Assembly: GCA_027563935.2 (NCBI GenBank)
Contig: CM050453.2
Coordinates: 88,262,665 to 88,326,664 of the forward strand
DNA length: 64,000 nt
Direction: 5' to 3'
DNA from: Costus lasius
Taxonomy: Eukaryota > Streptophyta > Magnoliopsida > Zingiberales > Costaceae
Shown: piece by piece, positions 1 to 64,000 of the stretch
How the letters are laid out: each line of letters starts with the position of its first letter
Numbering within the stretch: the first letter of the stretch is position 1
Position numbers and translations under genes: made by a program
Notes under the pieces: model-generated
What the model was told of the DNA's origin: nothing
What the model saw: only the letters and a program-made list of their open reading frames with translations
Databases searched by the model: none

Positions 1-1170
1 AGTGCAAAGTCTTTCTATGTGATAGACAAAGTTAGAAACTATCCAATTGAGGTGGAAAAGATTGGTTGTTTCCAATAATAAATTTTTATGAGAAATTCCT
101 TTATGAATTGATATTATAGAAAATCGAATAATGTTCACCAAAGGCAGGAGAGTGGTACATGCAAAACAAAAGCTCCAGAAAACAATATTGGAAATAAGAA
201 AGATTGTTGATCTAGAAAAGATTAGAATCATTTGATCACTTAGGAAGTTTTAAAATATTTGTCAGTTTTCAGAAGTTTCCAACTATTGTCTTTGAAAGAA
301 GTGAACACCCAAATGCTGAGCAATGCCTTCTAACAATGTAAATTCCATAACGTTTTACAGAACTCGATTCCAGTATAAACAGATCCTAAGTAAGTTGAAG
401 CATTATAAGCTTAATACTTTGCAGCAGAGAGAAATATTTCCCTTCTTGATCGATTCAACCTTTTGTGTCAGATAGAGGAGTCATCAAGAATATTTCAACA
501 TCAAAGTGTGGGTCCAAGTGGTAAGAGGAAATGGTGGCAAAGAAGGCAAAGTGGAGTGCCTGAGACCAGGGATTGTGTGCACAAGGAAGATGCAAGCAAG
601 TTGATGTCCCAACCTTGTTTGCCATCAAATCCAGTACCGAGAACAATTCCCCAACTTCATCACACAACGTTCAATGTATTGTCCCAGACTTTTCACATCC
701 TTTTTACATCATGGAATCAAGAATGACAAGTCCACTCTTGTTCAAAGTCTTCTGTTTCCCGTACTCAAGTCTTGCATCAACATTCCAGTGAATTTAATTT
801 CATGATGTACAAGCATATAGAACAAAATATGACTAAAACAAAATGACAAACATATAGATAGATATCAGGATACATGACTAAAACAAAATTTTCATTCCAT
901 TGATAGAACTAGTTAATTTATTGATGTGATTTTCTAATCAAGCTAAACTCTACATAATAGATTAGTGCATTATTGGGACTGCAACAAAGCATTCAACGCA
1001 TTACCAATTCAAACATGTAAATGGAAAAATCAATTAGATGATATCAGAAAAGAAGAAAGTAAATTTAATTTCATGATGTACAAGTCATGCTCGAATAAAA
1101 AGTAAATATCATGCTCGAATGTTGATAACACAAGACAGGTATAACAAGATAGGTATTTGTGATATCACAA
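1..1170. other. AT-rich DNA, no gene recognised
   Basis: I read both strands and found only short open frames without family motifs. No LTR end, primer site or inverted-repeat terminus is evident. The stretch is probably old, decayed repeat or intergenic DNA. Confidence 0.5.
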
Positions 1171-1229
1171 GATAGATATGATGCTCGAATTGATAAAGAG
1201 AGCAGTGGCATACTTCTATGGTGTTGGAC

Positions 1230-1600
1230 AGAAGAAAGCTTCGACCGGCAATGGAAGATTTGAAGCTGCTGGAAGAGGCGACTGGAAGAGGCAACTGGAA
1301 GAGGGCGACTGGAAGAGGCAACTTAGCTTTGCTTCGACCGGCGAGTGGAAATGCCAATATCAATTGGGCGGAGGAAGATTTGAAGATTGACTAGCGACTA
1401 GAAGTGGAAGGGCGACTAGAAGAGGAAGGGGCGAGGGCGACTGGATGAGGGCGATGGCCAGGGGAGGAGGGCGACTGGATGAGGGCGATGGCCAGGGGAG
1501 GAGGGCGACTTGCGAGGGCACTGGCTTCACAGCTTCAGAAGGAGCGATGGCGAGAGGGAGCCTCGGGCTTTTGGAAAAGCTTGACCTAGACACCTAGACG
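1230..1600. repeat. GC-rich direct-repeat patch (GGCGACTGG units)
   Basis: A sharp GC-rich island in AT-rich surroundings. It holds variants of GGCGACTGGAAGAGG (about 1260-1330) and then two adjacent identical 34-bp units at 1435-1468 and 1469-1502, with the start of a third at 1503. Small open frames here (about 70 codons each way) follow the repeat and resemble no protein I know. Composition resembles the interior of the inverted-repeat element at 52041-52662 (GGCGAG-rich), so it may be the core of a related nonautonomous transposon. I could not find its termini. Confidence 0.55.
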
Positions 1601-2120
1601 CGTGAGACATATGAGTGAGTGGTTTTCTTTCCGATTTGGGAAGAAACCAAAATGAGAGAAATTTTTTTTTTTTCTCACCATATTTCTTCCCCTCAAATCA
1701 GCTTCTTCTGTAATAAAACAAGAGAAAAACCAATTTATTTTCTTTTTTCCTGATTTTCTCCCTAATAAAACAGGCGCTAAAAGTTTTAACTATATCAAAT
1801 GAAGCCTTAGTCATTTCCATAAGCAAGCAACACTATCTTAAGGAAGAACACGACCCTTACCCCCTTACAACCATCACTTCTACCAATTAAACATTGCTAC
1901 CTTTGCTAGCACTATCAAACTTCCCTACCTCATGACCTCCACCCACATGATCTTTAATGAGTAGTTTGACTCACATCGTGTAGTTCCTTATCTAGCAATG
2001 ACAATATGGTGGCAATCTATACATTGTGGCAACATTAGTCATCCACAAAGAAGATATTATCAAAAAAAAATTTTATCAGTGTTGCACTTCTCAATTAGAG
2101 AAGGCTAACACATATTTAAT

Positions 2121-2234
2121 GATTTTATCATGACTAGTATGGTTGATAGATTTTCTAAATTGGTGCATTACTTCCCTTGTACTAAAACTGGTAATGTCTC
2201 TCATATGACTCAATTATCCCTTTGCAAATTATAA
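2121..2234 (+). pseudogene. Ty3/gypsy integrase scrap
   Basis: About 37 codons read through the integrase segment that contains VDRFSKLVHYFPCTKT, which corresponds to the conserved V-DRFSK-A-HF/Y-P stretch after the first catalytic aspartate of gypsy integrases. It runs into a stop at 2232. No neighbouring RNase H or chromodomain is visible, so this is an isolated relic. The match covers one motif only, but that motif is characteristic. Confidence 0.6.
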
Positions 2235-2239
2235 AATTG

Positions 2240-4275
2240 TGCGGGTTTTCTTCCTTCCACTATTATGTTATATTTGTTAGCCACTTTTGGAATACCTTTT
2301 GGGAAATCTTTGATGTATACCATAATTTTTCTTTTGCCTTTCACCTCAAATATACAATTGAATTGAGATGATGAATCATAGTCTATAACCTCCTTTTGTG
2401 TATTGTTAGAAAAAAAACAAAAAAAGTAAAATGATACATGGCTACAAATTAGCAAATTTAGTATAATATTTCTATGAATAGGTCCAACTGCAAGCGTCTA
2501 TTTTAAGCTATGAACATTAGCTCAACTAATAAGCCTGTAGATCTCTCTCCCTTTCTCATTTTACTTATCTAAACTAATTGTGAGCATAAAGAAATTCATA
2601 TAAGAAAGATTATAATAAATAATAATAATAAATTGCATCTTGATTTACATCAAAGACAATAAAATATAAGTGATGCAAAATGAGCGGAAGAGAGAGAAGA
2701 GAATTGAAGAAAAGAAAATCTTAGTCTTCAGATCTTCAAAGGGATTGGAATAAACAAAATAATAAAGATCGCAACGTTTTAGCCTTTACATATGCTTGAC
2801 CAAGTCATATAATCACATATTAATTTAGACATAGATAACATGTAACCTCACATATTTCTATTTTTTTAAATTTTTTTCCTCTTCTTTTTTTATTTTCTAT
2901 TTTTTTAGTTTTGTTGATCACTACCGAAAGGGTATGTAGTCAACTTCATCTGCTTTATAGTTATATCTGCAAGAGAGGAGTATCTGGTATCAATGGTATT
3001 TAATCCGAACTAAATTCAAATGAGAGTCTAGATTTTCATTTAAACATAAGCCGTAACATGCCTCCTAATTTTATTTTTCTAATCTTTTTTTTTCCATTTA
3101 TTCACTTTTTAAAATAAAAATCTTGAATAATATTTTATTTTCTATTTAAATAAAAATCTAAACAAAATTTTAGACTAATATTATTAATGTCCTGCTAAGG
3201 GATATTTGCTTTTCTTTCCCATTTCTAGGTAGCGTATTTGGCTAGAATGAGAATCATGCTTGAGTACAACGATAGCGGACTAAACCAAACGAATTGGACA
3301 GTAGGTTGATATTTGTTAAATCAGGTTATGTATGCATAATGGACTGGGTGAGTGCTGAAATAATCTGGCTTAAAATTAATTGGGCTATTGGATCAAATGT
3401 GAAATCAGGCATCTGGTTTGCTTGTTCGAAACCGAGATTATTTGCAGGTCTTAGTTGCCATTGGGTTTCGGATTTGGGTTTAACTAGATAAATCGGGTCG
3501 GATGCTCTCGCCAAATAGGGTGAGGTTACAACAGGAGGGTTTACTGTAGCAATTTGACCGGATCGAACCGATCTCATCATAGCATTGTTCATCGACCCTC
3601 GAATTGCTACCTTCATCGTTGAAAGTGTTGACCATGATGACGATGCTTACCCACCGGCTGCTACTTCTAAGTCGTAGTACAGATGATATCCTCTTCTCTG
3701 TTTTCAAGTAGCTAAGTAGCTGTGGCGGTGATTAACTTGCTACAAAGAAGGAAGAAAGTGATGGCCAGAGGGCTTGATGTGAGCGGCGAGAGCACAGGAT
3801 AGCCGAGAGGGGCGGCATGGCAGATAGAGATTATGGGGATGTGGGCTAGGAATAGGTGTGGTGCAACATTAGTAGGCAGGCATTAGCAACACTATGCAAG
3901 TGTTGAAACAATGATAGTGAGGTTGCCATCGCATGCCAGTTGCATGCATGAGCAACTGTGATGCCAGTGAATTTAAGGTTTGATTCGAAACAGTATTCGT
4001 CATTGCCCAGGGTTGTTCATGGAGTATGACGTGACATAAGCACAGTCCGTGTATAACTTGAGTCCTAAATAGAGACAATTGACACCATAACATAAAGCAT
4101 AAAGTATGTACAGGAACGAGACTGATCAACCCTAAATCCTTTACCCCAAGCACAACACTTTGTCGTCGGGTGTTCTTCAAGCTTGCCAAAATTGTTAAAG
4201 ATAACGAGTTTTCTAGAAAGCTGCGCAAAGAGGGTCGGTGAGATGTTTCTAGATGTATGTACAAATGTCTGTTGA
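2240..4275. other. Unassigned AT-rich DNA
   Basis: No coding family recognised. Poly-T and A/T-rich tracts occur around 2860-3170. Open frames of 60-130 codons at 3300-4390 on the minus strand show no motifs and no splice logic I can defend. The right part is bounded by the copia LTR at 4280. Confidence 0.4.
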
Positions 4276-4279
4276 TACA

Positions 4280-4494
4280 TGTTAGAGATTTCTAGAGTTT
4301 TGTACACCGACTTCCAAATGTCGGTTACGTCTTCTATAAATAGGACCATGTCCCCTATGTTACATACATTTTGAGAAGTTAACAAAGCTCCTTCACGTGT
4401 CCTCCTTCATAGCTTTACGCTGCTCCTCATTTCCTTCACCTCTCCTTCACTTCTCACTATTCTCCTTCCCACTTCATCGGTCCAATCTCTAACA
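4280..4494 (+). repeat. 5' LTR of the copia element
   Basis: 215 bp, starting TGTTAGAGATT and ending AATCTCTAACA, a perfect 11-bp terminal inverted repeat. TCTATAAATAG at about 4333 is a good TATA box. The end abuts a primer-binding site. Confidence 0.85.
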
Positions 4495-4495
4495 G

Positions 4496-4508
4496 TGGTA
4501 TCAGAATC
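4496..4508 (+). other. Primer-binding site, tRNA-Met type
   Basis: TGGTATCAGAATC lies one base after the LTR end. It matches the usual initiator-tRNA primer site TGGTATCAGAGC in its first ten bases. Confidence 0.85.
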
Positions 4509-4523
4509 AAAGTTAAGTTTTCA

Positions 4524-5230
4524 ATGGCCGGTATAGGTGGATCTATGCAGTCCAATCCTTGTGGTTTCCAGAGTTCAGTCATAATTTTTACCGGAGAAAA
4601 TTATGATTTCGGGAAAATCAAGATGAGAACCATTCTCCAATCACAAGGATTATGGTCTATCGTAATGGAAGGCTACGATGCCTGTGAAGATGAAAGCCGT
4701 CTGTTCGTGGAGGAAAAAGAGAAATTAGAAATGAAGCGCATGAAGGATGCTCGTGTGTTACGTATTATTCAACAAGCAATATCTAAATTTTTTTTTTAAG
4801 GATTATGGCGGCAGAAACATCAAAGGATACATGAGATATTCTACAACAAAAATTTGAAGGAAATCACAAGGTACACAATATTAAACTTCAATCTTTTCGA
4901 AGAGAATTAGAAATATTAAAAATAAAAGAAGGAGAGCAAACGAAGGACTTTTTTAGCAAAATAATGGACATAGTTAATCATATGAGGGCGCTTGGTGAAA
5001 ATATTTCTGATAAGAGAATAGTTGAAAAATTTTGATCAATCTTCCAGAAAAATTTGATTATATAGTTGCTGCGAAGAATCCAAAGATATTTCAAAATTAT
5101 TTGTCCAAGAATTAATGAGTTCTTTATTATCTCATGAACAAAGAAAATTACGGCATTCTGAGTCATCTATAGAAAGTGCTTTTCAATCTAAAGTAAGTCT
5201 TAGGTCTCAAAAGAATAAGGGCATTGCAGA
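4524..5230 (+). pseudogene. copia gag (broken)
   Basis: The frame opens with an ATG shortly after the primer site. It reads as a plant copia Gag N-terminus: FTGENYDFGKIKMRTIL near residue 28, then a QSQGLW motif. It is broken by a slip in the T-run at about 4788-4797 (stop at 4797), by TGA in place of a likely Trp codon near 4832, and by a further frame change near 5030. The remaining frames keep helical Gag text (for example FFSKIMDIVNHMRALG) up to the next frame. It cannot make a full Gag. Confidence 0.75.
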
Positions 5231-6277
5231 ATGCTCTCTCAGAAAAGGAGGAGCAGCCAATATGGAGAAAGAAATTTTAATAAAGGTATGAATTTTCCCT
5301 CAAAAGCTCCATGCTCTATTTGCAAAAAGAATAATCATTCTACTAATAATTGTTGGTGGAAAGGAAGGGCTCCATGCAATATCTGCAACAAATTTGGTTA
5401 TAATACATATAATTGTAGAAATAAGAATAATCAAACAAATTTTTATAGTAATGAAGAAGATAAATTATTCTATGCAAATTCTTCAGTTTCTTATAAGGAC
5501 AGTACTATGTGGTATTTAGATAGTGGTTGTAGTAATCATATGACTGGAAACAAAAATATTTGCCAAAACATTGATACTACAATCAAGTCTAAAGTTCGTA
5601 TGGGCAATGGGGTTCTAGCTGAAGTAAAAGGTAAAGGTACCATAATAGTCCAAACTCATAAAGGAATAAAATATATTAATGATGTTTTATTGGTACCTGA
5701 TCTAACACAAAATCTTTTGAGTGTTGGACAATTAGTTGAACATGGATATAGTGTCCATTTTGCAAATGGAACTTGTTCAATATTTGATAAGAAGCATCAG
5801 TTGATTGCCAAAATATATATGGAGGGAAATAGAAATTTTCCTTTGAAGCTCCAGTTTCCTCCTTATATTGCCATAAGAACAAAGGCTTTAGTAGAAGAGT
5901 CTTGGCTCTGGCACAAAAGGTATTGTCATTTAAATTTTAGAGACCTGAAAGTATTAAAACAAAAAGAAATGGTATATGGTCTTCCAAATATCTCTGAGAT
6001 TATTAATACTTGTGAAGGCTGCATTATGGGAAAAAAACATTGGGCACCTTTTCCAATTCAAGCCAGAAGAGCAAGGACACCATTGGAAATTGTTTATACT
6101 GATATATGTGGGCGAATGCAAACTTCTTCTTTAAGCAACAAAAGGTATTTTATTACTTTTATTGATGATTTCACCAGAATGACTTGGGTATATTTCTTAT
6201 CTGAAAAATCAGAAGCTTTTGAAGTCTTCAAGAAATTTAAAGCTTCTATAGAAAAAACAAAGTGGGTTTTCCATTAA
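5231..6277 (+). pseudogene. copia Gag zinc knuckles, protease and integrase N-part
   Basis: A 348-codon open frame. From the N-terminus: a CCHC knuckle (C-SICKKNNHSTNNC, about residues 33-45), a second knuckle with Tyr in place of His (CNICNKFGYNTYNC), an aspartic protease centre DSGCSNHM near residue 97, and a GAG-pre-integrase zinc domain (WHKRYCHLN ... CEGCIMGKK, HHCC type). The integrase core begins with the first Asp in YTDICG and the second in FIDDF. A one-base shift near 6259 ends the frame at 6277. The DRGGE block just downstream is in another frame, and the element is then deleted. Confidence 0.85.
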
Positions 6278-6312
6278 AATTTTAAGAAGTGATAGAGGTG
6301 GAGAATATTCAG

Positions 6313-6345
6313 CTCCTTCCCACTACATCAGTCCAATCTCTAACA
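6313..6345 (+). repeat. Last bases of copia 3' LTR
   Basis: CTCCTTCCCACTACATCAG followed by TCCAATCTCTAACA matches the last ~33 bp of the LTR at 4280-4494 with a few substitutions. It marks the right edge of the deleted element. Confidence 0.75.
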
Positions 6346-7407
6346 AAAATAAGCAAGCAACAGAAGGAAACTTGTGTGAGCAATTGTGGGCAAAACAATC
6401 ATTCACAAGCGAGACTTCATCCACTTTGGTGAGAGCTTTGGCATGAGCGACATTGTGGGCGAGAGTTTCCATCACCTTCTCTTCTCCACCATCTACGGTG
6501 ACTACATCACTCACGACAAGGTCTTGTGAGGGATGAGACTTGGAGACATTGGCTAGAGGGTAGCCGATCTTGAGGAGGCTAGCATTGGCTTGGAGAAGGG
6601 CCAAGACATCACCGGTGACCATCACCTTCTCCGGCAATAGTCATCTTTTCTAGAGAACTTAGGGTTCACATCTGAACTCTTAGGTACACTCCTCTATGTA
6701 TTAGGGTTTTGCACTGAACATATGCTAGAAGATGGCGTGTGGCCCGCAATAGGTTTTTATATCATCTTATTTGTTGAGTAGTTGATAGATTTCTCTATGT
6801 GGTGATTTGCTGTTGTGTTGTGAGGTTTTTGTGTGGTTGGCACATATTCTATAAGTGCTGCCATCTTCATGGTTTTCGCCCTCTTGCCTGCATATGTCTA
6901 GTGCGCTTAGAACTATGTAGGGTGATTGTGTGTTGTGTACCATGCATAAGTCTAGTGCGTGGGCTGTTGTTGCTTAGGGCGCTAGCCTCAGGGTGAGCAA
7001 AGAGGTTGGGGGCATGTGCCAAACCCAATCCGCCACCTAAGGGATTTTTGCATATAAGTGGCAAGGGGTTTTCTATGCATCCAAGGGCGTGGGTGTGGGG
7101 AAAATACTAATCCGCAGCAAGAGAGGTGCAGTATAGGAGTTTACACAGAGGTGCACTAGGGTTACTCAGCAAAGCACAGTGATTTACATAGTGGGCACTC
7201 GGGGTTACACATTGTGCATAGAGTTTACACATTTCGGGGTGCACCCAAGGGTCGATGCGGGGCATGTACACAGAGTGCAGGGGACTTGAGTAAAGTTACA
7301 CAATTTTATAATCCGCTGTGCGTAGTTGCATTTGGTAGAAGCTGGTGGGTCGAGTACTCGCGCCATCACTTCTCGAGATTTTCATCACAAAAAATTGGAG
7401 TGTGACA
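6346..7407 (+). repeat. Probable 5' LTR (right part) of a second gypsy element
   Basis: The end is set by TGTGACA at 7401-7407, followed immediately by a tRNA-Met-type primer site. The minus-strand chromovirus at 31.4 kb also ends its LTR in TTGTGACA before its primer site, so this LTR is probably from a related family. The left end is not seen; the copia element at 4280-6345 may have cut it off. A 104-codon minus-strand frame at 6323-6637 has no motif I recognise and I do not call it a gene. Confidence 0.5.
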
Positions 7408-7408
7408 A

Positions 7409-7860
7409 TTGGTATCAGAATGAAGTTGTACACTTGGATCGACACAGCTTGATAGTGTACTCTTGACTTCTGTGATGAGACCAAAGCTACATCACAAGAA
7501 AACACTGATATCATGGGGGCGACTATAAAGAGAGTTGCCCGTATTGAGGTTGCTATTGGCATGGACAGTGATGTCGAATGGGAGGGAGATCCAGTGTATG
7601 AGAGATTGGATGCTTTGAGGGATCTATTTTCTAAGTACTAACAGATTATTGATGGCCAGATGGCTATGATGGCTTAGACCATAGAGACATGTACAATAGA
7701 CATTACTACACTGAAGCTAGCTTTACAGTAGGTGTATAAGGCATCTCCAGTGATGAAATTTGCAGGAAAGCGACCAATCAAGGAGGAGAACACATACAAA
7801 ATTTTGGAGTGAATGAAGATCAGAATCGATAAAAGAAGGTGGCCGCTACAATGCGAGAAT
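7409..7860 (+). pseudogene. Primer site and gag start of a gypsy element
   Basis: TTGGTATCAGAATG (7409-7422) is a tRNA-Met-type primer site. A frame opens at 7513 with KRVARIEVAIG and then YERLDALRDLF, the coiled start of chromovirus Gag; the minus-strand chromovirus has the equivalent ERISQLEAVIR near 31.15 kb. In-frame stops occur (7639, 7675, 7729). At about 7880 the sequence passes without a boundary repeat into a family A LTR, so the rest of the element is missing. Confidence 0.6.
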
Positions 7861-8337
7861 AAGCAGTGCCTGTCTGAGTTCCTCCTTTGTAATCACAGGG
7901 TTATGACAATGTGAACTACAGCAGTCACACCCCTATGATGACAGTGAAGTGACAATTTTTATTTCACCTTTTTGATTTATAAACTCTTTTCATCATTAAT
8001 TACCCTTTGATTTTTTTAATGACTTACTAGCATCTTTACTTGTCAATTATTTAAATAATATTAATTTTACTTTTGTGATTTATTGGCTTTGTGATTGTCA
8101 AATTTTAAATAATTGCATGTCCTAGGGTATATAACATGAACCGAGAGGTGACTTATAAACCTGGATCCCTTTAATTAGCACTAGTAACCTAGACTACGAG
8201 AATAGTTATGTTCTAGAAATCTAATTATTGATGTCAATCTTACATGTAGTTACTATAATTTGACAATTACATTGTGTAAGACAAGATAACTACATTGTAA
8301 AGTGAGTTAAATTGTTAGGACTCTTTAGGTAAAACTT

Positions 8338-8420
8338 GTAAAATTAAAATACGAGAGTGCTTAATTTTACTTAAGAGAAGAACTTAAGAATTAAGCCACG
8401 AAAGTGAATCTTGATTCTTA
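8338..8420 (+). other. Two stem-loops with CACGAAAGTG/ACGAGAGT heads (family A LTR)
   Basis: First: GTAAAATTAA (8338-8347) pairs perfectly with TTAATTTTAC (8361-8370) around ACGAGAGT. Second: TAAGAATTAAG (8385-8395) pairs with CTTGATTCTTA (8410-8420), 11 pairs with one G-U, around CACGAAAGTG. The loops GAGA and GAAA fit GNRA tetraloops. The same positions in the minus-strand family A LTRs have changed bases that still pair (14323-14356). Confidence 0.65.
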
Positions 8421-8496
8421 GAAACTAAAATTACCCTAGGTCGAATCACTAAAATAGCAAGTCATGAGATTGAAGGTTGAGTTAGTGTAAGTTGGG

Positions 8497-9984
8497 TGAT
8501 ACGTCCGCAAGTGTATAGATTTATTGAAGTAATAAAATAAGATATCGTTCCCAATGAGGATCAGGTGGTCAAGTACCGATTACACGGTCGATCTATATCT
8601 AGACAAATTAAATTTGTGGTTTTTTTGTTGGAAACTTCTAAGTACAAATAAAAAGAAACAGATATTGCGTTTTGGGTAAAAATCAATTCGGATGAAATTA
8701 GGATTTGGGGTTTCACCACACTGATGATTATGAATTTAATAAAAATAAATCTTTGAACATAAAATTATAGTTTTGAAATGGATTTTTCCTAAGGTACAGA
8801 TTACCTCCTCCCGAAGCGTAATCCGGTCTCTAATTACGTTAATTCCCTACTCTCGTGACAATTAACGCAATTAGATCCTTTAAGTTCTATGAAAAATCAT
8901 GTAAATCCTTCAAACGAATCCAAACTACTCCCGTGATTGGATTCGTAGGTTTGACAAGAATAAATCCGACGTCACGATTCACCTTCCGGTCCTTCTCGCG
9001 ACATCTCAAACGCAATAAAACTTGTCTAGAGAATTAAAGCGGGATACATACAATTCTAATCAAATCAATTAAATAATATTCTTAACAAAGATTCATGCAA
9101 ACGATGCAAATCATAAATCAATCAACAGGCTACTTCTCAAATCCCGAAATAAGGTTTACACGTTCATGTTCAAAGCAAATAGCATGTTCATCGATGAAAA
9201 TTACATGAAAACCCTAGAAGATTACAGGAAATCGCTAGACAAGATACTAGAAAGGCTTCCCCTCAATCTCGAGACAAAGATGAACCCTCTAATTCTTCCT
9301 TTGCGCGGCTTTCCTATTCGAATTCTGCCCTGGAATTGATTTCCGCCATCACCGCCGCCGCTGTTAGTTTTCGTTCATAGAAGTCCCCTTTACCCTCGAA
9401 AAATCTGATCTTTTATAGCTTAACCGGTCCAGAACCCATCAAGGAGTGTTTCTGCAAAGTTTGTTTCAAATCCAGTTCGAATCGGGAAAGAATCGAGTGA
9501 AAAACTCGTCGGGCAGGCGTTTTCACGGTCCGTAACATGTTCACGGCCACGACCGTGAAAGTCTCTATGTGTGCAGCTCCTTGTACACAGAAAGTTTCAT
9601 GGTTCCTGATGGATTCACGGCTTCACCCGTGAAAGTTTTTGTGCATTCCCATACTTAGCCATTCTTCGTCCTCTACTCGAACGCAAAATTACGGCCAGCT
9701 TCATAATTATGGCCATAACCGTAAATATCGAATCTTTCACCATTTTCGCTCTAAATTTTGATGTGTAAGCTTGTGATCTCCTTGGGAATCGTGCTATGGC
9801 TTCAAAACTCGTGAAATCCATCATTTTCGTGCGTTTTTACTTGTATTTTCAATAAAACCAAGAAAAGTGAAGATTCTGTGCCAAGTGAAGTAAAAAAATA
9901 CCAAATTTAGCACAAAATTATGGAATTAAGCCTAAAATATAGTGTAAAATATAGGCAAAAATGTGGTGTAAATACAACACATCA
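8497..9984 (-). mobile_element. Solo LTR, Athila/Tat-like, nested
   Basis: 1488 bp with ends TGATACGTCC and CAACACATCA (TGAT...ATCA), flanked by the 5-bp duplication TTGGG at 8492-8496 and 9985-9989. Read on the minus strand it ends in the shared TATACACTTGCGGAC block. It has TTCACGG/CCGTGAA palindromes at about 9520-9640 and three GNRA-type stem-loops at 8799-8946. No internal region is present, so it is a solo LTR produced by LTR-LTR recombination. It is younger than the family A LTR it sits in. Confidence 0.9.
8799..8946 (-). other. Three stem-loops in the solo LTR
   Basis: On the minus strand, stem 8831-8844 with 8860-8873 has 13 of 14 positions paired around GTCACGAGAGTAGGG. Stem 8914-8923 with 8937-8946 has ten perfect pairs around TCACGGGAGTAGT. 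Stem 8799-8804 with 8818-8823 encloses CGGGAGG. The heads resemble those of the other LTR families and the stems do not. Confidence 0.65.
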
Positions 9985-10282
9985 TTGGGCATCCGAGAGG
10001 AGACAACTTTTCTTAAGATAAATTTTCTTTAACATAATTTGAATTACTGACATAACAATCTATTCTATTTTCTCATAAAAAATCAAGTTGTGAAACCCTT
10101 TGTCCCATTTTCATTTTTTGAATTTCGTCAATCAATTCGTTAGTTTTCACTCATTTTCATTTTAGAATTATCAGTTTGATTAGCTAGTGAGAAAATAATT
10201 ATTAAGTACTTAACACATAGGTCTATGTGGGATCAATAACTTTTTACTACTTCGACATATCTGTACACTTGCAGACACATCA

Positions 10283-11104
10283 TCGATGCTGCTAGCCAAG
10301 GAAGTCATTGCCTGGAAGCCGTTGGGGTTGTTCGTTGATAGGGAAGATATTGCTGCCACCTGAAACAATGTCATCGTCGTTGGATATACACAAATGCTGG
10401 CTTGGACACAGTGAATGACACCAAGGATGCGTCGAGCGGCACCTGGTCTCACTGCTGGATGCCACCCACCAGGGATGAACACGAACCACTACCGCCATAC
10501 GACTCCCCGATCGTGCGTACATGTGTGTGGAACTGGAGAACTGCACCATGCTTCCGACTCTCTCATCTAGGTTTCTAATCGTTAGCATAGATACTCTAGG
10601 GGAAAATCTAGACTCGTTAATGATTGCCTTTACAGCACTCCATGGCCCCTGATGCCCATACAAAACCTAGGACACTGCTCACACACATTACATGTGTCAC
10701 CACCTAAGGCACCACATGTGTACCACCAGGGCCCACACTTTAAGTTAGACCTTGGGCTTGCTAATGGTTCAATGTTAACATTGGGTCTAGACCCAATTTA
10801 CTCCACTTGACCTACGCCAATCGCAAGTAAAGTTGCCCCCTTTCACTGGGGATGGGCATACTTGCCAACATAATTACGTGCACACTGTTCACATATGTTA
10901 GGGTGAGTGTCCACACCTCCCTTGCGCGTCTATCACTAAACTCTCTAAATTAGGGTGACTAGTCTGATCAACCCTCGATGGATTTAACTCAATAATCATC
11001 TCGAGATCTCTATGTTTATCCACCACATCGGATAATTAGGGATCAACTTCATCCATTGTGCTTGGTGTGCCTTGGGATTCATGTTAAATCCCAAGGGTAT
11101 CACA
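10283..11104 (-). repeat. 3' LTR of the chromovirus, truncated
   Basis: Aligns by eye with 32300-32989, for example CACTTTAAGTTAGACC, GGATTTAACTCAATAATCA and the terminal TATCACA. The next bases on the minus-strand 5' side are AGGTGGGAGAGAA, a polypurine tract (11105-11117). About half of the LTR is missing beyond 10283, where the family A LTR ends. Confidence 0.8.
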
Positions 11105-11149
11105 TTCTCTCCCACCTATGTTCGTCATTGCCCTCGATGATAGGTGATC

Positions 11150-12391
11150 TAGATATGCTTGTATATCCTCCTCATATTGCCATTGGTTAGAAGCTTTTTC
11201 CCATAGTGCTTCTTCCTCAGGTGTGGCTTCCCATTGGATGAAAAACATCATTTTGTGATTTTTGCTGGTGTAGCCAAGTATTCTATGATTTAAAATTTTT
11301 TCTATCTTTTTGTCAAATTCTATTTTGACACTTAGTCGAGCCTGATGTCCCTGACCTCTGCTAGGTTCTCCTTCATCTACATGAATTTTTTTTTCAAAAA
11401 ACTCACATGGAACATCGAATATAGCTTCAATCGATTTGGGAGTTTCAATCTTTAAGCAACTGCGCCAACCTTCTGTAAGACCTCAAAAGGTCTATCATAT
11501 CTCTATATCCTGTTCCTATGCGCTGATCTAGTAGATATTTTCTTCCACATTTAATGTATTAGTTTGAACAAAACTAGATCCCTAACCTCAAAATTTTTAT
11601 CTCTTTAGCTTTGATTGGTGTAGTTCTACATCCTTATTGTAGTATGCTTTAGGCTATCTCGAGCCACCTGGGGCACCTTGGCATGCTCCCTAGCACCCGA
11701 AATTCTGCTGGGCACTTGCCCTCTGTCTGTTGAATTATGTCTATGGTTGTAAGGGGTTGCCATTCTAAGACAATCTCAAAGGGGGTCTTCCAGTGGATGA
11801 AGATCACTGTAAGTTATAAGCAAACAATGTTGTGTCGAGGTGAGACACCCAATTGCATTGACTTATTGTAATGAAATGTTAAAGATACCCCTCAAATAAT
11901 GCATTCACCCTCTTTGTCTGGCCATCAGTATAAGGATGATTTGCTGTTGAAAACTTCAACTCCAAACTAAGTATTTTCAAAAATGAAGTCTAAAAGTTCC
12001 CAATGAATCTCACATCTCTGTCGGAAATGATGTCAAGTGGAAGCCCAAATTCCTTTATCACATTTCGAAAGAAGAGATCGGTCATGTCTTTGGCCAAATA
12101 GGGCTCTACATTGAATATTGTACATTTAGAAAATCTATCCACCACCACTAACTTTGATGTCTTACCATCGACTTTCAAAAATCTAGTAATAAAATCCATG
12201 GAAACTGAAGTCCATGGTTGTTCAGGTACCAGTGGAGGCTGAAGTAATCCTAGTTCATGCTGTATGTCAACTTTGTCCTATTGGCATATTAAGCAAGTGT
12301 AGACATAATGATCTATATCAGCTCACACGGAGGGCCAATAGTAAGATCTGGACACAAGCGCCAACATCCTACACTGTCCTAGATGACCACT
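11150..12391 (-). pseudogene. Chromovirus integrase and chromodomain
   Basis: On the minus strand the integrase core has VVVDRFSKCTIF (about 12140), ISDRDVRF (about 12015) and NHPYTDGQT (about 11930). The C-terminal part has LPNRLKLYSMFHVSFLKK near 11420. A chromodomain follows at about 11345-11150: KIEKILNHRILGYTSKNHK, then FIQWE, an ATPEEEALWEKASNQWQ stretch and IQAYL. Chromodomains direct such elements to chromatin marks. Several stops and frame changes are present (for example in the core after NALFEGYL and in the linker), so it is inactive. The zinc domain upstream keeps H and CLIC remnants near 12300. Confidence 0.8.
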
Positions 12392-13190
12392 CTATGTAGT
12401 GTCGTGGAGGTCCCTCATAAGCTCACAATGAAGTCCGTTAGTTGCTAGAACAAAGGGCCAATCGCTTTTGGTCATAAGTAAGTCTTCGCCTTCAACATAG
12501 AATCTACAAACCTTGTCTTCTTTCGTATCAGCTAACAACCGCGATACTTGGTGTCGAGTCCTGCTGTTTGTCAAATACACTCGAAGAGATCACTATCAAT
12601 CCTCATGAGAGTCGCAAGCACTATCGTACACATGCAATTAAGAGTGTCAAAAACAATATTAGCTCGCCCTAGTTTATGTTCCCATTGGAAATCAAACTCG
12701 GCGAGGAATTCTTGCCATCTCGCCTACTTAAGCAAGAGCTTCTTCTGTGTGGTAAGTACATGTTGGCAATGTTGTTGATCTTCACCACAAAAATGCTAAC
12801 AAGAAAGTGGATGTGCCAAATGTGAAGGCAATGGATAATGGCGACCATCTCCTTCTCGTGAGCCAAGCAACACTGCTCTACTAGACTTAACTTTCTACTC
12901 TCAAATGCTGCAGGGTGCCCCTCCTGTAGTAAGAATCATCCATTCGTATTATATGAAGCATCTGTATAGACTTCGAATGGGTGACCAAAGTCTAGCATGC
13001 AAAGAACTGGCTTAGAGGAGATTCTGCTCTTCAACTTATCCATAGCAGTCTGATGTTGTTCTTTCCAATGCCACTGAGCGTCTTTATTCAGGAGATCTGA
13101 TAGTGGAGCTAAAATCTTAGAGTACCCTTGGATGAACTTCCTATAGAAGTGCCCCACTCCAAGGAAATATTTGAGCTCTACGGGAGAGGA
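12392..13190 (-). pseudogene. Chromovirus RNase H and integrase zinc region
   Basis: The frame at 13157-12936 has GHFYRKFIQGYSKIL, WHWKEQHQTAMDKLK and FEVYTDASYNTNG; the D in TDAS is the first RNase H catalytic aspartate. Next come FESRKLSLVEQ and HEKEMVAIIHCLHIW (12866-12669). The last piece (12580-12392) leads into the HHCC zinc finger (ELMRDLHDT). Stops and a frame change separate the pieces. Confidence 0.8.
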
Positions 13191-14205
13191 AGGTATAGGC
13201 TACTCGACAATAGCCTTAACCTTCTCAGGACCCATCTGAATAGTGTCATGACCAACAATATGGTCTCGAAACTAGATCTCATGGGTATAAAAAGAGCAGT
13301 TCTCCCTCTTAAAGTATAGATTATGGTCCCTCAGTTGCTAGAAGACTGTCCTCAGGTGTACTATCTGCTCTCTCATTGTAGCCGAGCATAGTACGATGTC
13401 ATCCAGATAGACAACTACAAAGTCATCTAACAACTGTTCTAGGACATTGTTCATCAAATGGGAGACAGTGGCTGGTGCATTAGTCAGGCTAAATGGCATG
13501 ACTAAGAACTCGTAGGCACCATACCTTATCACAGAAGCTATTTTCCGCTCATCTCCTTCCACTATGCACACCTGCTAATATCTTAGGTCCAGTTTGGTGA
13601 AGATGGATGCACCAACAAGTCTGTCTAGGAGATACTGGATGTGAGGAAGTGAATATCTATTCCTCACTGTGATCTTGTTATGAGCACAATAGTCGATGAA
13701 AAATCTCAAGCTGTCATATTTCTTCTTTTGAAATAGATAGGGGCTCCAAATGGTGATTTTAAAGGTTGGATAAACCCTGTTGCCAAGAGTTCATCCAATT
13801 GCTTACTAAGGTCTACAAGCTCTGTAGACGGCATGCGATATGGAGGTTTGAATGAGAGAGTGGCCTCAGGAATTAGCTCTTCCTTAGGAAATTCAGGAGG
13901 TATGATGTTCTTGTACGCCTCAAGGAGATCTGTCATTTCTTCTATTATGCCTTCTTAACCCTCACCTTGAATCATCACCCAAGTAGCTAGAAAAGTTAAC
14001 TCGCCCCAGTGTACACTTGTCTCCATGGTGGCTATAGAAATAGCCCCGCCTTGCAGTCCTCCTCTACTTTGTCGAGTCTGTATCTGCGTCCCCTCCAATC
14101 TAAGACATCTAACAAAGCATGGATGTCTCTCATCCAATAATCACGTTGCAGACATTTAAAGAAACTACCCGGACGTGATGTCGACCACTCCAGTCATCAA
14201 AAAGA
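13191..14205 (-). pseudogene. Chromovirus reverse transcriptase and protease tail
   Basis: From the right: a protease tail (DWSGRHHVRVVSLNVCNVI near 14185-14130, with stops), a linker, then RT fingers with [18 protein letters not shown] (about 13800). The palm has [19 protein letters not shown] and [25 protein letters not shown] leads to the catalytic YLDDI at 13398-13409, which is intact. Frame shifts near 13715 and 13575 split it. The junction with element A lies at about 14205. Confidence 0.85.
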
Positions 14206-15553
14206 ATGGCAATTATACTAAAATAAAAGTTGTCTCCTCTCGAACGTCCAACTTATACTAATTCAACCTTCACTCTCATGATATGCTGTTTCAGTGTTTT
14301 AGACAATGGCAATTATAAACATCAAGAACTAAGATCACTCTCGTGGTTCAATTCTTAAGTCTATCTCCCGAGTACAATTAAGTACTCTTGTAGTTTAATT
14401 TCACAGGTTTTACCTACGGAGTTCTAACAATCTATTTCACTTTTCAATGCAATTATCTTGTTGAACACAATGAAATTGTTAAATTACAATAATTATATGT
14501 AAAATATGCATCAATAATTAGATTTCTAAGACTTAGCTACTCTCGTAGTCTAGGTTTCTAGGTCTAATTAAAGGGGTCTCGATTTATAAGTCACCTCTCA
14601 GTCCATGTTATAAACACTAAAACATGTAAGCATTTAGAATTTGATAATTACAAGGTAAATAAATCTCATAGGCAAAATTAATAATCATTGAATAACTAAC
14701 AAGTAGATGTTTATTTAGACATTATGAAAATTAAAGGGATTACTCCTTATAGTCCCAAAAAGAGGTTTACGCTATCATAGTTTTAAAAATATAGAAACTA
14801 TTCATTAAGAGAAGAATCAGAATTTAAAAAATCAAAATAAAAAATTTTACTATCGTCACAGAGGTCGTCACTGTGACGATAGTAGTACAATCCATCACAT
14901 CCCTATGATTATGAACTTAATAGAGAACTGGCTACCTTCGCAAAGGTTGCTGTAGCTGATTCCAATTTTCTTTGATTTCTTCTTATCGTGATGTCCTTTC
15001 TTCCTGAAAATTTCTATGTGCGATCTCTTGCTTGACATGTGACTTCCTTGAAAATTTCATCATCAGAGATAGTCTAAATGCCTCTCAGCGAGAAATGGAA
15101 CCCTAGTGTCGCCGCCCTTGATTTATCTTTTCAATCGGTCCTGTGCTTCTAGTTTTTCCAATTGCACCTCGAATTTTTCTAATTTGGCATCGGAAGAATT
15201 GGAATAGAAGGCACGCAAAGGAATCGGGCTCACGGTTGTTTTTCCGTAATTCTTGTAATTATACCCTTGTGATGCCCGTAGTTCATTTCGTCATAGGTGT
15301 GTGATGGCTGATTTTTTTCCCAAATTGCCCTCTGGGCTCCAAGTTTCATCATGATTTCATTTTTGGCCTTTTCATCGTTCAAAACCTATGAAATTAAGAC
15401 TTTTTCCTAAAAAATTTGAAAAAAAAAAATAAAAGAGGTATAAATTCTGAAATAATTAACTGAATTTAAATAAAAAACAAGAAAAATTAAGATAAAGATG
15501 ACTTAAAAAGACTACTCAAGTATATAAAATAACTATGACTTTTTGAGTCATCA
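14206..15553 (-). repeat. 3' LTR of element A (outer end lost)
   Basis: Matches 20000-21123 plus 28279-28526 of the other LTR. The inner end is TTGAGTCATCA. It carries CACAG/CTGTG-type paired palindromes at 14855-14925 and 15255-15300, and GNRA-type stem-loops at 14323-14356 (CACGAGAGTG head, nine pairs including two G-U), 14375-14400 and about 14530. Confidence 0.8.
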
Positions 15554-16640
15554 AAATACACAAAGATCAAACCTTTGCTTATCCCCAAGCAAGATAAAAT
15601 ATGAATTGAAGTGTGTAGAAAGAATGTAAGGATTAACCAACTTTTGCTTGTTCTCCCCCAACATGTCATTAATTCATAATATATGCAATGATTTTCAGAA
15701 ATATGAAATTCAAGAAATAACTTGTTAGGAAAGAGATCTTCAAGAAGTTATAGTCCAAGATGAATAAAATCGTCATAATTCATGTAAAAACATTCAAGTT
15801 CAACTTGCTAAACAATTTTATAGCTTCATTTAATAAATCTAAATTTATGTTCAAGCAAAATCTTCACTTATCGATCCTGGGTGATAATCTATACATCGAC
15901 TTTTAAGGCAAGCTGGTCTTTAAACGGTTATTGGCCCTTTTTTCTGTTAGCACAATAACATTATTTAAAGTACACTATAAAGTAGTATAATAGAACTCAT
16001 GGTAATAATCATAAATAGTCTGCGGAGTTTTCCATTTGACCTATAGCTCTTTCTTTTTCTGCTTTTTTTCTTTTATTTATTTATTGATTGGAAAGGGCCG
16101 GCTAAGGGCATGATACTTAAATCGTTATCGATCTTTCTACATAAGGGTTAAGCATTTTGTTTTTATAAATTTCCCACTATTACTTCATGAAAATAGATTT
16201 AAAGTATGCTAGAATGGCATAATATAACTCATGACTTCAGTCCATTATACCAGAGGAGTTAGAGCAAGTTTCCTACAGATATCACCTAGTTTCTTTTCAT
16301 TAAAATTCTTTCATCAAATAAAGATTTTAAGTAACCATGATTCAACTTATATCATAAGAATGCATAACACTTCATCATATAAATTTTATCCATACCAAAA
16401 CCAATTTTACTTAAAAATCTTTTCCCACAAGTAATTCCAGAAATTTCCAGACCATAAAAATCGATCATATACATCACGTCTAATCACATTGACAGAGCAA
16501 ACAAAGTCATGTCAATCAAGATCTCAAACATTCAATTTACAAAAATCTCATCACATCAAATTCAATTATGCACAAGATAAATAATACTTGCATCAAGCAA
16601 TTTCAACACCTCCTTCTTCACAACTTTTTTCATAGAGGGG
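15554..16640 (-). other. 3' untranslated region of element A
   Basis: No coding text. Next to the LTR the minus strand reads GCTTGGGGATAAGC (a short hairpin, about 15582-15595), then AAAGGTTTGATC and the LTR. Element B has the same arrangement (GCTTGAAGACAAGC, 26658-26671), so this is a shared signal near the polypurine tract. Confidence 0.55.
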
Positions 16641-17432
16641 TTAAGCCGTCTTTGGAAGTCCACATGAGATTGTGATCTTCCTCCATAAGTATCCTCAAAT
16701 TATCTGGCAGAGTTTTTAATTCAACTTTTGGAGTCTCCTCTACCTAACATTCTTTACAATCGGCATATGAAATATATTCCATAAAAGTATAATCCTCATA
16801 GTCAGATGGTTCAGCAAATAATTTATGCACATCACTCACAATATTGTTATAGTGTTAATACTACAGCAAGATCAAGTATATAATGGTTTTTTCATAGTAT
16901 CTGCTAAATCAAATTCAATAATATTATCTTCGATATTTAAACTGAACTTGCCATTCTTTACATTAATAATTGCACCTGCTGTAGCTAGAAATGGTCTATC
17001 AAGAATAATAGGAATTTAAAATATTCTTCCATCCCTAATACCACAAATTCAGCTAGAATAAACAAACTTACCTACTTGAATTGCAACATCTTCTAAAATT
17101 CTAACAGGATACTTAACCTATCGATCATCAAGCTGTAAAGAAATAGTGGTTAGCTTTGGCTCACCCATGTCAAGTTTCCTGCAAACAGAGATAGACATTA
17201 GACTCACATTAGCTCCGAGGGCACATAAGGCTCAGTCAAAAGTCATCTCTACAATTAAACAAGGTATAGAAAAACTACCTGAATCCTTTAGTTTAGGTGG
17301 CAACTTATTCTGAATAATAGCACTACATTCCTCAGTTAACGCCACAGTGCCATAGTCCTCAAATTTTCTTTTATTTGACAGAATTTCTTTTAAATTTTTT
17401 TGCATAAGTAGGCATTTGAGATAGAGCATCAA
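16641..17432 (-). pseudogene. Element A protease and start of RT linker
   Basis: The minus strand has the Athila/Tat-type protease lead EDYGTVALTEECSAIIQNKL and the stretch KDSGSFSIPCLI, then ALCALGANVSLMS, where the catalytic Asp of D-L-G-A appears to be Ala, with a stop just before it. FLATAGAIINVKNGKFS and LPDNLRILMEEDHNL follow; the latter normally precedes RT. The polyprotein ends there, at the internal deletion. Confidence 0.75.
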
Positions 17433-19084
17433 TAAAAGGAATATTTATGTAATGCTTTTTCAAAACATTTAAGAATTTCTCAAATTGTTTATCTAATTTT
17501 TCTTGAACAAGTCTCTTGGGAAAGGGTATGAGAGGCCTATATGGAGCTGGTGAACTAGGTCTAGGAGCAATAGGCTGGCACGGCTCATCACAACCCCATG
17601 ATGGCTCGTCACACCCTTGTGACAGTGAGCAAGGTGGGGGTTGCATAAGAGCTGGTGGTGTCTCTAAAGCTAGCTCACTTCTAGGTTCAGTATTAGGTTC
17701 TTCCTCATAACTATCTTGAAGTCCACCCTTGAGTTAATCTAATTATTTTCCACTTTGGGTAGTTATAACATTATAGTGCTCTCTAGGGTTTAGCACGAGT
17801 TTGGCATGTAATTTTCTTGGGGCTCTATAAGATGTGCTGGCTTATTGTGCTATTTGGATTTCTAACATCCAGTTATGTGTAAACATGGTTTCTACCTTAG
17901 AATAGAGTTGATTGATGGTGCCCCCTTGCTACCGAATCACCCTCTTAAGGTTTTCAAATCCCTTGCTTTGATTTGCCATGAATTTTTCTATCATGGATTC
18001 TGAACTAGGTTTTTGGGGTTGATTTTGGTTAAATTGCCTTTGCTGATACCCTCTGTTTTCTACCTGTCCCCTTGTATTATTTTTCCACGACAAATTTGGA
18101 TGCTTCCTCCATTTAGGGTTATATGTGCTAGAGTATGGGTCATTGGTTTTGCTTTGATTGTACCCACTTACAACATTAGCTTATTAAAAACCCAGTTCAA
18201 CAATTACTATGCAATTGTCAGAACTATGCCCCTGATTTCCACAAATATCACAAACAATAAATGATGAAGCCATAACAATTTGCATGTTAAAAGAGTCTAG
18301 TTTATTTGTCAAAGAATCTACCTTTTTGGTGAGAGCACGCCAAGCGTCATTCTCATTCTTAACTTGCGGTCAGTACATAACCCCTCACTCGATGGTCCAT
18401 TGGTTGTGGTTCAAAGACATTTCCTCTATCAAAGTATAAGCATCATCAATGCTCTTATTCAAAAGAGCTCCACTTACAACAGCATCAACAATGAGGCGAG
18501 TACTATAAAGAAGACCATTATAAAAAAAAATATGAAATAAGACCCATTTTTCTAAGCCATGGTGAGCACACTTCCATTGTAATTCATTGAAATGCTCTCA
18601 TGCCTCACTCAGTGACTCGCCATCCCCCTATGCAAAGTTTGTGATCTAGTTTCTCAGCTGGATTGTTTTGCTCGGTGAAAAATATTTAGACAGGAAAGCA
18701 TGTGAGATCTGATCCCATGTAGTAAACGTTCCTAATGGTTGGGATTGTAGCCAAGACTGTGCATAATCCCTGAGGAAAAAAAGGAAATAATCTTAGTTTC
18801 AAAGCATCACTAGATATACCATTTATCTTAATGGCGTCACAATATTCAAGAAAAAGAGAAAGATGTTGGTTAGGATCTTCGAGTGGGGATCCTCCAAACT
18901 GATTTTGTTGTATCATGGATAGCAAAGCTAGCTTAATTTGAAAATTATTAGCCTCAATCGTCCGCCTAGCTATGCTAGAGTAAACTCTTTGTGGATTCAG
19001 TGTTGCATAATCTCTAAGTGATCTCCTACCTTCCATGGTTGGTTCTTCTTCTTTTCTTTCTTTGTACTTGAGTTTCCTACGCAA
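17433..19084 (-). pseudogene. Element A gag
   Basis: The frame at 19084-18686 includes QRVYSSIARRTIEANNFQIK and NQHLSLFLEYCDAIKINGIS, the retrotransposon Gag core of Athila/Tat elements. The next segments are broken by stops but continue with ALLNKSIDDAYTLIEEMS (about 18460) and a CCHC knuckle CDICGNQGHSSDNC at 18211-18252. A proline-rich tail (PPPCSLSQGCDEPS) leads towards protease at 17646-17500. Nucleocapsid function is lost because of the breaks. Confidence 0.8.
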
Positions 19085-19740
19085 TCTAAAAATTTATTCG
19101 ATTTCAGGATCTAGGGGAAATAGCTATCTAGACCCAAGGGTCATGTGCATAAACAAACAGAAAACTATAGGGTGAACTCATAACTAAAAAAGAAACAAGA
19201 AAAAATTCCCGACCTAAATAATCACAGGGCTGTGACAAATCGTCATAGGGGTGTGATGTTAAAGTGGAAAAAACAGAAAGTCTCAAAATATAGAATTTTC
19301 AATTCCAATTGGTCAGAAATAATTTTTAGAGATTTTTGGTGATTTTTCAGAATTTTTTCGAGCATTAGAAAGCCTAGAAAACGTAAAAATAATTTTAGCC
19401 TACGTGTTCACAGGCCTGTGACGAATCGTCACATGGGTGTGACAATAGAAAAAAAAAAAATTTTCTTAGGTTTTCGTAGCTCCTAAAATAAGCAAATTTT
19501 TAAGAATTTTTTTGAATTTTAAACAAAATAGAAAATGATCAGAAAATAAAAAAAAGCAAAAAAAGGGCAAAATTCCAAAAATCGCGTGATCATAGCCTTG
19601 TGATTTTTCATCACAGCCCTGTGAAATTCTGGAAACGTGCGAAAAAGAAAATAAAGTTATAAAAAATGCTTAGACTAGTAATACTAGCAATTATTTTGTT
19701 ATTAACAAAACTTAGGTCTCCGGCAATGGTGCGAACAACT
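19085..19740 (-). other. Element A leader: primer site and three paired palindromes
   Basis: The minus strand beside the LTR reads GCACCATTGCCGGAGACC (about 19713-19730), the primer-site type seen in Athila/Tat elements (GGCGCCGTTGCCGGGGA-like). Three palindrome pairs recur at about 19225, 19408 and 19590, roughly 182 bp apart, each with a CACAGG-type palindrome next to a second one (TCATAGGGGTGTGA or similar). Confidence 0.65.
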
Positions 19741-21123
19741 TGATATGTCTGCAAGTGCATAGATTTGTTGAAGTAATAAAATAGATGTCGACCCCACAGA
19801 GACCTATGTGCTAAGTACCAAATAACTATATTATAACTAGCTAAGCAAACGATCTATAATGGAAAGAATAAAATAAAGAACAATTAAGCGAGAATAGTTG
19901 TCGAAAATCAGAAGGAGAAAACTGGAACCAAGGTTTCATCACTTTAATTTTCATGACTAAACATAGTAAAATTTCTTGTTAGTTACTCAAATCATGTTAA
20001 GGAATAAATTACCAAAATAAAAGTTGTCTCCACTCGGATGTCCAACTTATACTAATTCAACCTTCACTCTCATGACTTGTTGTTTTAGTATTTTAGACGA
20101 TGGTAATTATAGACATCAAGAACTAAGATCAATCTTGTGGTTCAATTTTTAAGTCTATCTCCCAAGTAAAATTAAGTACTCTCGTAGTTTATTCTCACAG
20201 GTTTTACCTAAGGGGTTCTAACAATCTAATTTACTTTTTAGTGCAATTATCTTGTCTAACACAATGCAATTGTTAAATTAAAATAATTATATGTAAAATA
20301 TGAATCAATAATTAGATTTCTAGGACTTAGCTACTCTCGTAGTCTAGGTTTCTTGGTCTAATTAAAGGGGTCCAGATTTATAAGTCACCTCTCGGTCCAT
20401 GTTATAAACCCTAAAACATGCAAGTATTTAGAATTTGACAATTACAAAGTAAATAAATCTCATAGGCAAAATTAATAATCAATGAATAACTAACAAGTAG
20501 ATCTTTAATCTAGTCATTATGAAAATTAAAGGGATTACTCCCCATAGTCACAAAAAGAGGTTAACACTATCATAGTTTTAAAAATACAGAAGCTATTCTT
20601 TAAGAGAAGAATCAGAATTATAAAAATCGAAAAAAAAAAAAAATTTACTGTCATCACAGGGTTGAGATGGTCTTAGTACAATCTATCAAAGCCCTATGAT
20701 TATGAACTTGACTAGAGAACAGGCCGCCTTCGTGAGGGTTACTATAGCCTTTTCTGATTTTCTTTGATTTCTCCCTATCATGATCTCCTTTCTTCCTAAA
20801 AATTTCTATGCATGATATCCTCCTTGATATGCGTCTTCCCTGAAAATTTTGTCACTGAAGATGGTATCTACACCTCTCGGCGAGAAACGGAACCCTAGGG
20901 TCGCCGCCTTTGATTTCTCCTTCATTTATTGATGAAAAATCGTGATACTTCAATTGAATCCTCTCCTTTGTTTTATAATCTGTCTTGTGCTTCTAGTTTT
21001 TCCAATTATGCCTTGGATTTTTCAAATTTTGTGTCAGAAGAATCAAAACTGGAGGGCTATTTTTTTCCTAATTTTTGTAATCTCACCCGTGTGATGCACA
21101 TAGTTCATTTCGTCATAGGGGTG

Positions 21124-21577
21124 TGATGTCTCGTACTTATATAGTATTTTTACTATACTTTTTATATATAATCTCTCCTATTTTTATCATATTTTTACTT
21201 ATTTTGATTTAAATCCTTTTGTTTGTTCGGAATCTTCACCCCTCTTTGCTTTTTATCATATTTCAGGGAAAACGACCAAAATTTGATGGATTTTTAAAGA
21301 TTTGAGTGCACAAATGGATTCCAGACGTCGAAATGAAGCTGCCCATCAAATTTCATGCAAATCAGAGTTTGTTTGGAAATTACGGTCTGCCCGTGATTAT
21401 AATTACGGCCATAATTTCTGGAAAGACGAAGAAACAATTATGGCACACCTGTGAAAATTATCACAGCCGTAATCTGCTTTGGTATAAGATTCCAGAATTC
21501 ACAGAAAGAATCATGGCCTACCCATGAATATTTTCACTACCGTGATTCTTGAAGAATTTCCATAGAAAGAATTACGG
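21124..21577 (+). repeat. 5' LTR of element B, truncated
   Basis: Matches 26695-27156, from TGATGTCTCGTACTTATATAG to AAAGAATTACGG, where it passes into polyprotein sequence. A TATA-like run starts within 15 bp of the LTR end. Confidence 0.9.
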
Positions 21578-22940
21578 AGAACCTTGTTGTTGATCATCTA
21601 TCGTGCCTTGTTCAGGAAGATGGGGTGGAGAAAGTAACCGAGCAAGAGATTGATGATGCCTTTCCTGACGAGCATCTCTTTGTTATTGCAAGGATTGATG
21701 TTCTTTGGTATGCTGATTTTGTGAATTATTTGGTGTCTGACATCTTACCCACTAATTTGAATTATCAGGGACGGAAGAGGTTTTTATCAGAGGTAAAGCA
21801 TTATTTCTGGGAGGATCTTTTCTGTTTAAAAGATGTGCGGATGGGATATATAGGAGATGTCTGTCAGAGGAAGAGATTAGGGATGTGCTTTTTTATTGTC
21901 ATAGTTTTGCATATGGAGGACATGCTAGTTCATCCAAGACTGCTTTCAAAGTACTTCAATCAGGTTTTTTCTGGCTGGCCCTTTTTAAGAATGCTTGGAA
22001 TTTTATTCTTTTATGTGAAGAATGCCAACGGATGGAAAACATATCTAGACGAGAATAGATGCCACTAAGCAATATTTTAGAGATAGAGATATTTGACGTG
22101 TGAGGAATTGATTATATGGGTCCCTTCCCAACCTCGTATGGTAATAAGTATATTCTTGTGGCAATTGATTATGTATCAAAGTGGGTTGAAGTTGTAGCGG
22201 CTCCGACCAATGATTCACACATAGTAATCAAGCTATTCAGAAGGATAATATTTCCAAGGTTTGGGGTTCCTCGGGTAGTAATAAGTGATGGTGGATCCCA
22301 CTTTATAGAAAAAAAATTCTCTGCACTATTGAGTAAATATGGGGTGAGGCATAAAGTATCTACTCCTTTTCACCCGCAGACAAGTACCTAGGTAGAAGTT
22401 TCAAACAAGGAATTAAAAAGGATCCTTGAAAAAATTGTCTCTTGATCAAGGAAAGGTTGGTCGATGAAGCTGGATGATACGCTATGGGCTTACAGGACTG
22501 CATTTAAGACTCCAATTAGTATGTCACCTTATCAGCTTGTATATGGAAAATCATATCATCTCCTGGTTGAATTGGAACATAAAGCTTATTGGGTGATAAA
22601 GACTTTAAATTATGATTTGAAAACCGCTAGGGAGAAAAAGAAATTATAGATTGATGAGCTTGAAGAGATAAGGAAGAATACTTATGAAAGCGTGCGAATT
22701 TACAAGGAAAGAACTAGGAAGTGGCATGACCGCCAAATCATCAGAAAAGATTTTCGAGAAGGTGACCTCATTTTACTTTTTAACTCTAGATTGAAGCTTT
22801 TTCCTAAAAAACTAAGAACAAGGTGGTCAAGTCCTTTCAAAGTTGTTAAAGTTTATCCTTATGGCGCTATTGAGATTTGGAGTGAAAGAGCAGGGATCTT
22901 CATAGTTAATGGTCAATGCCTCAAACATTACTATGTCTAA
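21576..22940 (+). pseudogene. Element B RNase H end and integrase
   Basis: The frame opens with ENLVVDHLSCLVQEDG (RNase H C-terminus) and continues through WYADFVNYLVSDILP and SEVKHYFWEDLF, then a frame change near 21830. From 22068 one frame carries the integrase core: [20 protein letters not shown] (first Asp), [10 protein letters not shown] (second Asp), FHPQTST, then a TAG followed by VEVSNKE (Glu). The C-terminal domain has SRLKLFPKKLRTRWSSPFKV and IFIVNGQCLKHYYV. Stops at 22389, 22443 and 22647 disable it. The family is clearly Athila/Tat-like. Confidence 0.85.
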
Positions 22941-24064
22941 GCCTATTGAGGAAGGTGTCAACCAAAAGCTCTCAGATCCTCCACCGCTAGCATGATGATG
23001 ATGATCTCTAGTTGAGCTAGCGACATTTTACTTAGCCCTTCTTGGAAGGCAACCCAAACACTTTTACTCTAGTTTTTCCTATTTGATTTTCTTTGTTTTC
23101 ATCTATTTTGATGTTTTTCTAGTACTAACCTTTGTTTTTCTACTTTGTAGGGGTGTTCATAGTATTTTTACATCGAAACGGTGATTTTTGAAGTTTATGC
23201 AAAAATTACGGCCGTAATTTTGTGTTCCTATTCTTCTGCAAGTGAATAGAGACTTTCATGGGCGGGGTGTATTTTTGTCATGCCCGTAATCTTGAAAGTA
23301 CTATTGCCCTTTAGTGAACAGAAGGTTTCACGGTAGGGGTGTGATAATTTTCACACCCATAATTTTTTATTAAAAAAAGAAAAATTTCGTCAAACTGTAT
23401 TCAAAAATTATGGGTGTGCCGTGATTTATTTCACACCCGTAATTTGAGGGGTTTTAGTACAGAAACTTTCATAGGGGGGGGGGGGGGGGTTGATAATTTT
23501 CACTCTTGTAATTTTATTCATTTTCTGTACAGAATATTTTAAGGGTGTGTTGTGATTTATTTCACACCTGTAATTCTCATTCTTTTTTGTATAGAGCATT
23601 TCACGGGTGCGCCGTGATTATTATCACGGCCGTAATTTTATTCACTTATACATATACCCAATCAATTTTTCTAGGGTTTCACCCGTGATCTTCTCGCTTT
23701 TGCGCCGCTCTTGGATTTTCTGCTTCCTTCAACCTTCCAGATCGTCCGGTGACCTTCTCTAATCATGTTCTAGGCATCTCCGAGCAACATTCTTGTGACT
23801 CAAGATTTCGATTTGTTCTAGAAAGTAAGGTTCCGCTGATTTCTACAGACCTGCATTTCTCACCGCTGCTGCTTAGCTGGAGCTGCTGTTTGCTTTCTAA
23901 AGCTTCGATTAAGCTAGAAGATCTTTCCCCTGGAGTTTTCAAGGATCAATTTCACCCAGAAGGACCAGATTTTAGCATTGCATTGGGCTATTCTATTTTT
24001 AGATTCGGTCACACATCCTTTTTTAGCCTCTGTACTTTATTTGATTTCATCTTCATTACTTTAA
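22941..24064 (+). repeat. Spacer with paired-palindrome array
   Basis: Between integrase and the env-position ORF. From about 23195 to 23650 it has repeated modules such as TTACGGCCGTAA, TCACACCCGTAATT and CACGGCCGTAATT, about 60-80 bp apart, separated by text like GTACAGAAACTTTC. A run of 15 G lies at 23475-23489 inside one module. The following 400 bp are a C/T-rich region before the ATG at 24065. Confidence 0.7.
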
Positions 24065-25415
24065 ATGGCACCAAGCAGGAAACAAGTTGTGAGCGAGGGG
24101 AAGGATAAGGCACAAGTTGCTGCTTCTTCAGCACCACCACCACCTGCAAACCCCTATGGCATAGTCTTTAGAAATGATGCACAAGAAGCCAGATATAACC
24201 ATCTTCTCACTAGGTGGATTACAAACACTAGATATGCTGATAAGCAAATGTTGGAAATTCTAGGACTACATGAAGACGTAATATGGATGTTTGAAAGAAT
24301 TTTGGCAGTTAGGTTTTTCTAGAACCAACCGCAGACATTCCTTCCCATGGTCTTAGAGTTTTTCAACAATTTGGAGGTTGAGCTCCATGATTATCACTAT
24401 CATGAGGCAAAGGATCGCCTTACCTTTCGACTTGTGAACATTAAGAGGAGCCTCACGCTCCAAGATGTTAGAGCTATCTTCCATTTACTAGGAGGAGGAG
24501 CTACACACCCGCCACAGGAATATATTGAAAATGCCTTCTTGTACTAGATCATCTCAAACTCAAGTTTTTCACCAAAGACAACAAGAGCAACTAGTATCTC
24601 CAACCCTTTTCTTCGCTACATACATAGAGTTCTCTCACACACCATCTTCGGACGAGGTGAGAGCGATGGTATTGTCCGACAATCTGAACTCTATTTCTTA
24701 TGGTGTATGCTTCATGGATATCAGTTGGATGTAGCGTATTTCTTAGTTAAACAAATTGATAAAGTTGCACGTGCTAAGAAGGGTACTATAGTGTTAGGAG
24801 GTTTTATCACTCCTATAGCAATTTCTCTGAATGTGTATCCATTTGGAATTGATACTACACGGGGCAATCCTAGGATCGACCTTGAGTCGTGTGTTGCAAT
24901 GAGGATGATCATCCGTGAGGGTGATAATTTTTCCTTAATCCTTGGACTGAACTTTCCAGCTTTGCCTTTACCGAACAAAGAGAGGACTTTGGTCAAAAAT
25001 CAAGTAAAGTGGAAGATTCCCCCTGATGCAGCTATTGATGATGCTCCTATGCCACTTGACTCAGCACCACCACCACCAACCTGGGGTGGTAATAGCAACC
25101 CATTCGGGATGAGTATGAATTCTCCACCACCCAGTTGGTTCTTCATCTCACGGTACAACCCAACCTCAGAGGAGTTGGTCCATTGCTCAAGATGCAGGTT
25201 TTCAGGCGTTGTCTGCAGAGGTGTTCCGCTAGGGACGCCTTGTGAAGACAATTTATGATTCTATCCGGGACGTGCAGGATGATCTCCGAGACATTAAAGG
25301 CTTTCTATGGGACCACTTCTGCTCTGATGAAGAGAAGGATCCAGATGCGAGTATGGGAGAGGCTAGCCCAGGAGAGGAGGATGGTGAGGAGACTGACACA
25401 GACGCGGATGACTAA
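24065..25415 (+). pseudogene. Env-position ORF of Athila-like element
   Basis: One frame from ATG 24065 to 25258 with only two nonsense codons (24320 and 24545). A +1 frame then gives an acidic tail to the stop at 25413-25415 (SIRDVQDDLRDIKGFLWDHF, then E/D-rich). The N-terminus is basic (APSRKQVVSEGKDK), followed by RYNHLLTRW, and FLRYIHRVLSHTIFGRGES, then ELYFLWCMLHGYQLDVAYFL and GGFITPIAISLNVYPFG. This is the Athila ORF1-type domain found at the env position. I see no convincing signal peptide or transmembrane segment, so calling it an envelope protein would be unsupported; its function is unknown. It is the least decayed frame of the element. Confidence 0.75.
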
Positions 25416-26694
25416 TACTTTGCGAGTATCCCTTCTCCTACTTACTCATTCTTTGCTCTTTGCATCGAGGATGATGCATTCTTTTTGTAGGGAAGGAGAA
25501 TATATTCATGTCCATTGTGCCTGTTGTCTTTTCTTTATGCTCCTCGGTTTTATGCTTCTATGCTTTTGGATTTTGTTTGGTGGTGGATTGTATAACTGTT
25601 ATACCTTTGATTTGGTGATGTTATTTGGCACCATGTGTAGGTGCACTATGATGTTAGATGGATGGATTGTGTGGATTGTATTATGATACTCTCTGTGTTG
25701 AATTTGGATGGATGCACTTTTATTTTATGATGATGAGTGGTTTTCTTTATTGGTGAATGATGTGTACTCTGTTGTTCATATATCAATGCTTGTGAATGAA
25801 AATATGCTTCTTGTTTTGAGTTTATTTCTTCAATATATATCTGCTCATTTTGATTTTTCATCAATTGATTCATAAGATTTTGGTAAATACATTGTTTGAT
25901 GAATGCAATTTGAGAGTGAAACTTCTTTTTCAAATAAAATGAGTATATGAGTATAATTTATAGAATTTACATTGATTGATTAGCCTGGTTGATGTTTGAT
26001 CTATTGTGCTATTTGTTGGGAAGAAAGAATCCAAAATCCAGAAATAAAAAAAAAAGAGAATGACTCCTCTACTTGGCACTACAAAAAATTGGCAGTGGTA
26101 CCGAAGATATGAGTTGAAGTCCGAATAAAAAAGTATGTATCTATATGGGTACATGCCAAAGAAAAGCCATTTGACAATAATTCCACTATCTTTGGCCATA
26201 GATCGAAATTCTGTAGCCAATAATATATGAGTTCTAATACATTGGCTAGGTGGTCAATGTACTCAAAATTCATCACTAGAAAAAAGGTGGTATTCGATTT
26301 AGAGAATGTCAAAAGAAAAAATAAATAAATATATAAATAAATAAAAAATAAAATAAATAAATAAATATTTTTAATAGAGAAAAAATTTGAGAGATCTTAT
26401 TCCTCAAAAGTATTGTAGATTTAAACTGAATATAAGGTGAATTCATGAAATTAAGATTCAATTTATTATACAAGTTGCAAATTTTATTTGATTAGGATTT
26501 TGAATCTTGAGGATTAAATTCTAAGAACAATATATTTTTCTAGAATTTTATGAAGCATGAGTTAGAAATCTTTTATGAGTGATCATGTTCTAGAAATTTA
26601 TTTTTCATAAAAAGTTATATTTTCCATACTCAACATTGTTCTTTGGTCTATTTATTTGCTTGAAGACAAGCAAAAGTTTAAGTCTATGAAGATT
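25416..26694 (+). other. 3' untranslated region and polypurine-tract area of element B
   Basis: AT-rich with no coding family. A simple AAATAAATAA tract lies at about 26315-26370. GCTTGAAGACAAGC (26658-26671) forms a short hairpin and is followed by AAAAGTTTAAGTCTATGAAG and the LTR. The purine tract looks degraded. Confidence 0.55.
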
Positions 26695-26949
26695 TGATAT
26701 CTCTTACTTATATAGTATTTTTACTATACTTTTTATATATAATCTCTCCTATTTTTATCATATTTTTACTTATTTTAATTTAAATCTTTTTGTTTATTCG
26801 GAATCTTCACCCCTCTTTGCTTTTTATCATATTTTAGGAAAAATGACCAAGTTTGATGAATGTTTAAAGATTTTGTGCGCGAATGGATTCGAGACGTCGA
26901 GACGTCGAGACGAAGCTGCCCATCAAATTTCATACAAATCGAAGTTTGT

Positions 26950-27320
26950 TTGGAAATTACGGCCTGCCCGTGATTATAATTAGGGCTGTAATTTATGGAA
27001 AGACACAGAAACAATTACGGCACACCTGTGAAAATTATCATGGCATAATCTACTTTCGTACAGAATTCCAGAATTCATAGAAAGAATCACGGCCTGCCCG
27101 TGAATATTTTCACGGCCGTGATTCTTGAAGAATTTCCATAGAAAGAATTACGGGTGTACCATAATAATAATCACGGTCATAATTCTTCGAGGCTATTTTT
27201 TGTAGAATATACAAAGAGAATTACGGGCGTACCGTATTACTAATCACGGCCGTAATTCTTTCAGATTCCCAATCAAAAATACACAGAAAGAATTACGGAC
27301 GTGCCGTAATTATAGCTACT
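26950..27320 (+). repeat. Paired-palindrome array, family B LTR
   Basis: Five or so modules spaced about 60-90 bp apart, each with an element like ATTACGGGCGTACCGTATT next to AATCACGGCCGTAATT, separated by CCATAGAAAG-type text. The 5' LTR has the same start of the array at 21385-21577. Confidence 0.75.
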
Positions 27321-27849
27321 AGTTCCGAGTTTGACTCGGTTTCTCGCTCGATTTGATTCCTTTTCATGTCAGATTTTGGGGAAAACCTATTCTAAAAATG
27401 GAGAACTATATAAGGAAGCTTTGGAGCAATTATTAGAACTTTTTGGCAGATTTTTGAGGCGACTGATGGCAAGCGGTGATTCTTCACCGGAAAAGCTCCG
27501 ATTTTCCGATCAATCCACGTCGATCTTCATCTGGAAGTCTCGAATTCCTTCCTACTTGTTGATTTCATATCTTATTTGTCAATTGCAATCGAAAACATAG
27601 ATTTTTATACCGTGAACGTGATGAACATGTCACCGTAAATCTTTTATTCAGGATTAAGGGTGTAACCCTCTATGTTTTCATGACTTAATTGTTTATTCCC
27701 TTCTTATGAAGTAATTTACTTGTGTTAGATTCAATTATTATTGTACTTATTTACATGTTGATTACTGGCCATAATTTGCATGTTGGGGATGTCGCAAGAA
27801 GTACTAAGAAGTGAATTGCGATGTCAGAACTACAGTTTTTGGACAAGTT

Positions 27850-27965
27850 GATTCGAACACGAGAGTAGTTCGAATCGGCTTAAGGGATTTTATAGATTTG
27901 TCAATGACTCATTGGGTCTATCTCGAATTAATAACCACAAGAATAGGAGATTAATTTTGATAGAC
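27850..27965 (+). other. Stem-loops with GNRA-like heads, family B LTR
   Basis: GATTCGAAC (27850-27858) pairs perfectly with GTTCGAATC (27868-27876) around ACGAGAGTA. A second hairpin at 27916-27965 pairs GTCTATC with GATAGAC and AATTAAT with ATTAATT around CCACAAGAATAGG. Stems are unrelated to those of families A and E. Confidence 0.65.
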
Positions 27966-28526
27966 ACCGGATTATACTACTGAGAGGGGGCAATCTGTAC
28001 ATGCGGATAAATTTCTTCAACACAGTAAATCCTTCTTATGATACTCTTAATTAGAAAAGTCATGAAATATAGTGTGGTGAACCAGAAATCTTGAATTTCC
28101 ATCAAATCAATTACAACCTATTTGTGCTTTTATACTCTTGAAAAACAAAATTTAAACCCTTTTCTGAATCTTCTAGCTAACGACCCTAAGATAAGTTGGT
28201 ACTTGGCCATTAGTCCGTGTGAGATCAATATTTTTATTACTTCGATATTTTTGTGCACTTGCTGATAGCATCAGGGTGTGACAGATGATTTTTCCCAAAT
28301 TGCCCTCTAAGCTCCAAATTTCATTCTAATGTCGTTTTTGGCCTTTTCATCATTCAAAACCCATGAAACTAAGCACTTTTGTTCCTGAAGAAGTTAAACA
28401 AATTAAAGAGGTGTAGATTCCAAAATAAATGAATAAATTTAAATTAAAAACAAGAAAAATTAAGAAAAAGATGACTTAAAAAGACTAATCAAGTATATAA
28501 AATAACTATGACTTTTTGAGTCATCA

Positions 28527-29385
28527 GCTACAAAAAGATATGACGCTCTAGTGTCTATCATGGCATGAACTTGATGTAAGTTTAGTCTCATCTCCACATA
28601 CATAAGCTTCATCTTCACCATCGTTGTTGTAGCAATGACATTGATCACTACTGGATTAATAGTGATAATAGGGTCATCAAATTTCTATTGACACCCTCTC
28701 TCCATAAAGGCTGCTAGATTGTCTCCTCTTGGGCAATTATGCATGTTGCGGGGTCCCTTGTAAAGGAAGCATATGATCTATCTTCCTATCCCTCTAGGTG
28801 GAGATATGGAAGTAGGTGGTCATGAACGTCTAGCACTTGATGTATTCTTCATCGTCCAATTCTTCTTTTGACATTGACCTGCTCTGCTCGGCTTAGAAGA
28901 AGGCCGAGAGATGGAGGCTAGTTGCTTCCCCCTAGATCTACGAGGGGAGCTGAACATGGATGCATCAATAGGAGCAAGGGCAGGTGTTGCCCTACTCCGT
29001 AAATCCACAATCCATCATCAATAGTCATAGCCTCCTTTAGGTTCCTCACCGAATGTAATCACTAGGTCAAAACTGATCTTGCATCTCGCCTTTAACTCCT
29101 CCTAAGAAATATCTCATGATACCTCTTCTCCTATAGGTGTCACTAAGGTGCACCACTAGAGTTTAGCGTCACCAATAAGATAAGCAACACACACTTGTGC
29201 GCGCTCGCTATTATTATCCTTAGTAGCTATGAAATACTTCTCAATGTCCCAAAGGAAGTTCTTCAACTCCTTTGCACTATGTATCCATCTGAAAGGTGCG
29301 GGCTCGGGTATTTTCAAATAAACTATGGATGACTAGGTGACGTAGCGCAAGACCCATCATCACTAGACACCTTAGAGTCATCGCC
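28527..29385 (-). pseudogene. Chromovirus gag core, knuckle and protease start
   Basis: From the right on the minus strand: the gag core has IHSAKELKNFLWDIEKYFIA, AQVCVAYLIGDAKLWW and EELKARCKISFDLV. A cysteine region near 28770 is a likely zinc knuckle. The protease start is KLMYVEMRLNLHQVHAMIDT then RASYLFVA, i.e. D-T-R-A where D-T-G-A is expected. The sequence meets the element A LTR at 28527. Stops are present. Confidence 0.8.
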
Positions 29386-29389
29386 AAAA

Positions 29390-31020
29390 ATTCTAGGAGA
29401 TTACGGCCGTGACGAAAATTACAACCCTACTGTAAAGTTCCCGGTGGAGTCCGCAGAAGAACCTGAAAAATATTACAACCATAATGAAAATTATGGCCCC
29501 CCTATAATCTCAGAATATGGTCGTGATGAAAATTACGGCTCGCTAGTGAAAGTCTCGAATGCCCCACTCGATCCCAACCGAGAAGATTACGACCGTGACG
29601 AAGATTATGGCCCCCCTGTGATTTCAAATTATGGCCGTAACAAAAATTATGGCCCGATTGTGAAACCTTCTATGCAGTTCGCAAAAATTCATAGGAAGAA
29701 TTACGGTCGTGATGAAAATTACGGCTCATCCGTAATTTCTCCAAAAGCTCCATAACCACCCATTTCAAAGGCCATTCGACTCTCCCAACGCTAGGTTCTG
29801 CCTCTAGGCAAGTACCTGGGGGTAATCAGCCTTGTATCTACTCAATCGGAGCCTCGCCATCCCTTGCGCTTGGATGCACCAACCCAAGCCGAGCCCAAAC
29901 CAGATCGCCATCACAACCAGCTCACAAAAATGTCACAAGGACCAGTCAACACCAAGATGAACCAACCACAGACGAGCTACTTCTGCTGCTTCGTGGCCAC
30001 TTGCTCTTAGATGGTGTGACGAGGCCAACAAAGCCCACAAGTCCAACCGGCACACAAAGCCCAACCGACAACCACATCCAACCGAAACCCACATATGCTG
30101 GGGTTGTTGGGATTTTCTTGCTTTAGTTGTTGTAACTTCTTTCCTTAGTTGGTAGGTTAATGTGATTTTCTTACTTTAGCCGAAAGCCCACAAGTAAATC
30201 GCGTCTCGATACCTCGACACGTTAGGTTTGCCTATTTGTTAATTGTTCTTGGTGTTTACTTCTTCTTTCCTTACCCCACGCTATTTTGGTCGCCGGACAT
30301 TGGAAGTTTGCATTGTTGTTAGTGTACTCGTTCAAGTCATAGTCGTCAAGCATCCCAACTCGCCTCGCCATTTACAAGTCCCCCGTGCTGCGCTTAAGCT
30401 AAAGGAAAAAAAAATAGCTTGTTCACTGAGAGGTTAGCGTTTAATTATCATAGTTTTGATTGTCGTGGTTCTTACGACTTATTGGCGTTGCTCCAATACA
30501 TATGTCAATCGCGATTTCTGCATTGTTTTCTTGCTGATTTCTCTCTATGCGCGTTTTACGTCCCTCGTCTCCAAACCCTTTCACGATTTTATCGCTGCAT
30601 AAGTTCCACAACCCATAGAGTTGGAATTAATGACCATCCCACCTATTCACCTCTATCATTTATAGAATTAAGGACCAGCCCACCTATTCATCTCCATCAT
30701 TTATAGAATTACGACCCTACCGTAAAGTTCTCGGGGGAGTCCGTGGAAGAACCTGGAAAATATTACAGCTGTGATGAAAATTACAGTCCTCTGTAATCTC
30801 AGATTATGGCCGTGATGAAAATTACGGCCCGCCCGTCAAAGTCTCGGACGCCCCACTCGATCTCGACTGAGAAGATTATGGTCATGACGAAGATTTCGGC
30901 CCCCCTATGATTTCAAATTACTCCATAACAATAATTGTGGCCCGACCGTGAAACCTTCTTTGGAGTTCGCAGAAATGCCTAGGAAGAATTACGATCGTGA
31001 TGAAAATTATGGACTCATTA
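29390..31020 (+). mobile_element. 1.6-kb repeat-bounded insertion in chromovirus gag
   Basis: Gag text resumes on both sides (FGDDSKVSSDDGS to the left, ALHKMKESLGGPL to the right). The insert starts and ends with two colinear direct repeats (about 29401-29754 and 30708-31018), each an array of modules such as AATTACGGTCGTGATGAAAA. Between them are about 950 bp with no coding family, including a 41-bp tandem duplication. On the plus strand the first array reads as repeats of NYGRDENYGPPV. I find no target duplication. It could be a small LTR-like element or a copied piece of an Athila/Tat-like LTR. Confidence 0.5.
30624..30705 (+). repeat. 41-bp tandem duplication
   Basis: Two adjacent copies (30624-30664, 30665-30705) that begin GAATTAA and end ATCATTTATA, differing at a few bases. 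The next bases begin the second palindrome array. Confidence 0.85.
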
Positions 31021-31388
31021 TCAAAGTGGGCCCCCTAAGGACTCTTTCATCTTGTGGAGAGCCTCAAGGCATTCCACTACCTTGAAATCTCCATCATGAA
31101 TCCTAATCACAGCTTCAAGTTGGGAGATGCGTTCAATTGATGAAACGATAGCTATTCTTTGCTCTGAAGGTCTAAGAGTTGGTATGTGATCAAAATGTCT
31201 TACCTCTAGGTGTACTGAGAATGAGTTAAGCAAGCACTTGGTCTGAACCGAAACTAATTGATTAGTGAAGAGGCCAAGGGATTAAGCTCCAGCACTAAGC
31301 ACCGACATATGCAAGTCCCAAACGGTATCTATTAACTTCTATATCTCAGTGATCTGAACTCTATGCAAATTAAGCTCTGATACCGGCT
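31021..31388 (-). pseudogene. Chromovirus gag N-terminus and primer site
   Basis: The minus strand beside the LTR reads AGCCGGTATCAGAGCTT, a tRNA-Met-type primer site with one mismatch (about 31372-31388). The gag start follows with EQRIAIVSSIERISQLEAVI and DFKVVECLEALHKMKES, a predicted coiled region. Confidence 0.75.
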
Positions 31389-32989
31389 TGTCACAAGCAA
31401 TTTTTTTTATCTAGAAATCTTGTACTGAGACTGATAGGACTTCTTTCAAAGCCCCCAAGCTCTATTCTAGAGTGAAGTGTCTGGTTATGGACACTTAAGT
31501 AGAAACACCATGACTCTCAATCACCTGCACCCCAAGGAGGGGGTTTGGTGACTTAGCACCCCTACGAGGTTGCTTATATAAATCACTCCCATATAAACCC
31601 ACATGTAGGAGTTGATGACTCATCATGAACTCCCAATGCACACAATATCTCTCAGCCTACACTCCTCAGTCGTCATAATACCCAACTGGTTTGATGGAAA
31701 CAAAAGCACTTGTGTGCAAGCAAGCAAGGCCGACCCTTCAAGGGATTGGGCCTAATAATAGCAGAATAATAATTATCAACTAGCCTTAAACGGGCTCACA
31801 CACTAAACACAAGAGGTTGGTCGAGTAAAAAGCCTGGAAGAGCTCAACCGATGCAAGTATGATAGTTAGGTTCAAATCCCAAGGAGGTTAGATATTATCC
31901 TTGCAACATGCCTTGCTCCTTGTACCTCGGACTATCTAGGAAGACTTTGTGATTGCCAACACTCCTAGCCACACAAGTAAGACAACCAGCAACGTGCATC
32001 ACACGTATGTTGGAACCAAGTGAGCACAAGCAGCACTGTTCTCTACCGCCTCCATGCGAGTCTGCATGCATTGCGCTTGCGCACGCAGCTGGTTACGCCT
32101 CTCACCTCTCCGAACACTGACGGGTTGCATGGAACCCTAGTTGCCACCGCCTCAGGCCAGAGCCACCATAGGTCAAAACCATAGCTGTCGCTTCTCCTCG
32201 CATTGAGCTTTTGAGTTGTCGCTCTTGGAGTCAAAGCCGATGAGATCCGCGACCGTTCGAGTCGAGCACGGAGACAAGGTTGCCTCAGGTCACGAGATCG
32301 TCACTACCGGCACCACTAACTAAGGATGCCATAGCTTGAAAGCTGCCAAGGTTGTTCACTAATGGGGAAGAGGTTGCTGCCACTTGGAACAACATCGTTG
32401 TTGCTGGAGCTACATGAACGCTCGCCTAGATGCAGCAAACAATGCCATGGATGCGTCAAGTGGAGCCTGGTCTTGCCACTAGACGGTGTCGAGCGTCACC
32501 CACCAAGGACGAACTCGAGTCGCTGCCTCTATACGACGCCTCTAAGGCCTGGTTAAAATGCAGGGTGCCACCCACAAAAACACCACATGCCACCACCTAA
32601 GGCACGACGTGTGCACCACCAGGGCATGCACTTTAAGTTAGACCATGGGCTCGCAAGATCTAGACCCAATTTATTCGACTTGCCTACGCCAATCGTGGGT
32701 CAGGTTGCACCCTTTTCACTAAGGTCGGACGAATGGACTTGCCCATGTATTTACATGCACACCTTTCACACATGTTAGGGTGAGCATCTGCACCTCCCTT
32801 GCACATTCGTCACTCAACTCCCTCAATCAAGATGACCAGTCAAGTTTACCATTAGTGGATTTAACTCAATAATCACTCCGAGCTCTAGTGATCTCTATGC
32901 CTATCCACCACGCCATATGATCAGGGATCAATATCATCCGTCATGCTTAGCGTGTCTTGGGATTTGTTTTAAATCTCAGGGGCATCACA
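31389..32989 (-). repeat. 5' LTR of the chromovirus
   Basis: 1601 bp, plus-strand ends TGTCACAAGC and GGGGCATCACA (TG...CA). The right half matches 10283-11104. It adjoins the primer site on the left. Confidence 0.85.
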
Positions 32990-33188
32990 ACGATCATGAA
33001 GAAGATGATCAAACACCCATTTAGTGTAGAGCAAACTAGAAATCAAAATAGAAGACCGAGAGAGAAATTAGAGAAAGAAAATTGTTTTCATTAAAAAAAA
33101 TAGCCGAGACTTGCAGCCTTTTAAAGGCTGAGTCAAAGATAAAATTACAATGTTAAGTGTAGCAATCGAACTTAGGCTGCGTTTGGCG

Positions 33189-34839
33189 TGTTGGGGTATG
33201 CCCTTAAGGCTAATGTTTGAGGCCTTAGGTTATTTTCAGTATCATGTATGAACTATGTTTATAAAGGCAATTGTTGTTATTCAGATTGTTACATTATCTG
33301 CTGTATGTATACTTCTGAGTAATGTCTCAATGATGTTCAGCTTAGCTGACATTTAGTGTTGTCCTTAGTCGAGATATCTCGGTGAACGTGAGATAGCCTT
33401 GATATGATTGAGACTAATATGTGATCTAATCTTATAGGATGCTTCGAGCATGGAATAAGATTTAGACACATAGGTGCATTGGATGTACTGGACTGACCCT
33501 ATTTAGGATATTCAATTGTTTGTCACAATGTGAATAATCCTTATATGCAAGCAAGTGGCATATTTCCTCTGACTTGAGATCACTTGTGTTTCTAAGTGAT
33601 GATTGGCATTATCTTGAGGTAGTTCAATATCATTTGAAAGATAATGGTTAAGGACTATCTTGGATAGTGAGCATGAGTCATGTTAGGGCACTAGTGATAG
33701 ATATAGGATTGCCTCTCCTAGTAGGAGTGTGATGTTCTAAGGGGCCCCCTGGATGAGATGGTTGAGAATGTGTATGGCCATACCCAGACGACTATGTTCG
33801 TCTGATCTAATCATTTTCATCGTGTTGGAATCACAGGCTTGACACGCTTGTCCAACGAGAACATCCAGTGGAAAAAGGAAACATGTATGCCAAGTGAATT
33901 AGATTCACACTTGTGCTGTGGTTTGGGAGTAGTCTTGGAAGACTCTTTCCTTCATATCGGGAGACAGTGATGTGTTGCTAGATACCCCTCTCTGATCGTG
34001 ATAACGTAAGTTATCGTTACCGACATTGAAGGAAACCCTTAGGGTCGCACAATTTGATGATATGGCTTACTTATGTCAGATCGTGTGGACTGGAATTATT
34101 CTAGTTCAGTTTAAAGGAGTTAAACTCTGATTGGAAGTGAGATCTAGTCTAATCATGTTTGATTGATTAGGGCATATGATCGGTAAGCTTCGATCGGGAG
34201 AATTGATACTTGATCGTACAGATCAAGAGGTTCAATGGGATGTGTGGTTAGATCTTGAGCCACTTGGTTCGATGAGGTCATAACTAGGGCTGGTTCGATT
34301 TGGTATTTGAACCAAATGAATTGGACCGGTTCACTTAGTGTGAACGCATGGTTCAATTAAGAGGAGAGTTTCGAATGCTTTATGGGGAGTTAAGAAGAGA
34401 AAGTTACTTTTCGGTTTTGCCATATGAGATGGTAACCGAACTTCCCTTTTTGGACTCTCTCCCTCACGGTTTCGAATGTAACTCTCCCTTCCTCTTGGCT
34501 TTTGCTCTCTGTGGAAAGATCGGCTTCACGCAAGGCGAGAGAAAGATCGGCCAAGGGGTGCACATCTCCTCTCCAAGTCACGATCAAAGAATCCTTGGTG
34601 ACTTGCTAGCACAATAAGCGCAAGGAAGGAAGCCTATCTCATCCTATGTGTGATACCTTTGGAGAAGAGGCACTCGCCCCTTTCTTCTTCCAAGCCGCCA
34701 CTCACTTCATGGCAATGGTAACACTCTAACTTGTTTTACAAGTCTTTAAGGTTGATCATAGTTTCAAGTCATGTGATTTAATGGACTCCTAGTAATTCCG
34801 CCACACAAGTTTTCGCATGTGACCTAGGTTTCCACAACA
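33189..34839 (+). mobile_element. Solo copia LTR
   Basis: 1651 bp with ends TGTTGGGGTATGCCC and CCACAACA (TGTTG/CAACA), flanked by TGGCG at 33184-33188 and 34840-34844. It shares GTGATGTGTTGCTAGATAC (about 33969) and GCATTGGATG with the copia LTR at 60425 onwards. No primer site or polypurine tract flanks it. Confidence 0.85.
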
Positions 34840-34844
34840 TGGCG

Positions 34845-35315
34845 TAGCTGGTCAACGACTTATGCTGGTCAAAACGGTAGGAAATGAAAAGCTACAGTGT
34901 TTGGTTCACAGCTTCTGGGTTTGAAACCTAGAAGTTGCAACATTAGGGAAAAGTTGAGGGATGCCTGCTTCTGGAACCCGCTGCACGCTGAAGTTTCCTC
35001 TCGCACGACTTCGTCCTCGCACGTGACACTCTCCTCGCCGCCGGACCAACGTTGCTACCGCTCTTCCTCTCTAATCACGGAAAATACCTCTCTCATCGCC
35101 GATCTTACTCCTTGCCATTGATCTTTCTCACTCGCTGCTTGCATAAGACCTTCCTCTTCCTGCCGCTCGCACGAGGTCTTCCTGGCTGCACCCGACTCAT
35201 CTCGCAAGCATTTGAAGTTCTGCTGCTGATCTTCTTCCTTTTGACGCCGCCGACCTCTCTTCCAACGCTAACCTTCTTTCTCCCAACAATGCCGATCTAC
35301 AGACATCGCCGACCC
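34845..35315. other. Interior of PIF-like element, C/T-rich gene-like segment
   Basis: After the subterminal block, 34960-35315 is GC- and CT-rich (CTCCTCGCCGCCGG, CTTCCTCTTCCTGCCGCTCG), unlike the surroundings and like a plant 5' untranslated or coding region. I do not recognise a protein in any frame. Confidence 0.35.
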
Positions 35316-35569
35316 TGATGACACCAAAATATATAGTATATTTTGTATCATTTTAGATATCTTTTCATGCTAAATTGAGGATCTTATTACTTGTTTTCAT
35401 GCTAAATTCATCGAATATTGCAAAGTCTACTTCTATTTTGGTTTTTCACTATTTTCAGATAAAAAGGCATTATTTCAAGGAGTTTTCAAGCAAAATCAAA
35501 CACATAGAAGAGTTACCATCATAAAGAGGAGATCACCCAAGAAATTTTACGCAAAACGGAGCAACTCAG

Positions 35570-35945
35570 CAAATTACGGCAGTGCCGTAACCTATTTTAC
35601 GGTACCGTATTTTCATACGTTACCGTAAAATCTGAGCCACTGCCGTATTTTGAGGAGTTTCCGAACAGAAGGTTTTTCGGATTTTACGGCAGTACCGTAA
35701 ACCCTATTACGGTACCGTATTTCAGAGCGCTTCAGAACAGAAACTTTGCTTGATTTTACGGCACCGCCGTAAAGGATTACACGGGCCGTATTTTTCAGTT
35801 ACTTCCGACCAAAGAGTTCAGCCGATTTTACAGCAGTACCGTAAACCAGATTACGGTGCCGTATTGCCTAGACAACATAAGACCAGAAAATTTGACCGAT
35901 TTTACGGCAGTGCCATAAACTATTACACTGCTGTATTTCTGTTGT
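35570..35945 (+). repeat. Paired-palindrome array, family E
   Basis: About five units of roughly 75-85 bp. Each has a TTACGGCAGTACCGTAA-type palindrome, 5-8 bases, then a TTACGGTACCGTA-type palindrome, followed by text like CTTCAGAACAGAAACTTTG. Confidence 0.8.
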
Positions 35946-36747
35946 TAAACGCGATTTGCAGGTCAATTCTGAAGTCCGATTCTTGCGGAGACGATTGCGG
36001 GCGAACTAGAGGTTTATATTCGAAGCCGTAAGAAGCAATAGGGGAGTTTTTGACAAGAGGATTACAGACACACCAAAAGCCCTAATTTTCATCAACTGTC
36101 GGGGGAGAAATCGTCATTCACGCCACCACCTAGGGTTCCGCCGCCGCGACCAATCCAGACCACCTCCGGCCGCGATTTTCATACTGAAGCTTCGTCTGGA
36201 AGAGGAGACAACATGCCAGAAGTTTCAGAAGAGAAGGAGATCAATTGGAAGAGGAATCGAGGAAAGAAGAAGGACAGCCACTGTTCACCGAGAGCTTTTG
36301 AAATTACGGCTGTGAAATACTTCACAGCCGTCCTGTATTTTCGCAAAACTCTTCTTTTACTGATTTTTGAACTTCTAAAATTATGGAATATTGTATTTTC
36401 TCCACCATGCTAGCTTAAACTACTTTTGGGATATGGGGGAGTAATTCACTTGATTTCTAATGACTAGATGACTATTTTTTTTTTCACTATTTCGTTGCGT
36501 TTAATCTTAGCATGATGATTTTGCTCATGCGATATTTGTGCTTAGACTCTCTATAGATCCATGTTACTAATCATGTTTTTAGAATTTTCGCTATTGACTG
36601 AAAGGTAATTGCTTGAGAATTCAGAACCCTAGAATTGCATGTTAGGAACCCTTCCTTAGGTTAGATCCAATTTGTTCAATTCTAGTAGATTAATTGCCAT
36701 GATAATAACATGAATCTATAGATCGAGTCTAATTATCAAACGTGGAA

Positions 36748-36990
36748 ATCTTGCACGAAAGTGAGGATCGGAACGTTGGAGATCCATGAGTAAAACTAGT
36801 GTTGAAGCTCGGATGCACGAAAGTGATCCTTGAGATTCCACTAGAGATTATCAACCTAGAATTCGGATGCACGAAAGTGATCCTTGAGTTCATTGATTGA
36901 TGATTTACTTATCTTCAGCGTTGGGATGAATCTTGCGTGAAAGCGAAGATTAATCCCTGCAGGGTTGTTTGCACTAGAGTGAAACAATCC
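36748..36990 (+). other. Five consecutive GNRA-type stem-loops, family E LTR
   Basis: Heads are CAC-GAAA-GTG (36754-36763, 36816-36825, 36870-36879), CGT-GAAA-GCG (36936-36945) and CAC-TAGA-GTG (36972-36981), each preceded by a bulged G. Outer stems differ: ATCTT/AGGAT; GGAT/ATCC; AATTC+GGAT/ATCC+GAGTT; GGGAT+AATCTT/AAGATT+ATCCC; GGTTGTTT/AAACAA(T)CC. In the fourth both sides of the inner stem changed together (CAC/GTG to CGU/GCG). Confidence 0.7.
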
Positions 36991-37394
36991 TTTTATTAAG
37001 TAATTTGCATCTTCATCATGATAAAATTAAACTGACGAATTCTTTATTCATTTCTAGTCATAGAAATTATAGTGAATGAAACCCTAGTCCCAGTTTTCTC
37101 TCCGACAATATTCTTCCGTGTGTTTGCGATATTTGCTTGACTTTCATTCGACTACCTAGATGGTAAGAAATCAATTGATCAGTACTTGACAACATAGGTC
37201 TCTGTGGGTTCGATATCTTTCTTTATTACTTCGAGTATCCGTGCACTTGCGGACACTACGAGTTAGGGACAACAAGTTTTTGGAGCCGTGCCAGAGAGTG
37301 ACAGTAGCCCTGTACGCCAATACCTTTGGCCACGACCCCTGAAACGAGTCTACCTGTTTGTATTTAAAAGTGTGTCCTTTCGGATCACAACAGA

Positions 37395-37916
37395 CCCCTC
37401 TTCCGCCACTGATTCCCTGGTTCAAGAAGACGTCGATCCCCCAAACCATGGAGGCAGAGGCAAAGAAGAAGAAGCAGGAATCTGCGGCAGGGGAGCCGAA
37501 GACACTGAACACATTCCACCTGATCTCGTTCTCCAAGGGGTTCAACCTATCGCCGCTGTTCGAGAAAGAGGACCGTGTGAGGCGGAACGAGGGGATGCGG
37601 TTCTCTGCGCGGGAGACGGCCGAGGGGGTGATGGCACGGCTGGAGGTGGCGGCTACGCAGGCCGGGGGTGGGATCCGTGTGACGAGGAATGGGAAGGCCG
37701 GGGGTGTGGCTAGAGGGGGAAGGGACAGGGCGGAAAGGGAGGCTTTGCGGTGATGGTGGAGATCCTAGCAATGGCTCCATCGGTGCGAGTTGTGGAAGTG
37801 AGCAAGGCCAGTGGCGACACGTTTGAGTACTTGACCTTTTGCTCCGACCAGCTTCGACCGGCATTGATGGATATCGAGTGGGTAGCGGCCGGCGATTCCC
37901 AACCCACAGCCGCTTG
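37395..37916 (+). pseudogene. CIPK (CBL-interacting kinase) C-terminal fragment
   Basis: The frame starts with PLIPWFKKTSIPQT, like the end of a CIPK kinase domain (PWFKK), then a Lys-rich linker and a NAF-type motif, LNTFHLISFSKGFNLSPLFE (about 37504-37563), the site that binds calcineurin B-like calcium sensors. Next come MRFSARETAEGVMARLEVAA and, after a frame change near 37710, EILAMAPSVRVVEVSKASGD, then TFEYLTFCSDQLRPALMDIEW, the phosphatase-interaction domain, ending at a stop near 37916. The catalytic kinase domain is absent, so it cannot be a working kinase. GC content is far above its neighbours. It lies between a family E primer site and the right end of the PIF-like element, consistent with gene capture. 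Confidence 0.8.
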
Positions 37917-38174
37917 ATTGTCGGCTAGCCTCCCTCTAATTGCAGGACCTGTTGCGCGTGTCCATGGCTGAAGATTTATTTTGATATGGATTTAGCACTA
38001 GTTCTGGCATCATCAGGGCTCTCTTGTGTTCATGTGTTTATGCAATCATCAACCAGCAACCAGCAGAAGCTATTTATCCAAACACTATCTAGCTTTTTTA
38101 GCTAGCTATTTTTCCATCAACGCTTTCTCAATCAGCACAAGCTACAAGCTGCAGCTATGCCAAATAGACCCTTA

Positions 38175-41100
38175 ATCAGCTAATTAAAAGCGAATGAAAA
38201 TAATTGCCAATTTTATTCAATCGGCTGATTGAAAACCGATTACATTCAACTTGCAACAATTAAATTCGTGATAATTAAATTCAATCACGAATTTAATTGG
38301 CTAATTGAAAGATGGACGGCAAGGTTCGAATTCATTTAAATGATTGAATTTGATTGGCAATCAAAACCATTAACGTGAACTATATTAAAAGCTAACATTT
38401 AATAAATTAAATCAATTAATGTATTCCAGTTTTTTGAATTTAATTCTAATAATCCCCCACAAACTTAAAAAAAATCTGAATATAATTAATTTCAATAAAA
38501 TGGTTAAATAAAATTAAATTACTGCTCATTGCTTATATCATGCAGTCCGTAAATTGTACCTAAAGACATAACATTTACATAGTGAAAATATTTTTATGTG
38601 AATGAAAAATAGTGAACTAGTCTTGCACTATTTGTCTTTTACCCAAACTTTAACAAATCCACATACAATACAGTGCTTGTCTAATTGTGGAGTTGCGCAT
38701 TTTTGAACGTACGTGTTTATCTTTGTGAGAGCTTCTAAGAGTTGTCTATGTCATTAGTTGTGGTCATATACAAACTCTCTCATATCAGGAGTTCTCTACA
38801 AGGGATGAGTGTAGAGTCTAATCTTATAGTAATTAACTACTTCGAAAAGTTTTCTTTTCCTTTACAATATAAGCACAGAACTATCCTCATGAATGGGATT
38901 ATAGAGTATCTACTCTATTACGTAAAATTTTATACACTAAAGTAATTTATAATTTTATTTTTTAAAGTACTTATTGGTCAATCAATCAGCTTGTTATACT
39001 ATACTGAATCTTTTTTTAAGGGATCTCCTATCACAGAGGTTGGGTTACCACAGCTAAGAGGCATTCATATAGACTAAGTCTCATTTCTCTCCATATTTCT
39101 AGGATCTTAGTCCAAAGTAAGCCTTTGGTCAAGCCATCAGCTAAGTTGTGCTCAGTCTTCACATAAGAAAGAGTTATAACCTTTTATGAGTCAAACCATT
39201 TTATAGAATTTTGTTTAATTTTAATATAGCTACTTTGTTTCTTTTTGTTCAAAATTATTAACTAGGCCTTTAATTACTCTTGCCAACAAGCAAAGCCAAT
39301 TAAATATATCTAGCCTGAAGTTATCTTTTAAAGCCATTTTTAAAAAGGAATAATTTTATTTATTTATTTTTATTTCCTCTTTATGAGAATTATTTTAATA
39401 ATTGGCATATTTATTATGATTATCATATACATTATGTTTATGATTCATGAATGATGATAAATATTTTTTTCATTATGTACATGATGTGCATGATGTCCTT
39501 GAAAAATAGTATTATTTGAATAGCATATTATGTTGATTTCTCCACAATATTTCAGATATCCGTGATCATGATACTATGAGATCAGTATACAATACAAAAG
39601 GTTTTAGGTTTGAATCTTGGTGATGACATTCTTTATCACAACAGTTGTCAAAAGAATTATGGTGATGGGGATAAGAACCAAGATGAAGCTAGATCTCATT
39701 AATGATTCAAACATATACTCTTCAATCTAATTTGATATACAAAGGACAAACAAATGATAATCTTAAATGTCACACTAATTCTATATGTATGAGATATATG
39801 ATATTTTATTATATTCACATTTATGTTTTGATAAAAGCTATAAGTAATTCTAATTACATCGCAAGAAAAAAAAAAGATTAATCTTAAATGTCTCTAGTTG
39901 ATTACTATTATGGATTTAAGGCAATAATACCACATAGAAACTAGTATGTATTGTGACGGATGACAAGAAGTTATCATGAGACATCAAGAAAACATATTAG
40001 TATATGCTAGAGAACAATGGACTAGATAAACTCAACATGAGAATACTACATGGATGGTTATATTAGTATTATAAGCAATCTCATAGTGATAATGGTCTAC
40101 ATGATCATATGACTTAAGATCACCATGGATTCTTATATATCAAACTGGAAACTCATTTTCCACTAAGTTGTCAAATGACTTGAAGACGGTAATCATTAAA
40201 GCAAAATAATAATTAGATATTTGTAGATTACAATGCATGAACAAGATATTTGTAGCATCTCTAGGATGTTCTCTGCACTTGTAAGGTATTAAAAAAAACA
40301 TATTATTATTGTTAAATTTTTCTCTATAAAGCTAAAATATGATACAATGCATTAATAAGATGTTTTGAACACTAGCAAAAGTACTTCTAAGCAGTAGTAA
40401 CACTTTTAAATATATGAATAAAGTTTCATATATATTTTAATTATGTAACACTTCTATGATATTCTCACATAAAATTAGTGTCAAATTTTGCATGATGTAT
40501 TCCACATTAAAAACTAATGTAATAATATGTAATATAAAAAATTTTAACCCAATCAATGGCACAGTTGAACGGTCAAAATCTCAGCCTAACAATTAGCATA
40601 GTATTCTAAAACAACTTAAATTAACTCATATTATATGCATGTTATGTATAGGAAATTGTAGAAGGTAATAAGTATAGCAGAGTGGAGTTCTATAAAGTGA
40701 CTACTTAAAAAAAAATAAAGAATATAATATTCCTAAGTTGTATGACATAAGACTGAATAATAATCGAGTTCATTATATTAAATTAATTTGTTCCTTACGA
40801 TAACACATGGGTCATAATAGTACTAAAACTTTAAGAGTGGGATAAGCATATAAGGATGATGGCCATTGTTTGAATATTGCATTATAAACACTATAGTAGA
40901 CCATGCGGTTTGTTGATAAATAATTCTTTCCTTGAAAAGCAATGCACTCTAAATATCGAAACCAAAATGCATACTAGATGTTATAACAACCTTTACATGA
41001 ATGTACTAATAAGGTTTACTTTGAATCACTTAACAAATTCATTTGAATTCTAGCATGGAGGAGTTGGGCAAATCCGGTGGAAATTTTAGTGCTTGAATAG

Positions 41101-42060
41101 TCTCCCAAGTTGGATTCAATGCTAGTCCCAAATTTAAAAGTGTTAGGAATCTTGTTAGCATCACAAATTTCCACACAACAGTTGACATGACTGCACCAAT
41201 GTTGGAGTTAAGTCAACCTTCATAATAAAAGAACAAACTTGACTACACTGTTACGGTCATGTAGTCAGATATTATCTATATGGTGGAAAGCGCAGAGCCA
41301 TCTAACAACTACTCCATTTACACACATTTGGGCAAATCCCGTGGAAATTTAGTGCTTGAATTCAATTCCAGTTCCACAACTACTCCACGTCAATTAATTA
41401 TGGATTGAATAGTCCCATGACGAATTCAAGCCAACCCGATCCCTCCATCAATCAAACTGAGACATCTATCAAAATTCAATTGTCAATATACTTTATTAAA
41501 ATACTTACTAATTTATGTACTAAAAAACAAAGAATTAAGTAGAAAAAAAGCAAAAAATATAGACGTAAAAGATTTGAATACATCGTCAATTATATGCCAC
41601 ATGCATATGTATATGTAAAACAAATTACTGTCTAAAATTACTACACTTAATAGATGTAATTTTTTAGACCTTTGTATAAATCGGTCCATCAATTGAAAAA
41701 AAAATAGAATTCAGTCAATTATAGTTTATAAACAAAATAGTGATGGTAAATTATCATTGAAGAAAATAAATGGTGAGAGTGAAATTGAAAATGAAGAGAC
41801 AATATATAATAAATAACTAATAGCTTTATCAATTTAAGTAGTTAAATCCGAAACTTTCAAACGTAGAGTAGAACATTATTTGAATGAAAGTGGCCATAAA
41901 TAATTGAACCTAAATCAACTGTCAAAGTATTTGTTTTGACAAGTTAAGAAATTCAACAAATACACACAAAAGTCTTCCTTTCACATTTTAATCTCATTCT
42001 TTCATTCACAATCATACATTGATGATAGATTAAGAAACGTAACCCATAGAGAGAGGCCTA
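38175..42060. other. Unassigned AT-rich DNA
   Basis: No coding family or clear TE end found. A near-duplicate of GGCAAATCC(C/G)GTGGAAATTT(T)AGTGCTTGAA occurs at about 41069 and 41332, suggesting a local duplication. Confidence 0.4.
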
Positions 42061-42065
42061 CCTTG

Positions 42066-42457
42066 CGCTGGAAAAATTTTCTGTGCCGCGTCTGCCTAAA
42101 ACTTCTAAGAAACCTTCATAATTTTTTATCAAAAAATATTTTTTTAAATTTTTTTATAGAAGTAATGTATATATTGTAAGCTATCCAATGGTATTAATAT
42201 CATCGTAAATGAACTTATATATGATGAAAATTTGATAAAAATATTAATGGTAAATAATTTTGCTACAGTACCTAGTAATTATTTTAACATTTATATTTTT
42301 ATTAATTTTTCATGGTGTATAAGTTCATTATGATGATATTAATGTCATTGGATAGCTTACAATGTATATATTATTTTTATAAAAAAAATTTTAAAAAGAA
42401 AATTATCAAAGCTTTTTAGAAGTTTTAGGCAGCCACAGTTGTATAAAAAATTTGCTC
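42066..42457. mobile_element. Fold-back MITE
   Basis: About 392 bp that is nearly all inverted repeat. GCCTAAAACTTCTAAGAAA (left) mirrors the right side, as does TGTAAGCTATCCAATGG with TCATTGGATAGCTTACA, with the centre near 42262. CCTTG flanks both sides (42061-42065, 42458-42462), a possible 5-bp target duplication. It is noncoding. Confidence 0.75.
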
Positions 42458-42462
42458 CCTTG

Positions 42463-45272
42463 AATCTCTTGCTCTTTTAAGGAAAATTCAACAAATAGAG
42501 AGACATGCTAAGCCACATGTGTAACACTTGACTCCACATGGTTAACGCAGAAGCAAGTATTTGGTAGAAATAGAAAAAATAGTAAGATTTTGATCAATCA
42601 TAGTCAAGCAATAACTACAAGGGGACGACCTTTTGACTTGACAAGTCAAATTTTTTACCAGAGGTGAAGAAGATGAAGCTTCTCTTTCTAGTATTCAGTT
42701 TTTCAAGGCAACACTACTTGTTCATAGTCAGTCAGGTAAAATTATCTATATATGTGCCTTTATCTTCAAATTTTATTTTTTTAGGAATAAATTATTTTCT
42801 ACAGCAACTTTGATCTATAAAATGAGTGTTTCTTATGAATAGCAGAGTTTTGGGATAGGTATGGTTCCTCATTTTCACAAGGTTGTTATCTTTCTCTCCT
42901 CTCTTATATAGCCTAGGGATGAATCCTAGTGTTCTAATGAAATAGTGTTGTCAATAAAATCAATATATTCATCATCAGCCATAGCTGCGAGCGATTGTTG
43001 TTGAGGGCAATGAAAGGAGGGGCTTGTCAAAGTAGATATCCTATCTCGAATTTCCAAACTCTTTCTCGTGGGTTATCATCAGGTTTGATGCCCAAGATAC
43101 AATAAATGCTACTTTGTTGGTGCATAGGTGAAGTATTTGTCCACATAGTTTCAATATTAAATAATGAAAAGTAGAAAATTAGAAAGAACAAAGGATAAAT
43201 GAGAGTGAATGCTAAGTGATGCTTTAGCTCTCCCTCTTATCTAGGAGAGGTTAACGGCTATGTTAAGATTGACCAAATTAGGTAATCTTAATTAGGAAGG
43301 CTAATAATAATTTTGCCAAATATTTCACCCAATCATAGTAAGCTTAAAGGTTAATAACTAATCAAGACATGTTAAAAAATAAGCTATTAAAATAATAAAT
43401 AATTATAAGAAAAAATAAAAAAGTAAAAGTTAAAACCCATGTGAGAAAAAGTCTTGCAACCGGTCACACCCGCACCTGCACCCACAATAAAGCTCAGCAA
43501 GGGCAGAAGAATTCATTATAAACCCAAGATTTTTTTTCTTAGTTCTTTCATGTGCAACTAAGAAACTTTTGAGTTTTTCCTTAAAACTCTAATAGTAAGA
43601 GTGATAGTATTTGACACCGAGAAGAAAAGAAGGCGCATAGTGCCAACTGAAATTTCTCTCAATGACATATATATATTTTTCATAATCTTCTCTCCACCAA
43701 TTACATTGTATTCAACAATTGGCCAATTAATTTATGATTTAGCCTAATAAACTGCAAAATAAAATAAAACTCTAATACGTGAAGAGGACAAAAATAATCA
43801 TTGGTTTATAACTAATTCCATGGGATTTACATAATATTCTTTTAAAAAATTATAACAAAGAAAATATTCTTAACTTTTTTTACTTATTGGCACCCAACAT
43901 CAATTGTGACAACATCGTAAAAGCAACTTTTTTTAAATAGGAAAGACTTTAATGCAATTAAAATGTGTTAGAAACCAAGTAGCCATGGTATTCAAGCCTC
44001 CCTTTGCAAGGTGTTGCATCAAAGTGTGCATCTAATGGTGGTTTTAGATGAACCTCAAGATACTTTAGGTAAGCTTTATTATATTGTCTAACTCCCTATT
44101 GTCTTTTTTTGAGTAGTTGAAATCTATTTATATATAGTGTTTATAAAAATATGTAATACTTCTCCTTGGCTTGCTCAAGGTTAGTGTCCATCACAAATTA
44201 TATAATATACTTTGGGCTAATCTTCTCAAAATGATAACCTTCATAGGTTCATAAATGTACATCATCGTATTAAGCCACTGCATCTATTGACATATAAACA
44301 AAAACTTTATGATTAAAATAAATAGAAATGTTATGGTTCTTATTCTAGCAAGCCTTGTCTAAGCATCATGCATGATAGTTATGTTGAAGTCCTCTATTGG
44401 CAATTCATGCTCTAGACGTATGATACATTCTTCAATTGCATTGTCAAAAAAGAGTGCTAGACAATCTTGTAGGGTGTTGGTAGTTGAATTCTAAGGATGA
44501 AACTTTGAATTTTGGGTACCATTACATAACAATAAATGTCAAATGCAAAATAAGAAGTTATCCAACTGAAGTGGAATAATTTTGCATAGCCCAATCAATG
44601 TGTAACGTTTTTTTTGTCTTCTTGTATGCATTGTCAACCTATGCTTGCTTCCTTATTTGCAATAAAAAGATTTTAAGGTTAACATTGATGAATCTCAATC
44701 CATTAATTCTATGCTTGAGCCCAAATAAGGCCCCGATGCCACGTTAGCCACTAGCACAAGCTATTTGGCTTTTGGAGCCTCCATATATATTCATACTTGG
44801 TTCATGTAATATATGATTAATGGTGATCTTTAGCACTTCCATGACCATAGCCATTGTTCGCCTCATAATGAGGTCTTTCGACGTACCTCACAAAAGTAGA
44901 TTGGAAGTCCTGCATGAAAGTATATTAGGCCATCGAAACTTAGATAGACAACTCCATCCCTATATCCTTCGTACCTTCATCTAATTGAGTCCTACACTAA
45001 TATTAGGATTGCTTTGATGCAAGTTAGTTGAAGTCTTTATGCTCTTCAAATTCAAATGGTTTGTTAATACAATAGAAGTCCAATTGGATGGAATGTAGGT
45101 TAATTTTCTTGGGAGACCTTGGTGGATTATGTAGCATCAGGGTAGCTACTAGCAAGCTCTTGTTTGACACAAATAATGCCTCTCTCTTGAAAATAATGTT
45201 TGACACAAATAATTTTTTTAAGTGGGATCGATATTCTATGGTTTAGAGCCCTAGAATAATAATTAAAATGAA

Positions 45273-45277
<5 letters not shown>
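42463..45277. other. Unassigned AT-rich DNA upstream of the receptor kinase
   Basis: No family recognised. An ATG at 42673 opens a short hydrophobic stretch (MKLLFLVFSF) that runs to a GTAAAA donor-like site near 42736, which could be a stray signal-peptide exon. It has no supported partner. Confidence 0.35.

Positions 45278-45333
<56 letters not shown>
45278..45333. repeat. (AG)n microsatellite
   Basis: About 28 uninterrupted AG units, about 160-320 bp upstream of the first receptor-kinase sequence. Confidence 0.95.
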
Positions 45334-45336
<3 letters not shown>

Positions 45337-45647
45337 AGAAAGAAATTAGAGAATTTGAGAGTTTAGGTGAAGTTCTAGAGCTTTAGACGTTTGGAGAGCA
45401 GTACGAGGGATTATGAATAAATGTGCCTGCTTCTAAATCTAGAGTAATCATACACTAGAAATCTATTGCTTTGTTATTCAGGTATCATAATCAAAGATGG
45501 GTGGTAAGTACATATCAAGTTGTTGTCCATGGTTTTCACTCTTTTTGGAACTGCTACTCCCCCCTTGTACCGCATAGCTAAAGATTTTGGTATTTAACTA
45601 TGAATCATGTCATAAATTTGAATTTCAATGTCATTTTCTCATTGCAG

Positions 45648-46243
45648 GAGATAAATTAATAGCAAACAATTCCATTGTGGATGATCAAACATTAGTCTCC
45701 GCTAGCGGGGTCTTTGAACTGGGTTTTTTCAAACCTGGTGATGATAATAAAAGGTTCCTAGGAATACGGTTTAGAAACATTTCAGTACAAACTATAGTAT
45801 GGGTTGCCAATAGAGACACTCCTTTGGAGAACACAGGTGGAACTCTCAATATTACTGCTAATGGAAATCTAGCCATCTTCAGTAGCACTGGATTTATTGT
45901 GTAGTCAACCAACAAATCCAACACCAATCCCATCTTGTAGCTACGAGATACTGGCAATCTTGTGTTAACAGAGGGAGCCTCAAAAAGCAGCATCCTTTGG
46001 CAAAGCTTTGATCATCCAACTGATACACGTCTTTCCGGCATGAAGTTAGAATTTGATTATAGAAGAAACCTTCCCATGTACCTTACATCATGGAAAAGTG
46101 CTTCTGACCCTTCTCCAGGGGAGTATGTGTATAGAGTCGAGAAGAAGGGAACCATACAAATTCTCCAGGTGATCTTCTTGACATTAGACAGATTGCTGAT
46201 GGGAGAGATGTGATGTACATCCGACTTGCAGCTTCTGAATTAG
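45648..46243 (+). pseudogene. S-receptor kinase ectodomain remnant
   Basis: B-lectin text: LIANNSIVDDQTLVSASGVF, then ELGFFKPGD, TIVWVANRDTPL, then TAG at 45902 where Trp is expected and TAG near 45937 where Gln is likely (both fit C-to-T change at methylated sites). LRDTGNLVLTEG and ILWQSFDHPTDT follow, ending with YLTSWKSASDPSPGEYVYRV. The frame then jumps at about 46160 to DIRQIADGRDVMYIRLAASE, the end of a PAN domain, in another frame. About 200 residues (S-locus glycoprotein domain and PAN start) are deleted. Donor GTAAAT at 46244. Confidence 0.8.
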
Positions 46244-46564
46244 GTAAATTTCGTTTTCTTATATTTATGGATGCCAATTTTACAAAAATCTAAAATAATT
46301 TCCAAGAATTATAAAACTAATAAGTCAATTTGTAGCTTTCCAAAATATCGGACCTAATTTGCAAATCTAATAAACTGCATGGAACAATTTGTAGTTAACT
46401 CTGAGAAAATAAGGGATCATCTACATGTTTTTCTGAAATTGTATTATCGTACTACATTGTGATTTTTGGAGAACTCCAAAATACTAGTAACTATTCAGCA
46501 TAATATATAATGCACAATCCTTTAATAGCCAACGATGATTTTAATCATAAAAATAATCTTGCAG

Positions 46565-47386
46565 GAAGTACTTGGAAAAAGAATCCTAGTAAGATCAAGC
46601 CCATTTCTGTAGCACTTGGCATTTTTGTGTTGGCTTGTCTGTCTTTAATTCTGTGGTTGAAGTGGAAAAGAAGACAAGGTATGCCCACTTTAACTTTATA
46701 TGGATAATCAATTTCATCTAGAGAATCAATTAGTGCACTTTGCTCTTAAATATGTTATTTCCCTGGGAAAAGCAATATTGAATTGATACTCTCCTTAAGA
46801 CAAAAAATTATATTAGTCATATTATCAATATGTAGAATAGTTATCATAATTTTAAAACAATTAGTACTAAATAAGAGTGCATAGAAATTAAGATAGCTCA
46901 ATTTTGTAATTGCAATTCATTTTAATGATATTTGTAAATTGGAAAGGAATGCAGTGCCTACTTTCATGAATCAGGCAAGCTAAAGAAGTCGCATAGCCAG
47001 AGAAACAAAGATGATGAACTAGAGTTACCTTTGTTTGATTTGCTCACAATCAAAATAGCTACGGAGAACTTCTCAAATGAAAATATAATCGGTCGTGGAG
47101 GATTTGGCCCAGTTTACAAGGTAATCTCATTTTTTACTACAAATATAAATCTACCTAAATTGTTATAATTTGCAGGGAAAATTGGAAGATGGAGTTGAGA
47201 TTGCTGTCAAAAGGTTGTCTAAAGATTCTCACCAGGGTATAGATGAGTTTAAAACCGAAGTTCAGTTGATTGCCAAACTACAACACAAAAATCTAGTTCG
47301 ATTGCTTGGCTGTTGCACTGAGGAGGAGGAACGAATATTGGTTTATGAGTATATGCAAAACAAGAGCTTGGATTCTTTTATTTTTG
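46565..47386 (+). pseudogene. S-receptor kinase transmembrane and kinase N-lobe exons
   Basis: Three exons. 46565-46678: basic juxtamembrane, then a membrane segment VALGIFVLACLSLILWL with KWKRRQ after it. About 46955-47120: [18 protein letters not shown] and the Gly loop [11 protein letters not shown]. 47177-47386: [16 protein letters not shown] (ATP-binding Lys), [17 protein letters not shown] and [15 protein letters not shown]. Boundaries have TTGCAG/GT-type sites. No stop occurs in these three exons. Confidence 0.85.
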
Positions 47387-49273
47387 GTATGACCTACAGA
47401 GCTTTATTCTTTTAGTTTATATTGTAAAAATCTATTGAATATTGTTTATAATTTTCATTAAATTATGAAAAATAATACTAATACTATATATATATATATA
47501 TATGTAATGAATAATCAGCAGGATCACATGCATAACATAAGTTGTAAGTAGGGGAAGTTAGGATTATAAAAATAATAATCAATATAATAAGGATTGTAGG
47601 ATACATTTTGAGCATAAAACTCAACTTTATTATAATTTTGGTTTACATAGCAAAGGATGCAATTCATATTATTATTCTATTAGAAAGATAAGAAAGATCA
47701 AATTAGCTTTCACAACCATGTGTCATGCATAATCTCTCTTATTGATGTTGCTTTTGCATTGCTTCCTTCAACAAATGGTGCTAGATTAAAGTTAGACATT
47801 GAATGCTCTTGTTTGGAGGCTAATCTAATTAAAACTCCATGGCAATTGCATTGAAATGTCACAAGCATGCTGAGTTCATACGGTAGTTTCGCAAACATCA
47901 TAGGAAATAATGGTGGAGAAGTTAATAGAAGTTTGATGGAAGCTGGGTAAATCTTCAAATTTCTTAAGAGGGCCGGCTCCCAAGAAAATGCATTCGTCTA
48001 GATGGAAGTTGGGTTTGAATACGAAGAAGTACAAGCATCACATGTAACTAGGTAGTAGAAAAAGTGCTAGAAATGATGTGGCAGACAATGAAGAATCAGA
48101 AGCTTAACATGCAACTAGGTAGCAGAAAGGATGTGGAAGATGGACTCGCTAGGTAAATCTCTCCACTTCGTCTATAAGGATAGGGCTACGATGGTAATAA
48201 CAATGATGTTAAAATATCATAGTAGGAGAGATGCTTAGTAGCTTCTCATGAGTTCATGAAGGTAGCTTTTTGTGCATATAGTTTAGAGCAAAACAAATCC
48301 ATGAACAACGGTTTCAAAATTAGCTTCCATTTCCCAATGCAGGTTGGCTAAGCCACTTACATTTTAGAGGGTAAAGAACCTGAAGAGACCTTGATTATAA
48401 GCTTTACCAAAGCTTAATAAGGCTCTTTTAAGTCTTTTTCTTTCAAAATAGCCTAAAATACAACTGCACCTAAAATGCTATATATCGATCAGGATATCAT
48501 CTAATAGTCACTCTAACATGAGTATTGGAATAGTCGTTCTCGAGATCATGATGCCCATCAACTCTCCCTAGGTAAAAAAAATGTTTACTTGCTGGGAATA
48601 TGAACTCTAATATGCCTTCTGGAGATTAGTTGTGAGTTTCTTCTTCCAGTAATTATTTGAAAATTTAGGAGTCATCTACTACAACAAACTAGATACCATC
48701 TAGTTTGTTTATTAGAAGGAAACATGACCGATAATCAAAAGTAGTGTCAATATACCCTGGAGCTCCATATTGCACTATGACCTTAGGGTGTATGGGAGAC
48801 AACTATTATTCTTAGTACTTAACTCATACTCTTCACTGGTTTATATTAGGGGTGATAAATTTTCCACCTTAAAATGTTGATGCTATCTCCGAAGACCTAA
48901 CAAATATGCATTATTACATAGCTTTTGCTTGATCTCTTAAATATTTGATTTTTTAAATATTATTTTATATTATTTGAGTTTTTGCTATTGTACTTTTCTA
49001 TACTAGTTTCATAATGTAATATATTCTTAGGGAATGAGCAATATATAATGTAGCTGAAAAATAAATTTTCATTCCCATTCAAGGATCCAAATGAAAGAAA
49101 AAAGAACTAATTAATAGTTCAAAACTATAACTTTTAAAGCGTCACAAGTCGAATCACTATAGCAACAGAATATGAGCATCTCAACTCCATGATATCCATA
49201 CACGATCCAATGCAATCTCTTTCTTCTTCTCATCTCATGTGTAGAAGGTGATGGCAACAGTGGATAAAGTGGG

Positions 49274-49656
49274 TAGGGATGTCAACAGGTCGGGTACCCG
49301 TATTTTTTGGCCAAATCCGAATCCGACCCGACCCAACCCGACCCGACCGAAACCCGAACCCGACTAATTAAAATATTTATTTTAAAATAGTTTTTTAAAT
49401 TATTTTTATAAAATATAATTATAAAATAATATTAATAATAATAAATCTATTTATTAAAAATTATTTTATTATATAAATATATATATATATAAATATAAAA
49501 TTTTATTTTTTATTATATATAATCGGGTATCGGGTACCCGCGGGTACCCATGGGGGTAAACCCGAACCCGACCCGATTAGTTAATCGGGTATCCGAACCC
49601 GCCATAAACAGGTCGGGTCGGGTACCCGCGAGGTCAGGTACCCATTGACATCCCTA
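49274..49656. mobile_element. hAT-like MITE
   Basis: 383 bp with ends TAGGGATGTCAACAGGTCGG and (inverted) TAGGGATGTCAATGGGTACC, flanked by the perfect 8-bp duplication AAAGTGGG (49266-49273, 49657-49664). CG-rich ends of CCCGACCCG type surround an AT-rich core. An 8-bp duplication is typical of hAT elements. Confidence 0.9.
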
Positions 49657-49850
49657 AAAGTGGGACACAAGATGAAAGGGGCAACACCCGAGATAAAGGA
49701 GGAGGTGCTTCTTTTATTTTTCCATTCTAATGTCTTAACATCTATCTCATTTAAGCATGACAGTGAATCATTTTACATAAAAAAGTGAAGTGTATGCTTA
49801 GGGTTTAACATTTGACAGTGCCTTTCTATGCCTAGCCTATATGTCCATGT

Positions 49851-50072
49851 CTAACTCTTTCCAATTTTGGTTGTCTTCTCCTATCTATGCCTAGGGTTAG
49901 GATTTTAAGTGTCCATGACAGTGAATCACTATAATTTTGGTTGTCCATGACAGTGAATCACTATAATTTTTTTTCTTTCATGATATCCATACACGATCCA
50001 AATGCCTACGGTTAGGATTTTAAGTGTCTAACTCTTTCCAATTTTGGTTGTCTTCTCCTATCTATGCCTAGC
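49851..50072. repeat. Local direct duplication
   Basis: ACTCTTTCCAATTTTGGTTG and the following bases to TATCTATGCCTAG occur twice, about 175 bp apart. CATGACAGTGAATCACTATA is also doubled in between. Confidence 0.8.
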
Positions 50073-50979
50073 CTATATGTCCATGTCTTGACATGTGATA
50101 TGTTCAAATTTTGAATTAAACTATTTAATTCTATTATACAAAAGAAAAAAAAAATCCACATATGCGGGTCTAAACCATGACCATTTGCCACTTGGTAATC
50201 ACTATTACCATGATGCCACTTGACAATAATTATCATAATTGGGATTCAAATTCAATCTAATTGTGTGACCCCTTAGTTTCTTGTGATACGAGTAGTAACA
50301 TTATAATATCTTTATAATGTTATAAATAGTAAGCATAGCCTAGCACTACATTATTGTAACCTAAGTCATAAAAATATTAAGATTCAACATAATCTTTTTA
50401 TGATAATATTCTTGTAAAGTTTAATCTCATTGTCCTTGATGTCTAGATACACCATAAATCATGGAATATGTCATGCTTGCATAGTTCAATTTCAATTTGA
50501 ACATAGCCATATATTTTATTCTCACTTGATCAAGATGTCATTATACCAACACTCCTATTACATAAAAGAGATAATTTTTTCCTTGATCACTCATATTCCT
50601 TTATGATTAATGATATACCCAATTATACCACTTATGGCAATCCAATTATGGGTGACATTTGACTATATGAAAGTATATAACTAGCAATGTTGGAATCTAG
50701 GGTGACATCAAGTCTAAGGATCACATACACTAAATGTTTTACACTCATACAACAATGCACGCAATATTCTCATGGTGGGTCTATCCAATTTATTGATCTC
50801 GAACATACTCATGTATTGACTTGATATCTTATATAATAAGAACTCTTTGTCATTAGTCACTAGTCTCAGTACGTTATTGTTTTCAATCTATAATATTACT
50901 TGACTTTGGGACATTTGAAAATAATTATATTATTCTAGGGATATTATTATAATTAATTTTATTATGTAGATATCAATTA

Positions 50980-51053
50980 AATATAATAATAATAATAATA
51001 ATAATAACAATAATAATAATAATAATAATAATAACAATAATAATAATAATAAT
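50980..51053. repeat. (AAT)n microsatellite
   Basis: About 24 units with occasional AAC substitutions. Confidence 0.9.
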
Positions 51054-52040
51054 ATCTTGATTAAAAATATAAATATGAACAAGATAAAATGTATGCTAAA
51101 ACTATCCTCTTATGATTGGTCTTTAGGGCATATCCCAACATATATGTCCATGAAGTTTGACAATCACTATAACTTAACTTTAAATTATCAGATCCAATAA
51201 CCTTAGTCCCATGTATGTGTAAATGATTGTGCTCATGGCTCAATATACAATTATTTTGTTCTTAGTTCCCACTTTATTTTGGATAATAAAAGTAAATTAT
51301 TGCATATATTTTTACCAAAATAGGGTGTCATGGACTCAATATTTTTCTAGACACTCAAGTATGAAAAATCGCAATGGTTATTGTATAGCACAAGCTCTCT
51401 GTGCAAAAGATAGTATCTCTTAACAAATTATGTAACAAAGAAGAATTTGTTATCGTAGGTTGAGATTTCTCTGCTTATCATAATTTAACTTCTTAGTAAA
51501 GGAGGTCCTAGGATGCTCCTAAAAAGGGTTCATCCAATATTGACCTCTAAGGTAGCACATGGTACCTCAAAAACTATAGAAAATAAGGGAATTATAGAAT
51601 AGACATGGAGGTCAATTGGATCTTAATTTTTATAATGGATTTATTAGAGGACAATGCTCAATGAAATTCATCCTTCATTAGGTAGTTATTGGGATTTTAA
51701 TTGAGTTAGATACACGTATGAACCAATGATAGAATGTAGTTAATCCATGGAAGCTATGAGCTTCAAATAGAGTTATCGGTTAGCCAATTATATATGGACC
51801 TCACTTTTCTAGAGCTAGCTCAAAGCCCTTAAGCTAGCATGATAAACCTAGAAAAATAATAGAGTTTAAGGGACACTTCTTTATAGGGCTTCAGGTACTA
51901 TCAACACATTTCAGTTTGCCATGGTGCTAGTAAATGAATAGACCTAGTTCTTTTTGTTAAAATTCAAAATCACTAGCATAAAACAATATTATAAACCTTG
52001 TTTCTTTGCGTCTAGACAAAAATCCTTCCGTCCTAAGAAC

Positions 52041-52662
52041 CTTATGCTGTGTTTACTAGGAGGAATGAAAATATAGAGGGAAGGGAAAAAAGAGGGATGA
52101 ATGTGAGGGAGGAAGGGATTGTGGGTCACATGAAAGTCACATGACCCAACTGGAGAAAAGAGGGGAAGCCCTAGCACGGCGGCAGTGGCAGCAAGCGGTA
52201 GGGTAGCATCGGCGAGTAGTAGAGTGGCATAGGCGAGAGGCTAGCAAGCGGCGGCATCGACGAGAGGCGAGCGCTAAGCGGGAGAGTAGGTTGCGGCATC
52301 GGCGAGAGGCGAGCGCAGAGTTGAAGAGTGGGCGAGTAGGCGACAACAACAGCGAGAGGAGAGCATTGAGTGGGAGAGAAGGCGAGCATGCGGCAGCAAT
52401 AGTAAGAGGCGAGCGGAGAATGGTTGAGCGGGCAAGTAGGCGGTGGCTTTGGCAAGAGGTGACCGCCGAGCGGGAGAGCGGGAGAGGAAGGGATTTACTA
52501 TAGCAATTCGCTCAATTTGGGCGGATTGCAAAACGAAGGAAAACGGCAGCGTTTTCCTTCTTCCTTTCCCTCTTCATGTTTCCATTCGCCCTAGTAAACG
52601 AGGGAAAGGACACATTTCCATCCTTTCCCTTCTCTCTTCCCTCTAAGTAAACAAGGCATAAG
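52041..52662. mobile_element. Inverted-repeat element with GC-rich core
   Basis: 622 bp. The left end CTTATGCTGTGTTTACT and the inverted right end CTTATGCCTTGTTTACT differ at two of 17 positions. GAGGGAAGG-type purine text follows at both ends. The core (52170-52500) is GGCGAG-rich; the 70-95-codon frames there are repeat artefacts. It interrupts a gypsy RT relic between HRLTL and VLRTEG on the minus strand. I could not identify a target duplication, so the superfamily is open. Confidence 0.7.
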
Positions 52663-53320
52663 AGTTAGTCTATGGTGTTCTTGGTGATTACATTTGTTAG
52701 CACTATATATCAAAATGTCATCAAAATATATATTAAAAAATTGACCTAGATATAGGCTAAGAATATGATGCATGACTTTCTTAGAAGTGGTGGGGCATGG
52801 CCAAAAGGCATTAGTAGGCACTCTTGTAGACCATCTTTTATCTTAAAAGCTATCATTCACTTTTGTCCCAATCCAAAACCATCTAAGGAGATCTAACATA
52901 TCATCTAGCATGGATAGGAAAGTGATATTTGATTGTGATTTGATTATTGGCTCTACAATATACGCTTATACCATCCTTCTTTAGATTAAGTAGGGTTGAT
53001 ATGGCGCAAGGACTTACATTTTCTTGAATGAACCCTTTATGCAAGTGTTCATTGACTTGTTATTTGAGTTCAGTATGTTTTGTATGGTTCATTTTATGAT
53101 GGTACTAGACTAAATTAGTATGTAGAAAGCAATGTGCTCTTAGACTATTTATTTTCAAAACATCATTTGGATTGGACAAACATATTTTATAGGGTTCATC
53201 TTATAGTGGGGTAAATATGGTAATGATGATCCATGCATCGAGTCAATGGCATGTTGGATGCCTTCTCAAGTGGAAACGCATTAGGAAGTTCCTTAATGAC
53301 AACGTTAGAGATCTTACTAA
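52663..53320 (-). pseudogene. Ty3/gypsy reverse transcriptase relic
   Basis: Minus-strand text in several frames: ELPNAFPLEKASNMPLTRCM-like linker near 53290, KGFIQENVSPCAIS then NLKKDGI near 53000, ITIKYHFPI, and HILSLYLGQF, then YFDDILIYS with the catalytic Y-x-D-D kept (about 52700). Many stops. It continues left of the inserted element for a short distance. Confidence 0.75.
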
Positions 53321-54216
53321 TAAGCTTTGAACTTCAATGAAGGTAAATCTTATTGGTCTAAGAAATATTTAAACTACTACCACCATCAATGTCATGTCCA
53401 ACCATGACTTGTAGAATAGGTGGTAAAAAAATGTTAGTCCTTTTTTATTATTAGGGCTTAGTTATGCTAAGAAGCACCTCATGACAATCACATTAAGTTG
53501 GGTGCTAGGGTTGTCTTGTTGTATTCACTAGAATAAATTTGGCCTTATAAAATTTATTACTCCCACCTTCATTGTGGCTAGCATTCTCTTTAGGCACCCT
53601 GCCAACTAAAAGAAAAGCCTTTTTTTTTACAATATCTACAATAGTGTTTGTGCCTTTGAATATTATACTATATGGGTCCCTTAGATGTTAATTCTACTTG
53701 ACCCTTTCACATTTCTGCAAATGTGGGCATAGGGTTAGGCCAAGGGGTAGGATGAGAGAGGGTATCAATCAACATTCAAAGGGGACTAGTAAGATTAGGA
53801 TAGTTGTAGATTGTGTTTAACTGCACATGCCATGGTGCAGATGACCTCAATGTCATGTTTTAATCTATCCTTGAATCGTGATAGGTTCAAATTCAACTCT
53901 TCTTCAACGTCACAACATATTAATAACTATTTGAATTACATCATATAATGGGAGATTAAGTCAATACCAAACTAGTATACATCTATATATACACACATAA
54001 TAGAGTGTGTAATAAGCAAAGCAAACAAACATGCCTAGTAACTCACTAATATCTAATTAGCTTAAAATTTTGTATATGTTGTTATTTGATTTATTGTTTT
54101 GCAATTTTAAAATTTTTCACATGCCAAAAATATTAGATTAGTGAAATGTTGGATACCAAAACAACCATTATATCTCAAGCTAACGAAAGATCAAAAACTT
54201 GACAAGATAAAATCAA

Positions 54217-55043
54217 AGGTGAACTGTTGGATTGGAAAATGCGACTTGAAATTATCGAAAGAATTGCTCGGGGACTTCTTTACCTTCACTGTGATTCTAG
54301 ATTGAAAATAATACATAGAGATCTCAAAACAAGCAATATTATACTTGACAAGGAGATGAACCCAAAAATCTCAGACTTTAGGACTGCAAGAATTTTCGAG
54401 GCGGATCAAAATGCAGATAATACTAAAAGAATAGTTTGTACATAGTAAGTTTCTTTCTATTCAAACACATAGAAAACTTGTTATCATTTCAAAGAAATAA
54501 ATATATATTATGGATGTATGCAGTGGATACATGTCACTAGAGTATGCCATGAATGGTCTTTTTTCAGAGAAATCTGATGTGTTCAGTTTTGGTGTTATAA
54601 TGCTAGAAATTTTAAGTGGTAAGAGGAATAGGACAACGGGTCAATCAGAATCTCACAAGAATCTTATTCAACAGGTACCAAGTGAACCTTGTCTCAATAA
54701 AATTATCCTTCTTAATTTATTTTGACCATTCTAGTATGTTTTTTATAAACTTTGCATAGGCATATGAATTTGGCGGGAAGATAGATGCTTGGAACTAGTA
54801 GATGAAGCAATGGGAGAATCTTATCCCATATCCAAAGTCACGAGATTTATCCATGTGGCTCTACTATGCATACAAGAAGGAAGTCATGACAGACCAACAA
54901 TGGACAATATAGTTCTAATGCTAAGAAGTGAAGATATTGTATTTCCTGAACCTAGGAGCATTGCTTTGTTCCCAACAAATACTTTTGAAACAAATTGGAG
55001 TTCCGGGAATGAAATTAGTGTAACATTATTAACAGGTCGATAA
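54217..55043 (+). pseudogene. S-receptor kinase C-lobe exons
   Basis: Three exons. About 54217-54444: [30 protein letters not shown] (HRD at 54314-54322), then [10 protein letters not shown] in which the DFG glycine is Arg (54380-54382). 54524-54674: [20 protein letters not shown] and [14 protein letters not shown]. 54760-55043: a one-base loss near 54770 puts the expected WRED text out of frame, then LVDEAMGESYPISKV, ALLCIQEGSHDRPTM and a normal end at TAA 55041-55043. The DFR change and the frameshift would abolish activity. Confidence 0.85.
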
Positions 55044-56089
55044 CACAATATCCAAACACGACATGTATTATTATGATTCCTAAGGATGTTAATTTACAAA
55101 GTTAAGTATAAAATTATTACAATATGTGGTTGCTATTTTTCTTAGGATTCAATGAAAAGCATATTAATGTGGCTCATGATTATTTTAATAGGAGATTACA
55201 TGCTACAGAAAATTAATATCATCCACTAGTTTACTTCTTGTGCACCTCCCTTCTTGCCAACATTCATGTTCTTGTTGAAGGTATGTTTTGTCGCTAAAAA
55301 ATATAATAATTAATGGGGACAATTGAGTTTTGGCCCAGAAAAGGAGTAAAAAAAAAAGTGAAAAGCGCATGAATTTTTGGATGGAAATTTTGGACATCAG
55401 TTATGTAAAGATTAAAAAAATCAATTAACACGCTCGCATGAAATGAGCTTAAATCTCAATTTAGGTCAAAATTACCGTAACGCAGTGTGTATCCGAGGCG
55501 TGGCAAATCTCCCTGGCAATCCAAAGAATTTGGGTCACAAATTTTGACCGTGAAACAATGAGGGATGACCTCCAAAAAAATAATAAAATAAATAGATTAT
55601 CGAGGATTTTAGTCCCAACCATAAGTGGCGTGGTGATAAATAAATATATATTTTTTAAAAAAATGGCATATACGTAAATAGCAAGAAAAAAATATATAAA
55701 TAGGGATATTAGGTCCTAGGAAATGAAAGAACACAATTACAATGTCTAGATGCTAAGGTAAAATGCTACAATATTAACAATGAGATTTTCATTGTTAGAT
55801 AGACAAATTTTTTTTATTTTTTTTGATAGAAAGACAGCTCCAAAATAAATTATATATTTTAAAGAAAAAATAACTTAAAAATAACTTAAAAAATTTATTG
55901 TAAAGTTCATACTCAATAAGTTGAGCATTAATTAATCTCTGACTGCGTTTAAGCTGAAGTTAGTCCTTCAAGAATTATGAACCGTGAGTACAACTCTCTA
56001 TTAGTCAGTTGCTATATGATTGAATGGCGTAGAGACATACAAAAGAGCGCAGAGTCTGAAGTCAAGGCAAGTGGATTAATTAAATCTGA
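55044..56089. other. Unassigned AT-rich DNA
   Basis: Downstream of the receptor kinase. No coding family or TE end recognised. The left limit of the following gypsy fragment is not visible. Confidence 0.4.
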
Positions 56090-57140
56090 GTGAAGTTAAA
56101 ATTGAATTTTAAAGGGATCGTCGGAGTCATGGAAGCCAATGGGTGTGACCCAATTCCCTTAGGAGTCACTTGTGAAGCTTCTACAGAGCCTCAGGAAGAG
56201 CCCCACAAATTTTTAGCCCAAACAGGGGTTTATGCAGCCCAAACAGAGCTTCCTGCTAGTTTTCCTACCAAAATTACAGCCTATGAAAAATATTATACCC
56301 CCGGTGTAAAAGCCTCTGCCCAAGAACTGGCTGAAATTATAGTTTGTGAAAAACATTACACCCCTGGTGTAAACTGCCTAGTATGCCCAAAACCTTATGC
56401 TAGTTTTTCAGCCGAAATTAAAGTCTGTGAAAAATATTACACCCCCGGTATAAAATGCCTAGTGTGCCGATACACTTGAAAGATGTTGTGAAGAAGGAAG
56501 TGCTTAAACTATTGGATGCTGGAGTCATATATCCAATATCAGACAGTTCTTGGGTAAGTCCGGTTCATGTCGTTCCCAAGAAGGGAGGTGTCACCGTGAT
56601 TAAGACTGATGCAGATGAATTGATACCGATGCGCACGGTTACATGATACAGGATGTGCATTGATTACAGGAAGTTGAATTCTGCTACACGAAAAAACCAC
56701 TTCCCTCTACCATTTATTAATCAGATGTTGGATAGATTAGCTCATAATTTTTTACTTTTGTTTTCTGGATGGTTTCTCATGTTTCTTTCAAATTCCCATC
56801 CATCCAGAAGATCAGGAGAAAACAACATTTACATGTTCCTATGACACCTATGCATATAGGAGAATGCCGTTTGGTCTCTGCAATGCCCCTACAACATTCC
56901 AACAAGCAATGATGACCATATTATCTGATTTTAATGAAGACTTTATGGATATATTTATGAATGATTTTTCTATATACGTTTCCTCTTTTCATCATTGTTT
57001 GTCTAATTTATTCAAGGTTTTGCAGAGATGTGAAGAGGTGAATCTAGTTTTGAACTGGGAGAAGTGTCATTTCATGGTCAAGGAAGGTGTTGTCCTTAGT
57101 TATCTAGTTTCTGAGCGAGGGATAGAGGTGGATAAACTTG
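56090..57140 (+). pseudogene. Athila/Tat-like RT fragment with repeat-coded leader
   Basis: A 129-codon frame (56090-56479) ends in three repeats of a (V/A)(C/Y)EKYYTPG(V/I)K type, coded by TTACACCCC(T/C)GGTGTAA-like palindromes. It runs directly into RT text: PIHLKDVVKKEVLKLLDAGV, SWVSPVHVVPKKGG, then [20 protein letters not shown] and MPFGLCNAPTTFQQAM. The catalytic box reads FMNDFS where F-x-D-D is expected (first Asp to Asn). GIEVDKL ends the match near 57140. Frame shifts near 56460, 56650 and 56760. The palindrome repeats lie immediately before RT, a coding position, unlike the LTR arrays. Confidence 0.75.
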
Positions 57141-57218
57141 TTGTATCCCAACGAGGAGCTAGACAAAAACTTATCTCTAGCGTTGCCACCAAAGACTTGT
57201 TGTGTCCAAAAACTTGTT

Positions 57219-58915
57219 GTGTCTGCAAGTGCACGGATACTCGAAGTAATAAAAAATATCGATCCCACAGAGACCTACGTGTTAAGTACCAAATAGTTGT
57301 ATTCTTACTAGCTAAGCAATAGAATATGATGCACGTAACAATAGAAAGAACACGAAATCAGAGAGAAACATAGGACTAGGGTTTCATCCACCTTAATTTT
57401 AATGGCTAGATATGAATAAAAGGTCGTCAATCTAATTTCATTATGATAAAGATCTAATTTACTTCATAAAAGGATTGCCTCACTTTCGTGCAAACAACCA
57501 TGCAGGGACCAATCATCGCTTTCGCACAAGATCTATCCCAACGTTGAAAATAAGTAAATCATCAAACAAAGAACTCAAGGATCACTTTCGTGCATCCGAA
57601 TTCTAAGTTGATTATCTCAAGTGGAATCTCAAGGATCACTTTCGTGCATCCGAGTCTCAACACAAGTTCTACTTATGATTTTTCAACGTTCCGATCCTTG
57701 CTTTCGCACAAGATCTTACCATTTGACAAAATAACTCAATCCTAGATTCTTTTTATTAAACATGACAATTATTATTCTAAAATCAAGAAATAAGAATTAA
57801 CCTAATTTCTTACAGTGAGTTCCTATTATTCAATTTTAGGGTTCCAAATTCTCAAGCAAGTCATTTTTCAGTCTATTGCGAAAACTCTAGAATCATGCAT
57901 GATAATAAGAAAACAATGGAGAATCATAGAGCAATCTATCACATAAGTAGAATTATCATAATAAAGCTATTCTGACGAAAATAAAAATTATCTAGTTATA
58001 AGAAATCAAAGTGAATTACTCTCCCATGTCCCAAAATATGATTAAGCTATCATGGAAGAGAAAATACAATCAACCATAGTATCAATGTGTCAGAAATCAA
58101 AGAAGAAGGAGAAATAACGTTAAAACACGGCTGTAATGGAAATTACAGCCATAATTTTAGTTGAAAACTCTCTGTGAACAGTGCCCGCGACCCTTCTTTC
58201 GTTGATTTCTCCTCCAATCGAGATCCTTTCGCTCTGAAACTTCTGTGAAGTCCTCCCCTCCTCTAGGCGAAGCTTCAGTGTAAAATTCATGGTCTGAGGT
58301 GACTTCCACGCCTCTAAGTGCGCGGCCGAACCCTAGAGACGCCTCCCTTGATTGCTCACCGAATAGTACATAAAAATTGGCTTTTGGTCCCTTTATCTTC
58401 TCCTCGTTGAGATGAGTCTGTATCTTCTTTCGGATCTCAATTTGGTGCCCTAAGCCTCAAGATATCGTCTTTTTAATTTTGCGGCGGAAAACTTGAGTAA
58501 ACTAGGTCAAATTATTATACCGTAAAAATAATTATGGGGGTGCCGTAATTTCTGAAAAATCTTCTATATGGAAATCACCCAAAATACGGTAGTGCTCCAA
58601 AATTACGGTAGTACTCAAAAAATACGATACAGTAATTATAATTACGGCACTGCCGTAATTTGGTAAGTGGCTTCGATTTACGTGAAATTTGTCCTGTAAT
58701 CTCTTCTTGATGATGAGAATTCTTATATGTATCTGATTTTGCTTGAAAACGCTTTAAAATCGTAACTTTTTATCTGAAAATCATTAAAAAGTAAAATAGA
58801 AGTATATTCTATAATATTTAATAAAAAAAGCGTAAAAATAAGTAAAGTAGTATAAATATAACACAAAAAGACTAATGAAATGATACAAAATACACTATAA
58901 ATTTTGGTGTCATCA
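57219..58915 (-). repeat. Family E LTR with adjacent primer site
   Basis: 1697 bp with the inner end TGTGTCTGCAAGTGCACGG on the left and TTTTGGTGTCATCA on the right. To the left the minus strand reads ACAAGTTTTTGG and then TCTTTGGTGGCAACGCTAGA, so it is a 5' LTR with a short leader scrap (57141-57218). The scrap abuts a plus-strand RT fragment, so the rest of its element is lost. Stem-loops with CACGAAAGTG heads lie at about 57480-57720. Confidence 0.8.
58505..58665 (-). repeat. Paired-palindrome array, shortened
   Basis: A reduced family E array with AATTACGGCACTGCCGTAATT (58641-58661) and decayed copies such as AAATACGGTAGTGCTCC. Confidence 0.7.
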
Positions 58916-60424
58916 GTGGGCATGACGAATTCGTCATCAAGGATGAACCTAAGACTTATGAGGAAATGGAAGCGGTCAGTGGACCAGATTCCAAAAAATG
59001 GCTAAGTGCCATAAGAACCGTAATGAACTCCATGTCTGCTAATCAAGTGTGGGATTTGGTTGAGACGCCATAAGGGGTAACACCCATAGGCTGTAATTGG
59101 ATCTTCAAGGAAGATAAACATGGAAGGTAACAATGTTACCTATAATGACAAGCTAGTGAATGAAATTTCAGGCAAGTCCACTAGGTGGATAGTGATGAAA
59201 TTTTGTCACCAATAGCTTTGTTTGAGTCCATTAGGTATCTGCTTATTATAATTGCATTTTCTGTTATGGTGTGTTGTCATGAAAACTGCTTTTCTTAATA
59301 GACGTCTGGAAGAGAATGTTTATATATAGAAATAGCCGAAAAGTTTTCATATAGAGGCCATAAAGATATGCATGATTTTTGCAAGCATGTTGAAAAGAGC
59401 CTGTGTTTACAAGAAGATCAGTGGGAGCATCATAGTATTTCTTGTTCTACATGATTGACGATATTCTATTCACATGAAATGACATCCCAGCACTTCACGC
59501 AGTGAAGTCAAGGCTTGAGAAATATTTCGAGAAGAATGATCTAGGGAATGATGCCTACATCCTAGGCATAAGGATCTATAGATAGGGATCCGAGAAAGTC
59601 ATTGCCCTTTAGTCAATCTACGTTCATCTAGGAGATTCTGGAGAGGTTTATATTGGGTGATTCCAAAAGTTGATACCTTCCAAGAAGACATGGTCTGACT
59701 CTCTCAAAGATACTATGTCCTATGATATAGCTGGAGAGTAGTAACATGAGTTTATAATCCTAATACATTGGGTATAGGATAGATCATGTTTTGTGCAATA
59801 TGCACAAGACCATATGTGGTGAATGCTTGGAGCATGACCAGCAAGTTTCAATCAGATCCTAGTGTTCAAACACTGGATAGCTATGAGAGCAATCCTTTAA
59901 TACTTGGGAAGTATAAAAGATTGAGGTCTAGTCTATCATAGACAGGAAGAATTTTGTGTACAAGGGTACACTGATACTTCGTTCCAGTCTAATGACTATA
60001 GTTCAAAGCTAGGATTTGCGTTTTGCCTTGTTGTGGTGTTGTGTGCTGGAAGAATATTAGGCAAACCACAGTGACAAATTCTACAATTAAGGCTGAGTAC
60101 ATTGCAACTTCTTGTGGCAGCCAAAGAAGCAGCTTCATTCACTTGAACTTGATTTAGTCCCTGGTACTTGATGGTCCAGTAGAATTCTTACTGGGGCCAT
60201 AGCATGAGAAAAGGAACTTGACACTCAAGTATGTACTGCAGCAATATCATCTAATCTTGGAGATCATAGATAAAGATGATGTTCAAATTTGCGAAATAAA
60301 CACAGATAGCAATCTGGTAGACCCACTGACATAGCCTCTAGCATAGCAGAAGCTAAATGAGTCATACTAGAGACATGAGACTGAATAAACTCAGCTGCCC
60401 TTGGTCTTAGTGCAAGTGGGAGAT
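58916..60424 (+). pseudogene. Ty1/copia RT and RNase H relic
   Basis: Starts in RT with KKWLSAIRTVMNSMSANQVW, then GCNWIFK. The catalytic box is YMIDDILF (DD at 59457-59462), followed by ALHAVKSRLEKYFEKNDLG and DAYILGIRIYR. RNase H keeps KAEYIA near 60090 and DSNLVDPLT near 60310, and the element ends with the purine-rich AAGTGGGAGA before the LTR. Many stops and shifts. The 5' half is cut off by the family E LTR. Confidence 0.8.
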
Positions 60425-61320
60425 TGTTAGGGTATATGCCCTGCAGACCAATGTATGGACATGGCCCAGCATTATTTGAATGTACTTTGATAAAATTGAT
60501 ATAATCAATTGAGGCATGGTCGTTATTATACAGATTGCTTTACCTGCGTTAATGTATTGAATTGCATAAATAATGTCCCACGAGTTTGGTTAGATCCATT
60601 CTCATATGTAATCCCCAGTCAAGGTGCCTTAGCCGATATGGTACATCTTTGGTGCATGTGAGACTAATGTATGGGCTGGTTAGCTGTGGGGCACAGTAAC
60701 GCAGAAATACAGGAGCATTGGATGCACTGGAGTGACCTACCGTAAGGATTGACTTGTCTAGTCAACAGGTCAATCTCACATGCAAAAAGTTTGCATTGAT
60801 CCTTAGACTTGAGGTATTCATGTCTAGATATGATGACGGGTATGTTTTGATACAGTCTTACGTGTCTCCATAAATAGGTGATCAAAACGACTGTCATTGG
60901 GCATATCATAAATCATATGGAGATATGGATGACCAATAGTAGGATTTGCCCCTTCCTTAATTGGAAGCATAATATCCACTTTGGGGAGCCCCACCTCATT
61001 GGTGCATAATGGGAATGTATGGCCATACTGTTTATGTCATGACCAATAGATTGGATTAATAAATATGAGACTAATCCAATTGCGGGATATCAGTTCAGGC
61101 AAAGGGATCTAGAATGCATGGGAATCCTCGTTGCTTGTCAGGAAGTTGTTGTCAAATGACTTAAGTCCTGTGACATGGGTAGTAGTGATGTGTTGCTAGA
61201 TACCTCTCACTACTTATGATGTTTCATCATCATTGCCATCGTCATATGGATCCTACGGGGTTACACGCAATAGACTCTTGACGTTGTTTTATGATCTGGA
61301 TATCATTGAATATTTGAGTT

Positions 61321-63148
61321 TGATAGGATTCTGCAAGTGCACAGAATTATCGAAGTAATAAAAATATCGATCCACAGAGACCTTATTGTTAATTACCAAA
61401 TAATTATTTTCTCGCTAGCTAAGTAAACCAAATATGATGCAAATAAGTAATAGAAATAACGCTAAAGATAATCAGAGAGGTAAACATGGGACTAGGGTTT
61501 TATCCACCTTAATTTCAATGATTAGATATAATAAAAGGTCATCAATCAAATCTTGTTAAGATAAAGACCTAATTTACTTGATAAAGGTATTGTCTCATTT
61601 TCGTGCAGACTACCATGCAGAAAATCGATCCTCACTTTCGTGCAAGATCTATTTTCAATGCTATAGATAAGTAAATCATCAATCAAAGATCACAAGGATC
61701 ACTTTCGGGCATCCAGATTCTAATTTGATTGATAGTCTCAAGTGGAATCTCAGGGATCACTTTCGTGCATCCGAGACTCAACACAGGTTCTACCTATGGT
61801 TTTCCAACATCTACTAGAACAGATCAAGTTGGATCTAACCTAAGGAAGAGATCCTTAAATGCAATTCTAGGATTCCAAGCTCTCAAGCAAATCACCTTTC
61901 AGTCTCATTGCGAAAACTTTAAAACATGGATAATACCATAGATCTATGGAAAATTAAAGACAAGACATTCACATAAGTAAAATTATCACAACGAAGATTA
62001 TCATGACGAAATAAAAAGTTATCTAATCATTAAAAATCAAAGGGATTACACCCCATGTCCCAAAATAGTATTAAGCTTGCATGAAGGAGAAGATACAATA
62101 AATCATAGTCTTAGAGTGATCAGAAAACAAAAAGAAAGGAGAAACAACGTTACAACACGGTTGTAAAATCCTTTACATCCGTAATTTGCTTCGATGAACA
62201 GCACTATCACCGCTGTTTCGTTGATTCCTCCTCTGATCGGACTCCAAATGCTTTGAAACTTCTGTGGTCTCTTCCTCTCCTCCAGGCGAAGCTTCTGCGT
62301 GAAAATCACAGCCTAAGGTGCCCTCTACGCCTCTCGGCACGAGAACAAACCCTAGCAGCCTCTCTGGCGATTGCTCCTTTGATACTGGATAAAAGTTCCT
62401 TCTTTCAGTGCATGTGTCTTCCCCTCTTAAAGACAAAGTAGCAACAACTTTTGGATCTCGATTTGGAGCTATGGATCAAAAGTTATGGCTCACGCAAGAT
62501 TCGGACTCGTAAAAATCGCGTTTTTGACTGGGAATTACGGAAGTGTAATATCTCACGGCATTGCCGTAAAATAGCTTGAGTGTTCTGTTCTAGAAATGCT
62601 GGAAAATACGGCGCGTAATTTGGTTTATGGCAGTGCCGTAATTTCGGTTGAACTTTCTGGTCGGAATATGTCTGGAAAATACGGCCCGTGTAGAAGTTTA
62701 CGGTAGTGCCGTAATTTCAGCAAAGGTTTCTGTTCTGAAAACGCTCCAAAATACGGCAGTGTAATTCTTTACGGCAGTGCCGTAAAATCACAAAATCTTT
62801 CTGTTTGGAAAAGCTCCAAAATCGGCCGTGTTCTTGATAATACGATAGCCTAAAAATACGGTACCGTAAAATCCTTTACGGTACCGCCGTATTTTGGTTC
62901 CTGGCCTCGATTTGCATGAAATTTCTTGTGTATCTTCCTCTTGATGATGGTAATTCTTCCATGTGTTTGATTTTGCTTGAAAAAGCCCAAAATAGTGCAT
63001 TTTTGCCTGAAAATCATGAAAAACCAAAATAGGAGTAGACTTTGCAATATTCGATGAATTTAGCATGAAAACAAGCAAAAGATCTTCAATTTAGCATGAA
63101 AAGATATCTAAAATGATACAAAATATACTACATATTTTGGTGTCATCA
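61321..63148 (-). mobile_element. Family E solo LTR
   Basis: 1828 bp, ends TGATAGGATTCTGCAAG and GGTGTCATCA, flanked by GAGTT at 61316-61320 and 63149-63153. It matches 35316-37271 in inverse orientation. No internal sequence. It carries a palindrome array at 62525-62895 and CACTTTCGTGC stem-loops at about 61595-61770. Confidence 0.9.
62525..62895 (-). repeat. Paired-palindrome array, family E
   Basis: About five units in the inverse sense, with TTTACGGCAGTGCCGTAAA (62770-62788), TTTACGGTAGTGCCGTAA and TACGGTACCGTAAAATCC. Spacers match CTTTCTGTTCTGAAAACGCT-type text. Confidence 0.8.
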
Positions 63149-63310
63149 GAGTTCATTCTGATTCTAAGTCCAAGACAGATTCATGTTTGAATTTGAGTCC
63201 AATTGGGATTCATGGGTTTATGTATATCCTGGTCAAGTTTGTGCTCTGTATGGGAGTTTAACTTGGACTTGGGACTATAAACCATGTTGGATTCAAATCC
63301 TAATTTAATT

Positions 63311-63598
63311 AGGAGTTGGAATCCTAATCCTATTAGGAATTGGAATCCTAATCCAACTAGGAGTTGGAATCCTAATTTTATTAGGAGTTGGAATCCTAAT
63401 CCTATTAGGAATTGGAATCCTAATCCAACTAGGAGTTGGAATCCTAATCCAACTAGGAGTTGGAATCCTATTTTTATTAGGAGTTGGAATCCTAATCCTA
63501 TTAGGAATTGGAATCCTAATCCAACTAGGAGTTGGAATCATAGTCCTATTAGGAGTTGGAATCCTAATTCTACTAGGAGTGAGAATCCTAATCCAATT
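63311..63598 (+). repeat. 24-bp minisatellite inside the copia LTR
   Basis: Twelve units of 24 bp (AGGA(G/A)TTGGAATCCTAAT plus a variable CCTATT, CCAACT or TTTATT end). Variant order repeats as a higher-order block (CCTATT, CCAACT, TTTATT-like). Units contain the palindrome CCTAATCCTATTAGG. Because 24 is a multiple of three, long open frames arise on both strands; they are not genes. Confidence 0.9.
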
Positions 63599-64000
63599 AG
63601 GATTCAAATCCTAATAAGAATTTGGTTATGGATATGACCCATGGTGGTTGGGCGCAAATCCTACTCCAACTAGGATTCAAATCCTAATGAGAATTGGATT
63701 TGAATAAGGCCCATTGTGTTGGGCACAAATCCTAATCTAATAAGGATTTAATTCCATGGGCCTAATTAGTGTTGAAATCCAAATCCAATTAGGGATTGTG
63801 GATTAAATCTAATTGAGTCAAGCTTGGAATCCTAATGGGAGTAGGATTTATCATTGGCGAATGGCTTAATTCCATAAATGGAATTTGCGCTAATTGATGG
63901 TATGAATCCTAATGGAATTAGGTTTCCATTGTTGGAAATAATCTTGGATGTGTGGGCTGATATGTTGGCGAGTATGGTATGATTTATTCAAGCTAAAATT

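What the first reader, a model, noticed from the sequence alone, without database searches (positions are those of the whole stretch)
36748..36990. A series of five GNRA-capped stem-loops with a constant head and changing stems in a family E LTR
Five hairpins follow one another in about 240 bp. The head is G(bulge)-CAC-GAAA-GTG in three, CGT-GAAA-GCG in one, and CAC-TAGA-GTG in one. The outer stems share no sequence but all pair, up to 11 outer pairs (36923-36957). In the CGU/GCG hairpin both sides of the inner stem differ from CAC/GTG, which keeps pairing (U-G allowed). In the minus-strand copy near 57480-57515 the fifth hairpin has a GAAA loop and its stem changes are G-U tolerant. Constant loop plus variable but paired stems suggests selection on RNA shape, perhaps protein binding, dimerisation, packaging or translation control of the retrotransposon RNA. 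I know of no named element of this kind.
Basis: partly seen in the sequence, partly recalled or inferred. Interest (0 to 1): 0.86.

Follow-up and report, generated by a model that had tools for sequence, protein, structure and literature searches.

The report
GNRA hairpin array in plant retrotransposons
A large group of plant jumping genes carries, in most of the copies sampled here, a row of RNA hairpins with the same kind of loop but changing, still-pairing stems just ahead of the site where DNA copying starts, which points to an undescribed working RNA structure, perhaps the tag by which the element packs its own RNA.

Summary
The hairpins are real. Window copy A (LTR about 35316-37274) has the five described, a sixth (H0, near 36600) and a 12-bp stem enclosing H2 and H3. 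Copies in the same 1.28-Gb genome form three subfamilies with matched changes on both sides of stems: a structure predicted from copy A alone has 94 double-changed cells, against 9-27 when partners are slid. Hairpins of similar build with other stems occur in the window's diverged LTR families D and F and in further families. Upstream of 60 primer-binding sites taken in list order, 57 carry at least one GNRA hairpin at -8.5 kcal/mol: 135 sense, 3 antisense, about 6.5 expected from shuffles. The one-strand excess points to RNA, not a DNA palindrome. The first hairpin keeps a near-constant head over very different paired stems. A TATA box shared by 10 of 11 family F copies suggests that the array lies in the transcribed leader. 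Against: no structural pair passes a phylogeny-aware single-pair test. No Rfam match; ten paper searches showed no description. Function is unproven; my best guess is multivalent Gag/genomic-RNA recognition (packaging).

The parts
35316..37274 (+). LTR copy A of family E, subfamily E1 (starts TGATGACACC, ends ACAACA before a degenerate primer-binding site at about 37275-37300)
36582..36622 (+). H0: sixth hairpin upstream of the reported five, head G-ACT-GAAA-GGT; counterpart of the first hairpin of families D, F, G, H
36748..36768 (+). H1: G bulge, CAC-GAAA-GTG, outer ATCTT/AGGAT; inner pairs become TGC/GCA in subfamily E2
36772..36783 (+). 5' side of the 12-bp stem that encloses the H2 and H3 arms
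36799..36841 (+). H2 arm: CTC-GGAT-G-CAC-GAAA-GTG-ATCC-TT-GAG
36859..36891 (+). H3 arm, near-duplicate of H2
36911..36922 (+). 3' side of the 12-bp enclosing stem
36923..36957 (+). H4: 11 outer pairs, CGT-GAAA-GCG; distal stem GGGA/TCCC becomes GAAA/TTTC in subfamily E3
36961..36991 (+). H5: CAC-TAGA-GTG in this copy; GAGA in 5 of 8 E1 copies, GAAA in most E2 and E3 copies aligned
57215..58915 (-). LTR copy B of family E (subfamily E2), hairpins between about 57477 and 57724
61330..63148 (-). LTR copy C of family E (subfamily E3), 3' end cut; H1 deleted in this copy
20050..20412 (-). Family D LTR, hairpins d1-d5 with GAGA-type loops (other D copies at 8003-8495 plus and 14216-15130 minus)
8790..9005 (-). 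Family F LTR, hairpins f1 (9005-8968), f2 (about 8946-8914), f3 (8874-8830), f4 (about 8828-8790), GNRA loops
9411..9417 (-). TATA box of family F LTR (CTATAAAAG), present in 10 of 11 other copies looked at; would place f1-f4 in the transcript leader

Best explanation
SHOWN by comparison: LTRs of a large group of Ty3/Gypsy-type elements in this (by inference plant) genome, those with the primer-binding site TGGCGCCGTTGCCGGGGA, mostly carry an array of one to six sense-strand RNA hairpins, mainly 240-640 nt upstream of that site. Each is capped by a GNRA loop (GAGA, GAAA or GGGA) on 3 bp, then a bulge or small internal loop typical of its place (a single G in family E; GAAGG/GAA-like in the first hairpin of other families; GC/G-like in the last), then an outer stem that varies in sequence but stays paired. 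INFERRED: from the TATA box of family F and the position before the primer-binding site, the array lies in the leader (R/U5) of the genomic RNA. INFERRED, my commitment: the heads are repeated docking sites by which the element's own Gag (or a nucleocapsid-like zinc knuckle) recognises the genomic RNA in many contacts and packs it, unpaired G/A of bulge and loop being read and stems serving as spacers, much as retroviral packaging signals present exposed guanosines. I put the RNA-structure part at about 0.93 and the packaging role at about 0.42; the score below is for the whole.
For: Shape: z -5.1, -3.7, -3.0. Arm swaps between hairpins: E own -12.0, swapped -5.8 kcal/mol (14 hairpins); D -7.6 and -4.0 (15); E, D, F together own -14.0, swapped -5.9 (17 hairpins, 260 swaps). 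Structure of copy A alone tested on 32 E1/E2/E3 copies: 89.3% of cells paired (36.9-46.3% slid; 87.1% shuffled), 94 double-changed cells (9-27 slid; 37.7 shuffled), score 0.140 (0.035-0.069 slid; 0.106 shuffled). Subfamily majorities, 91 pairs: 68 invariant, 9 double, 9 one-sided still paired, 5 broken. First hairpin, 14 rows from families D-H, rows mostly pre-chosen for at least 6 outer pairs: 94.1% paired (27-38% slid), 7 of 8 outer pairs changed on both sides, score 0.633 (0.085-0.162 slid); without that choice, 44 of 59 instances have 7 or 8 of 8 outer pairs, arm swaps 20%. Sites in list order: 20 sites, 45 sense hairpins, 1 antisense, shuffles 3.5 (max 8), 19 of 20 with one or more; 40 further sites at the same cut-off, 90 sense, 2 antisense, shuffles 3.0 (max 8), 38 of 40. 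Controls of 974 nt: 30 segments downstream 10 sense/11 antisense; 30 upstream 10/8. Primer site: 4879 exact, 0 for the reversed pattern. TATA box 10 of 11. Function by analogy: PMC7599994 (passages) says that guanosines held exposed or weakly paired were essential for NC binding and packaging in HIV-1; PMC7395439 (abstract and outline) describes more than two dozen NC sites in one leader. Several E2-type copies (L163, L170, L173, L178, L181) encode a CX2CX4HX4C knuckle within about 0.5 kb after the primer site.
Against: No experiment bears on function. Single structural pairs are not significant in the phylogeny-aware test: D, one pair at E 0.01, not structural; E1+E2 plus window C, none at E<=1; E1-E3, best 1.11, not structural; first hairpin, best 0.91 and 0.65. 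In one search pairs with a change on both sides number 12, no more than the simulated null (mean 14.6); only the paired fraction stands out (0.968 against 0.826, maximum 0.882 of 200), on a structure fitted to the same data. In some searches two of the five measures do not exceed the column shuffles (pairs with a double change 10 and 9.2, 7 and 6.1; further pair types 48 and 55.7, 15 and 16.6). Within E2 stem and non-stem columns change at the same rate, 0.033 and 0.032: most copies look dead. Three of 60 sites have no hairpin by my cut-off (L221, L262, L267). Hairpins with other four-base loops are common too (of 155 in the 20 sites: GNRA 45, UNCG 4, other 106). The knuckle reached no Pfam cut-off. 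A bulged G is not universal outside family E. [quoted passage not shown]
Confidence: 0.42

Rival explanations
1. The array is a structural scaffold: GNRA loops dock into receptors elsewhere in the leader (or in a second RNA), folding or dimerising the genomic RNA, with no protein reading the heads.
For: GNRA loops are general tertiary-contact modules (recalled); the 12-bp stem makes a multi-arm domain in family E; loop identity drifts within the GNRA class (where only GNRA loops were sought: GAGA 61, GAAA 16, GGGA 12, GCGA 1).
Against: No receptor motif was sought; the bulge below the loop is not needed for docking, and GAAA, GAGA and GGGA would not all suit one receptor (both recalled).
Confidence: 0.2
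2. The array controls translation of the element's RNA (ribosome shunting, internal entry, or cap-independent initiation across a long structured leader).
For: Several stable hairpins upstream of the first open frames. PMC5902531 (start of abstract in the listing) says that pararetroviral leaders with uORFs and secondary structure control initiation.
Against: Shunt structures are typically one long stem with an uORF before it (recalled); here repeated small heads are kept. uORFs were not analysed.
Confidence: 0.15
3. The heads bind a host RNA-binding protein for nuclear export, stability or RNP location, like constitutive transport elements.
For: Repeated similar heads on free stems suit multivalent protein binding as well as Gag does.
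Against: Nothing specific; the heads differ by family, as might be expected if the partner coevolves with the element rather than being a fixed host protein (inference).
Confidence: 0.15
4. DNA-level palindromes: arrays of transcription-factor or recombination sites that happen to fold.
For: Antisense folds are also more stable than shuffles (z -3.9, -3.2, -2.0), as an inverted repeat gives; CAC...GTG resembles an E-box-like half site (recalled).
Against: A DNA palindrome has no reason to prefer one strand for the loop: sense GNRA 135, antisense 3 at 60 sites; sense TYNC 2. G-U cells 482, A-C 58 (fitted structure); derived single changes in E2 73 G-U, 43 A-C. Outer stems differ between families.
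Confidence: 0.03
5. Chance plus descent: ordinary AT-rich LTR sequence with a tandem duplication, no selection on structure.
For: H2/H3 look like a duplication; no structural pair passes the phylogeny-aware test; within-subfamily substitution rates are equal in and out of stems; the families share descent, so sites are not independent.
Against: Families with other stems keep a similar build at a similar place; shuffles give 3.5 and 3.0 where 45 and 90 are seen.
Confidence: 0.03

Closest known systems
Retroviral packaging signals (HIV-1 psi; PMC7599994 passages, PMC7395439 abstract and outline)
   Same: Several hairpins in the 5' leader near the primer-binding site, exposed G, small purine-rich tetraloops; one HIV-1 leader segment forms GNRA-type tetraloops as an oligonucleotide (PMC7599994 passage)
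   Different: Here up to six heads of similar build within about 400 nt inside the LTR, upstream of the primer-binding site; stems differ between families; Gag binding untested
Ty3 genomic RNA structure of yeast (PMC11381356, passages)
   Same: Same superfamily by name (Ty3/Gypsy), structured leader; sequences for packaging 'not precisely defined'
   Different: The words GNRA and tetraloop do not occur in the main text held; Ty3's 5' UTR is 193 nt and its primer is tRNAiMet
BARE of barley (PMC3735527, passages)
   Same: Plant LTR retrotransposon with a distinct RNA pool for packaging; the paper mentions conserved dimerisation and packaging signals in BARE2
   Different: Copia superfamily (recalled); no such array in the passages seen
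Sirevirus LTR repeat motifs (PMC2829016, start of abstract in the listing)
   Same: Conserved motifs in non-coding regions of plant LTR elements
   Different: Copia; as I recall it, a CGG-CCG DNA motif, not an RNA hairpin series (not read here)
Cassandra, Helenus, Ajax (PMC10886601, passages)
   Same: RNA-like sequence inside LTRs
   Different: Derived from 5S rRNA or tRNA genes; no Rfam match in our leaders
Coat-protein operators such as the MS2 hairpin (recalled)
   Same: Bulged purine a few pairs below a tetraloop as a protein-binding head
   Different: Single operator, A bulge, phage; analogy only

Membership tests
Plant Ty3/Gypsy elements of the Athila/Tat kind | Primer-binding site TGGCGCCGTTGCCGGGGA after the LTR end (tRNA-Asp type, and its tie to Athila/Tat, are recalled) | tested here: met
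   seen in some E2, D and F copies and at 4879 places; subfamily E1 has a changed site
Plant Ty3/Gypsy elements of the Athila/Tat kind | Reverse transcriptase/integrase that groups with Athila or Tat | not tested
   only about the first 1.1 kb of internal DNA was held; the window RT piece at 56741-57322 (RVT_1) is not shown to belong to these LTRs
Conserved structural RNA element | Pairs kept through changes on both sides, beyond slid and shuffled controls | tested here: met
   cells with double changes and score exceed slid and shuffled controls; the count of pairs with a double change exceeds the slid but not the shuffled control
Conserved structural RNA element | Single pairs significant in a phylogeny-aware covariation test | tested here: not met
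Conserved structural RNA element | Strand preference (RNA, not DNA palindrome) | tested here: met
   135 sense, 3 antisense at 60 sites
Known Rfam family | Match at the gathering score | tested here: not met
   window: only snoR71 at 18554; 11 loci: none
Retroelement packaging signal | Located in the genomic RNA leader | tested here: inconclusive
   TATA box in family F and place upstream of the primer-binding site; none shared in E or D; no transcript data
Retroelement packaging signal | Needed for Gag binding and packaging | not testable with these tools
   needs bench work

The most novel reading that the evidence does not exclude
A lineage-wide, undescribed RNA domain of plant Ty3/Gypsy elements: a modular string of bulge-plus-GNRA heads on freely evolving stems, probably in thousands of copies, acting as a multivalent genome-packaging code that coevolves with each family's Gag. 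As far as my searches went, it would be the first packaging signal of a plant Gypsy element defined by structure.
Probability: 0.35. Interest if true: 0.88.

Novelty: new variant of a known kind. Interest (0 to 1): 0.74.

Why it matters
[quoted passage not shown] A structure-defined array gives a concrete piece of RNA to probe, a sequence-independent way to find leaders of this group, and a test of whether Gag and leader coevolve.

Tried and rejected
DNA palindrome, chance and duplication-only readings: see rivals. Small-RNA-gene or ribozyme origin: no Rfam match. Scans of viral contigs: two exact patterns gave 0; a looser one gave 120 stretches and stopped at its limit (80 listed), which I took for chance matches in phage DNA and did not study. 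Literature: ten answered searches showed no such array in the titles and abstract starts listed; most subscription papers are not held. The local z scan is a weak detector here. The first alignment of family D mixed orientations and is void; redone. Pfam on two E2 leader ORF pieces and one D piece: nothing above cut-off. TATA search in E and D: no box shared by many copies at the expected place, so the leader claim rests on F. Pattern search AGGACYGRRAGGTGAA did not complete. Choices to know: the -8.5 kcal/mol cut-off was set on the first 20 sites and kept for the next 40; A7 took 13 of the 18 rows, which had been kept for at least 6 outer pairs, plus L232; one search took 17 hairpins, not every hairpin of E1 and E2.

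Full report
WHAT IS THERE. The region lies in an LTR of about 1.96 kb (35316-37274, plus strand), one of three family E copies in the window (B 57215-58915 minus, C 61330-63148 minus). Each has a bulged G on the 5' side, three pairs and a four-base loop. H2 and H3 are near-duplicates and H1 and H4 share part of their stem, so 'no shared sequence' is too strong. A sixth hairpin, H0, sits upstream (about 36582-36622), and a 12-bp stem encloses H2 and H3. That the host is a plant is inferred from the snoRNA and the kind of elements.

MORE THAN CHANCE. Copy A folds at z -5.1 (0 of 200 shuffles as low), B -3.7, C -3.0; antisense -3.9, -3.2, -2.0. The strict head-plus-stem build occurs 11 times in the window, 10 in sense in the E copies; shuffles average 1.2, maximum 5 of 40. 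When the 3' arm is swapped between hairpins the mean energy goes from -12.0 to -5.8 kcal/mol in E (14 hairpins) and from -7.6 to -4.0 in D (15); C-H3, D2-d1 and D3-d4 do little or no better than swaps.

COPIES IN THE GENOME. The window lies on contig C8 of a 1.279-Gb assembly. The hairpin stretch of copy A gave 5040 first-look candidates, of B 4899, of C 4547, overlapping to an unknown degree; 40 were scored in each. I call the groups E1, E2 and E3. C lacks H1 by its own deletion; the 12 relatives fetched have the stretch.

COVARIATION. I folded copy A alone and tested that structure (99 pairs) on 32 copies (8 E1, 12 of the 30 E2 held, 12 E3): 89.3% of cells pair (36.9-46.3% slid, 87.1% shuffled), 94 cells are changed on both sides (9-27 slid, 37.7 shuffled), score 0.140 (0.035-0.069 slid, 0.106 shuffled). 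Two measures do not exceed the shuffles: pairs with any double change, 10 (3-7 slid, 9.2 shuffled), and further pair types, 48 (55.7 shuffled). Examples: H1 inner CAC/GTG in E1 and E3, TGC/GCA in E2; H4 distal GGGA/TCCC in E1 and E2, GAAA/TTTC in E3. Among subfamily majorities, of 91 consensus-fold pairs 68 do not differ, 9 change on both sides, 9 on one side still paired, 5 break. Against this, a phylogeny-aware null (simulated substitutions along a FastTree tree, my own script) gives no significant structural pair in E1+E2, E1-E3, D (the one pair at 0.01 is not structural) or the first hairpin; and the number of pairs with a double change, 12, is no more than the null's 14.6, while the paired fraction, 0.968, exceeds the null's maximum of 0.882. 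I read this as lack of power: within E2 stem and non-stem columns change alike (0.033 and 0.032), so most variation is decay after insertion, and only the few masters carry selection.

OTHER FAMILIES. Family D (three copies in the window; 30 aligned) has five hairpins; the consensus fold draws d1, d2, d4 and d5 with the expected heads and d3 with a shifted loop. Family F (minus strand, LTR end at 8503) has four: f1 with about ten outer pairs, f2, f3 with about fifteen, f4. Across E, D and F, 17 hairpins have own arms at -14.0 and swapped arms at -5.9 kcal/mol (260 swaps; I named the heads by hand and took one copy per subfamily; E3 H3 and H4 are equalled or beaten by 3 of 16 and 4 of 14 swaps; D's d3 and d5 are missing).

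A SAMPLE NOT CHOSEN BY HAIRPIN. The junction AGTTTTTGGCGCCGTTGCCGGGGA occurs 4879 times, its reversed control 0 times. I took the first 20 places listed (974 nt each) and then the next 40 (411 nt each; one overlapping junction was skipped). GNRA hairpins at -8.5 kcal/mol or lower: 45 sense, 1 antisense, shuffles 3.5 (max 8 of 40), 19 of 20 sites with at least one, 15 of 20 with two; then 90 sense, 2 antisense, shuffles 3.0 (max 8 of 40), 38 of 40, 31 of 40 with two. Sense loops of the complementary class TYNC: 1 and 1. Controls of 30 segments: 10/11 downstream, 10/8 upstream. In the 20 sites other loop classes gave 110 more hairpins at that cut-off, so GNRA hairpins are not the only ones. Sites in one family are not independent: the 40 fall into ten clusters, nine with hairpins. 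All 60 sites lie on contig C1 below 22.3 Mb. Loops in the second set: GAGA 61, GAAA 16, GGGA 12, GCGA 1. A DNA palindrome would not favour one strand.

THE FIRST HAIRPIN. Its head, about G-ACY-GRRA-GGU-GA with a 4-5/3 internal loop, is near-constant; outer stems include CGTTGCGA/TCGCAACG (F), TGTTACGA/TCGTAACA (H), TGTCAAGG/CCTTGACC (G), GTTTATAA/TTATAAAC (D) and GCAA/TTGC (E). Fourteen rows, mostly pre-chosen for pairing: 94.1% paired (27-38% slid, 76.6% shuffled), 7 of 8 outer pairs changed on both sides (6.1 shuffled), 35 double-changed cells (0-8 slid, 12.6 shuffled), score 0.633 (0.085-0.162 slid, 0.294 shuffled). Of 59 instances found by head alone, with the internal-loop length chosen for best pairing in each, 44 have 7 or 8 of 8 outer pairs, 11 have 6 and 4 have 5; arm swaps under the same choice reach 7 or 8 in 20%.

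WHERE IN THE ELEMENT. The last hairpin found lies some 240-355 nt before the primer-binding site in most sites. A TATA box (ACTATAAAAGG-like) is present in 10 of 11 family F copies; shuffles carry it in 4%. If it is used, with a start about 30 nt downstream, f1-f4 lie roughly 380-600 nt into the RNA. E and D show no such shared box.

MECHANISM. Shown: an RNA-shape constraint on the sense strand. Inferred: leader location. Inferred and uncertain: repeated heads with unpaired purines suit many weak contacts by one protein; the element's Gag is the natural partner, by analogy with retroviral packaging (PMC7599994 passages; PMC7395439 abstract and outline). Several E2-type copies encode a CX2CX4HX4C knuckle soon after the primer site, below Pfam cut-offs. 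Scaffold, translation and host-protein roles are not excluded; and in HIV-1 changing one psi loop did not significantly affect packaging (PMC7599994 passage).

KNOWN OR NOT. No Rfam family. Ten searches of open papers did not show it (listed in Tried and rejected); PMC3601003 (abstract and passages) built no model for plant Gypsy LTRs. I file it as a new variant of a known kind: a structured leader element of an LTR retroelement, with an unusual modular build.

On re-reading the calls I mended coordinates, the d3 statement, the selection behind A7, the shuffle results that do not stand out, and the list of knuckle copies; the scores did not need to change.

Noticed in passing
window 35557-35938 and 58570-58690 (minus): U3 of family E holds tandem, partly palindromic repeats with ACGGCAGTGCCGTAATT-like words; lowest fold z of LTR A (z -7.7).
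   Followed up: partly
L163, L165, L167, L170, L173, L178, L181 (E2) and L158 (D), first kb after the primer site: An open frame like MSFNHYSWATERGEV..., with a CX2CX4HX4C knuckle intact in L163, L170, L173, L178, L181 and L158 and broken in L165 and L167, follows the primer site, while L125 (E1) and L133 (D) have a different gag-like frame (LRDYAAPNPQ...EANNFEIK); perhaps an extra ORF before gag.
   Followed up: partly
L121-L128, and window 37275-37300: The 8 subfamily E1 copies held have a changed primer-binding site (TTTTTGGAGCCGTGCCAGGGAG-like; similar in L162 and L172 of E2), although the top 40 are 96% or more identical to the window copy in the hairpin stretch.
   Followed up: no
L159, L164, L168, L176, L180, L188 just after the LTR end: Primer-site-like stretch (AACAAGTTTTTGG...) repeated two or more times after the LTR.
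   Followed up: no
window 36428-36447 and about 20538 (minus): GGGACATGGGGAGTAATCCC-like block shared by families D and E upstream of the array; it can form a GUAA-capped hairpin.
   Followed up: no
window 18554-18660: Plant snoRNA snoR71 (Rfam RF00097, 45.5 bits).
   Followed up: no
window 63260-63755: Degenerate tandem repeat of about 72 bp, open in several frames.
   Followed up: no
L221, L262, L267: Leaders with the standard primer site but no GNRA hairpin by my cut-off; a possible contrast set for function.
   Followed up: no
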